Assembly: GCA_027000645.1 (NCBI GenBank)
Contig: JALTNO010000283.1
Location: 1-43,484, forward strand
Direction of reading: 5' to 3'
Source of the DNA: Paracoccaceae bacterium
GTDB lineage: Bacteria; Pseudomonadota; Alphaproteobacteria; Rhodobacterales; Rhodobacteraceae
Length of the DNA stretch: 43,484 nt
Below are positions 1-43,484 of this stretch, piece after piece; positions within the stretch are counted from its first letter, which is position 1; the number at the start of each line of letters is the position of its first letter. A program made the position numbers and the translations under genes. A model generated the notes under the pieces. The model ran no database searches and was not told the origin of the DNA. It was given only the letters and a program-made list of their open reading frames with translations.

Positions 1-26
1 GCCAGGTTGACCTCGGTTCCGTTCAT
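1..26 (-). CDS. 5' end of an unidentified gene running off the left edge (MNGTEVNL...)
   Basis: ATG at 26..24 on the minus strand preceded by a GGGAGGT-like ribosome-binding site; only 8 codons visible. Confidence 0.35.
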
Positions 27-89
27 GCCTACCTCCCTTTCAGGCCCGATCGGGCCGCAACCGCCCGGAGACACGCAGGGACGCGCCCC

Positions 90-293
90 ATGACGGACCT
101 CAATTCCATCCTCGCACCCGGCATGTTCGTGCGCCATCCGGGATTTCCCGAATGGGGAACCGGGCAGGTGCAGTCGAATATCGGCGGGAAGGTGACCGTC
201 AATTTCCCCGAACGGGGCAAGGTCGTCATCGATGGATCCCGTATCGAACTGCTGCACGTCCTTGATCCGGAAAACAGGTTGACGAAAGGTTAA
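90..293 (+). CDS. DUF3553 domain-containing protein
   Basis: 67 aa ORF: VRHPGFPEWGTGQVQSNIGGKVTVNFPERGKVVI. Confidence 0.8.
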   Translation: MTDLNSILAPGMFVRHPGFPEWGTGQVQSNIGGKVTVNFPERGKVVIDGSRIELLHVLDPENRLTKG

Positions 294-404
294 CAGGCGA
301 AAGTTTGCAAGGGCCGTTCCGGCGCCGAAATGCGCCGGCGCGGTTGCACTGCCGGGGCGCTCTGCGCTATCAGCCCGCGAAACCCTCTGCCGCGCCCCCT
401 GGAC

Positions 405-1190
405 ATGGAGCCGATGTCAGCAACCGGGCCCGCCTTTTCAGTCAGGATCGCCCAGTCCGAGGCCGATCTGCGCGCCGCGCAGGCGCTGCGTTACCAGGTC
501 TTCGTGCGCGAGCTGGGCGCCGGGGGCGATCTGGTGGATCACGAGGCGGGGCTGGAGCGCGACCGCTTCGACCCGTTCTTCGACCACATGATCCTGACCG
601 ACGAGGATACCGGCCGGGTGGCGGGGGTGTACCGGCTGCTGCGCGACGACATGGCCGCGCGGGCCGGGCAGTTCTATTCCGAGGACGAATACGACCTGGA
701 CGTGCTGCGGCGAAGCGGCCGGCGGCTGCTGGAGCTGGGCCGCTCGTGCCTGCATCCCGACTATCGCGGCGGCATGGCGATGTTCCATCTCTGGCAGGGG
801 CTGGCCGAGTACGTGGAGCGGCATGAAATCGAGATCCTCTTCGGCGTGGCCAGCTTTCACGGCACCGATCCGGCGGCGCTGGCCCAGCCGCTTTCGATGC
901 TGCATCACAACCACCTGGCCCCGCCCGAGCTGCGGGTGCGCGCGCAGAAGCGGCATTTCCAGCGCATGGACCTGGTGGCGCCCGATGCGCTTGACCGGCG
1001 TCGGGCGATGCTGGAGACCCCGGCGCTGATCAAGGCCTATCTGCGGCTGGGCGGCTTCGTGGGCGAAGGCGCCTTCGTCGATCACGGCTTCAACACCACC
1101 GATGTCTGCCTTGTCCTCGACACCGCGAAGATGAACGAACGGCAGCGGCGTATCTATACCGGCACGCGCGGGCCATGGCGGGGGGAATGA
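405..1190 (+). CDS. olsB: L-ornithine N-alpha-acyltransferase (GNAT family, OlsB-type)
   Basis: LRYQVFVRELG, GRSCLHPDYRGG, FGVASFHGTDP motifs; overlaps olsA. Start chosen inside ORF 330..1190. Confidence 0.85.
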   Translation: MEPMSATGPAFSVRIAQSEADLRAAQALRYQVFVRELGAGGDLVDHEAGLERDRFDPFFDHMILTDEDTGRVAGVYRLLRDDMAARAGQFYSEDEYDLDVLRRSGRRLLELGRSCLHPDYRGGMAMFHLWQGLAEYVERHEIEILFGVASFHGTDPAALAQPLSMLHHNHLAPPELRVRAQKRHFQRMDLVAPDALDRRRAMLETPALIKAYLRLGGFVGEGAFVDHGFNTTDVCLVLDTAKMNERQRRIYTGTRGPWRGE

Positions 1191-2050
1191 GCGGCTGGGA
1201 TCCGACCCTTGCCCCCGACCCGGTGCGCATCGACGCGCCGGGCTGGGTGCGGGTGCTGCTGCGCGGGACGGCGCTGTCGGTGCTGGTCTTCGGCGGCCTC
1301 GGTCTGCTGCTGGCGCTGCGGCTGATCGAGCGCCCCCGCTTCGGCCTGCACCGCCCTTGGACGCCCCGGATCACCCGCTTCGTCTGCCGCAACGCGCTGC
1401 GCATCCTGGGCATGGGGTTTTCCACCGCGGGCGCGCCGATGTGCGAACGGGGCGCGCTGGTGGCCAATCATGCCTCGTGGCTCGACATCTTCGCGCTGAA
1501 TGCCTGCATGGAGATCTATTTCGTCTCCAAGGCCGAGGTGGCGAACTGGCCCGGCATCGGCTGGCTGGCGCGGGCCACGGGCACGGTGTTCATCGAGCGC
1601 GACCCGCGCCGCGCGCGCGAACAGACCCTGCTGCTGGAGGAACGGCTGAAGGCCGGGCACAAGCTGCTGTTCTTCCCCGAGGGGACCTCGACCGACGGGT
1701 TGCGGGTGCTCCGGTTCAAGACGACCCTGTTCCAGTCCTTCTTTTCCGATCACCTGCGCGATTTCATGCAGGTTCAGCCGGTGGCGGTGATCTACCATCC
1801 GCCGCCCGGAGAGCCGCCGCGTTTCTATGGCTGGTGGGGCGACATGGCGTTCGGCCCGCATCTGCTCAAGGTGCTGGCGGCGCCGCGCCAGGGGCGGGTG
1901 GAGCTGGTCTTCCTGCCGCCGGTGCGGGTGCGCGACCTTGCCGGGCGCAAGCCGCTTGCCGCCCATTGCGAGAGGGCGATCCGCGAGGCCCATGCGGCGC
2001 GGCTGGCCGGTGCCGGAGCCGGAGCCGGGGAGGCGTCGGGCGGGGGGTGA
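1187..2050 (+). CDS. olsA: lyso-ornithine lipid acyltransferase / 1-acyl-glycerol-3-phosphate acyltransferase (OlsA/PlsC)
   Basis: NHASWLDIF (HX4D) and FPEGTSTDG acyltransferase motifs; ATGA overlap with olsB. Confidence 0.85.
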   Translation: MSGWDPTLAPDPVRIDAPGWVRVLLRGTALSVLVFGGLGLLLALRLIERPRFGLHRPWTPRITRFVCRNALRILGMGFSTAGAPMCERGALVANHASWLDIFALNACMEIYFVSKAEVANWPGIGWLARATGTVFIERDPRRAREQTLLLEERLKAGHKLLFFPEGTSTDGLRVLRFKTTLFQSFFSDHLRDFMQVQPVAVIYHPPPGEPPRFYGWWGDMAFGPHLLKVLAAPRQGRVELVFLPPVRVRDLAGRKPLAAHCERAIREAHAARLAGAGAGAGEASGGG

Positions 2051-2089
2051 GCCCCGTGCCGGTGCGGCGGCGGTCCGGCGCTGGTGCGC

Positions 2090-2160
2090 GGGGGGCTCTA
2101 CCCCCGTCGCGGCAGGCCGCGACTCCCCCGGAGTATTTGGAGCGAGATGAAGGAGGGGGG
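2090..2160 (+). repeat. dispersed intergenic repeat copy 1 (GGGGGCTCTACCCCC ... CTCCCCCGGAGTATTTGGAGCGAGATGAAGG)
   Basis: matches five other intergenic copies in the window. Confidence 0.8.
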
Positions 2161-2288
2161 CCGGGCAGGCACGGGACCGGGAGAGGCGGGTCGGAATACC
2201 GCAAGGACGGGCGTTCCCGTTGGCGGGGTCGGGAAGGCCGGGTGCGGGAAGCGGCGGGGTCTCGCATGTGCCGGGTCGCTGCGGGGGC

Positions 2289-2317
2289 TTGCGCCGGGGG
2301 CGGTGGTGCTCTATACG
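2289..2317 (+). promoter_or_regulatory. sigma70-type promoter for rpsB: TTGCGC-N17-TATACG
   Basis: near-consensus hexamers at 17 bp spacing, upstream of rpsB. Confidence 0.55.
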
Positions 2318-2453
2318 CGCGCCATTCAATCCCGCAGGCGGGGTTTGGGCCCGTTCGGGGGAGACATCCCCGACGGACCGCCGGTTGAGCCGGGGCGCGC
2401 GCGTGTCCCGGATTGAACCCCCGCCGAGGCGAAAACCGGAAAGGAAACGAAAC

Positions 2454-3272
2454 ATGGCTCTTCCCGAGTTCACCATGCGTCAGCTGCTGGAAGCTGGCGT
2501 TCACTTCGGCCACCAGACCCAGCGCTGGAACCCGCGCATGGCGCCCTACATCTACGGCGCGCGCAACGGCATTCACATCATCGACCTGACCAAGACCGTG
2601 CCGATGCTGGATCAGGCGCTGCAGGTGGTGCGCGACACCGTGGCCAAGGGCGGCCGCATCCTGTTCGTGGGCACCAAGCGCCAGGCCGCCGGGCCGATCG
2701 CCGAAGCGGCCGAGAAATCCGCGCAGTACTTCATGAACCATCGCTGGCTGGGCGGCACGCTGACCAACTGGAAGACCGTCTCGCAGTCGATCAAGCGTCT
2801 GGGCGAGATCGACGAGGCCCTGCAGGGCGGCGCCGAGGGGCTGACCAAGAAGGAACGCCTGGGGCTGGAGCGCGAACAGGCCAAGCTGCAGGCCAGCCTG
2901 GGCGGCATCCGCGAAATGGGCGGGTTGCCGGACCTTCTGTTCGTGATCGACGTGAAGAAAGAGGCCCTTGCCGTGGCCGAGGCCAACAAGCTGGGCATTC
3001 CGATCGTGGCGGTGGTGGATACCAACTGTTCGCCGGACGGGATCGATTACGTGATCCCGGGCAATGACGATGCCTCGCGGGCGATTGCGCTTTACTGTGA
3101 TCTTGCCTCGCGCGCGGCGCTGGACGGCATGTCGGCGCAACTGGGCGCGGCCGGCGTCGATCTGGGCGCGCTGGAAGAGGCCCCGGTCGAGGAAGCGGTT
3201 GCCGAGGCCCCGGCCGAAGCGGTGGGTGACGCCCCGGCCGAAACCGCAGGCGAGGCGCCGGCCGAAGGCTGA
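2454..3272 (+). CDS. rpsB: 30S ribosomal protein S2
   Basis: [45 protein letters not shown]. Confidence 0.98.
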
Positions 3273-3294
3273 TCGGAGCTTTTCGAAACGATAT

Positions 3295-3320
3295 GCGGGA
3301 CGGGGAGAATCCCGTCCCGC
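3295..3320 (+). promoter_or_regulatory. perfect 10-bp stem-loop in the rpsB-tsf intercistronic region
   Basis: GCGGGACGGG-GAGAAT-CCCGTCCCGC, no following T-run. Confidence 0.6.
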
Positions 3321-3347
3321 TCCATCCCGGATGTGAGGATTTCTGAC

Positions 3348-4223
3348 ATGGCTATCACTGCAGCAATGGTGAAGGACCTGCGCGACAAGACCGGCGCGGG
3401 CATGATGGACGCCAAGAAGGCGCTGACCGAAACGGGCGGCGACATGGAGGCCGCGATCGACTGGCTGCGGACCAAGGGTCTGGCCAAGGCCGCCAAGAAG
3501 TCGGGCCGCACCGCCGCCGAAGGGCTGGTCGGCGTGGTTGTCGAGGGCGGCAAGGGGGTGGCCGTCGAGGTCAACTCGGAAACCGACTTCGTGGCCAAGA
3601 ACACCGAGTTCCAGGAGATGGTCGCCGGCATCGCCCGTGCCGCCCTGGACGTGGCGGATGTCGAGGCGCTCAAGGCCGCGCCGCTGGACGGCAAGACGGT
3701 GGCCGAGGTGATCACCGACAAGATCGCCAAGATCGGCGAGAACATGACCCTGCGCCGGATGCAGAAGATCGAGGGCGACAATGTGGTCTTCTACGTCCAC
3801 AACGCTGCCGCGCCGGGCATGGGCAAGATCGGGGTTCTGGTCGCGCTCAAGGGCGGGGACGAGGCGCTGGGCAAGCAGATCGCCATGCATGTGGCGGCGG
3901 CCAATCCGGCGGCGCTGGACGAGGGCGATCTCGACCCGGCGATGGTCGAGAAGGAGCGCCAGGTCCAGATGGACATCGCCCGCGAGAGCGGCAAGCCCGA
4001 GGCGGTGATCGAGAAGATGATCACCGGCCGCATGAAGAAGTTCATGGCCGAGGTGACGCTGGTCAACCAGCAGTTCGTGGTCAACCCCGATCTCACCGTG
4101 GGCGAGGCGGCGAAACAGGCCGGCGCCGAGATCCAGGGCTTCGTCCGGCTGGAGGTCGGCGAGGGCATCGAGAAGAAGAGCGACGATTTCGCCGCCGAAG
4201 TGGCCAAGATGGCCGGCAGCTGA
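3348..4223 (+). CDS. tsf: translation elongation factor Ts
   Basis: [26 protein letters not shown]...[11 protein letters not shown]. Confidence 0.98.
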
Positions 4224-4255
4224 CGGCGGATGCAGATCGGTTCCGAAGATTGCCG

Positions 4256-4293
4256 GGCGGGGTCGCGGCTGACGCGGCCCCGCCTTTCGTTTC
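4256..4293 (+). terminator. terminator of rpsB-tsf
   Basis: GGCGGGGTCGCG-GCTGA-CGCGGCCCCGCC stem followed by TTTCGTTTC, 32 bp after the tsf stop. Confidence 0.7.
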
Positions 4294-4344
4294 AGGCGCG
4301 CGCCAAGGAGGTGTCAGGCCCGAAAGCGGAAATGTCTCCGAACG

Positions 4345-4375
4345 AAAAAACGGAGCCGCACCAGGTGCGGCTCCG
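4345..4375 (-). terminator. intrinsic terminator reading on the minus strand
   Basis: CGGAGCCGCACC-A-GGTGCGGCTCCG perfect inverted repeat followed on the minus strand by TTTTTTCGTTC. Confidence 0.7.
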
Positions 4376-4621
4376 CATTCCGTTTCAAGGACCCCGTTCG
4401 ATGGGGATGGCGGGGGCCCTTCAAACTGTTCCCGACCCGAACGCGGAGGAATGCACGCCCGAGCCGGACGGGTCAGAGAGCCTTGCAATCACAAGGGTCT
4501 TTCCCCGCTGTTCCAGGCTAAAGCCACCACTCACGGAACGGTTTCAATTTGCGACAGTTTCGGCGCCGGGAAAAGTCATGAAATCCTTACCTTGCGGAAG
4601 CTGACGCGGGTTGGCGTCAGT

Positions 4622-5377
4622 TCAGGAATCCAGCACGTAGACCTGGTTCTGCAGCGCGGCCTTGAGCACCGCCTGCGCGGTGGTCTCGACCGCGAGCGCC
4701 TCGCGCGCAAGACGCAGATGCTTTTCCACCGTGGCGATCGTCAGGCCCATGATGGTGGCGATGTCCTGGGTGGTCTTGCCGTAGCCCACCCATTCCAGAA
4801 CCTCGCGCTGGCGCCGGGTCAGGCTGCGCCGGGTGGCCGGTTGCGGAAGCGTGAGGATCTTCAGGTGCGCGACATTGTTGATGAGCAGGATCTCGTCGCC
4901 ATGTTCGTCCCAGATCGCGTCCACGTCGTCCTGGGTCAGGCCCTTGCGCCCGCACAGCGAAATCGCCCCCTTGGTCCGGTTGTTGGCGGTGGGAAAGCTG
5001 ATCGTGTAGCCGGCGATCACGCCCATGCTCTGGTTGAAGTCGTGGACGCGGCGCTCTCCGGGTGTCATTTCCCCGGCCGCCAGACGATCGAGATTCATGC
5101 GCCAGCTGGCAGCGCCGACATTGTTCTGCGCCCACCGCAGCATCGGGGCGTCGAAATAGCGGCCTCCGTTGAGGAAGCCGTCCACGTATTCCTTGGCGTG
5201 GTTGGAGAGGATCAGGAAGTCGTCGAGCGGCCCGAGGGAATTCTCCGTGCGGAAGATCGTGTAGCCGTAGATCAGGCGGTCGAATCCATAGCCCGCCATC
5301 TGCTTGACATGCGCATCCCACAGCTCTTCGAGCGTCTTCGCAGTGGTCAGGAAGTGAAGATATTCCAGGGTCGTCAT
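4622..5377 (-). CDS. LuxR-family regulator with autoinducer-binding-like domain
   Basis: C-terminal [44 protein letters not shown] (LuxR HTH); N-terminal autoinducer-binding-like fold. Confidence 0.85.
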
Positions 5378-5823
5378 TCGGCGGGTCCGCTCTCCAGATG
5401 CGCCTTGAGGGCGTCCAGCGCCAGAATGTAGCCTTGCGCGCCGAATCCGCAGATCTGCCCCAGCGCGACCGGGGCGATGAACGACTTGTGGCGGAAGGTT
5501 TCGCGCGCGTGAATGTTGGACAGGTGCACTTCCACCACCGGCAACGCGATCGACGAGATCGCGTCCATCAGGGCGATGGAGCTGTGGGTATAGGCTCCGG
5601 CATTGAGCACCACGCCGTGATGGTGGCCCCGCGCTCGGTGAAGCAGGTCGATCAACGCGCCTTCGTGATTGGATTGTTCACAGGTCACGTCCAATCCGAT
5701 GGCCCGGCCATGGGTCCGGCAGGACTCTTCGATCATGGCCAGCGTCGTCGCGCCGTAAACCTCTGGCTGACGCGTGCCCAGAAGATTGAGATTGGGTCCG
5801 TTGAGGACCAGAACGCTGAACAT
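5374..5823 (-). CDS. aroQ: type II 3-dehydroquinate dehydratase
   Basis: [53 protein letters not shown]. Confidence 0.95.
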
Positions 5824-5966
5824 GAATCTTATATCCCCATACCGGGCCCTATTAGCCTTCATGGGGTGACGCTGTCCAGAGTCAGCGGGGCCTTGCCGTG
5901 CAAATGCATCAGGCTTCGGGCGGGCGTGCGGTTTTCGCCACAGGAAAACCCGCCCCGGGGGCCGTT

Positions 5967-6443
5967 TCAGGCGTTTTCGGCGAAGACGATCAGCCCCAGC
6001 CAGTCCGCTACCAGCGCCGGGGTTTCCTGCCCCTCGATTTCGACGATCAACCTGACCGTGCGCAGGAGTTGCGTGTCCGATCGTTTCCGAATCGATAACA
6101 AAGTGAAGCGCCCCCTGATCCGGGCCCCTGCCGGGACGGGGGCGAGAAAGCGCAGCTTGTCGAAGCCGTAATTGATCCCCATCCTCTTTCCGGGAGGCTC
6201 GGGCAGGCAGTCATGGGCAAAGCGGCTGGCCAGCGACAGCGTCAGGAACCCGTGCGCGATGGAGCCTCCGAAGGGCGTCTCGCGCCGGGCCCGGTCGGGA
6301 TTGACGTGAATCCACTGGTCGTCATGCGTTACCTCGGCAAAGGCGTCGATCATCGCCTGATCGACCGTGATCCAGCGGCTGACGCCGATCTCGGTCCCGA
6401 TCTTCGTTTCCAGTTCCGATAATGCGTCGTCGATCGCGCCCAT
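5967..6443 (-). CDS. MaoC-like (hotdog) dehydratase
   Basis: [26 protein letters not shown]...[13 protein letters not shown]. Confidence 0.9.
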
Positions 6444-6524
6444 GGCATCCCCTCCTGGCGGCTTCCGGCGGCGAGTGTGTCGTGGCGTGTCCCGCCTGGC
6501 AAGCCCGCCGTGGTGTCGCTGCGA

Positions 6525-7172
6525 TCACTTGACCACGCGCAGCCGCGGGGCGCCGCGGAACGTGGCGGGGGATTCTGCCAGCCCGGGAACCGGGCGCTGC
6601 TCGGCGCGGGTGGCGGGCGGCGGCGGCGCGGGCGCGATCGGCCGCAGGTCGTGGGCGACGATGTCGAGCTGCACGGGCGGCCGGCCCGGGCCGTCCGCGA
6701 GCAGAACGCCGAGCGCCCGATTCACCTGCCCGTCATCCCCGCGCAGCGGCAGGAGGATGGCCCGCGCCTCGACCCCGTTCGCGGCCAGCGAAAGTTCGAC
6801 GATGGCGGGGGTGTCGAACATCCCCTTCAGCAGGTGGCCCAGAATCGGGCGGGCCGGCGCGGTGACCAGGACGCCTGCCGGCAGGCCGCGCAGTTCGGTT
6901 CCGGCAAGGGCATTCAGTTCCCGCCCCGCCAGCCGGAACCGGGCCTGGGCGGGGGCGATCCGTTCCAGGACGAAACAGTGGTGCAGGATGTTTTCGATCC
7001 CGCGCGGGTCGATCCGTGCGCGCAGGGGAACCGCGTCGCCGTCGCGCCGTGCCGCCCAGTAGGCCTCGGCCTGTTTCAGCGGCGACAGACTGCGTCCGCT
7101 GCGAAAGCGATCCATCCTCACGACCTTTCCGCCCGTTGCCGGATTTCCTTTCCCGAAACTCATCCCGTCCAC
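6525..7172 (-). CDS. PAS domain-containing protein (PAS_5/DUF1488-like alphaproteobacterial family)
   Basis: LKQAEAYWAARRDGDAVPLRARIDPRGIENILHHCFVLERIAPAQARFRLAGRELNALAGTELRG. Confidence 0.75.
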   Translation of the reverse strand: MDGMSFGKGNPATGGKVVRMDRFRSGRSLSPLKQAEAYWAARRDGDAVPLRARIDPRGIENILHHCFVLERIAPAQARFRLAGRELNALAGTELRGLPAGVLVTAPARPILGHLLKGMFDTPAIVELSLAANGVEARAILLPLRGDDGQVNRALGVLLADGPGRPPVQLDIVAHDLRPIAPAPPPPATRAEQRPVPGLAESPATFRGAPRLRVVK

Positions 7173-7275
7173 CCGCGAATCGCCCCTGCATTCCGGTGCC
7201 GTCCCGTCGCCATGCGCCGGAACCGTGGGCCGGGTGCCAGTCTGCCACGGATCGGGTTACTGTTGGAGCAAATCC

Positions 7276-7304
7276 TTAACCATTGGTTAACGCCAGTGGT
7301 TAAC
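7276..7304. promoter_or_regulatory. CtrA-type box TTAA-N7-TTAA plus a third TTAAC in a 13-bp tandem repeat
   Basis: TTAACCATTGGTTAACGCCAGTGGTTAAC between the PAS gene (-) and yicC (+). Confidence 0.6.
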
Positions 7305-7452
7305 GCCAGACCGATCGTCGGCCGGGAACGGGAGGCGGTGCCCGCCGGTCGGGAGGGCAAAGGGGGCGTCGGGATGCGCTCCGGGGTTGCCCTGTGGCCC
7401 GTGATGGCATTAGCTGCGCGACACCGACGGGCGATATTGGAAAGCGGCGCGC

Positions 7453-8343
7453 ATGATCAGATCGATGACGGGGTTTGCCTCGGCCAAGGGGGCGCTTGGG
7501 ACCTATGGCTGGAGCTGGGAGTTGCGCAGCGTCAACGGCAAGGGGCTGGATCTGCGGCTGCGGGTGCCGGACTGGCTCGAGGGGCTGGAGGCGGCCCTGC
7601 GCGCAGAGCTTGCCCGGTCGGTGGCGCGCGGCAACGTCACGCTGACCCTGCGCCTGACCCGCGCCGACGAGGCTGCCGGGCTCAGCCTCAATCCGGGGGC
7701 GCTGGCTTCGGTGCTGGACGCGCTGGCGGCGGTCGAGGCGCAGGCGATGGCGCGCGGTATCGCGCTGGCGCCGTCGCGGGCCAGCGACATCCTTTCGGTT
7801 CGCGGCGTGCTCGAGGCCGGCGCGGGCGATGACGACACCGCGCCGCTGATTGCGCAGTTGAAGGCCGAGTTCCCGGCGCTGGTGCAGGCCTTCGTGACCA
7901 TGCGCGAAGAGGAAGGCGCGGCGCTGGCGCGGATTCTCGGCGACCAGTTGACCATGGTCGAGGCGCTGGTCGCGCAGGCGGCGGAGCTGGCCGAGGCGCG
8001 TCGGGGCCTCATGGCCGAGACGCTGCGCGCGAATCTGGCGCGGGTGATGGAGAATGCCGACGGCGCCGATCCCGACCGGGTGGCGCAGGAGCTGGCGCTG
8101 ATCGCGGTGAAATCCGACGTGAACGAAGAGATTGACCGCCTGCGCGCCCATGTGGCCGCGGCGCGGGCGCTTCTGGACAAGGGCGGGCCGGTGGGGCGCA
8201 AGCTGGATTTCCTGATGCAGGAGTTCAACCGCGAGGCCAACACGCTGTGCTCCAAGGCGCAGAATTCCGAACTTACGGCGGTGGGGCTGGATCTGAAGGC
8301 GGTGATCGACCAGATGCGCGAGCAGGTCCAGAACATCGAATGA
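7453..8343 (+). CDS. yicC: YicC/YloC family endoribonuclease
   Basis: [13 protein letters not shown]...[19 protein letters not shown]...[23 protein letters not shown]. Confidence 0.95.
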
Positions 8344-9014
8344 CGACGCGAACGACGACGGGGGACAAGACGATGCCGGATCGGCGCGGGCTGCTCATCA
8401 TCCTGTCCTCGCCTTCGGGCGCGGGCAAATCGACCCTGTCGCGCCGGCTGATGGCGTGGGACCCCACCATCGCCTTTTCGGTCAGCGCCACCACCCGCCG
8501 CCCGCGCCCCGGCGAGGTGGACGGCAGGGACTACCATTTCCTCTCGGAAGAGGAATTCAAGCGCGCGGTGGCGGCGGGCGAGATGCTGGAACATGCCCAT
8601 GTGTTCGGCCATTTCTACGGCTCGCCCCGGGCGGCGGTGCAGGAGGCCATCGAGGCGGGCAAGGACGTGCTGTTCGACATCGACTGGCAGGGGGCGCAGC
8701 AGATCCGCAACTCGGCGCTGGGGCTGCACACGCTGTCGATCTTCCTGCTGCCGCCGTCGATCCGCGAACTGCGCCGCCGGCTGGAAAGCCGCGGCCAGGA
8801 CAGCCCCGAGGTGATCGCGCGGCGGATGCAGAAGAGCTGGGACGAGATCAGCCACTGGGACGGTTACGACTTCGTGCTGATCAATGACGATCTCGACCTG
8901 ACCGAGCGGCGCCTGATCACCATCGTCGAGGCCACCCGCCTGCGCCGCATCCAGCAGCCCGGCCTGACCGAGCATGTCCGTCGGCTGCACCGGGAATTCG
9001 AGGAGATGACATGA
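8340..9014 (+). CDS. gmk: guanylate kinase
   Basis: [21 protein letters not shown]...[31 protein letters not shown] overlap with yicC. Confidence 0.96.
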
Positions 9015-9535
9015 CCATATACGCGCTTGACGGCCATGTGCCGCAGATCCACCCCGACGCCTGGGTGGCGCCCGATGCCAACCTGATCGGCAAGGTGGTG
9101 CTTGAGGCGGGCGCCAGCGTCTGGTTCGGCACCACCATCCGCGCCGATCACGAGGAAATCCGCATCGGCGAAGGCAGCAACGTGCAGGAAAACTGCGTGA
9201 TGCATGTGGATCCCGGCTATCCGGTGGTGGTGGGGAAGGGCTGCACCATCGGCCACAAGGCGATCCTGCATGGCTGCACCCTGGCCGACAACGTGCTGGT
9301 GGGCATCGGGGCGGTGGTGCTGAACGGGGCGCGCATCGGCCGCAACTGCCTGATCGGCGCCGGCGCGCTGGTGACCGAGGGCAAGGTGATCCCCGACAAT
9401 TCCCTGGTCATGGGCATGCCGGGCAAGGTGGTGCGCGAGATCGACGATGCCAATGCCGAACGGATTGCGCGCGGCGCCGTGCACTACCGCGAACATGCCC
9501 GCATGTTCCGCGACCGGCTGGCGGTGGTCGAATGA
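9011..9535 (+). CDS. gamma carbonic anhydrase family (left-handed beta-helix) protein
   Basis: hexapeptide repeats; [29 protein letters not shown]. Confidence 0.93.
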
Positions 9536-9579
9536 CGCGGGGGATGCGCCCGCTGTGCCGCCGCCCCGGGGGCTGAGCC

Positions 9580-10662
9580 ATGCCGGGGCGGCTGATTGCC
9601 GATCTGCTTGAGGCGGTGCCGATGCCGGCGCTGCTGGTGGACCGGGCCGAGCGCGTCGTCGCCGCCAATGCTGCCGCGCAACGACTGCTGGGCGAGGGAC
9701 TGGCCGGGCGGCATGTCTCGCTGTTCCTGCGTCAGCCGCCGGTGCTCGCGGCGATCGAGGCCAGCCTGCGCGACGGCCGCCCCCGCACCGCCCGTCACCA
9801 CGCCGATTCGCCGGCCGGAGAAACCGTCTACGAAGTGACCTGCCGGCCTGTTCACGACATTCCCCCGGGCGATGGCGAGGACGGCGAAGGGGCGCTGCGC
9901 GACGGGCTGCTGTTGTGCCTGCGCGACGTGACCGACATGCGCAAGGCGACCGAGATGCGCCGCGATTTCGTCGCCAATGTCAGCCACGAGCTGCGCACGC
10001 CGCTGACCGCGCTCATGGGCTTCATCGAAACCCTGCGCGGCCCGGCCCGCGACGACCCGGCGGCGCGCGAACGCTTCCTGTCGATCATGGAGGCCGAGGC
10101 CGCGCGCATGAACCGGCTGGTATCGGACCTGTTGTCGCTCAACCGCGTGGAAAGCGAGGAACGCGTGCGTCCGCAGGCGCGGGTGGAGCTGCGTGGCATC
10201 CTCGACTCCACCCTGCGCACGCTGGCGCCGGTGGCCGAAGGCGCCGGCGTCGCGCTGAAGCTGGAGGCCCCCGATGGCGCGGTCGAGGTTCCGGGCGATC
10301 CGGATCAGTTGCGGCAGATCTTCGTCAACCTTGTCGAGAATGCGATCAAGTATGGCGGCTCGGGCGGCCGGGTGACGGTGACGCTGACCCGCGTCGATCA
10401 CAACCCGGCGCTGCGCGGCCCGGCGGTGCGGGTGGCGGTCGCGGACCGGGGGCCGGGCATCGAATCGCACCACCTGCCGCGCCTGACCGAGCGGTTCTAC
10501 CGCGCCGATGCGCATCGTTCGCGCGCCCTGGGTGGAACCGGGCTGGGACTGGCCATCGTCAAGCACATCGTAAACCGCCACCGCGGGCGGCTGAAGATCG
10601 ACAGCCGCCCCGGCGAAGGTGCGACCTTTACCGTGAGCCTTCCCGCGAACCGGCCCGGATGA
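9580..10662 (+). CDS. phoR: phosphate regulon sensor kinase PhoR-like
   Basis: PAS, FVANVSHELRTPLTALMGFIETLRG, NAIKYG, GGTGLGLAIVKHI; upstream of pst operon. Confidence 0.85.
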   Translation: MPGRLIADLLEAVPMPALLVDRAERVVAANAAAQRLLGEGLAGRHVSLFLRQPPVLAAIEASLRDGRPRTARHHADSPAGETVYEVTCRPVHDIPPGDGEDGEGALRDGLLLCLRDVTDMRKATEMRRDFVANVSHELRTPLTALMGFIETLRGPARDDPAARERFLSIMEAEAARMNRLVSDLLSLNRVESEERVRPQARVELRGILDSTLRTLAPVAEGAGVALKLEAPDGAVEVPGDPDQLRQIFVNLVENAIKYGGSGGRVTVTLTRVDHNPALRGPAVRVAVADRGPGIESHHLPRLTERFYRADAHRSRALGGTGLGLAIVKHIVNRHRGRLKIDSRPGEGATFTVSLPANRPG

Positions 10663-10768
10663 GCGCGCGCCCTGCCTAGGCCCGGCACCGGCAGACCGGC
10701 TCCGGCCACGGGCGCCATGCAGTCCCCGAATGGCAGCCTTGCGGCGAATTGCGCGGTCGATCCCCGAT

Positions 10769-10801
10769 CTGTCATGAAACTGTTACGTAACCGTCACAAA
10801 A
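10769..10801 (+). promoter_or_regulatory. Pho box (three 7-mers at 11-bp period)
   Basis: CTGTCAT-GAAA-CTGTTAC-GTAA-CCGTCAC-AAAA upstream of pstS. Confidence 0.85.
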
Positions 10802-10881
10802 GCTTTGACCGGAATCGGTAGCCACTGCCGCGAGATCGTCACGGGGATGATCGCATCAACTTCCAACGCACGGAGACACGC

Positions 10882-11880
10882 ATGTCTTTCCTGAAAATTG
10901 CCGCTTCCGCCCTGGTCGTCGCCGGCATTTCGGCCTCGGCCGCCGCTGCCCGCGAACAGATCCGCATCGTGGGTTCATCCACGGTGTTCCCGTTCTCGAC
11001 CGCCGTGGCCGAGCAGTTCGGCAAGACCACCGATTTCAAGACCCCGGTGGTGGAATCCACCGGCTCGGGCGGTGGGCTGAAGCTGTTCTGCGCCGGTGTC
11101 GGGCAGGAACACCCCGACATCGCCAATTCCTCGCGCCGGATGAAGGCCAAGGAATTCAGGACCTGCCAGGAAAACGGCGTCACCGACATCACCGAGGTGG
11201 TCATCGGCTTTGACGGCATCGTCATCGCCAATGCCATGGAAGCGCCCGAGTTTTCCCTCACCCGCGCGCAGCTGTGGACCGCGCTGGCCGCCGCCGGCCC
11301 GCGGCCCAAGACCTGGGACGAGGTGGACCCCTCGCTGCCGGCCACGAAGATCGAGGTTCTCGGCCCGCCGCCCTCTTCGGGCACCAGAGATGCCTTCGAG
11401 GAGCTGGTGATGATCGAGGGTTGCCGCGCGGCCGGCAACGAAAAGTCCTTCTGCAAGAAGGAAGGCAAGGAAGTCCGCGATGACGGCCCCTATGTCGAGG
11501 CGGGCGAGAACGACAACCTGATCGTCTCCAAGCTGGAGGCCAATCCCAATGCGCTGGGCATCTTCGGCTTCTCCTTCCTCGACCAGAACGCCGACGCCAT
11601 CAAGGGCGCCTGGGTGGACGATGTGGAACCCACCTTCGAGAACATCTCGGACGGCTCCTACCCGGTGTCGCGTTCGCTCTACTTCTACATCAAGAATGCC
11701 CATGTGGGGGTGGTGCCCGGGATCCGGGAATACGCCACCGAGTTCCTCTCGGACGCGGCCACGGGCGAGGACGGCTATCTCGTGGACAAGGGGCTGATCC
11801 CGCTGCCGAAAGAGCGCCACGACGAGATGCGCGAGGCGGTGGCCGGGCTGGTCCCGATGACCGGCGAAGGGCTGAACTGA
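10882..11880 (+). CDS. pstS: phosphate ABC transporter substrate-binding protein
   Basis: signal peptide then REQIRIVGSSTVFPFSTAVAEQFGK...ESTGSGGGLKLFC. Confidence 0.93.
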   Translation: MSFLKIAASALVVAGISASAAAAREQIRIVGSSTVFPFSTAVAEQFGKTTDFKTPVVESTGSGGGLKLFCAGVGQEHPDIANSSRRMKAKEFRTCQENGVTDITEVVIGFDGIVIANAMEAPEFSLTRAQLWTALAAAGPRPKTWDEVDPSLPATKIEVLGPPPSSGTRDAFEELVMIEGCRAAGNEKSFCKKEGKEVRDDGPYVEAGENDNLIVSKLEANPNALGIFGFSFLDQNADAIKGAWVDDVEPTFENISDGSYPVSRSLYFYIKNAHVGVVPGIREYATEFLSDAATGEDGYLVDKGLIPLPKERHDEMREAVAGLVPMTGEGLN

Positions 11881-11956
11881 AGCGGCATGAGACAGGCGGC
11901 CGGCACGGGTGCCGGTCGCCGGGCTGCATCCGAGGGCGGGCAAACGGGGCGCAAAC

Positions 11957-13333
11957 ATGACCACGATCCTGGCAGTTCTGGTTCTTCTGGCGGCGCTGGC
12001 GGCCTTTGTCCTGGGGCGGCAGCGGGCCGTGCAGCTGGCCGGATCCACGCCTTCGGCACTGCATTCGCGGCCGGCCTATCACGGGGCGTTCGGCCTGCTG
12101 GTGGTGCTGCTGTCGGGATGGGGGGCGCTGATCCTGGTGGCAAGCATCTCGGCCTGGCATGTGGAACAGGCGCTGATGGACCAGATCGCCCGGGCCGCCC
12201 CGGGGACCGAGATCATCGAGCGCCAGCTGATCCTGTCCGATGCCCGCGCGTTGGCCGCCGGGCGCGTGGCCTCCTCCACCGACGAGCTGCGCCAGCAGGT
12301 GGCGGCGCGCTATGCCTCGCTGGTCACGATCTGGGGCTGGGTCCAGATGGGGGTGGTGCTGGGGGTCACGGCGCTGGCCTTCGGCTGGTCGCTGCGCAGG
12401 ATCGCGCTGGACTGGCGGGCCCGGAACCGGACCGAGGCGATCGTCAAGGCGATCCTGGCGGTGACCGCGGCGGTGGCGGTGCTGACCACCATCGGCATCG
12501 TCCTGTCGCTGATCTTCGAGACCGTCAGCTTTTTCGGCAATATCGGCTGGCGGGTGGACAAGTTCCTGTTCGGTACCACCTGGAGCCCCCTTTCGGGCAT
12601 CAGCGCCGGCCGGATCGACCCGGACAAGGTGGGGGTGGTTCCCCTGTTCGCCGGCACCCTGATGGTGACCTTCATCGCCATGGCGGTGGCGGTTCCGATC
12701 GGGCTTTTCGCCGCGATCTACCTTTCCGATTTCGCCGGGCCCCGGGCGCGGGCGGTGGCCAAGCCGATGCTGGAGCTTCTGGCCGGCATCCCGACGGTGG
12801 TCTACGGCTTCTTCGCGGCCATCACCGTGGCGCCGCTGCTGCGCGACGGGGGGGGCGCGCTGGGGCTGTCCATTGCCTCGGAATCGGCGCTGGTGGCGGG
12901 GCTGGTCATGGGGGTGATGATCATTCCCTTCATCTCGTCCCTGTCCGACGACGTGATCAACGCGGTGCCGCAGGCGCTGCGCGACGGGTCCTATGCTCTG
13001 GGTGCCACCAGGGCGGAAACCGTGACCAAGGTGGTCCTGCCGGCGGCGCTGCCGGGGATCGTCTCGGCCGGGCTGCTGGGGTTTTCGCGGGCGGTGGGCG
13101 AGACCATGATCGTGGTCATGGCGGCCGGGCAGGGGGCGAACCTGACTGCCAATCCGCTTGAGGCGGTGACCACGGTGACGGTGCAGATCGTGATGCTGAT
13201 CACCGGCGATACCGAGGCCACCATTGCCGCCGGTCCGGCCTTTTCGCTGGGGTTCACGCTGTTCGTGATCACCCTGCTGATGAATGTGGCGGCCCAGAAG
13301 CTGGTGGCCCGCTACCGCGAAATCTATGACTGA
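11957..13333 (+). CDS. pstC: phosphate ABC transporter permease PstC
   Basis: LFAGTLMVTFIAMAVAVPIGLFAAIYLSDFA...GFSRAVGETMIVVMAAG. Confidence 0.94.
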   Translation: MTTILAVLVLLAALAAFVLGRQRAVQLAGSTPSALHSRPAYHGAFGLLVVLLSGWGALILVASISAWHVEQALMDQIARAAPGTEIIERQLILSDARALAAGRVASSTDELRQQVAARYASLVTIWGWVQMGVVLGVTALAFGWSLRRIALDWRARNRTEAIVKAILAVTAAVAVLTTIGIVLSLIFETVSFFGNIGWRVDKFLFGTTWSPLSGISAGRIDPDKVGVVPLFAGTLMVTFIAMAVAVPIGLFAAIYLSDFAGPRARAVAKPMLELLAGIPTVVYGFFAAITVAPLLRDGGGALGLSIASESALVAGLVMGVMIIPFISSLSDDVINAVPQALRDGSYALGATRAETVTKVVLPAALPGIVSAGLLGFSRAVGETMIVVMAAGQGANLTANPLEAVTTVTVQIVMLITGDTEATIAAGPAFSLGFTLFVITLLMNVAAQKLVARYREIYD

Positions 13334-15137
13334 GGGCGCAGACATGGCGGACCCGGCCCGTTCCACCCCCCGTTTCACCCATGGCAGGCTGATCGATGCG
13401 GAAAAGACCAATCCGCGCCTGCGCAGGCGCCGCCGCGCGGTGTGGCGGCTGAAGGCCTACGGCATCGCGGCCATCGTGGTCTCGGCGCTGGCGCTGCTGG
13501 CGCTTCTGTCCTCGGTGGTGGTGCAGACGGGCAAGGCGCTGACCGAGTCCTACATCACCCTGCCGGTGACGCTGGACGCGGCGAAGATCGACCCCGACGG
13601 CACGGGCGAGCCGAAGGTCATCCTGCGCGGCGATTTCGGAGCCATCACCAAGCAGGCGCTGCGCGAGCTCTTCCCGCAAGTGAAAAGCCGCAAGGCGAAG
13701 AAGCAGCTCTACGGGTTGGTCTCGTCGGGCGCCGCCTTCGAACTGGCAGCGAAGGTGGCGGCCGATCCGTCGCTGCTGGACCAGAGGATCACCTTCGACT
13801 TTCTCGCCTCGGACGTGACCGACCTCTATCTCAAGGGCGAATTCGGCCGGCTGAACCCGATGCCTGCCGGGGGCGCGCTGAGCGTCGCGAAGAAGGGCCG
13901 GATCTACGAGATCACCAGCACCGCCCCCGATTTCGCCGCCGCGATGGAGCAGATCCGGGCCCGCCTGAGCAACGATGCGCGGCTTTTGCGGGTGAAGGCG
14001 GCGCTTCAGAACAACGGCGCGGCGGCGTTCCGCCAGCGCGCCGAAGAGGCCGAAACCGAAGAGGCCCGCGCCAAGGCGCTGGCCGAGGCCGACTCGCGCG
14101 CGGCCCGGCGCGACGCGTTTCTGGCCGAGGCGGCGAAGCTGGAGGCGCGCGCCGCCGGCACCGGCGCCGAAAAGCTGACCCGCCGCGACCGGTCGCTGAT
14201 GATCCACGTGGCCGGCGGCTGGCTGAAGCTGACCAGGATCGCCCCCGACCGGGCCGAGGCGGTGGCGCTCACCCCCCTGAGCGCGCCGGTCGAGGGCGAG
14301 ACGGAGTGGTCCTTCTACCTTTCCGACCTGCCCGAATCCGCGCGCAAGTTTTCCGACCTGTCTGTGGCGCTGGTCGAGGATCTGGCCGCGCGCGGGGCGG
14401 TGAAAAGCGTGTTCAACTGGCGCTTCTTCACCGCCAGCGATTCGCGCGAGCCGGAACTGGCCGGCATTCGCGGCGCGGCGGTGGGGTCGTTCTGGACCAT
14501 GCTGGTGACCTTCCTGCTGGCCTTCCCGGTGGGGGTGCTGGCGGCGATCTATCTCGAGGAATTCGCCCCCCGCAACCGCATCACCGCCTTCATCGAGGTC
14601 AACATCAACAACCTTGCGGCGGTGCCGTCGATCATCTTCGGGCTGCTGGGGCTGGCGGTGGTGATCGGGTTCATGGGCGTGCCGCGCTCGTCGCCGCTGG
14701 CGGGGGGGATCGTGATGGCGCTGATGACGCTGCCGACGATCATCATCGCCTCGCGCGCGGCCATTGCCGCGGTGCCGCCCTCGATCCGCGAGGCGGCGCT
14801 GGGGGTGGGGGCCTCGCACCAGCAGGCGGTGTTCCACCACGTGCTGCCGCTGGCGGTGCCGGGGATGCTGACCGGCGCCATCCTGGGCATGGCCCGCGCG
14901 CTGGGCGAGACCGCGCCGCTGATCATGATCGGCATGGTGGCCTTCATCGTCGATGTGCCGCGCGGCATCACCGACAGCGCCACCGTTCTGCCGGTGCAGA
15001 TCTACCGCTGGTCGGATTTCCCCGAACGCGCCTTCGAGGCCCGCACCGGCGCGGCAATCGCGGTTCTGCTGCTGTTTCTGGTGGCGATGAATGCTATTGC
15101 AATCCTGTTGCGCCGCCGTTTCGAACGCCGCTGGTAG
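13326..15137 (+). CDS. pstA: phosphate ABC transporter permease PstA with long N-terminal/periplasmic extension
   Basis: [47 protein letters not shown]...[15 protein letters not shown]. Confidence 0.93.
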
Positions 15138-15160
15138 GGGCCGCCCGGGGGATTGGTGCG

Positions 15161-15961
15161 ATGAATGACATGCGATTTGTGGAGAGACAGGTGACCACCA
15201 CCACCGAGATCAAGTTCGCCGCCCGCAACGTCAACGTCTTCTATGGCGACGCGCAGGCGATTCACGACGTCAGCGTGGACATCGAGGACAAGACCGTGAC
15301 CGCCTTCATCGGTCCGTCGGGCTGCGGCAAGTCCACCTTCCTGCGCTGCCTCAACCGGATGAACGACACCATCCCGATCTGCCGGGTGGAAGGCGACATC
15401 CGCCTCGACGGCGAGGACATCTACGACCGGCGGGTGGATCCGGTGCAGCTCAGGGCCCGCGTCGGCATGGTGTTCCAGAAGCCCAACCCCTTCCCCAAGT
15501 CGATCTATGACAACGTGGCCTACGGGCCGCGCATCCACGGGCTGGCCGCCAGCAAGGCGGAGCTGGACGAGATCGTCGAACGCGCCCTGCGCCGCGGCGC
15601 TCTCTGGGACGAGGTCAAGGACCGGCTGGATGCGCCCGGCACCGGTCTGTCGGGCGGCCAGCAGCAGCGGCTGTGCATCGCCCGGGCCGTGGCCACCGAG
15701 CCCGAGGTGCTGCTGATGGACGAGCCGTGCTCGGCGCTCGATCCGATTGCCACCGCGCAGGTGGAAGAGCTGATCGACGAGTTGCGCGAGCGCTATTCGG
15801 TGGTGATCGTGACCCATTCCATGCAGCAGGCGGCGCGGGTGAGCCAGAAGACCGCCTTCTTCCATCTGGGCCATCTTGTCGAGTTCGGCGAGACCGGGCA
15901 GATCTTCACCAACCCCGAAGATCCCCGCACCGAAAGCTACATCACCGGCCGCATCGGCTGA
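15161..15961 (+). CDS. pstB: phosphate ABC transporter ATP-binding protein
   Basis: [55 protein letters not shown]. Confidence 0.97.
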
Positions 15962-15977
15962 GCAGGGAGTCCGCGCC

Positions 15978-16682
15978 ATGACCGAACATCACATCGCTTC
16001 CGCCTTCGACCGCGATCTCGAGGCGATCCAGGCCCGGATCATGAAGATGGGCGGGCTGGTGGAGGCCGCGATCAAGGACGCTGCCCGGTCGCTCGAGACC
16101 CGCGACGAGGAGCTGGCCGAAAAGGTGCGCCGGGCTGACGCGGCCATCGACGAGCTGGAAGACCTCATCAATGCCGAAACCGCGCGGGTGATCGCGCTGC
16201 GCGCGCCCACGGCCAGCGACCTGCGCATCGTGCTGGCGGTAATGAAGATCGCGGCCAATCTCGAACGGATCGGGGATTATGCCAAGAACATCGCCAAGCG
16301 CACGGTGGTCCTGGCGCAGGTACCCCCGGTCGGCGACAGCGCCGCGGCGCTGCGGCGCATGGCGCGCGAGGTGGCGCGGATGCTCCAGGATGCGCTGGAC
16401 GCCTATGTGCAGCGCGATGTGGAACTGGCGGCGGACGTGATCGAGCGCGACCGCGACGTGGACCAGATGTACAACGCGCTGTTTCGCGAGCTGCTGACCT
16501 TCATGATGGAGGATGCCCGCAACATCACCCCGGCCATGCATCTGCATTTCATTGCCAAGAACATCGAGCGCATGGGCGATCACGTCACCAACATTGCCGA
16601 GCAGCTGATCTACCAGGTGACCGGGCAGCGCCCGACCGAGGAACGGCCCAAGGCCGACCGCACCTCGACCGGCGGCGGCTGA
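15978..16682 (+). CDS. phoU: phosphate signaling complex protein PhoU
   Basis: IKDAARSLETRDEELAEKVRRADAAIDELE...NLERIGDYAKNIAKR...MGDHVTNIAEQ. Confidence 0.96.
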   Translation: MTEHHIASAFDRDLEAIQARIMKMGGLVEAAIKDAARSLETRDEELAEKVRRADAAIDELEDLINAETARVIALRAPTASDLRIVLAVMKIAANLERIGDYAKNIAKRTVVLAQVPPVGDSAAALRRMAREVARMLQDALDAYVQRDVELAADVIERDRDVDQMYNALFRELLTFMMEDARNITPAMHLHFIAKNIERMGDHVTNIAEQLIYQVTGQRPTEERPKADRTSTGGG

Positions 16683-16692
16683 GGGGGCGGCG

Positions 16693-17382
16693 ATGGCGGG
16701 CGATCAGCCGCTGGTTCTGGTGGTCGAGGACGAATCGGCCCAGCGCGAGGTTCTGGCCTACAACCTCGAGGCCGAGGGGTTCCGGGTGGCCCGCGCCGCC
16801 GATGGCGAAGAGGCGATGCTGCTGGTGGCCGAGGATCGCCCCGACGTGATCGTTCTGGACTGGATGATGCCGCGGCTGAGCGGGATCGAGGTCTGCCGGC
16901 GGTTGAAGCTGCGCCCCGAGACGCGGACGATCCCGGTCATCATGCTGTCGGCCCGCACCGAAGAGGTGGACCGTGTGCGCGGGCTGGAGACGGGGGCGGA
17001 TGATTACGTGGTCAAGCCCTACTCGGTGGTCGAGCTGATGGCGCGGGTGAAGGCGCAGCTGCGCCGGGTTCGTCCGGCCTCGGCCGGGGTGCGGCTGGAA
17101 TTCGGGGATATCGTCCTTGATGCCGAAACCCATCGGGTCAGCCGGGCCGGGCGCGAGCTGAAGCTGGGCCCGACCGAGTTCCGCCTGCTGGCGGCGCTGA
17201 TGGAACGGCCGGGGCGGGTGTGGAGCCGCGAAAGCCTGCTGGACCGGGTGTGGGGGCGCGACGTCTATGTGGATACGCGGACGGTGGATGTGCATATCGG
17301 CCGGCTGCGCAAGGCGCTGACGCGCCATGGCGGCGCAGATCCCGTGCGTACGGTGCGTGGCGCGGGCTATGCGCTGGGATAG
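16693..17382 (+). CDS. phoB: phosphate regulon response regulator PhoB
   Basis: PLVLVVEDESAQREVLAYNLEAEGF...LDWMMPRLSGIEVCRRLK; winged-helix DNA-binding domain. Confidence 0.95.
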   Translation: MAGDQPLVLVVEDESAQREVLAYNLEAEGFRVARAADGEEAMLLVAEDRPDVIVLDWMMPRLSGIEVCRRLKLRPETRTIPVIMLSARTEEVDRVRGLETGADDYVVKPYSVVELMARVKAQLRRVRPASAGVRLEFGDIVLDAETHRVSRAGRELKLGPTEFRLLAALMERPGRVWSRESLLDRVWGRDVYVDTRTVDVHIGRLRKALTRHGGADPVRTVRGAGYALG

Positions 17383-17407
17383 GGACGGGGACGGATCGGA
17401 GCAGCGG

Positions 17408-17475
17408 GGAGGGGGCTCTGCCCCCTCGGCCCTGCGGGCCTCACCCCCGGAGTATTTCAGGCAAGATGAAGGGGG
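17408..17475 (+). repeat. dispersed intergenic repeat copy 2
   Basis: GGGGGCTCTGCCCCC...CCCCCGGAGTATTTCAGGCAAGATGAAGGGG, 25 bp after phoB stop. Confidence 0.85.
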
Positions 17476-17483
17476 CTGCGGTT

Positions 17484-18263
17484 TCAGAGATCGAGCTCGA
17501 CCCAGACCGGGACGTGATCCGAGGGCTTTTCGCGGCCGCGGATTTCGCGGTCGATGCCGGCGTCGGTCAGCAGGTCGGCGGCCTGGGGGGTGAGCAGGAT
17601 GTGGTCGATCAGGATGCCGTTGTTTCGCGGCCACGCACCGGCCTGGTAGTCCCAGAAGGAATAGTGGCCGGGGCCGGGATGGCGGACGCGGAAGCCGTCG
17701 GTAAAGCCCAGGTTGAGGACGCGGCGGAAGGCGGCGCGGGTTTCGGGAAGGAACAGGGCGTCCGATTCCCAGGCCTCGGGGCGGGCGGCGTCCTCGCGCC
17801 CGGGGATGACGTTGTAGTCGCCGGCCATCAGCGCCGGTTCCTCGCTGCGGAGCAGTTCCCTGGCGCGGCCGTGCAGGCGTTCCATCCAGGCGAGCTTGTA
17901 GTCGTATTTCGGCCCCGGCGCGGGGTTGCCGTTGGGCAGGTAGAGCGCGCACAGCCGCAGGGCGCGTTCGCCGACCACCGTGGCCTCGATCCAGCGCGCC
18001 TGTTCGTCCCCGTCGTCGCCGGGCAGGCCGCGCGAGACGTCTTCGAGCGGCAGTTTCGACAGGATCGCGACGCCGTTGAATCCCTTCTGTCCGTGGGTTT
18101 CCACGTTGTATCCGCGATCCTCGAACAGGGCGCGGGGGAAGTTCTCGTCCAGCGACTTGATTTCCTGCAGCAGTGCCACGTCCGGGCGGGCCTCGTCCAG
18201 CCAGTCGCACAGTGGCTGGGCGCGGGCCCTGATTCCGTTGATGTTGAAGGTGGCGATCTTCAT
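17484..18263 (-). CDS. xth: exodeoxyribonuclease III
   Basis: MKIATFNINGIRARAQPLCDWLDEARPDVALLQEIKS...DYNVIP...SDHVPVWVEL. Confidence 0.95.
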   Translation of the reverse strand: MKIATFNINGIRARAQPLCDWLDEARPDVALLQEIKSLDENFPRALFEDRGYNVETHGQKGFNGVAILSKLPLEDVSRGLPGDDGDEQARWIEATVVGERALRLCALYLPNGNPAPGPKYDYKLAWMERLHGRARELLRSEEPALMAGDYNVIPGREDAARPEAWESDALFLPETRAAFRRVLNLGFTDGFRVRHPGPGHYSFWDYQAGAWPRNNGILIDHILLTPQAADLLTDAGIDREIRGREKPSDHVPVWVELDL

Positions 18264-18355
18264 GCGGCTCTCCCGTCGATGCGGGATCTATTGCAGGTGA
18301 GGGTGCGCGGGGCAAGCCGGCGGGCGAAATGACGGCCGGGGAGATGCGACAAATC

Positions 18356-18398
18356 CGACAGGTCTGCGGGTTTTCGAATGTTTGCCATGGACCTGTCG
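18356..18398. repeat. 9-bp inverted repeat CGACAGGTC-N25-GACCTGTCG
   Basis: perfect arms upstream of ORF 18436..18753. Confidence 0.6.
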
Positions 18399-18435
18399 CC
18401 TGTGAATGCTAGATTTGAAGCATGAGAGGTGAACC

Positions 18436-18753
18436 ATGCCGAAACTTGTCAAGCTTTACATTCGCAACGTTCTGATCGGCTTTGCCGTGGCGGGCGCATT
18501 CGTTGGGATGCTCTTGTGGTTCAACGTGATGAACCTGTGGCACCTGGTGACGTCGTCGGATGCCGGCATTCTGGCGGTCGGCATCCTGTGGTTCGCGCAT
18601 GGTGTCGTCTTTGCCGGCGTGCAGTTCGCATTGGCGGTGATGGCCATGGCCGAGCGCGAGGATGGCGGGCCGCGGCGCGGATCTCCGGTGGTCGATCTGT
18701 GGCGGCCGGTTCGGGTGCGTGCCGAGGCGAAGGCCGACCCCGTCCGCCGTTGA
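18436..18753 (+). CDS. small predicted membrane protein of unknown function
   Basis: two hydrophobic segments (VLIGFAVAGAFVGMLLWF; ILAVGILWFAHGVVFAGVQFALAVMAM); AGAGGTG ribosome-binding site. Confidence 0.75.
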   Translation: MPKLVKLYIRNVLIGFAVAGAFVGMLLWFNVMNLWHLVTSSDAGILAVGILWFAHGVVFAGVQFALAVMAMAEREDGGPRRGSPVVDLWRPVRVRAEAKADPVRR

Positions 18754-19059
18754 GAGCCGGCCGGCGCCGGGCATTGTCCGCGCCGGCGATCGGGCGCCGG
18801 GGCGAATGATCGAGAAACGGTTGGTTGCGCAGGGGCGGCGGGACCACCAGCAACCGTGCGGTCATGATTCCCGAGGACCTGCATGTACAGGTGGGCGCCA
18901 GGTAATCAGGCCAGGACCTGAACAGAGCCAGCTCCCTCGGAATTGTGTAAGGCCACCGGAATGCGACCCGTCACGCGAAGGGCAGAACCCGCCTGCGCCT
19001 AGGTAAGTGGTGCGGCGCTGCGGGGCAAGGGGGGAAGCGGCAATTTTCGCTTGATTATC

Positions 19060-19074
19060 GTTCCCGAAATGTTC
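19060..19074 (+). promoter_or_regulatory. alphaproteobacterial LexA/SOS box GTTC-N7-GTTC
   Basis: GTTCCCGAAATGTTC directly upstream of mmcB. Confidence 0.8.
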
Positions 19075-19085
19075 ACCATGATTCC

Positions 19086-19538
19086 ATGGTACGGGACATG
19101 CGATGCGGACAGAGGCTTGCCCGCGGGGTGACACGGCACCTGCGCGGGCGCGGTTTTGCCTCGATCGAGGAATTCGTGCCCGAACGCGGTTTGCGGGTGG
19201 ACGTGATGGCGCTGGGGCCGCGTGGCGAGTTCTGGGTGGTGGAGTGCAAGTCGGGCCGCGCCGATTTTCTTTCCGATTCGAAGTGGCGCGGATACCTGGG
19301 CTGGTGCGATCGGTATTTCTGGGCGGTGGACGTGGATTTCCCGCTCGAGATCCTGCCGCAGGAAAGCGGGGTGATGATCGCCGATGCCCATGGCGCCGAA
19401 ATCCTGCGCATGCCCGTCAAGGCGCGCCTTGCCCCGGCACGCCGCAGGGCGCTGATGCAGAGATTTGCCATGGATGCGGCGCGACGGCTGCAGGCGATGC
19501 GCGACCCCGCGCTCGGGATGTTCGGCCAGGCGTCCTGA
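19086..19538 (+). CDS. mmcB: MmcB family DNA repair protein
   Basis: RVDVMALGPRGEFWVVECKSGRADFLSDSKWRGYLGWCDRYFWAV; alternative start 19098 has a better ribosome-binding site. Confidence 0.88.
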   Translation: MVRDMRCGQRLARGVTRHLRGRGFASIEEFVPERGLRVDVMALGPRGEFWVVECKSGRADFLSDSKWRGYLGWCDRYFWAVDVDFPLEILPQESGVMIADAHGAEILRMPVKARLAPARRRALMQRFAMDAARRLQAMRDPALGMFGQAS

Positions 19539-19570
19539 GGCGGGCCCCGGAAGGCGGCCTCGTGCGCCGC

Positions 19571-19768
19571 TCAGCGGCCCTTGCCCAGCCCGCGTGCGGC
19601 CTGGGCCGCGGCGCGGATTTCATCGGCGATTTCCTCGGCCTCTTCGGGGTCGAAATCCATCGGGATCTCGATCCCGTCGGCCTCGACGAACAGGCGGACC
19701 ATGCCCTTGTCCGTCGGTCCGATCTGAAGGTTGGCCGCGATGTCGCTTTCGGTATTGATGCCCATCAT
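19571..19768 (-). CDS. DUF6324-like small conserved protein
   Basis: MMGINTESDIAANLQIGPTDKGMVRLFVEADGIEIPMDFDPEEAEEIADEIRAAAQAARG. Confidence 0.75.
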   Translation of the reverse strand: MMGINTESDIAANLQIGPTDKGMVRLFVEADGIEIPMDFDPEEAEEIADEIRAAAQAARGLGKGR

Positions 19769-19889
19769 TGCCTCCGCTGATGCAGGCCCCGTGCTACGCG
19801 CAGAGGGGGCGGGATTCAAGCCGTGTTCGGGGACGCGGCCTGCCCGCGCGGCCTGCCGGCTCACGGGCGCGGGGCACGATTTTATCCGC

Positions 19890-19918
19890 TTGCAATCGGG
19901 CGTGCGGTTGGCTACATC
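19890..19918 (+). promoter_or_regulatory. promoter of tRNA-His: TTGCAA-N17-TACATC
   Basis: hexamers at 17 bp spacing, ending 9 bp before the tRNA. Confidence 0.5.
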
Positions 19919-19927
19919 GCGCGCAGT

Positions 19928-20004
19928 GCCGCCTTAGCTCAGCTGGTCAGAGCGCTGGATTGTGGATCCAGAGGTCCCCCGTTCGAGCCGGGGAGGCGGT
20001 ACCA
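19928..20004 (+). tRNA. tRNA-His (anticodon GTG), CCA encoded
   Basis: cloverleaf: GCCGCCT acceptor, anticodon loop TTGTGGA, T arm CCCCG-TTCGAGC-CGGGG. Confidence 0.95.
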
Positions 20005-20101
20005 TCTCAGGAACGGGATGACGCGGGAGGAACCGGGCCGGGTGCGGCGCCGGGTTGCTTCCCGTTGCGCGGGCGGACGTGCGGGGCGTTGCCGGCGGGA
20101 A

Positions 20102-20153
20102 GGGGCGGGGGCTCTGCCCCCGCACCCCCGGGATATTTGCGGCCAGAAAAAGA
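20102..20153 (+). repeat. dispersed intergenic repeat copy 3 (divergent subtype)
   Basis: GGGGCGGGGGCTCTGCCCCCGCACCCCCGGGATATTTGCGGCCAGAAAAAGAT. Confidence 0.75.
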
Positions 20154-20160
20154 TCCTGTC

Positions 20161-21306
20161 CTACAGGCAGGATTCGAACAGCGCGCGGGTGTTTTCCGGG
20201 GTCATCTCGACCGGGTTGCCGCCGACGCTGGGATCGGCCAGCGCCGCACGCGTGAGCGCGTCGAGGTCAGGATCGGCAACGCCCAGTTCGGTCAGGGTCT
20301 TCGGAATGCCGAGGCTGTCGTTGAGATCCTCGACAAAGGTGCAGAACCCGTCGAAGCCGCCCTCGATCCCGAGATAGGCGGCAGCCTGCGCGATGATGCC
20401 CTCGATGGCCGGGCGGTTGAACCGAAGCACCGCGGGCATGAACATGGCGTTGGTGGTGCCGTGATGGGTGTGATACATGGCCCCGACCGGATGGGACAGC
20501 GCGTGAATGGCGCCCAGCCCCTTCTGGAAGGCGGTGGCCCCCATGGCGGCGGCGGCCATCATCTGGGCGCGGGCCTCGATGTCGCTGCCGTCCTCGAAGG
20601 CGCGGGGGAGGAAGTCCTTGACCAGGCGCATCCCTTCCAGCGCAATCCCCTGGCTCATCGGGTGGTAGTGGGGCGAGCAGAACGCTTCGAGACAGTGGGC
20701 GAAGGCGTCCATGCCGGTGCCGGCGGTGATGTGGCCGGGCATGCCGACGGTCAGCTCCGGGTCGCAGATCACCACAGAGGGCAGCATTTTCGGGTGAAAG
20801 ATGATCTTCTTCTCGTGGGTTTGCGAATTGGTGATGACCCCGGCGCGGCCGACTTCCGATCCGGTACCGGCGGTGGTGGGCACCGCCACGATGGGGGCGA
20901 TGGCATCCGCGTCGGCGCGCGTCCACCAGTCGTCCACATCCTCGAAATCCCAGACCGGGCGGGTCTGACCGGACATGAAGGCCAGAACCTTGCCCAGATC
21001 CAGCCCCGATCCGCCGCCAAAGGCCACCACGCCGTCATAGCCGCCGTCGCGCCACACCTGCAGTGCTTCTTCCAGGTTGCGGTCGTTGGGGTTGGGATCG
21101 ACCTCGGAGAAGATTGCCCGGCCCATTCCGGCCGCATCGAGAAGCGACAGCGTGCGCGTCGTGATTTCCATCTCGGCCAGCCCGCGATCGGTGACCAGAA
21201 GCGGCCTTGAAATGCCCGCTGCACGGCAGGCATCGGCGATTTCCACGATCCGCCCGGCGCCAAAGCGGATCGTCGTGGGGTAGGACCAGTTTCCAACAAG
21301 TTTCAT
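20161..21306 (-). CDS. iron-containing alcohol dehydrogenase
   Basis: VVAFGGGSGLDLGKVLAF, PTTAGTGSEV, GMDAFAHCLEAFCS, GAIHALSHPVGAMYHTHHGTTNA. Confidence 0.95.
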   Translation of the reverse strand: MKLVGNWSYPTTIRFGAGRIVEIADACRAAGISRPLLVTDRGLAEMEITTRTLSLLDAAGMGRAIFSEVDPNPNDRNLEEALQVWRDGGYDGVVAFGGGSGLDLGKVLAFMSGQTRPVWDFEDVDDWWTRADADAIAPIVAVPTTAGTGSEVGRAGVITNSQTHEKKIIFHPKMLPSVVICDPELTVGMPGHITAGTGMDAFAHCLEAFCSPHYHPMSQGIALEGMRLVKDFLPRAFEDGSDIEARAQMMAAAAMGATAFQKGLGAIHALSHPVGAMYHTHHGTTNAMFMPAVLRFNRPAIEGIIAQAAAYLGIEGGFDGFCTFVEDLNDSLGIPKTLTELGVADPDLDALTRAALADPSVGGNPVEMTPENTRALFESCL

Positions 21307-21310
21307 TGGG

Positions 21311-22690
21311 TTATACCATTTTCTTCAGGTGATATGATTTCGGTCGCGTGAGAGCGTGAAAGCCCAAGACGCTCAGCCCGGCACCGCGGCCGGTATCCTT
21401 GCAGCCGGTCCAGCACAGCCCCGGATCGAGGTAGTCGCAGCGATTCATGTAGACGGTGCCGGTCTGCAGCCGGCGCCCGATCTCTTCGGCCTTCGCCGCG
21501 TCCCGGGTCCACAGCGAACAGGTCAGCCCGAAGCGCGAATCGTTCATCAGCCGGATGGCTTCCTCGTCGTCGCGCACGGCCATGATGCCGACCACGGGGC
21601 CGAAGGTTTCCTCGCGCATGACCTCCATCTCGTGGGTCACGTCCACCAGGATCTGCGGGGTCAGATAGACGCCGCCGTCGTCCTCGGGGAAGGGGTCGAT
21701 CAGCGCCTTCGCCCCCTGCGCCACCGCATCCGCGACATGCCGGCGCGCAGTTTCGGCGAAACGGATACTGGCCATCGGCCCGATCGTGGTTTCGGGATCC
21801 AGCGGGTTGCCCAACCGGTAGCCCTTTACCAGCGCCACCGATTTCTCCACGAAGGCGTCAAAGAGGCTTTCCTGCACATAGATCCGCTCGATCCCGCAGC
21901 AGCACTGGCCCGAATTGAACATCGCGCCATCCATCAGTACCTCGACCGCCGCATCGAGATCGGCATCAGCGCGCACATAGCCCGGATCCTTGCCGCCCAG
22001 CTCGGTGCTGACGGGGATGAAGGTGCCGGCGGCGGCGCGCTCCATCGCCTGCCCGCCGGCGACCGAGCCGGTGAAGTTCACGAAATCCACATGCCGCCCC
22101 GCAATCAGCGCTTCGGTGGTGGCATGATCCAGCACCAGGTTCCGGAACACGTCCTCGGGGATGCCGGCGGCATGAAAGGCCTCGGCCAGCCGTTCGCCCA
22201 CCTTCAGCGTCTGCGCCGCGTGTTTCAGCAGCACCGTGTTGCCCGCGATCAGCGCCGGGGCAATGGTGTTGATCGCCGTCATGTAGGGATAGTTCCACGG
22301 CGCCACCACCAGAACCACACCATGCGGTTCGCGCTCGATCTTGCGCAGGAAGGCCGGCGAATCCTCGATCACGATGGGCGTCAGCGCCTCATGCGCAATA
22401 TCGGCCATGTAAAGCGCGCGTTCCTCGAACCCCTTGAATTCGCCGCCATAGCGCACCGGGCGTCCCATCTGCCAGGCCAGTTCCTCGGCCATCCGCCCAG
22501 TATCGCGCCCAACTTCGGCAACGCCCGCGCGCACCAGCGCGATGCGCTCCTCCATGGGGCGCGCCGCCCACTCGGCCTGCGCCGCCCGTGCCCGTGCCGC
22601 CGCCGCCTCGGCCGCGGCCAGCTCCATCACCGGCCGCTCCAGATAGACCGATCCGTCGATCGGCGAGATGCACTTGACCGTTTTCACCAT
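21311..22690 (-). CDS. aldehyde dehydrogenase family protein
   Basis: VAPWNYPY, VNFTGSVAGGQAMERAA, ELGGKDPGYV, FNSGQCCCGIERIYV. Confidence 0.95.
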   Translation of the reverse strand: MVKTVKCISPIDGSVYLERPVMELAAAEAAAARARAAQAEWAARPMEERIALVRAGVAEVGRDTGRMAEELAWQMGRPVRYGGEFKGFEERALYMADIAHEALTPIVIEDSPAFLRKIEREPHGVVLVVAPWNYPYMTAINTIAPALIAGNTVLLKHAAQTLKVGERLAEAFHAAGIPEDVFRNLVLDHATTEALIAGRHVDFVNFTGSVAGGQAMERAAAGTFIPVSTELGGKDPGYVRADADLDAAVEVLMDGAMFNSGQCCCGIERIYVQESLFDAFVEKSVALVKGYRLGNPLDPETTIGPMASIRFAETARRHVADAVAQGAKALIDPFPEDDGGVYLTPQILVDVTHEMEVMREETFGPVVGIMAVRDDEEAIRLMNDSRFGLTCSLWTRDAAKAEEIGRRLQTGTVYMNRCDYLDPGLCWTGCKDTGRGAGLSVLGFHALTRPKSYHLKKMV

Positions 22691-22732
22691 GATGTCCCCA
22701 TCTCCAAAGCCGGGCTGCCGCCCTGCGCGGGC

Positions 22733-22772
22733 CGCCCCCTTCATCTTGCTCCAAATACTCCCGCCGGAGGCA
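22733..22772 (-). repeat. dispersed intergenic repeat copy 4
   Basis: minus strand: CCTCCGGCGGGAGTATTTGGAGCAAGATGAAGGGGGC. Confidence 0.8.
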
Positions 22773-22804
22773 TCCGGGCGCGCAATCGCGCGGCCGGATT
22801 TCCG

Positions 22805-24175
22805 TCAGGCGCGCTCGAACCCGCGGGCGATTTCCCAGTCCGTCACCACGCGGTCGAACTCTTCCTGTTCCCACTCGGCACAGCGCACATAGTGATCGAC
22901 CACCGCATCCCCCATCGCCCTGCGCAGCATGGCCGAGCCCTTCAGAGTCCCGGTCGCCTCCCGCAGCGTGCGGGGGATCTCCTGCGCCGTTTCGTCGGCA
23001 TACACGTCCCCCTCCACCGGCGGGGCCAGTTCCAGCCCCTTCTCGATCCCCTCGATCCCGGCGGCAATCATCGCCGCCAGCGCCAGATAGGGGTTCAGAT
23101 CCGACCCCCCGATCCGGCACTCCATGCGCACCGCTTTCGTGCCCTCGCCGCACAGGCGGAAGCCGGCGGTGCGGTTGTCCACCGACCAGGCGATCCGGGT
23201 GGGCGCGAAGCTGCCCTTCACGAAGCGCTTGTAGCTGTTCACATAGGGCGCAAGGAAAAAAGTGTAGTCGGGCGCGTGCGCGATCAGCCCGGCGCAGAAC
23301 TGCCGCATGGTCGTGGACATTCCGTGTTCGGCGCCGGCATCGAAAAAGGCGGGTTCGTCCCCGCGCCACAGCGACAGGTGCACATGGCTGGCCGAGCCGA
23401 CCCGGTCGTGGTGCCACTTGGGCAGGAAACTGGCCGCGTGCCCCTGCGCCCATGCGATTTCCTTGGTGGCGTGCTTGGCGATGCTGTGATGATCGGCGCA
23501 AAGCAGTGCCTCGGCATAGCGGATGTTGAGTTCCTCCTGGCCGGCCTCGGCCTCGCCCTTGGTGTTTTCCACCGGAATCCCCGCCGCGAACAGATGATTG
23601 CGCAGGGGGCGCATCACGGCTTCCTCCTTGGTGGTCTGGAGGATGTGGTAATCCTCGTTGTAGCCCGAAATCGGCGTCAGGTCGCGATAGCCGCCCTTGC
23701 GGATTTCGTCGAAACTCTTTTCGAACAGGAAGAACTCCAGCTCGGTCGCCGCCATGGCGGCATAGCCCATCTCCTCCAGCCGCGCGATCTGGCGCCTGAG
23801 CACCGCGCGCGGCGAATGCGGGATCGGTTCATGGGTGTGATGATCCAGCACGTCGCACAGCACCATCGCCGTGCCCTCCAGCCAGGGCATGGGGCGGATC
23901 GTGGCGAGGTCCGGCTTCATCACGTAGTCGCCGTAACCCGCGGCCCAGCTGGTCGCCTTGTAGCCGTCGGGGGTGGCCATCTCCAGGTCGGTGGCCAGCA
24001 GGTAGTTGCAGCAATGGGTCTCTTCCCACGCGCCGTCGATGAAATGCTGCGCGTGGAAGCGTTTGCCCATCAGCCGCCCCTGCATGTCCACCAGGCAGGC
24101 CACCACCGTGTCGATGGACCCGTCCTCGACGCGGGTTTTCAGATATTCAAAGCTCCAGGGCGCAGACATCGGCAT
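22805..24175 (-). CDS. glutamine synthetase family protein (candidate gamma-glutamylamide synthetase)
   Basis: ATELEFFLFEKSFD, GEAEAGQEELNIRYAEAL, GSASHVHLSLW, NSYKRFVKGSFAPTRIAWSVDNRTAGFR, ECRIGGSDLNPYLALAAMI. Confidence 0.9.
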   Translation of the reverse strand: MPMSAPWSFEYLKTRVEDGSIDTVVACLVDMQGRLMGKRFHAQHFIDGAWEETHCCNYLLATDLEMATPDGYKATSWAAGYGDYVMKPDLATIRPMPWLEGTAMVLCDVLDHHTHEPIPHSPRAVLRRQIARLEEMGYAAMAATELEFFLFEKSFDEIRKGGYRDLTPISGYNEDYHILQTTKEEAVMRPLRNHLFAAGIPVENTKGEAEAGQEELNIRYAEALLCADHHSIAKHATKEIAWAQGHAASFLPKWHHDRVGSASHVHLSLWRGDEPAFFDAGAEHGMSTTMRQFCAGLIAHAPDYTFFLAPYVNSYKRFVKGSFAPTRIAWSVDNRTAGFRLCGEGTKAVRMECRIGGSDLNPYLALAAMIAAGIEGIEKGLELAPPVEGDVYADETAQEIPRTLREATGTLKGSAMLRRAMGDAVVDHYVRCAEWEQEEFDRVVTDWEIARGFERA

Positions 24176-24226
24176 TCATCCCGTTGTTGGTCACGGAGCG
24201 GCCCCGGCGCAGATCCGGGGCCACTC

Positions 24227-24263
24227 GGGGTTTTCGTGGCAGCCCCGGAGCGCGCGGGCGCGC
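24227..24263 (-). terminator. GC-rich hairpin between the TRAP substrate-binding gene and the GS-like gene
   Basis: CCCCGGAGCGCGCGGGCGCGCCGGGG inverted repeat; no U-tract. Confidence 0.35.
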
Positions 24264-24279
24264 CGGGGCCGGCTGGGCG

Positions 24280-25317
24280 TCAGGTATAGCGATAGGGCCG
24301 CCCGGCCTTCTCCATGATGGCGTTGTACTCCTTGATCTTGGCCACCACCCTGGCCTTGGTTTCGGATTCGGCGGCGATTTCGTCCCAGAACTTCACCGCC
24401 TCGGCCTCGACCTGGGCCCATTCGTCGTCGGGGATCGCGGTCAGCTTCAGCTTGGTGCCGTTGACGCGCAGCGCCGCCTCGCCGCCCCAGTACCACCACT
24501 GCCGGCGGTAGTGGCTGGAATCGGTGCAGACCTGGAACAGGGTCTTGAGATTGTCCGGCAGGTCCGCCCAGCGCTGCATGTTGACGAAGAAGTGGCCGAT
24601 CCACGCCCCCGAGATGTTGTTGGTCAGGAAGTAGTCGGTCACGTCGGCCCAGCCCACCGTGTAGTCCTCGGTGATGCCCGACCAGGCCAGGCCGTCAAGC
24701 TCGCCCGTCTGCAGCGCCACCTCGGCGTCTTCCCACGGAATCGTCACCGGGATCACGCCGAAACGCGACATGAAGCGGCCCGCGGTGGGGAAGGTGAAGA
24801 TCTTGAGCCCCTTGAGATCTTCAAGGCTGTTGATCGGCTTCTTGGTGTTGAAGTGGCACGGATCCCACGACCCGGCCGAGACATGCTGCACGCCGACCTT
24901 GGCGTATTCCTCCTTCCAGATCTCGTCGAGCCCGTACTGGTTGAACAGCACCGGCACGTCGAGGCTGTAGCGCAGCGCGAAGGGGAAGTAGCCGCCGAAC
25001 ACGGTCACCTCGGTGGGCGAGGCCATCGAGTCGTCGTCCGACTGCACCGCGTCGATGGTGCCCTTCTGCATGGCGCGGAACAGCTCGCCCGTGGGCACCA
25101 GCTGGTCGGCGGTATACAGCTCGATCTGCATCTCGTCGCCGGCGATGGCGTTGAACTTGTCGATCATCGGCTTGACCACCTGCTCGGCCAGCGCCGGGCC
25201 GGCATAGGTCTGCAGGCGCCAGCGGATCTTGGCCCCCTGGGCGCGGACGGCCGGAGCGGCCAGCGTTGCGGCGGCGCCGATACCGGCGGTCTTGAGGAAC
25301 TTGCGTCTTGATGTCAT
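24280..25317 (-). CDS. TRAP transporter substrate-binding protein (DctP/TakP-like, Tat signal)
   Basis: MTSRRKFLKTAGIGAAATLAAPAVRAQ; LYTADQLVPTGELFRAMQKGTIDAVQSD. Confidence 0.92.
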   Translation of the reverse strand: MTSRRKFLKTAGIGAAATLAAPAVRAQGAKIRWRLQTYAGPALAEQVVKPMIDKFNAIAGDEMQIELYTADQLVPTGELFRAMQKGTIDAVQSDDDSMASPTEVTVFGGYFPFALRYSLDVPVLFNQYGLDEIWKEEYAKVGVQHVSAGSWDPCHFNTKKPINSLEDLKGLKIFTFPTAGRFMSRFGVIPVTIPWEDAEVALQTGELDGLAWSGITEDYTVGWADVTDYFLTNNISGAWIGHFFVNMQRWADLPDNLKTLFQVCTDSSHYRRQWWYWGGEAALRVNGTKLKLTAIPDDEWAQVEAEAVKFWDEIAAESETKARVVAKIKEYNAIMEKAGRPYRYT

Positions 25318-25400
25318 GGTCTCTCTCCTTGTTGAACAGGGTCTCGTCCGGTCCTTGCTTTGCTCGCTCCTTGCCGGAGTTCTGGTTGTTGTCTTGCTCG

Positions 25401-26903
25401 TCAGTCCCCGTAGATCAGCCCCGGCAGCCACAGGGCGATTTCGGGGAAGATCATGTTCAGCGCCAGCGCCAGCACCATCACCGCGACGAAGGGCACGATC
25501 GAGCCGTAGATGTCGCGCATGGTGATCTCCGGCGGGGCCATGGCCCGCATCAGGAACAGATTATAGCCGAAAGGCGGGGTCATGTATGCGATCTGGGTGG
25601 TGATCGTGTACAGCACCCCGTACCAGATCAGGTCAAAGCCCAGCGCCCCCACCAGCGGGATGTAGAGCGGCGCCACGATCACCAGCATCGCCGTGTCGTC
25701 CAGGAAGGTGCCCATCAGCAGAAAGCTCAGCTGCATCAGGATCAGGATCATCCACGGGCTCAGCCCCAGCTTCTCGGTAAAGAGGCTTTCGATCGCCTTG
25801 ACCGCGCCCAGCCCGTCGAACACCGCGCCAAAGCCCATGGCGGCGACGATGATGAACATGAACATGCAGCTGATGGCCAGGGTCGAGCGCACCGATTTCT
25901 CGAACACCTTCCAGGTCATCCGCCCCTTCAGCACCGCCGCGACGAAGGCGGTCATGGCGCCGATGGCCGAGCTTTCGGTCAGCGAGGTCCAGCCCTTCAC
26001 GAAGGGGAACATCATGGCGAAGAAGATGATCAGCGGCAGGGCGCCGGCGGTGAGCAGGCGGTATTTTTCCTTCAGGTGCAGCTCGCTGACCCAGGGCAGG
26101 CGGGTGCGCAGCGGATACCATATCAACAGCAGGATCAGGATCACCGCCAGCGCCGTGTCACCGGCCATCCAGCCGCCCGCTCCGGCCGCGATCAGCCCGA
26201 TGATGATGCCCGCCAGCGGCAGGTCGATGCGCAGCGGGTGATCCGCGTAGCGGTCGTATTCGGCGCGCTCTTCCGGCGTCAGCACCGGTCCCAGCGACGG
26301 GGTGATGCGGCAGCGGAACCAGATGTAGAGGATGAACAGCCCCGCCATCACCAGCCCCGGAATCACGCCCGCAAGCCACAGCTGCCCCACCGGCTGGCGC
26401 GCGATCATCGCGTAAAGAACCAGAACCACCGAGGGCGGGACCAGGATGCCCAGGCTCGATCCTGCCTGGATCACGCCGGTGATCATCTTCTTGTCATAGC
26501 CGCGCTTCATCAGTTCGGGCAGCGCGATGGTGGCGCCGATGGCCATGCCGGCCACGCTCAGCCCGTTCATGGCCGAGATCAGCACCATCAGCCCGATGGT
26601 CCCGATCGCCAGCCCCCCCGATACCGGCCCCATCCAGACATGGAACATCTTGTAGAGGTCATCGGCGATCTTCGATTCCGACAGCACGTAGCCCATGAAG
26701 ATGAACATCGGCAGCGTCAGCAGCGGATACCATTTCATCAGCTTCATCACTGCCGAGAACGGGATGTCCGACCCGCCCGTCCCCCACAGCCACAGGGCCG
26801 AGATCGAGGCCACGAACCCGATCGCACCGAAGACGCGCTGCCCGGTCAGCAGCATCAGCATCATCGCCGAGAACATGAACAGGGCGATCATCTCCTGCGA
26901 CAT
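25401..26903 (-). CDS. TRAP transporter large permease (DctM)
   Basis: multi-TM; VLSESKIADDLYKMFHVWMGPVSGGLAIGTIGLMVLISAMNGLSVAGMAIGATIALPELMKRGY. Confidence 0.94.
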   Translation of the reverse strand: MSQEMIALFMFSAMMLMLLTGQRVFGAIGFVASISALWLWGTGGSDIPFSAVMKLMKWYPLLTLPMFIFMGYVLSESKIADDLYKMFHVWMGPVSGGLAIGTIGLMVLISAMNGLSVAGMAIGATIALPELMKRGYDKKMITGVIQAGSSLGILVPPSVVLVLYAMIARQPVGQLWLAGVIPGLVMAGLFILYIWFRCRITPSLGPVLTPEERAEYDRYADHPLRIDLPLAGIIIGLIAAGAGGWMAGDTALAVILILLLIWYPLRTRLPWVSELHLKEKYRLLTAGALPLIIFFAMMFPFVKGWTSLTESSAIGAMTAFVAAVLKGRMTWKVFEKSVRSTLAISCMFMFIIVAAMGFGAVFDGLGAVKAIESLFTEKLGLSPWMILILMQLSFLLMGTFLDDTAMLVIVAPLYIPLVGALGFDLIWYGVLYTITTQIAYMTPPFGYNLFLMRAMAPPEITMRDIYGSIVPFVAVMVLALALNMIFPEIALWLPGLIYGD

Positions 26904-27568
26904 CAGGCGGTCTCCTCGTCGTGATCGTCGTAGATGTCTTCCTCGTGATGCCTGTGGGCGGGCGAATCGCGGCGCAGGTCGATGCCGCGCAGCTCGGCCA
27001 GGTCCTTGAAGAACTCGGCAATCGCCTGCAGCAGCATCAGGAAGATGCCGATGGTGGCGATCACCTTGACCGGCCACAGATAGGGCCGCCACGCGGTGGG
27101 CGAGCGTTCGATGAAGCCCAGCTTTTCGCGCGCGGCGTCCACGCCGCCGGTCAGGAAGGCCCCGATCAGTTCACGGAAGAACGCATAGGGCGCATCCCCG
27201 AAATAGCCCAGGCTGTAGGCGGTCGATCCGATGGCGCCGTGGATCATCACCGCGAGGTAGAAGACCAGGAACCAGATGGTGAACACGTCCACCCAGGCCT
27301 TCTGCCGGGCGCTCCAGTTGCCGTAGAACAGGTCCATCCGCACATTCGCGGCCAGCTGGATCGAGTAGGGCCCGCCCATCAGGTAGTAGGCGACCAGCGC
27401 GAACTGCGCCACTTCCAGCGTCCACTTGGACGGGTAGAAGAAGGTCTTGGAGATCGACGACCACATCAGCACGCCGACCATGACGAAGATCCCGTACATG
27501 ATGACGCGCCCGATGCGGTAGTTCACCGCGTCCACCACGCGGACATATCGGACGATCAGGCGGGGCAT
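26903..27568 (-). CDS. TRAP transporter small permease (DctQ)
   Basis: four TM segments, TGATG overlap with dctM. Confidence 0.9.
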   Translation of the reverse strand: MPRLIVRYVRVVDAVNYRIGRVIMYGIFVMVGVLMWSSISKTFFYPSKWTLEVAQFALVAYYLMGGPYSIQLAANVRMDLFYGNWSARQKAWVDVFTIWFLVFYLAVMIHGAIGSTAYSLGYFGDAPYAFFRELIGAFLTGGVDAAREKLGFIERSPTAWRPYLWPVKVIATIGIFLMLLQAIAEFFKDLAELRGIDLRRDSPAHRHHEEDIYDDHDEETA

Positions 27569-27581
27569 GATTGCTCAGGCG

Positions 27582-28391
27582 TCATGCTGATGCCTCTCCC
27601 TTTTTCTCCAGCCGTTGCGTTGCCTCGCGCAACCACCCGGCAAGCATCGCGGCCATCTCGCCGCAGGCGGCGGCCGATCCCAGCAGATCGTTGCGCACCT
27701 CGATCATCACGTTGAGCAGCCCGCGTTCCAGCCCGTGCCGGCGCAGCGTGTAGGTCACGCCGTCCTCGGGCCCGTAGGGGTCGTTGCGGCCCACGCGCAG
27801 CCGGGTGTGACGCGCCGCCCCCGCCAGCATGGCGTCGGCAAGCCGGGAATCGCTGTCGTGCAGGATACCGATCTGCACCTCGCGCCGCCGGCCCAGATAG
27901 ACCGGCGTGAAGCTGTGCACCGTCACCAGCACCGGCGCCGCGGTACCGCGCTCCAGCGTCTGCGACAGCAGCGCCAAGAATGGTTCGAACACCTCGCGCA
28001 CCCGCGCGGCCCGCTCGGCCGGGGTCAGGTCCGCATTGCCCGGCACCGTGAAGCGTTCGCTTCTTGCCGGCATGGCGTCGGGGGCGTCGGGCGGGCGGTT
28101 GCAGTCATAGACCAGCCGACTGATGCGCGAGGCCACCAGCGGCGCGTCCAGTTCCTGCGACAGCGCCCGCGCCAGATCCAGCGCCCCGATATCCCATGCC
28201 GCGTGCGAGGCCCGCGCCTCGGCATCCAGCCCCAGCCCGTTCAGCGCGGCGGGGATGAAGCGGCTGGCATGTTCGCACACCAGGACCACGCCGCCGCCAC
28301 CGTCCGGGTTGAGGACATGTGCGGCCGGCCGTTCGTCCTCGGCCAGAAGCGAAGAAGAAGATGAATCGGCAGCAGGGATCATGTGTAACAT
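27582..28391 (-). CDS. N-formylglutamate amidohydrolase family protein
   Basis: GVVLVCEHASRFIPAALNGLGL...HAAWDIGALDLARAL...VTVHSFTPVYLG. Confidence 0.9.
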   Translation of the reverse strand: MLHMIPAADSSSSSLLAEDERPAAHVLNPDGGGGVVLVCEHASRFIPAALNGLGLDAEARASHAAWDIGALDLARALSQELDAPLVASRISRLVYDCNRPPDAPDAMPARSERFTVPGNADLTPAERAARVREVFEPFLALLSQTLERGTAAPVLVTVHSFTPVYLGRRREVQIGILHDSDSRLADAMLAGAARHTRLRVGRNDPYGPEDGVTYTLRRHGLERGLLNVMIEVRNDLLGSAAACGEMAAMLAGWLREATQRLEKKGEASA

Positions 28392-28399
28392 TGGTTACA
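28384..28399. promoter_or_regulatory. perfect palindrome TGTAAC-ATTG-GTTACA, candidate RpiR-family operator
   Basis: located in the divergent region and overlapping the translation start of the amidohydrolase gene. Confidence 0.6.
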
Positions 28400-28487
28400 G
28401 CTCCGGCCGTCCTGTCAACAAAATTTCTGTAGCCATAGCTTCACGCGGGATATATCCTGTAAAAAATGCTAGATTTCAGGCCGGCCG

Positions 28488-29360
28488 GTGTCGTTCAGAA
28501 GCAAACTCGTCAAGCAGAAGCTGCAGGACCGCATGGAGGATCTCACCCGGTCCGAGCGGCAGCTGGCGGCGATCCTGATGCAGGACTACCCGATGGCCGG
28601 GCTGCAATCGATCACCAAGCTGGCCGCGCAGGCGGGGGTATCCACGCCCACCGTTATCCGCATGGCGCGCAAGCTGGGCTTCGAGGGGTTCCCGGGGCTG
28701 CAGGATGCGCTGCGCGGAGAACTGGCCGCGCAGATCAAGAAACCGATCTCCAAGCGCGACGCATGGGCGGCCGAGGCCGCATCGGGCCATGTCCTGACCC
28801 GCTTTGCCGAAGCGGTGTCGGAAAACATGCGCCATACGCTGGACCGGCTGGATCTCGAGGCCTTCGACAGGGTGGCCCGGCTGCTGGCCGATACCTCGCG
28901 CCATGTTCACGTGGTCGGCGGCCGGATCACGCGGTCGAATGCGGATTATCTGTTCAACCATCTCCAGATCATCCGCCCGAAGGTGACGCAGCTTGGCAAT
29001 TCCGCCAATGTCTGGCCGCAATACCTGCTGGACATGGACGACCGTTCGGTTCTGGTGGTGTTCGACATCCGCCGCTACGAGGCCGATCTCGAGCGGCTGG
29101 CGCAGCTTGCAGGAGACCGGGGCGCGACGGTGATCCTGTTCACCGACCAGTGGGGTTCGCCCATCGGGCGGGTGGCGGATTTCACCTTCAACGGGCTGGT
29201 CGAGGCGCCGTCGAGCTGGGATTCGACGATTGCGCTGATGCTGGTGATCGAGGCGCTGATCGCCGAGGTGCAGGAGGCCCGCTGGGAGGAAAGCCGCGAG
29301 CGGATCGAGGAGCTGGAGGCGATGTTTTCCTCGACCCGCCTGTTCCGGTCGCAGGGATAG
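28488..29360 (+). CDS. MurR/RpiR family transcriptional regulator
   Basis: N-terminal HTH (SITKLAAQAGVSTPTVIRMARKLGFEGFPGLQDALR) and SIS domain; GTG start. Confidence 0.92.
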   Translation: MSFRSKLVKQKLQDRMEDLTRSERQLAAILMQDYPMAGLQSITKLAAQAGVSTPTVIRMARKLGFEGFPGLQDALRGELAAQIKKPISKRDAWAAEAASGHVLTRFAEAVSENMRHTLDRLDLEAFDRVARLLADTSRHVHVVGGRITRSNADYLFNHLQIIRPKVTQLGNSANVWPQYLLDMDDRSVLVVFDIRRYEADLERLAQLAGDRGATVILFTDQWGSPIGRVADFTFNGLVEAPSSWDSTIALMLVIEALIAEVQEARWEESRERIEELEAMFSSTRLFRSQG

Positions 29361-29525
29361 GCCGGGGGCGGTCGAGGACGACGCCGGCCGGGGCATCCCG
29401 ATGCACCGGGCCGGGTGCTGCTCTGCGGGCGGGTTCCCTTCCCGGCTCGCAGGGCTGTCGGCCGGCGGCCCTGTTGCCCGTCCGACCGAATTTTCCCGGC
29501 CCCTTCGATTTTTCGGAAACTGTGC

Positions 29526-29554
29526 TTGACGGGGCAGGGGCGCCGCCATAATAC
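29526..29554 (+). promoter_or_regulatory. promoter of tRNA-Asp: TTGACG-N17-TAATAC
   Basis: near-consensus hexamers 37 bp upstream of tRNA. Confidence 0.7.
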
Positions 29555-29590
29555 ACCCCAACATTCCGGTTGTTACCGGATCGGCAGCGA

Positions 29591-29667
29591 GCGGTTGTAG
29601 CTCAGTTGGTTAGAGTACCGGCCTGTCACGCCGGGGGTCGCGGGTTCGAGTCCCGTCAACCGCGCCA
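29591..29667 (+). tRNA. tRNA-Asp (GTC), copy 1
   Basis: GCGGTTG...CTGTCAC loop...CAACCGCGCCA. Confidence 0.96.
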
Positions 29668-29725
29668 CTGCCGTCCGATCCGGCGTCCGGATGTCTTTCG
29701 GTGGTTCATCCACCGGCGAAAATGC

Positions 29726-29802
29726 GCGGTTGTAGCTCAGTTGGTCAGAGTACCGGCCTGTCACGCCGGGGGTCGCGGGTTCGAGCCCCGTCAACCGCGC
29801 CA
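29726..29802 (+). tRNA. tRNA-Asp (GTC), copy 2
   Basis: identical to copy 1 except one D-loop and one T-loop T-to-C change. Confidence 0.96.
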
Positions 29803-30038
29803 CTTCCCCCCCTTTCAGGATGTTCCCTTGCCGAACGGCAAGGCGATGCCGGGTTGTATCGGGGACAGACCGCAGGATTTCCGTGATGCCGGGGCGGTCC
29901 GGCCCCGAGTATCCGCGCCTATCCGCGCCGGTGTGAACCGTGGCCGCCTGATGTCCCGATACCCGTGCGGAGCCGGATGCCGGTTTTCCGGCCCGTTGCG
30001 GGGCCATTGCAAGCCATTGGTTTCGGGTCTTGATTTCA

Positions 30039-30113
<75 letters not shown>

Positions 30114-30218
30114 GCCGTGGGCGGGTGATTAGACGCAATCAACAGGGGGTGCAAGATCGATTTGCGAAAATTTTTGGGGTCTGCGCGGGAGATCCGGCGC
30201 CGGTTGCGGAAGGTGAGG

Positions 30219-30271
30219 CGGGGGGGCTCTGCCCCCCCGACCCCCCGGAGTATTTCCGGCAAGATGAAGGA
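30219..30271 (+). repeat. dispersed intergenic repeat copy 5
   Basis: GGGGGGGCTCTGCCCCCCCGACCCCCCGGAGTATTTCCGGCAAGATGAAGG. Confidence 0.85.
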
Positions 30272-30328
30272 TGCGGGTGCGCGTGCTGGCCGCTGGACCG
30301 CGAATTGCCGCCCGTGTAGAGAGGGGGC

Positions 30329-30523
30329 ATGGCAGAGAAACTCAGATCCGGCAGCAGCGCAGCGACGGCCTCGGGGCGGGAGGAACGGCTCAAGGCCGCG
30401 CTGAAGGCCAACCTGGCGCGGCGCAAGGCGCAGGCGCGGGCGCGCATGGCCTCGGGCGCGGAAGGTGGGAAACCGGGCCGGGAAACGGAAACCGGCAAGG
30501 GCAGGAACGGAGATCGGGGCTGA
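30329..30523 (+). CDS. small basic protein upstream of murA, unknown function
   Basis: 64 aa, [28 protein letters not shown] overlap with murA. Confidence 0.65.
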
Positions 30524-31791
30524 TGGATTCGATTGTGGTGACGGGGAATGGCCCGTTGAGCGGGCAGATCCCGATTGCGGGGGCCAAGAATGCCTGTCTG
30601 ACCCTGATGCCGGCCACCTTGCTGAGCGACGAGCCGCTGACGCTGACCAATGCGCCGCGGCTGTCGGATATCCGCACCATGACGGCGCTGCTGGAATCGC
30701 TGGGCGCCGAGGTGCAGAGCCTTCAGGGCGGACGGGTTCTGGCCATGTCGAGCCATGACCTGACCAACCTGACCGCGCATTACGACATCGTGCGCAAGAT
30801 GCGGGCGTCGATCCTGGTGCTGGGGCCGCTGCTGGCCCGGCACGGTCAGGCCGTGGTGTCGTTGCCGGGGGGCTGTGCGATCGGGGCGCGGCCGGTGGAT
30901 CTGCATCTGCGGGCGCTGGAGGCGATGGGCGCCGAGATGGAGTTGCGCGACGGCTATGTCCATGCCCGCGCGCCCGGCGGGCTGAAGGGCGGGGAGGTGG
31001 AATTCCCCTTCGTCTCGGTCGGCGCGACCGAGAACGCGCTGATGGCGGCGACGCTGGCGCGCGGGACCACGGTTCTGAAGAACGCCGCGCGCGAGCCCGA
31101 GATCGTCGATCTGGCGGTCTGTCTGAACGCCATGGGTGCCCGCATCGAGGGCGCGGGAAGTTCGACCATCACCGTCGAGGGGGTGGACAGCCTGCACGGG
31201 GCCACCCATCCGGTGGTGGCCGACCGGATCGAGCTGGGCACCTACATGCTGGCTCCGGCGATCTGCGGCGGCGAGGTGGAGCTTGTGGGCGGGCGGCTGG
31301 ATCTGGTGGCGGCCTTCGTCGAGAAGCTGGGCGAGGCGGGGATCGAGGTGGCCGAGACCGAGGCCGGGCTGAAGGTGACGCGCGGGGACGGGCGGGTGCG
31401 CGCGGTGGACGTGGTGACCGCGCCCTTTCCCGGCTTTCCCACCGATCTGCAGGCGCAGATGATGGCGCTTCTGTGCACCGCCGAGGGGGTCAGCCGGCTG
31501 GAGGAGCGGATCTTCGAGAACCGCTTCATGCACGCCCCCGAACTGATGCGGATGGGAGCGAAGATCGACGTCCATGGCGGCACGGCGACGGTGACCGGGG
31601 TCGAACGGTTGCGCGGGGCGCCGGTCATGGCCACCGATCTGCGGGCCAGCGTGTCGTTGATCCTTGCCGGGCTGGCGGCCGAGGGCGAAACCGTCGTCAA
31701 CCGGGTCTATCATCTCGACCGCGGATATGAGCATGTGGTGCGCAAGCTGCAGGACGTCGGTGCGAAGATAGAACGGATCAGGGGCCAATGA
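30523..31791 (+). CDS. murA: UDP-N-acetylglucosamine 1-carboxyvinyltransferase
   Basis: [25 protein letters not shown]...[14 protein letters not shown]...[14 protein letters not shown]. Confidence 0.97.
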
Positions 31792-32267
31792 CGGGCGACG
31801 CGACATTCGAAGAGGGCCGCGAGGCCCCGCTTTACCTCGGGGCTCTGGACGAAGAGGATCTGAAGGTTCTCGCGGCGCTGGTGCAGGACGCGGTGTTTCC
31901 GGCCTCGGAAATGTCGTGGCTGCCGCGCAAGCGCCGATTCGCGATCCTGCTCAATCGTTTCCGCTGGGAGGATGCCGAGGCCGCCCGCCGGCGCGGCCGC
32001 GACTTCGAGCGGGTGCAGGCGTTGCTGGTGGTGGACAACGTGCTGCGCGTCTCCAGCCAGGGGGTGGACCCGCGCGAGCGCGACATGGTGCTGTCGCTGC
32101 TGGATGTCAGCTTTGAGCCGGGCGAGGATGGCGCCGGGCAGGTGCTGCTGACGCTGGCCGGCGACGGGGCGATCCGGCTGGAGGTGGAGGCGCTGGAGGT
32201 CACGCTCAAGGACGTCACGCGCCCCTATCGCGCGCCCTCGGGCAAGGCCCCCGCCCATCCGCTGTGA
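31788..32267 (+). CDS. DUF2948 family protein
   Basis: [48 protein letters not shown]. Confidence 0.85.
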
Positions 32268-32341
32268 CCGGCCGCCGCCGTGCGCCTTGTTTGCGCCGGG
32301 CCGGGTCTGTATGTGGCGCAGAAAATGCTCAGGAGAGAGAG

Positions 32342-33643
32342 ATGCCCGCCTTTCTGAACAGCCTCGATCCCGGTTTCGAGGCCGCCTTCGTCGATCTGCT
32401 GGCGGCCAAGCGCGAGGACAGCCCCGATGTGGACGCCGCGGTGGCCGGGATCATTGCCGATGTGCGCGCGCGCGGCGATGCGGCGGTGATCGAACTGACC
32501 GCGCGGTTCGACCGGCTGCAGCTCACGCCCGAACGGCTGGCGATTTCGCGCGAGGAGGTCGATGCCGCAATCGCGCGCGTGCCCGAAGCCGAACGCGCGG
32601 CGCTGGAACTGGCCGCCCGGCGCATCCGCGCCTATCACCAGCGCCAGATGCCCGCCGATGACAGCTGGACCGACGAGACCGGCGCCATGCTGGGCTGGCG
32701 CTGGACGCCGGTTGCGGCGGCGGGGCTTTACGTGCCGGGGGGGCTGGCCTCGTACCCGTCTTCGGTGCTGATGAATGCCATCCCCGCCAAGGTCGCCGGC
32801 GTCGGGCGGCTGGTGGTGGCGGTGCCGACGCCGGGGGGCGAGGTGAACCCGCTGGTGCTGCTGGCCGCGCGCATCGCCGGCGTGGACGAGATCTACCGCA
32901 TCGGCGGGGCGCAGGCGATCGCGGCGCTGGCCTGGGGCACCGAAACCATCGCCCCGGTGGACAAGATCACCGGCCCCGGCAATGCCTATGTGGCCGCGGC
33001 CAAGCGGCGGGTCTTCGGCAAGGTGGGCATCGACATGATCGCCGGGCCGTCGGAGATCCTTGTCATCGCCGATGCCGACAACGATCCCGACTGGATCGCG
33101 CTCGACCTGCTCAGCCAGGCCGAGCATGACGAAAGCGCGCAATCGATCCTGGTCACGCCGGATGCGGATTTCGCCCGCGCCGTTGCGGCGGCGGTGGAGC
33201 GGCGCCTGCAGGGGCTGGAACGGCGCGCCATCGCCGGGGCCAGCTGGCGCGATTTCGGCGCGGTGATCGTGGTGCGCGACCTCGACGAGGCGGCGGCGCT
33301 GTCCAATCGCATCGCGCCCGAGCATCTCGAACTGTGCGTGGCCGAGCCCGAGGCGCTGGCCGAACGCTGCATCCATGCCGGCGCCATCTTCCTGGGCCCC
33401 TGGACGCCCGAGGCCATCGGCGATTACGTGGGCGGACCGAACCATGTGCTGCCCACGGCGCGCTCGGCGCGCTTTTCCTCGGGGCTGAGCGTGATGGATT
33501 TTCTCAAGCGCACCACGCTGGCGCGGATGACGCCGGCGGCGCTGTCGGCCATCGGAGAGGCGGCCGAGACGCTGGCGCGCTCGGAAAGCCTGCAGGCCCA
33601 CGGGCTGTCGGTGCGGGCGCGGCTGGACCGGATGAACGGGTAG
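32342..33643 (+). CDS. hisD: histidinol dehydrogenase
   Basis: GLYVPGGLASYPSSVLMNAIPAKVAGV, GGAQAIAALAWGT, AGPSEILVIADA. Confidence 0.97.
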   Translation: MPAFLNSLDPGFEAAFVDLLAAKREDSPDVDAAVAGIIADVRARGDAAVIELTARFDRLQLTPERLAISREEVDAAIARVPEAERAALELAARRIRAYHQRQMPADDSWTDETGAMLGWRWTPVAAAGLYVPGGLASYPSSVLMNAIPAKVAGVGRLVVAVPTPGGEVNPLVLLAARIAGVDEIYRIGGAQAIAALAWGTETIAPVDKITGPGNAYVAAAKRRVFGKVGIDMIAGPSEILVIADADNDPDWIALDLLSQAEHDESAQSILVTPDADFARAVAAAVERRLQGLERRAIAGASWRDFGAVIVVRDLDEAAALSNRIAPEHLELCVAEPEALAERCIHAGAIFLGPWTPEAIGDYVGGPNHVLPTARSARFSSGLSVMDFLKRTTLARMTPAALSAIGEAAETLARSESLQAHGLSVRARLDRMNG

Positions 33644-33658
33644 GGGACGCAGGGGATC

Positions 33659-34138
33659 ATGTCACGGATCATCGACATCTCGCTGGACGACACCGGCCTG
33701 CCGACCCCAACCCCCGAGATCGAGCAGGAGCGCAAGGTCGCCATCTTCGACCTGCTGGAGGAAAACAGCTTCGATCTGCCCGCGCGCGCGGACCGGGTCG
33801 TGCCCGAAGGCCCCTACCGGCTGCACCTGTCGATCCGCAACAAGCGGCTGGTCTTCGACATCGAAACCGAATCCGGCCACAAGGCGGCCGAGTTCCACCT
33901 TTCGCTGGGGCCGTTCCGGCAGGTGGTGAAGGATTACTTCCAGATCTGCGAAAGCTATTTCAACGCGGTCAAGACCCTGCCGCCCAGCCAGATCGAGACC
34001 ATCGACATGGCCCGGCGCGGCATTCACAACGAAGGCAGCCGGGTGCTGAAGGAGCGGCTGGAGGGCAAGGCCGAGATCGACGACGACACCGCCCGGCGCC
34101 TGTTCACCCTGATCTGCGTGCTGCATTTCGGGGGCTGA
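33659..34138 (+). CDS. UPF0262 family protein
   Basis: VFDIETESGHKAAEFHLSLGPFRQVVKDYFQICESYFNAVKTLPPSQIETIDMARRGIHNEGS. Confidence 0.88.
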   Translation: MSRIIDISLDDTGLPTPTPEIEQERKVAIFDLLEENSFDLPARADRVVPEGPYRLHLSIRNKRLVFDIETESGHKAAEFHLSLGPFRQVVKDYFQICESYFNAVKTLPPSQIETIDMARRGIHNEGSRVLKERLEGKAEIDDDTARRLFTLICVLHFGG

Positions 34139-34139
34139 G

Positions 34140-34619
34140 GTGGTCGCGCCGCTCCCCCAGTCGGTCCTGTTCTGCTGCGACCACAATGCGTGCCGTTCAC
34201 CCATGGCCGAGGGGATCATGAAGAAATTCTACGGCCGCGGCACCTATGTGCAGTCGGTGGGCGTGCGCAGCGACATGGAGATCGACGGCTTTGCCATCGC
34301 CGTGTGCGCGGAAATCGGCGTCGGGTTGTCCCGGCACCGCTCGCGCTCGTTCGACGACATGGAACAATGGGGCGACGACCTGTCCTCTTTCGACCTGGTG
34401 GTGGCGCTGTCCCCGGCCAGCTTGCGCCGGGCCCAGGAACTGACCCGCTATTTCCACCTGGAGGTGGAATACTGGCAGATCCTCGATCCCACCGGACTTG
34501 GCGAGACGCGCGAGGACAAGCTGAACGCCTACCGCCAGGCGCGCGACCAGATCGTGGCCCGGCTGATCGACAAATGGGGCGCGCCGGTCTCCGAGGAGCC
34601 GGACCGGGCCGGGGGCTGA
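34140..34619 (+). CDS. low molecular weight protein phosphatase family (LMW-PTP/arsenate reductase-like)
   Basis: VLFCCDHNACRSPMAEGIM (CX5R); GTG start. Confidence 0.85.
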   Translation: MVAPLPQSVLFCCDHNACRSPMAEGIMKKFYGRGTYVQSVGVRSDMEIDGFAIAVCAEIGVGLSRHRSRSFDDMEQWGDDLSSFDLVVALSPASLRRAQELTRYFHLEVEYWQILDPTGLGETREDKLNAYRQARDQIVARLIDKWGAPVSEEPDRAGG

Positions 34620-34656
34620 CATGTGCGAAGACGCGCCGATGTCAGTGGATTGTCAG
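34616..34656. promoter_or_regulatory. CTGACAT half site plus tandem ATGTCAG-N4-TTGTCAG direct repeat (11-bp period)
   Basis: upstream of the PepSY-RR-HK unit; same core upstream of cytochrome b gene. Confidence 0.55.
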
Positions 34657-34679
34657 GCCGCCAGGTCCATACTGTCCCG

Positions 34680-35000
34680 ATGAAGCTGCGCATCCTTCCG
34701 ATTCTCCTGCTTGCCGCTGCCCGGCCGGTGCCGGTCGGGGCCTCGGACGACAACCAGCGCGCGCGCGAAGCGGTCGAGGCGCAACAGGCGCTGCCGCTGG
34801 CCGAGATCCTGCCCGGCATCCTTGAACGGTTCGATGCCAGCCTGCTGGAGGCCGAATTCGAAGGCGACCGCAACGGGCCGGTCTATGAATTCGAGCTGAT
34901 CACCGGATCGGGGCAGATGATCGAGGTAAAGGTTGACGCGGCCACTGGCGAGGTGATCGAAATCGAAGGAGATCGCAGCGAGGAAGGGATGGAAGACTGA
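34680..35000 (+). CDS. PepSY domain periplasmic protein
   Basis: signal peptide then FEGDRNGPVYEFELITGSGQMIEVKVDAATGEVIEIEGD. Confidence 0.85.
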   Translation: MKLRILPILLLAAARPVPVGASDDNQRAREAVEAQQALPLAEILPGILERFDASLLEAEFEGDRNGPVYEFELITGSGQMIEVKVDAATGEVIEIEGDRSEEGMED

Positions 35001-35671
35001 TGCGGGTTCTGGCGGTCGAGGACGACCCGGATATCCTGGCGGACGTGAAGGCGGCGCTCGAATCCTCGGGTTTCAGCGTGGACACCTGCGAAGACGGCGA
35101 AGAGGCGTGGTTTCTCGGCGATACCGAGGATTACGTTCTGGTGGTGCTGGATCTGGGCCTGCCGGGCATGGACGGGCTGAGCGTGCTCAAGCGCTGGCGC
35201 GCGAACGGTCGCGAGATGCCGGTCCTGGTGCTGACCGCCCGCGGTGCCTGGCACGAGCGCGTCGAGGGCATCGAGACCGGCGCCGACGACTACCTGCCCA
35301 AGCCCTTCCGCATGGAGGAACTGGTCGCCCGGGCGCGGGCCCTGGTGCGCCGTTCGGGCGGGATGGGGGCGCCGGTGCAGAGGATGGGCGATCTGACCGT
35401 GGACACCAACCGGATGACGGTGTCGCTGCGCGGCGTTCCGGTGCCGGTGACGGCGCTGGAATATCGCCTGCTGGCCTACCTGCTGCTCAACCGCGACCGG
35501 ACCGTGCCGCCGGGCGAACTGCTCGAACATCTCTATGGTGACGACGACGCGCGCGAGGCCAACGCGCTCGAGGCGGTGGTGGCGCGGCTGCGGCGCAAGC
35601 TGGGCAAGGGCGTGATCGGCACCCGCCGCGGTTTCGGCTATTTCCTCGAGCCGGGGGAGAGCGGCGGGTGA
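35000..35671 (+). CDS. OmpR/PhoP-family response regulator
   Basis: MRVLAVEDDPDILADVKAALESSGF...LDLGLPGMDGLSVLKRWR; winged helix. Confidence 0.93.
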   Translation: MRVLAVEDDPDILADVKAALESSGFSVDTCEDGEEAWFLGDTEDYVLVVLDLGLPGMDGLSVLKRWRANGREMPVLVLTARGAWHERVEGIETGADDYLPKPFRMEELVARARALVRRSGGMGAPVQRMGDLTVDTNRMTVSLRGVPVPVTALEYRLLAYLLLNRDRTVPPGELLEHLYGDDDAREANALEAVVARLRRKLGKGVIGTRRGFGYFLEPGESGG

Positions 35672-37020
35672 AGGGGCGCTCGCTGCGGCTGCGGCTGGTC
35701 GCGGCCAGCGCGATTTCGGTGATGGTGGCGCTGGCGCTGGCCTTTTTCGGCCTGACCCGGCTGTTTGCCTCGCATGTGGAACGCCAGGCGGTGCATGAGC
35801 TGACCGTGCAGCTCGACCAGCTTCTGGCCGGGATCGAGCGCGACGCCGATGGCCGGCTGGTGGTGAGCGACGGCCCCAGCGACGCCCGCTTCGTCCAGCC
35901 CCTGGGCGGGCTTTACTGGCAGATCGAGGCCGAGGGCCGGCAGTTGCGCTCGCGCTCGCTGTGGGATTTCGTCATGCCCCTGCCGGTGGAGGATCTGTCC
36001 GACGGCACCATCCGTGTCCGCACCCTGCCAGGGCCGGGGGGCACGCGGCTGCTGGCGGTGCAGCGCCGGGTGATCCTGCCCGCCCGGCTGGGCCGTGTGC
36101 CCCTGGTCGCGGCGGTGGCCACCGATACCCGGCGGCTGGATAAGGCGGTCGAGGAATTTCGCGAGGATCTGCTGCCCTATACCGGGCTGCTGGCGGTGTT
36201 CCTGATCCTGGCAGCAGGGATCCAGGTGGTCGTGGGCCTGCGCCCGCTCGACAAGGTTGGGCGCAAGGTGGCCGAGGTGCGCTCGGGCGAGATTTCGCGC
36301 CTGGGCTCGGAATTCCCGTCCGAAATCCAGCCCCTTGCGCAAGAGGTCGATGCATTGCTGGCCCAGCGCGAACGCGACATCGAGCAGGCCCGCCGGCGCG
36401 CCGGGGATCTGGCGCATGGGCTCAAGACCCCGCTTCAGGCGCTTCTGGGCGAGGCCGGGCGGCTGCGCGCGGCCGGGCAGGAAGCGGCGGCCGATGCGAT
36501 CGAGCAGATCACCGACACCATGCGCCGGCACGTGGACCGGGAACTTGCGCGGGTGCGCGTGGCTGCCCGCGCCGCCTCGGCGCAGTGCGACCTGGCCGAG
36601 GTTGCCGGGCGGGTGGTCGCGGTGGTGCGGCGCGCGGCCGGGGGAGACGGGTTGCTGTGGCAGCTGGACATTCCCGCCGGAACCCTTGTCGCGGCCGAGG
36701 CCGAGGATGTGCTCGAAATCCTCGGTGCGCTGGTGGAAAATGCCGCCCGCTATGCCCGCAGGCAGGTCCGCCTGAGCGCTGCGGAGCAGGACGGACGCGT
36801 GGTCCTGTCGGTCGAGGATGACGGTCCCGGAATGCCCGACGACCTGATCGGCCGCCTCGGATCGCGTGGCGTGCGTGCCGATGAAAGCGGCCCCGGAACC
36901 GGGCTGGGCCTGGCCATCGCCCGCGAGGTTTCCGAGGCCCTGGGCGGCGGGCTGGAGCTTGGCCGGGGGGCTCTGGGCGGCTGCCGGGTCCGGGTCGTCC
37001 TGCCGCGGGCGGCAATCTGA
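35668..37020 (+). CDS. PhoQ-like sensor histidine kinase
   Basis: N-terminal TM, HAMP-like segment, RAGDLAHGLKTPLQALLGEAGRL, DDGPGMPDDLIGRLGSRGVR, GTGLGLAIAREV; GTG start overlapping RR. Confidence 0.92.
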   Translation: MKGRSLRLRLVAASAISVMVALALAFFGLTRLFASHVERQAVHELTVQLDQLLAGIERDADGRLVVSDGPSDARFVQPLGGLYWQIEAEGRQLRSRSLWDFVMPLPVEDLSDGTIRVRTLPGPGGTRLLAVQRRVILPARLGRVPLVAAVATDTRRLDKAVEEFREDLLPYTGLLAVFLILAAGIQVVVGLRPLDKVGRKVAEVRSGEISRLGSEFPSEIQPLAQEVDALLAQRERDIEQARRRAGDLAHGLKTPLQALLGEAGRLRAAGQEAAADAIEQITDTMRRHVDRELARVRVAARAASAQCDLAEVAGRVVAVVRRAAGGDGLLWQLDIPAGTLVAAEAEDVLEILGALVENAARYARRQVRLSAAEQDGRVVLSVEDDGPGMPDDLIGRLGSRGVRADESGPGTGLGLAIAREVSEALGGGLELGRGALGGCRVRVVLPRAAI

Positions 37021-37034
37021 CATTTCGCTGACAG
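37017..37034 (+). promoter_or_regulatory. CTGACAT-N4-CTGACAG direct repeat (11-bp period) upstream of cytochrome b-SHP-DHC
   Basis: read directly; same core as 34639..34656 in inverse orientation. Confidence 0.55.
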
Positions 37035-37059
37035 CGCGGATCAGGGAGCGATCAGCGCC

Positions 37060-37092
37060 CCTTTGCGAAACTCCTCCCGAGTTGAGCAAAGG
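37060..37092 (+). promoter_or_regulatory. 5'UTR hairpin sequestering the cytochrome b ribosome-binding site
   Basis: CCTTTGC-GA-AACTC-CTCCC-GAGTT-GA-GCAAAGG; AAAGG ends 8 nt before ATG 37101. Confidence 0.7.
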
Positions 37093-37100
37093 TCGTTCGG

Positions 37101-38258
37101 ATGATGAATCAGTCGCAGATCCTCGCCCCCGATGCGCGCGCCGCCCGGCACCAGGTCTGGGACGTTTTCCTGCGCCTGTTTCACTGGTCGCTGGCGGCGT
37201 CGGTCACGGTGGCGCTGGTGACGGGGTTCCTTCTGGATGCCTCGTGGGTCCGGCTGCACCTGGGCGCGGGCATCCTTGCGGTGATCCTCGTGATGGCGCG
37301 GATCGTCTGGGGGTTTGCCGGCCCGGCCTATGCCCGGTTCGAGCAGTTCCTGCCGCGCCCGGGCGCACTGCGCGCCTATCTGCGCGAACATCTCGCCGGG
37401 GCGCCCCGTCGCCGCCATGTCGGTCACAACCCGCTGGGCGCGCTGATGGTGGTGGCGCTGCTGCTGGCCGTTCTCGGGCTGGGCGCCACCGGTCTTGCCT
37501 ATCTGGGCGGCGGGCTGAAGACCGGGCCGCTGGCCACGATCCTGCCGGCCACGCAGACCGGGTTCTGGTCCGAAACCCATGAAGCCCTGGCCGCGATCAT
37601 CCTCGGCCTGATCGTACTGCATCTTGGCGGCGTGATTCATGAAAGCCGCCGCTGCGGCGAAAACCTGGCGCGGGCCATGGTCACCGGCTGCAAGGAGGCC
37701 CGCTCGGGCGATCTGGTCGCCCCGCACCGGCCGGCCAGGCCGATCCTGGCGGCGGCGGTTGTCCTGGCCCTGCTGGCCTCGGGCGGTGCGGCGGTGGTCG
37801 CCCTGTCAGGCCGGCCGCTGCAGGACCCGCCGGTGGCGGCGGCCGAATTCCCCGCCGTTTACGCCGATGAATGCGCCGCCTGTCACATGGCCTATCACCC
37901 GGCGCTGAGATCGGCTTCGTCCTGGCAGGCGCTGATGGCCCGGCTCGACGACCATTTCGGCGAGGATGCCAGCCTGCCCGACGAGACGGGCGCCGAGATC
38001 ACCGCCTGGCTGACGGCCAATTCCGCCGAAACCGTGGACAACCGCCCCGCCAGCCTGTGGCGCGACCTGTCGCCCCTCCCGGTCGTGGCCTTGCCCGACA
38101 CCCCGCAATGGCAGGAGCTGCACGAGAACGTGGATCCGGCGCTTTTCAAGCGGCGCGCGGTCTATTCGCGGTCGAACTGCGCGGCCTGCCACCGTGACGC
38201 CGAAAGCGGCTGGTTCAGCCCCTTCGCAATTTCCATTCCAAAGGAGAACACGCAATGA
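37101..38258 (+). CDS. cytochrome b561-type membrane protein fused to a C-terminal diheme cytochrome c (DHC-like) domain
   Basis: LRLFHWSLAASVTVALVTGFLL...HLGGVIHESRR; then ECAACHMAY and NCAACHRDA heme motifs. Confidence 0.9.
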   Translation: MMNQSQILAPDARAARHQVWDVFLRLFHWSLAASVTVALVTGFLLDASWVRLHLGAGILAVILVMARIVWGFAGPAYARFEQFLPRPGALRAYLREHLAGAPRRRHVGHNPLGALMVVALLLAVLGLGATGLAYLGGGLKTGPLATILPATQTGFWSETHEALAAIILGLIVLHLGGVIHESRRCGENLARAMVTGCKEARSGDLVAPHRPARPILAAAVVLALLASGGAAVVALSGRPLQDPPVAAAEFPAVYADECAACHMAYHPALRSASSWQALMARLDDHFGEDASLPDETGAEITAWLTANSAETVDNRPASLWRDLSPLPVVALPDTPQWQELHENVDPALFKRRAVYSRSNCAACHRDAESGWFSPFAISIPKENTQ

Positions 38259-38650
38259 AAAAAGCCCTGATCCTGCCCGTCCTGCTGGCGATGGCGCCTC
38301 CGGCCTTGGCCGGGGATACCTCGCCCGGGGCGCTGATCGAGGCCTACAGCGCCCAGTCCGGTTCGGCGCCGGTGCCCGAAAACGGCAAGGCCCTGTTTCT
38401 GGGCAAGCATGTCGGGGGCAAGCCCGATACGCCCTCATGCGCGACCTGCCACACGAACGATCCCCGCAAGGGCGGTCAGGCACGGACCGGAAAGCCGATC
38501 GACCCCATGGCCCCTTCGGTGAATCCGAAGCGCTTCACCGATACCAGGTTCGTCGAGAAATGGTTTCGCCGCAACTGCAACTCGGTCCTGGGGCGCGAAT
38601 GCAGCGCGCAGGAAAAGGCGGACATCATCGCCTGGCTGAGCAGCCTGTGA
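38255..38650 (+). CDS. sphaeroides heme protein (SHP)-like high-spin cytochrome c, DUF1924 family
   Basis: signal peptide, CATCH heme motif, KWFRRNCNSVLGREC; Asn at predicted mature position 88. Confidence 0.88.
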   Translation: MKKALILPVLLAMAPPALAGDTSPGALIEAYSAQSGSAPVPENGKALFLGKHVGGKPDTPSCATCHTNDPRKGGQARTGKPIDPMAPSVNPKRFTDTRFVEKWFRRNCNSVLGRECSAQEKADIIAWLSSL

Positions 38651-38681
38651 CGGACAGATGAGACAACGGAAAGGATCTCAC

Positions 38682-39143
38682 ATGAAACGCAACATTCTTC
38701 TTGCCTCGCTCATCATCGTGGCGATGCCCGCGCTTGCCGATGACGGGCGCATGATACGGCCGGTCACGAACGCATTGACCCAGTCCGAGTGCAGCGCCTG
38801 TCACATGGCCTATCCGGCCGGGTTCCTGCCGGCCCGGTCGTGGAAGAAGATCATGACCACGCTCGAAGATCATTTCGGCGAGGACGCGTCGCTGGACGAA
38901 GCCAGCCGGGCCGAGATCGAGGCCTATCTGGTGGCCAATGCGGCCGATGCCGGCGGGCGGCGGTCGGGGGTGCTGCGGCGGCTGGATGCGGCCGACACGC
39001 CCATGCGGATTTCCGAACTGCCGTGGTTCAGGCGCGAACACAGCGGCGAGGTGTCGCCGCGCCGGCTGAAGAAGGCCGGGTCCTGGGCCAACTGCAACGT
39101 CTGCCACCGCGGCGCGGAAAAGGGCTATTTCGAGGACGACTGA
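38682..39143 (+). CDS. periplasmic diheme cytochrome c (DHC)
   Basis: signal peptide; ECSACHMAY...SWKKIMTTLEDHFGEDASLDE...NCNVCHRGAEKGYFED. Confidence 0.9.
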   Translation: MKRNILLASLIIVAMPALADDGRMIRPVTNALTQSECSACHMAYPAGFLPARSWKKIMTTLEDHFGEDASLDEASRAEIEAYLVANAADAGGRRSGVLRRLDAADTPMRISELPWFRREHSGEVSPRRLKKAGSWANCNVCHRGAEKGYFEDD

Positions 39144-39293
39144 CCCCCCCAGCCCGTCCGGTTGCCGGTCGCAAGGGCCGGCGGCCGGGCGGCACCCACG
39201 CCTCTTCCGGGGCCGTCGATTTGCGGCCGAGGCACATGAGCGCCGGTCAGTCCCACCCCGCAGGGCCGGCGCGCGGCTCGCCCACGGGCGGGC

Positions 39294-39324
39294 AGGCGGG
39301 CACGACCGGAAGCGTGCCCGCCCT
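39294..39324 (-). terminator. GC-rich hairpin at the 3' end of the amidase gene
   Basis: AGGCGGGCACG-ACCGGAAG-CGTGCCCGCCCT; no U-tract. Confidence 0.4.
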
Positions 39325-40754
39325 CACCCCATCCGGTCCCAGAGCATGTCGCACATCCGGCCCAGCCGCGCCTCGATCGCGCCTGCGGCATCGACGGCCA
39401 GATCTTCGCGCCAGCGCCGGGCGACGATCTGCACGTTGATCGGCACCGGCCCGTCGGCGAGTTCGGCCAGCCGCGCCGGCACGCAGGCGGCGGGCAGGCC
39501 CATGAAGTTCATCGAATAGGACCACAGCGCCGATCCCAGCACCTCGCGCACGCCGTCGGCGCCTTCGGTGTCGCGGTCGGGACGGAAGAAGGGTTGCGGC
39601 AGGAACGGGGTCAGCACCAGCGGGAAGCGTTCGAGAAACAGCGACCATTCCCTGGCGTAATGGCTGCGCCGGGCCATCGCCTGCAACAGCTCGGCCCCCT
39701 GGAAGGGCGGGAACTGCGCGTAATATTCGTCGAAGATCGCGTTCAGCGTGGGCGAGCCGTACTTGCGCAGATCCTCGCCCATGAGTGCCTGCATCTCTCC
39801 CATCAGCGCGCGATAGCCGTCCAGTGCCGCCTCGCGCAGCACGGGGGGGGTCATTTCCACCACTTCGTATCCGGCATCCACCAGCGCGTCGCGGGCCATG
39901 TCGAGGGCGCGGGAGACCTCGGGGTGCAGGTCGAATTCCCAGGTTTCCTTGGTGAAGGCCACGCGAATCGGGATCTCGGGCCGGTCGCCGCGCCAGGGCA
40001 GGGGGACGTGGAATGGGTCGCGCGGGTCGGGAGCGGCGAGATGGGGCATCGCGAATCCCAGGTCGGCCGCGGTGCGGGCGATCAGCCCCTGTACCGACAT
40101 CGACTGGGCCAGCATCCCCCGTTCGGCGCTCTGGCTCGGGTTCCAGGCGGGCACCCGGCCGAGGCCGGGCTTGATCGCCACCGCCCCGGTGGCAGCGGCG
40201 GGAAAGCGCAGCGAGCCGCCGATATCGTTGCCATGGCCCAGCGGCGCCATGCCGGCCATCACCGACACTGCGGCACCGCCGGAGGAGCCGCCGCAGGAGA
40301 TGTGATCGCCCCAGGGGTTGCGGGTGCGGCCGTAAAGCGGGTTGTCGGTATCGGCGCGGAAGGAGAATTCGGGCGTGTTGGTGCGCCCGATCACCACCGC
40401 GCCCGCCTTCAGCAGGTTGTCCACCACCGGGGCGTTGGCGGGGGCGATCAGGTCCTTCAACGCGGTCACGCCGTTGGTGGTGGCGTGGCCTTTCTGGTCC
40501 ACGTTGACCTTGATCGTCACCGGCACGCCGAAAAGCGGCCCCATGCGCCGGCCCTCGGCGCGGGCGCGGTCAAGATCGCGGGCGCGCTCCAGGGCTTCGT
40601 CGGCGAGGTTTTCGACCACGGCGTTGAGCCGGGGGTTGACCGCGTTCATGCGGTCGATGGCTGCGCGGGTGACGGCCTCGACGGTGATGTCTCCGGCAAG
40701 CGTCCGGGTGGCGATCTCGGCGGCGCTCAGGCGCCACAGGTCTGTATTCGGCAT
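39324..40754 (-). CDS. amidase (amidase-signature family)
   Basis: GPLFGVPVTIKVNVDQKG, NPWGDHISCGGSSGGAAVSVMAGMAPLGHGNDIGGSLRFPAAATG. Confidence 0.93.
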   Translation of the reverse strand: MPNTDLWRLSAAEIATRTLAGDITVEAVTRAAIDRMNAVNPRLNAVVENLADEALERARDLDRARAEGRRMGPLFGVPVTIKVNVDQKGHATTNGVTALKDLIAPANAPVVDNLLKAGAVVIGRTNTPEFSFRADTDNPLYGRTRNPWGDHISCGGSSGGAAVSVMAGMAPLGHGNDIGGSLRFPAAATGAVAIKPGLGRVPAWNPSQSAERGMLAQSMSVQGLIARTAADLGFAMPHLAAPDPRDPFHVPLPWRGDRPEIPIRVAFTKETWEFDLHPEVSRALDMARDALVDAGYEVVEMTPPVLREAALDGYRALMGEMQALMGEDLRKYGSPTLNAIFDEYYAQFPPFQGAELLQAMARRSHYAREWSLFLERFPLVLTPFLPQPFFRPDRDTEGADGVREVLGSALWSYSMNFMGLPAACVPARLAELADGPVPINVQIVARRWREDLAVDAAGAIEARLGRMCDMLWDRMG

Positions 40755-40886
40755 GGTCGTTCTCTCCCGCCATGCAGCGTAAGCGCGATTCATCCGAACG
40801 CAAGGGAAAGCCGTGCGCAAGCGGCTTGAGGCGGTTTGCGCGGGGCATCGGGGGCCGGCCGGTGGCGGCAGGCGCGGGCGGTTCAG

Positions 40887-40960
40887 GCGGGGGCGCTGCC
40901 CCCGTCCGCCCGCGCGGCGGGCGGACTCCCCCGGAGTATTTTTCGGCAAGATGAAGGAGA
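40887..40960 (+). repeat. dispersed intergenic repeat copy 6
   Basis: GGCGGGGGCGCTGCCCCCG...ACTCCCCCGGAGTATTTTTCGGCAAGATGAAGG. Confidence 0.85.
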
Positions 40961-40971
40961 CGGCGTGCCGG

Positions 40972-42210
40972 TCACGGGGTCTGGAGGAGGCCGCGGGCCA
41001 CGTCTTCGCGGATTTCTCCGCGTTCGATCATCGCCCGTGCCACGCGGTCGATCTCGTCGCCCGAGGCGCCGGCGGCAATCGCCACGTTGCGGGCGTGAAG
41101 GCCCATGTGGCCGCGCTGGATACCCTCGGTGGCCAGCGCCCGCAGGGCCGAGAAATTCTGCACCAATCCCACCGCCGCCATCACCCGTGCCAGCCGGTCG
41201 GCGGTTTCCGCCCCCATGATCTTCAGCGCCGCCTGCGCCGAGGGGTGGGCACGGGTGGCGCCGCCGACGATGCCCGCCGCCAGAGGCAGTTCGAGGCGCC
41301 CCAGAAGGTCGCCCTGTGCGGTCTTTTCGTAATGCGTCAGCGGCCCGTAGCCGTCCCGCGCGGCGAAGGCGTGCGCCCCGGCCTCGAGTGCACGGGTATC
41401 GTTGCCGGTGGCCAGGGCAACAGCGTCGATGCCGTTCATGATCCCCTTGTTGTGGGTGGCCGCCCGATACGGATCGGCGGCGGCGAAGGCCCAGGCCGAG
41501 ACGATGCCTTCCACCGTTTCGGTGCCGATCGTCGCGGCCGGCCAGGTGGCCTCGGCCCGCACCAGCCGGCGGTCGGCGAGGTTGGAGAGGATCCGCAGCC
41601 CGACCGTGCCGCCGGTGATTTCCTCGACGAAGGGGGCGATGCGTTCGGCCATGGTGTTGACGGTGTTGGCCCCCATCGCGTCGCGCACGTCCACGATCAG
41701 GTGGACGACGAGGAAGGGGGGCACGATCCGCGCCTCGACCTCGCGGAAGCCGCCGCCGAGCCCGGTCAGGACCGGATCGCAGGCGTTGCAGCGCGCCGCG
41801 ATTTCCTCGTCCGCCGCCAGCACCGCCGCGCGGGCGGCCGCGAGGTCGTCCAGCCCCGTCACCTGCACCTGCGCGATCATCCGCGGCGGGTCGGCATCCG
41901 TCCTCACCCCGCCCCCCTCGCGGCAGGCCAGCGCCCCGTTGCACACGGCGGCGATGACCGAGCTTTCCTCGGTCGCCATCGGCACCAGCACGTCGCGCCC
42001 GTCGACGATCAGGTTGGTGGCGATGCCCAGCGGCACCGCCATGACCGAGATCACGTTCTCGGCCAGGTGATCGGCCAGTTCTCCATCATGGGCGGCGGCG
42101 GCCTCCAGATGGGCGCGGGTTTCGCTGTCGAGGCCCGCGGCCTCGGCCACCCGCGCCAGCCGCTCGGCGCGGGTGAGGTTGTGAAAGCCCGGAAGCCTGG
42201 ATGTGGTCAT
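40972..42210 (-). CDS. class II (degradative-type) hydroxymethylglutaryl-CoA reductase
   Basis: VDVRDAMGANTVNTMAERIAP, THNKGIMNGIDAVALATGNDTRALEAGAHAFAARDG, GHMGLHARNVAIAAGA. Confidence 0.93.
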   Translation of the reverse strand: MTTSRLPGFHNLTRAERLARVAEAAGLDSETRAHLEAAAAHDGELADHLAENVISVMAVPLGIATNLIVDGRDVLVPMATEESSVIAAVCNGALACREGGGVRTDADPPRMIAQVQVTGLDDLAAARAAVLAADEEIAARCNACDPVLTGLGGGFREVEARIVPPFLVVHLIVDVRDAMGANTVNTMAERIAPFVEEITGGTVGLRILSNLADRRLVRAEATWPAATIGTETVEGIVSAWAFAAADPYRAATHNKGIMNGIDAVALATGNDTRALEAGAHAFAARDGYGPLTHYEKTAQGDLLGRLELPLAAGIVGGATRAHPSAQAALKIMGAETADRLARVMAAVGLVQNFSALRALATEGIQRGHMGLHARNVAIAAGASGDEIDRVARAMIERGEIREDVARGLLQTP

Positions 42211-42323
42211 GTGCCTTCCCCCTCGCCCGCAGGGAAGCGGGCGGGCGCGGCGCTGTCAACCGCCGATGGGGGCAGGCAGCGCCGGCGGCGGGGACAGGGC
42301 CCCGCCGGGAATGCCGGGGCGGC

Positions 42324-43484
42324 CTACCCCTTGGGGTAGCCCAGCGTCTTCAGCGCCTCGCGGATCTCGTCGAGGATCGCCGGATCGTCGATGGTGGCCG
42401 GCATCTTGAATTCCTGCCCGTCGGCGATCTTGACCATGGTGCCGCGCAGGATCTTGCCCGAGCGTGTCTTGGGCAGGCGATCCACAACCACCGCCTGCTT
42501 GAAGGCGGCCACGGGTCCGATCTTTTCGCGCACCAGCTTCACCACCTCGGCCACGATCTCCTCATGGGGGCGGTTGGTGCCGGCGTTGAGGCACAGAAAA
42601 CCCACCGGCAACTGGCCCTTGAGGTCGTCCGACACGCCGATCACCGCGCATTCGGCCACGTCGGGGTGGCTGGCCAGAACCTCCTCCATCGCGCCTGTGG
42701 ACAGGCGATGGCCGGCCACGTTGATGACGTCATCGGTGCGCGCCATGATGTAGAGATAGCCATCCTCGTCCCTGTAACCCGCGTCGCCCGTTTCGTAGTA
42801 GCCGGGGAAATGCTCCAGATACGCCTTGCGGTAGCGCTCCTCGGCGTTCCACAGGGTGGGCAGCGTGCCCGGCGGCAGTGGCAGCTTCACCGCGATGGCG
42901 CCAAGCTCGCCCGCCGGCAGCTCGTGCCCGCCCTCGTCGAGGATGCGCACGTCGTAACCCGGCATCGGCACCGAGGGGCTTCCCAGCTTCACCGGCAGCT
43001 CCTCGATCCCCAGCGGGTTGGCGGCGATGGCCCAGCCGGTCTCGGTCTGCCACCAGTGGTCGATCACCGGCACGCCCAGATGCTCCTGCGCCCAGGTAAT
43101 GGTGTCGGGATCGGCGCGTTCCCCGGCCAGAAACAGGGCACGCAGGCAGGACAGGTCGTATTTCTTCAGCAACTCGCCCTTCGGGTCCTCGCGCTTGATC
43201 GCTCGGAAGGCGGTGGGCGCGGTGAAGAAGCTGCGCACCTTGTGTTCGGAAATCACCCGCCAGAAGGTGCCGGCATCGGGGGTGCCCACGGGCTTGCCCT
43301 CGAACACGATGGTGGTGTTGCCGTGCACCAGCGGCCCGTAGCAGATGTAGGAATGGCCCACGACCCAGCCCACGTCAGAGGCCGCCCAGAACACCTCGCC
43401 CGGATCGACGTTGTAGATGTTCTTCATGGTCCAGTTCAGCGCCACCAGCTGCCCGGCGGTCTGGCGCACCACGCCCTTGGGCTG
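42324..43484 (-). CDS. prpE: propionyl-CoA synthetase (PrpE-like AMP-forming acyl-CoA synthetase), 5' end beyond window
   Basis: DVGWVVGHSYICYGPL, VIDHWWQTETGWAIAANPLG, ARTDDVINVAGHRLSTGAMEE, KTRSGKILRGTM; frame open to window edge. Confidence 0.9.
   Translation of the reverse strand, partial: QPKGVVRQTAGQLVALNWTMKNIYNVDPGEVFWAASDVGWVVGHSYICYGPLVHGNTTIVFEGKPVGTPDAGTFWRVISEHKVRSFFTAPTAFRAIKREDPKGELLKKYDLSCLRALFLAGERADPDTITWAQEHLGVPVIDHWWQTETGWAIAANPLGIEELPVKLGSPSVPMPGYDVRILDEGGHELPAGELGAIAVKLPLPPGTLPTLWNAEERYRKAYLEHFPGYYETGDAGYRDEDGYLYIMARTDDVINVAGHRLSTGAMEEVLASHPDVAECAVIGVSDDLKGQLPVGFLCLNAGTNRPHEEIVAEVVKLVREKIGPVAAFKQAVVVDRLPKTRSGKILRGTMVKIADGQEFKMPATIDDPAILDEIREALKTLGYPKG

Follow-up and report, generated by a model that had tools for sequence, protein, structure and literature searches.

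A hairpin spanning the predicted promoter and Shine-Dalgarno sequence of a cytochrome b-SHP-DHC operon: a candidate start-site-selected element in Rhodobacteraceae

The SHP locus and its operator

The stretch of DNA analysed here (the window) comprises 43,484 nucleotides of a contig from a Paracoccaceae bacterium. Its forward strand carries a gene for a PepSY protein (34680-35000; Pfam PF03413, E=6.7e-11), an OmpR/PhoB-family response regulator (RR, 35000-35671; Pfam Response_reg and Trans_reg_C), a sensor histidine kinase (HK, 35668-37020; Pfam HATPase_c and HisKA) and then, on the same strand after an 80-bp gap, a cytochrome b561/diheme cytochrome c fusion (cyt b, 37101-38258; Pfam PF01292 and PF09626), an SHP-type cytochrome (DUF1924, 38255-38650; Pfam PF09086, E=2.7e-37) and a soluble diheme cytochrome c (DHC, 38682-39143; Pfam PF09626). 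The listed ORF of the DHC begins at ATG 38658, and a signal-peptide-like stretch follows the second ATG, at 38682. The best NCBIfam matches of the response regulator are PmrA, TctD and QseB, all under the cut-off.

This gene order matches that of the six-gene SHP operons, Orf1(PepSY)-RR-SK1-cytB/mDHC-SHP-sDHC, for which regulation by SK1 and a possible divergent promoter have been proposed (PMC2909971). In the gene-organization section of that paper, and at its regulatory and promoter terms, we found no operator, -10 or hairpin. In the literature that we found, the regulation of SHP operons has so far been proposed only from gene order, and the present analysis yields a precise operator, predicted start sites and predicted leaderless regulator mRNAs for their PepSY-linked system.

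Upstream of the PepSY gene, two putative half-sites of the response regulator, TGTCAG and TTGTCAG (34640-34656, forward strand), precede at the common 11-bp spacing a hexamer, CATACT (34668-34673), that promoter comparison predicts to be the -10 of the PepSY-RR-HK promoter. ATG 34680 lies 6 nt past CATACT, so that this mRNA is predicted to be leaderless, and it is likely to be the true PepSY start, rather than that of the longer GTG ORF at 34623. This arrangement, with an ATG at the predicted +1, also occurs at eight other loci (L055, L046, L047, L156, L158, L162, L164 and L168). In three of these the PepSY gene is divergent (L046, minus strand, operator at 533; L047, operator at 530; L055, operator at 506) and has the conserved leader CAGGGCAATCC(C/T)GCCC, in which a small GGGC/GCCC hairpin follows soon after the predicted start.

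A pattern search located a 38-bp operator with four half-sites, TGAC-N7-TGAC-N7-RTCA-N7-RTCA, at 37018-37055 on the forward strand. Its first TGA is the stop codon of the kinase gene (37018-37020). This is the only exact match in the genome of the window, while each of the three closest relatives has two, one in the gap between the kinase and cyt b genes and one between divergent PepSY genes of the same cluster. The operator was found in 21 of 397 genomes of the family, and a reversed-pattern control in none of them. It is also present in the kinase-cyt b gap of two more distant loci (L006 and L036). In the family genomes (L152-L169) its neighbours are often divergent genes for small signal-peptide (PepSY-like) proteins rather than cyt b alone, which points to a regulator family that is wider than the SHP operons.

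Several features of OmpR/PhoB-type promoters were found here: tandem half-sites with an 11-bp period stand in place of a -35 element, with a -10 at a fixed distance. PhoB-type promoters of Escherichia coli and Sinorhizobium meliloti likewise have direct-repeat half-sites with this period in a box that replaces the -35, and the S. meliloti PhoB boxes lie 22-25 nt before mapped starts (PMC3616915). The operator-to-start distance in the window, 24 to the predicted +1, agrees with that spacing. Unlike those promoters, however, the operator of the window has four half-sites in a near-palindrome that is usable in both directions, and the regulator linked to it, its putative activator, is PepSY-associated and nearer to PmrA, TctD and QseB.

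A hairpin in front of cyt b and its counterparts in relatives

Between the operator and cyt b lies a hairpin (37060-37092, forward strand), whose 5' strand consists of CCTTTGC (37060-37066), GA (37067-37068) and AACTC (37069-37073), its apical loop of CTCCC (37074-37078) and its 3' strand of GAGTT (37079-37083), GA (37084-37085) and GCAAAGG (37086-37092). The last of these contains AAAGG (37088-37092), the likely Shine-Dalgarno (SD) sequence, 8 nt before ATG 37101; in the relatives AAAGG or GAGAGG stands at the same 8 nt. All letters and positions of the original prediction agreed with the sequence, including those of GGGAG (37044-37048), which is the spacer between the last two half-sites of the operator. 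Its proposal that the hairpin sequesters the SD was likewise borne out in folding, which predicts occlusion.

RNAfold forms this hairpin, with z = -2.13 against dinucleotide shuffles of a 101-nt segment. The 45-nt element has an energy of -16.7 kcal/mol, which 14 of 1000 shuffles reach. The 43-kb window contains the exact architecture (7 bp, a 2x2 internal loop, 5 bp and a loop of 3-8) a single time, and five mononucleotide shuffles do not contain it; a looser class, which requires 12 or more of 14 Watson-Crick pairs, has seven members in the window and 0-7 in the shuffles. As 28% of the window's 45-nt segments are equally stable, the stability of the hairpin is ordinary for GC-rich DNA. What raises it above chance, as judged from sequence comparison, is that three relatives have it in the same position.

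Relatives were sought in 54 genomes of Ruegeria, 21 of Aliiroseovarius, 25 of the genus of Thiosulfatihalobacter and two of the window's own genus, as well as in the family samples (397 genomes) and in plasmids. The kinase-cyt b junction with the hairpin also exists in Thiosulfatihalobacter (L055), where it is a perfect 12 bp, in Aliiroseovarius (L046) and in Ruegeria (L047). The widened search added Ruegeria copies alone, with a leader identical to that of L047, which leaves four distinct leaders in total. The cyt b proteins of the window and the three relatives form one clade (support 100/99), in which 0.65-0.84 amino-acid changes per site separate the relatives from the window. The hairpin is absent from the more distant junctions L006 and L036.

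Compensatory changes, one of the points on which the original prediction was to be judged, were seen when the four leaders were followed in a hand-made structural register, with one bulged A placed in Aliiroseovarius and Ruegeria. Three of the 13 followed pairs have two-sided changes: in the order window, Thiosulfatihalobacter, Aliiroseovarius, Ruegeria, pair 2 reads C-G, U-A, C-G, U.G, pair 4 reads U-A, U-A, C-G, C-G, and pair 7 reads C-G, U-A, A-U, A-U. The outcome is nevertheless divided. Pairing is kept, and the paired cells on an automatic alignment exceed those of most shuffles (14 of 500 reach them), but the covariation counts on that alignment are not significant, being reached by 65 of 500 shuffles. 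The arms of each leader form 11, 12, 11 and 10 Watson-Crick pairs with one another (same order) as against 8-11 when arms are swapped, and in a swap of the 8-nt spacer among 11 spacers from promoters of the set the native one gave the lowest hairpin energy in all four leaders, with a tie between Aliiroseovarius and Ruegeria; we rely on these two swap tests, neither of which removes shared ancestry. In Ruegeria, whose fold is the weakest of the four, the minimum-energy fold is a different hairpin.

These data bear on the possibility that only the promoter is functional and that the complementarity is incidental, having arisen once in the ancestor of the clade, in part because a pyrimidine-rich spacer faces the purine-rich SD. 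The single origin in one clade, the non-significant automatic covariation, the related junctions that do without the hairpin and the many equally stable segments of the window all speak for it. On the other hand, the divergence within the clade should have scrambled a free spacer, yet pairing persists through the three two-sided changes, and in none of the four leaders does a foreign spacer do better than the native one. We consider incidental pairing unlikely, although of the alternatives it deserves the most serious attention.

The dyad might also work at the DNA level, as the binding site of a second regulator that extends from the -10 to the SD, and not as an RNA element. The perfect 12-bp inverted repeat of Thiosulfatihalobacter would suit such a site, as would the core AAACT, which all four leaders share unchanged in their 5' arm and which faces AG(W)TT or GTTT. 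The outer arms, however, do not hold to one sequence but vary in pairs, and the pattern SAAACT-N7-AGWTTS has no match in the genome of the window, while in the relatives it occurs at unrelated places, 4-9 times per genome on both strands as against 0-4 for the control. A second operator thus seems rather improbable.

A predicted promoter in the 5' arm and the two expected transcripts

Promoter comparison places an extended -10, TGC-GAAACT (37064-37072, hexamer at 37067-37072, forward strand), 11 bp past the operator and within the hairpin's 5' arm. We compared 23 gene-ward promoters at the hexamer that follows the last TCA[GC] by 11 bp. Position 2 of this hexamer is A in 22 of them, G fills the second position of the preceding TGn in 17, and +1 falls on a purine in 18; an ATG stands on the predicted +1 in 7 of the 23, the window's PepSY promoter included. 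Since many of these promoters are interrelated and their hexamer was recognized by visual inspection in the discovery set, a held-out set is the fairer test. There, 22 of 31 directions, which include antisense ones and two probably spurious sites, carry A at position 2; more ATGs at +1 were found as well. Taken as a sequence pattern, the geometry of operator and -10 spacing is well supported, and we hold it with high confidence.

This shared geometry predicts that transcription of the cyt b-SHP-DHC operon starts at 37079 (+/- 2), where the 3' arm begins. The predicted +1 is G in the window, in Aliiroseovarius and in Ruegeria, and A in Thiosulfatihalobacter. With such a start the operon's own mRNA would lack the 5' arm and could not fold the hairpin.

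It had been proposed that translation of the operon is gated by an RNA switch, thermometer or protein binder, and that the apical loop may form a pseudoknot with the upstream GGGAG. The predicted occlusion of the SD and the GGGAG/CTCCC complementarity, which is real in the window, are in keeping with a regulated leader of this kind on the main cyt b transcript. Gating of that transcript is not supported, given the predicted start: it lies downstream of 37060, a case that the original prediction itself had named as counting against it, and leaves the 5' arm out of the main mRNA. Furthermore, neither the pseudoknot partner nor the tandem GA/GA mismatch is conserved: the former is lost in all three relatives, and the latter, though present in the window, is found there alone. 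We therefore regard this reading as very unlikely. Its particular forms likewise found no support. A thermometer would be built on a GA/GA loop confined to the window, with a 5' arm predicted to be absent from the main mRNA; for a pseudoknotted leader, L055, L046 and L047 have, where the window has GGGAG, spacers that lack complementarity to their own loops; and a known riboswitch or cis-regulatory RNA family found no match near threshold in an Rfam 15 search of the leader (best at most 17.5 bits, as against gathering scores of at least 40).

In Thiosulfatihalobacter the predicted short mRNA would start with AUG and encode MFDKRQTQ (L055, 2921-2946), its final UGA sharing bases with the cyt b start codon (AUGA); this is possibly a leaderless mini-ORF. 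At two other loci (L050 and L052) the operator geometry has +1 coincide with the first base of the cyt b ATG, and a leaderless cyt b mRNA is predicted.

The cost of opening the SD was obtained from partition-function calculations for the long and short RNAs. Over the four leaders it amounts to 3.4-9.4 kcal/mol in the long RNA (1.6-9.2 when cut at +20) and 0.1-0.9 kcal/mol in the short RNA ending at +20. For the window the long RNA requires 8.3-9.4 kcal/mol (6.2-7.1 when cut at +20) and the short RNA 0.8 kcal/mol when it ends at +20, or 2.7-3.1 once 40 nt of the coding region are included, since these pair somewhat with the SD; in short RNAs extended in this way the SD is unpaired to only 41-81%. 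On these calculations, the long RNA is predicted to be poorly translated and the short RNA well.

A long RNA would arise by read-through from the kinase gene. The kinase stop is 40 nt from the hairpin, which would place the hairpin out of reach of a ribosome terminating there. A stable stem between two transcription units could also be a processing, attenuation or termination site of the read-through mRNA, but no U-tract follows it, a terminator scan of the junction found no terminator in the 80-bp gap and did not call the hairpin, and all four leaders keep an SD in the 3' arm, always 8 nt before the ATG. Such a role is hardly credible.

Promoter choice as a proposed control of translation

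We suggest the following model. The phosphorylated regulator would bind the 38-bp operator and start the cyt b-SHP-DHC mRNA at approximately 37079. The promoter spacer and -10 would double as the 5' arm of the hairpin, so that the operon's own mRNA, with a 22-nt leader, would lack this arm and have its SD free. Transcripts from the leaderless PepSY-RR-HK promoter that run past the kinase stop would, in turn, carry both arms; the read-through mRNA would fold the hairpin and hide the SD, and the cytochromes would remain untranslated from the long message. The choice of promoter would thus set whether the message is translatable. The hairpin probably acts, if at all, solely on this read-through mRNA.

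A start-site-selected anti-SD hairpin, as in phage T4 gene e, is in our judgment the best explanation, with a probability of roughly 0.57. The operator, its spacing to the -10 and the hairpin of four distinct leaders come from sequence and comparison, whereas where transcription starts, whether the regulator binds, read-through and the silencing of translation are what we infer; the role of the hairpin as a silencer of read-through, drawn from four distinct leaders and folding, we rate at slightly better than even. That one DNA segment serves both as an activator-dependent promoter and as the anti-SD 5' arm, and gives an AND-type, leak-proof output in four genera, we put at even odds.

In phage T4, the long early RNAs of gene e (lysozyme), soc, 49 and I-TevI hide the SD in a hairpin, while late promoters within the DNA of the 5' arm give short RNAs that lack the arm and are translated (PMC3014915). 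Both properties are predicted for the window: on folding, the long RNA forms a stable hairpin whose 3' arm holds the SD, and a start at 37079 from an internal promoter in the 5'-arm DNA excludes that arm. In contrast to T4, the locus is a bacterial chromosomal or plasmid one whose long RNA would encode the regulator, and the inner promoter would be fired by a two-component regulator in place of a phage late sigma factor.

Start-site-selected hairpins over a ribosome-binding site (RBS) are known from phage T4 and from insertion sequences. Among the latter, IS10 and IS50 are protected against read-through. IS200 uses RBS occlusion plus a terminator against impinging transcripts (PMC3196728). Unlike the IS200 structure, the hairpin of the window belongs to a resident cytochrome operon, and the source of the read-through would be the operon's own regulator genes. 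Our literature search, of incomplete coverage, returned no bacterial chromosomal case of such a hairpin. If the model is true, bacteria use these hairpins against leaky output of autoregulated regulator operons: basal or autoregulatory read-through would make no heme proteins, and the cytochromes would await activation of the inner promoter by the regulator.

Copies of the whole operon also occur on plasmids of Ruegeria sp. THAF33 and YS9 (L110 and L111), near a copper-translocating P-type ATPase and with a leader identical to that of the other Ruegeria copies, which suggests mobility and a possible metal link.

Follow-up and report, generated by a model that had tools for sequence, protein, structure and literature searches.

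An SHP cytochrome relay operon of Rhodobacteraceae, probably controlled by an adjoining Orf1-RR-SK1 system through a shared 11-bp-periodic operator

What controls the SHP operon of Rhodobacteraceae, and in response to which signal? SHP is well studied yet has no settled physiological role, and regulatory genes were absent from every Rhodobacteraceae SHP operon examined in a 2010 survey (PMC2909971). The window analyzed here is a stretch of 43,484 nt from Paracoccaceae bacterium (Rhodobacteraceae; assembly GCA_027000645.1, contig JALTNO010000283.1, positions 1-43,484, forward strand), and its three-gene SHP operon is of a known kind. The CytB/mDHC-SHP-sDHC operon of R. sphaeroides and further Rhodobacteraceae was described in 2010 by Meyer, Kyndt and Cusanovich, who reported the chimera and a pair of DHCs, named mDHC (fused) and sDHC (soluble), and proposed the relay (PMC2909971). 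The window operon resembles theirs in gene content, gene order, fusion, spacing, signature residues and proposed electron path. Unlike the published Rhodobacteraceae SHP operons (PMC2909971), it is adjoined on the same strand by Orf1-RR-SK1 genes. This linkage of SK1 to an SHP operon is new for Rhodobacteraceae, and the relay operon is probably under the control of its neighbors through an operator that both share.

All three cytochrome genes lie on the forward strand. The first (37101..38258) encodes the CytB/mDHC chimera of 385 aa, identified from profile searches, the alignment of fused proteins and a structural model. It carries a Ni_hydr_CYTB domain (PF01292, residues 19-196, E 7e-21) and a DHC domain (PF09626, residues 254-372, E 2e-31) in a single open frame, as expected from the original prediction that the C-terminus of the cytochrome b protein is a DHC. 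The closest solved structure to the fused DHC domain by sequence is DHC 2fw5 (E 1e-20). The second gene (38255..38650) overlaps the first by 4 bp and encodes SHP, a DUF1924 monoheme c-type cytochrome (PF09086, E 3e-37). The third (38658..39143; ATG 38682 is the likelier start) follows after 7 bp and encodes sDHC, a soluble periplasmic diheme cytochrome c (PF09626, E 6e-37; 2fw5, E 9e-53). These Pfam and PDB matches confirm the predicted b561-DHC fusion, SHP and free DHC and their positions, with all three families (cytochrome b561, DHC and DUF1924) recovered. The top PDB match of SHP is 1dw0, the R. sphaeroides SHP (E 3e-41). After cleavage between ALA and GDT, the mature protein is identical to 1dw0 at 65 of 112 positions in a gap-free alignment, and its single CxxCH motif (CATCH, with His47), Trp84, Asn88, Cys89 and Cys97 occupy the same positions. 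Asn88, at the position of the sixth heme ligand, is encoded by the AAC codon at 38573..38575, and its predicted numbering as mature residue 88 agrees with 1dw0.

In an alignment of 13 fused proteins, C258/C261/H262, H285, H341 and C360/C363/H364 are invariant, and H28, H53, H109, H160 and H174 of the membrane part are kept. The model of the fusion based on this alignment contains helices at residues 22-44, 47-73, 111-138, 150-185 and 214-237, followed by the DHC domain; the membrane part is good and the DHC part, on which no conclusion depends, has low confidence, and a single-sequence model reached a pLDDT of 45. The best fold match of the fusion model is FdnI (1kqf_C, TM 0.62 by target length, E 4e-3). 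The chimera thus joins b561 and DHC parts in one frame with an extra helix, and the fifth transmembrane helix (214-237) would place the DHC domain in the periplasm.

The original prediction took the operon to comprise the three cytochrome genes. These stand, but the unit reaches 2.5 kb further upstream, where Orf1-RR-SK1 (34623-37020) adjoins them. Orf1 (34623..35000, forward strand; likely start ATG 34680) encodes a PepSY-domain periplasmic protein (PF03413, E 7e-11), a sensor accessory. RR (35000..35671, forward strand) is a response regulator of the OmpR/PhoB family (PF00072 and PF00486) that shares 75-83% identity among linked loci. SK1 (35668..37020, forward strand) is a sensor histidine kinase (HATPase_c, E 6e-19; HisKA weak) with LGGLYWQ and RSRSLWD in its periplasmic part. 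These motifs and the adjoining PepSY Orf1 agree with the marks of the SK1 class, namely variants of SGVYWQ and RSRSLWD and a linked Orf1 (PMC2909971). PhoQ and PmrA give the highest scores for SK1 and RR, but these scores do not reach the curated cut-offs. SsoR of Shewanella was considered as a relative of RR and rejected, being part of a different system. The Orf1 frame is preceded, at a distance of 3 bp, by a low-molecular-weight phosphatase-like gene (PF01451; 34140-34619).

The same six-gene run was found in Aliiroseovarius (L026), Ruegeria (L027), Thiosulfatihalobacter (L035) and the genomes G226 and G012, and the Orf1-RR-SK1 gene order matches that of the window in L026, L027, L035, L088 and L089. 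In L026, Orf1 is preceded by genes of mercury type, judged by eye to be MerR/T/P-like. The remaining SHP-containing members of the family have no linked Orf1-RR-SK1, and SK1 is also found alone in Rhodobacteraceae. With regulators and SHP genes in one run, the window resembles the six-gene clusters of Shewanella oneidensis, Magnetococcus and others (PMC2909971). Those clusters, however, were described without a chimera, whereas the window CytB carries the fused mDHC.

Each of the six SK1-linked loci has a CTGACA-N5-CTGACA pair ahead of Orf1 and another ahead of CytB. Upstream of CytB in the window, the pair is part of a composite operator, CTGACA-N5-CTGACA-N5-GATCAG-N5-GATCAG (37017..37055, forward strand), whose four half-sites lie 11 bp apart and which begins on the SK1 stop codon; its general form is CTGACA-N5-CTGACA-N5-NRTCAG-N5-NRTCAG. 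Upstream of Orf1, the direct repeat CTGACA-N5-CTGACA with 11-bp period lies on the reverse strand (34640..34656), at the same place in 6/6 linked loci. Both window sites are exact and no others occur at up to one mismatch, with 0.06 expected, and none of 100 shuffled windows contained two sites. Operators of the OmpR/PhoB family consist of direct half-sites with an 11-bp period. Both predicted target promoters carry 11-bp-spaced direct repeats of this type, and they differ from the family pattern in the half-site CTGACA and, in the composite form, in two inverted distal half-sites. No description of the operator was found in the searchable literature, most of the subscription literature being out of reach. 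The shared operator is very likely real.

The two-half-site motif alone was rejected as a genome-wide diagnostic; it occurs at least once somewhere in 144 of 298 family genomes, and the four-part form was therefore tested instead, in 60 genomes at up to one mismatch and with the reversed sequence as control. The operator was first noticed by inspecting the SK1-linked set, and the additional genomes in which it was then sought include several close relatives. The full operator is present in 19 of the 24 SK1-containing Rhodobacteraceae genomes and in 1 of the 30 that have no SK1 (Fisher p 4e-9). The reversed operator gave no match in the 60 genomes, and all zero-mismatch four-part sites among them lie at SK1 or SHP operons. 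The SK1-containing genomes without a full operator are G226, G047, G182, G170 and G207. Single two-part sites elsewhere in SK1-containing genomes (L222, L223, L225, L229, L230, L237) have no distal half-sites in register, and it is the position and the four-part form of the operator that are diagnostic. In G380, a 98% complete genome, the operator (one mismatch) stands upstream of CytB at the SHP operon (L111) and SK1 was not detected. At least five SHP-containing Rhodobacteraceae genomes have neither SK1 nor the operator, so another form of control exists.

R. sphaeroides (G052), whose encoded SHP is identical to 1dw0, separates the two operons, with SHP on replicon C4 and SK1 on replicon C5. 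In strain 2.4.1, Orf1 is RSP3510 and SK1 is RSP3512, and the RR gene lies between them. Exactly two zero-mismatch operators occur in this genome, one upstream of CytB (C4:623137-623174) and one upstream of Orf1-RR-SK1 (C5:589344-589381), with a chance expectation of about 0.0001 under equal base frequencies. One exact site per operon supports the 2010 guess that SK1 might regulate SHP in R. sphaeroides, where PrrBA control of SHP has also been reported (PMC2909971). Judged from the sites, SK1 is very probably the regulator of SHP, also in genomes where the two are unlinked. That the operator belongs to another regulator, with SK1 co-occurring through operon adjacency alone, would fit the six genomes in which the two operons are adjacent, but it is highly improbable given the separate replicons of R. 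sphaeroides and the lone SK1 operons without SHP, which carry the operator too.

Related sites occur outside the family. In betaproteobacteria with SK1 and SHP divergent or near each other, CTGAAC-N5-CTGAAC was found in 5 of 6 loci, 4-74 bp before the SHP frame, two of the five with one mismatch and the rest exact; loci with other kinases (287 kb) contained two matches to this pair, each with one mismatch. L107 has a four-part CTGARC/GTTCAG form. Two alphaproteobacterial MAGs (L030, L032) carry the exact pair upstream of CytB, with SK1-like kinases elsewhere in the genome.

Under control by SK1, the system would probably work as follows. SK1 and its PepSY protein would sense a periplasmic condition, and phosphorylated RR would bind the 11-bp-periodic operator upstream of Orf1 and CytB, providing autoregulation at the former and probably switching on the cytochrome operon at the latter; the prediction for R. 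sphaeroides is the same control, exerted in trans. Quinol would then reduce the b561 module, and electrons would pass through the tethered mDHC and sDHC to SHP. This order, part of the original prediction, agrees with that proposed in 2010 (quinol to CytB to mDHC to sDHC to SHP; PMC2909971), and reduction of R. sphaeroides SHP by DHC is reported in work cited there. Reduction may release Asn88 of SHP from the iron and free the site for O2, NO or a similar ligand. Nothing in the SHP sequence marks it as a sensor; the linked kinase and PepSY protein are better candidates for that role. The operator bears on the 2010 puzzle of why Rhodobacteraceae SHP seemed to be without regulatory genes. It ties SHP to one sensor and offers a direct route to the inducing signal, and so to SHP function.

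The signal itself may be a metal. SK1 and Orf1 could sense a divalent or transition metal, with the acidic PepSY protein as binding partner, and the SHP chain could serve in the redox part of a response to metal or iron stress instead of acting on respiratory O2 or NO. PhoQ and PmrB are cation-responsive sensors, and the best scores of SK1 and RR, sub-threshold as they are, point in this direction, as does the binding of uranyl/iron or of lanthanides by other PepSY proteins. In L026, sDHC is followed after about 100 bp by a same-strand CDF cation-efflux gene (8062-8925), another lies behind the lone SK1 in L189, and CzcD/FieF genes near SHP operons were noted in 2010 (PMC2909971). Of 14 unlinked SK1 loci, 4 (L190:165-836, L187:3625-4287, L191:373-978, L189:49-3207) have RTX Ca-binding genes adjoining the SK1 operon, directly beside the operator in three of the four and divergent from Orf1 in R. 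sphaeroides (L190). In G131, an RTX gene follows SK1, with the operator between the two. RTX genes are possibly a second target of RR. Among the genes that Allochromatium vinosum induces most on pyrite are those of the SHP operon and its regulator, together with FieF and RND efflux, and Alvin_0020-0026, including DUF1924, DHCs, b561, RR and kinase, rise together (PMC11267869); we count this joint induction in favor of SK1 control of SHP. Growth on pyrite, however, alters much besides metal, no metal gene lies beside the window operon, and of the 83 loci of 4 kb or more searched by homology, only 3 contain CDF genes. We therefore regard a metal signal as possible and hold it tentatively. If it is correct, SHP would be part of a metal-linked redox response.

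SHP might instead work as an NO dioxygenase or oxygenase that receives its electrons from the relay, with SK1 sensing a nitrogen or amine signal. NO dioxygenase activity of R. sphaeroides SHP and amine binding by its reduced form are reported in work cited in PMC2909971, and Asn88 and Trp84 are conserved in the window SHP. Since the sensor resembles PhoQ-like kinases and no NO- or nitrite-related gene was seen within the operon, this seems rather unlikely. Control of the SHP operon by SK1 through the shared operator remains the preferred reading; its widest version would be an SK1 regulon with the SHP operon as main target (in cis in some genera, in trans in R. sphaeroides), CTGAAC relatives in betaproteobacteria and one other alphaproteobacterial locus, and a cation or metal as the signal. 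Taken whole, this version is speculative.

The two DHC modules carry a separate history. The mDHC and sDHC domains share 41% identity, and both match PF09626 with two CxxCH motifs and the conserved axial His, in keeping with the homology proposed originally. The proposed duplication is real, but it is old and not local, because in the DHC trees the mDHC and sDHC domains of alpha-, beta- and epsilonproteobacteria fall into distinct groups, each spanning these classes. Clear DHC matches are present in 10 of 298 genomes of the window family (nearly one genome per genus), and DHC matches occur in 14 of 387 genomes of the class and 121 of 399 of the phylum. CytB-DHC fusion is not rare: it was found in every complete Rhodobacteraceae operon detected and in most Campylobacterales loci, there in the order SHP-sDHC-CytB/mDHC, and CytB is unfused in gamma- and most betaproteobacteria. 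Chimeras were also listed in Rhodoferax, Campylobacter, Arcobacter, Sulfurospirillum and Wolinella (PMC2909971). All fused domains group together in the DHC trees, with support (79/82 to 90/76) that is not decisive, whereas the fused forms fall apart in the CytB tree. AU tests rejected local duplication in betaproteobacteria (p 0.0007) and did not reject it in alpha- (p 0.37) or epsilonproteobacteria (p 0.27). The DHC tree thus suggests a single origin of the mDHC fusion across three classes, which the CytB tree does not. An ancient fusion followed by secondary losses of mDHC would reconcile the two trees, in contrast to the 2010 proposal of multiple origins (PMC2909971). In two Campylobacterales and one Rhodobacteraceae (L197, L205, L097), CytB and the following DHC occupy two overlapping frames, which may reflect true fission, a frameshift or sequencing error.
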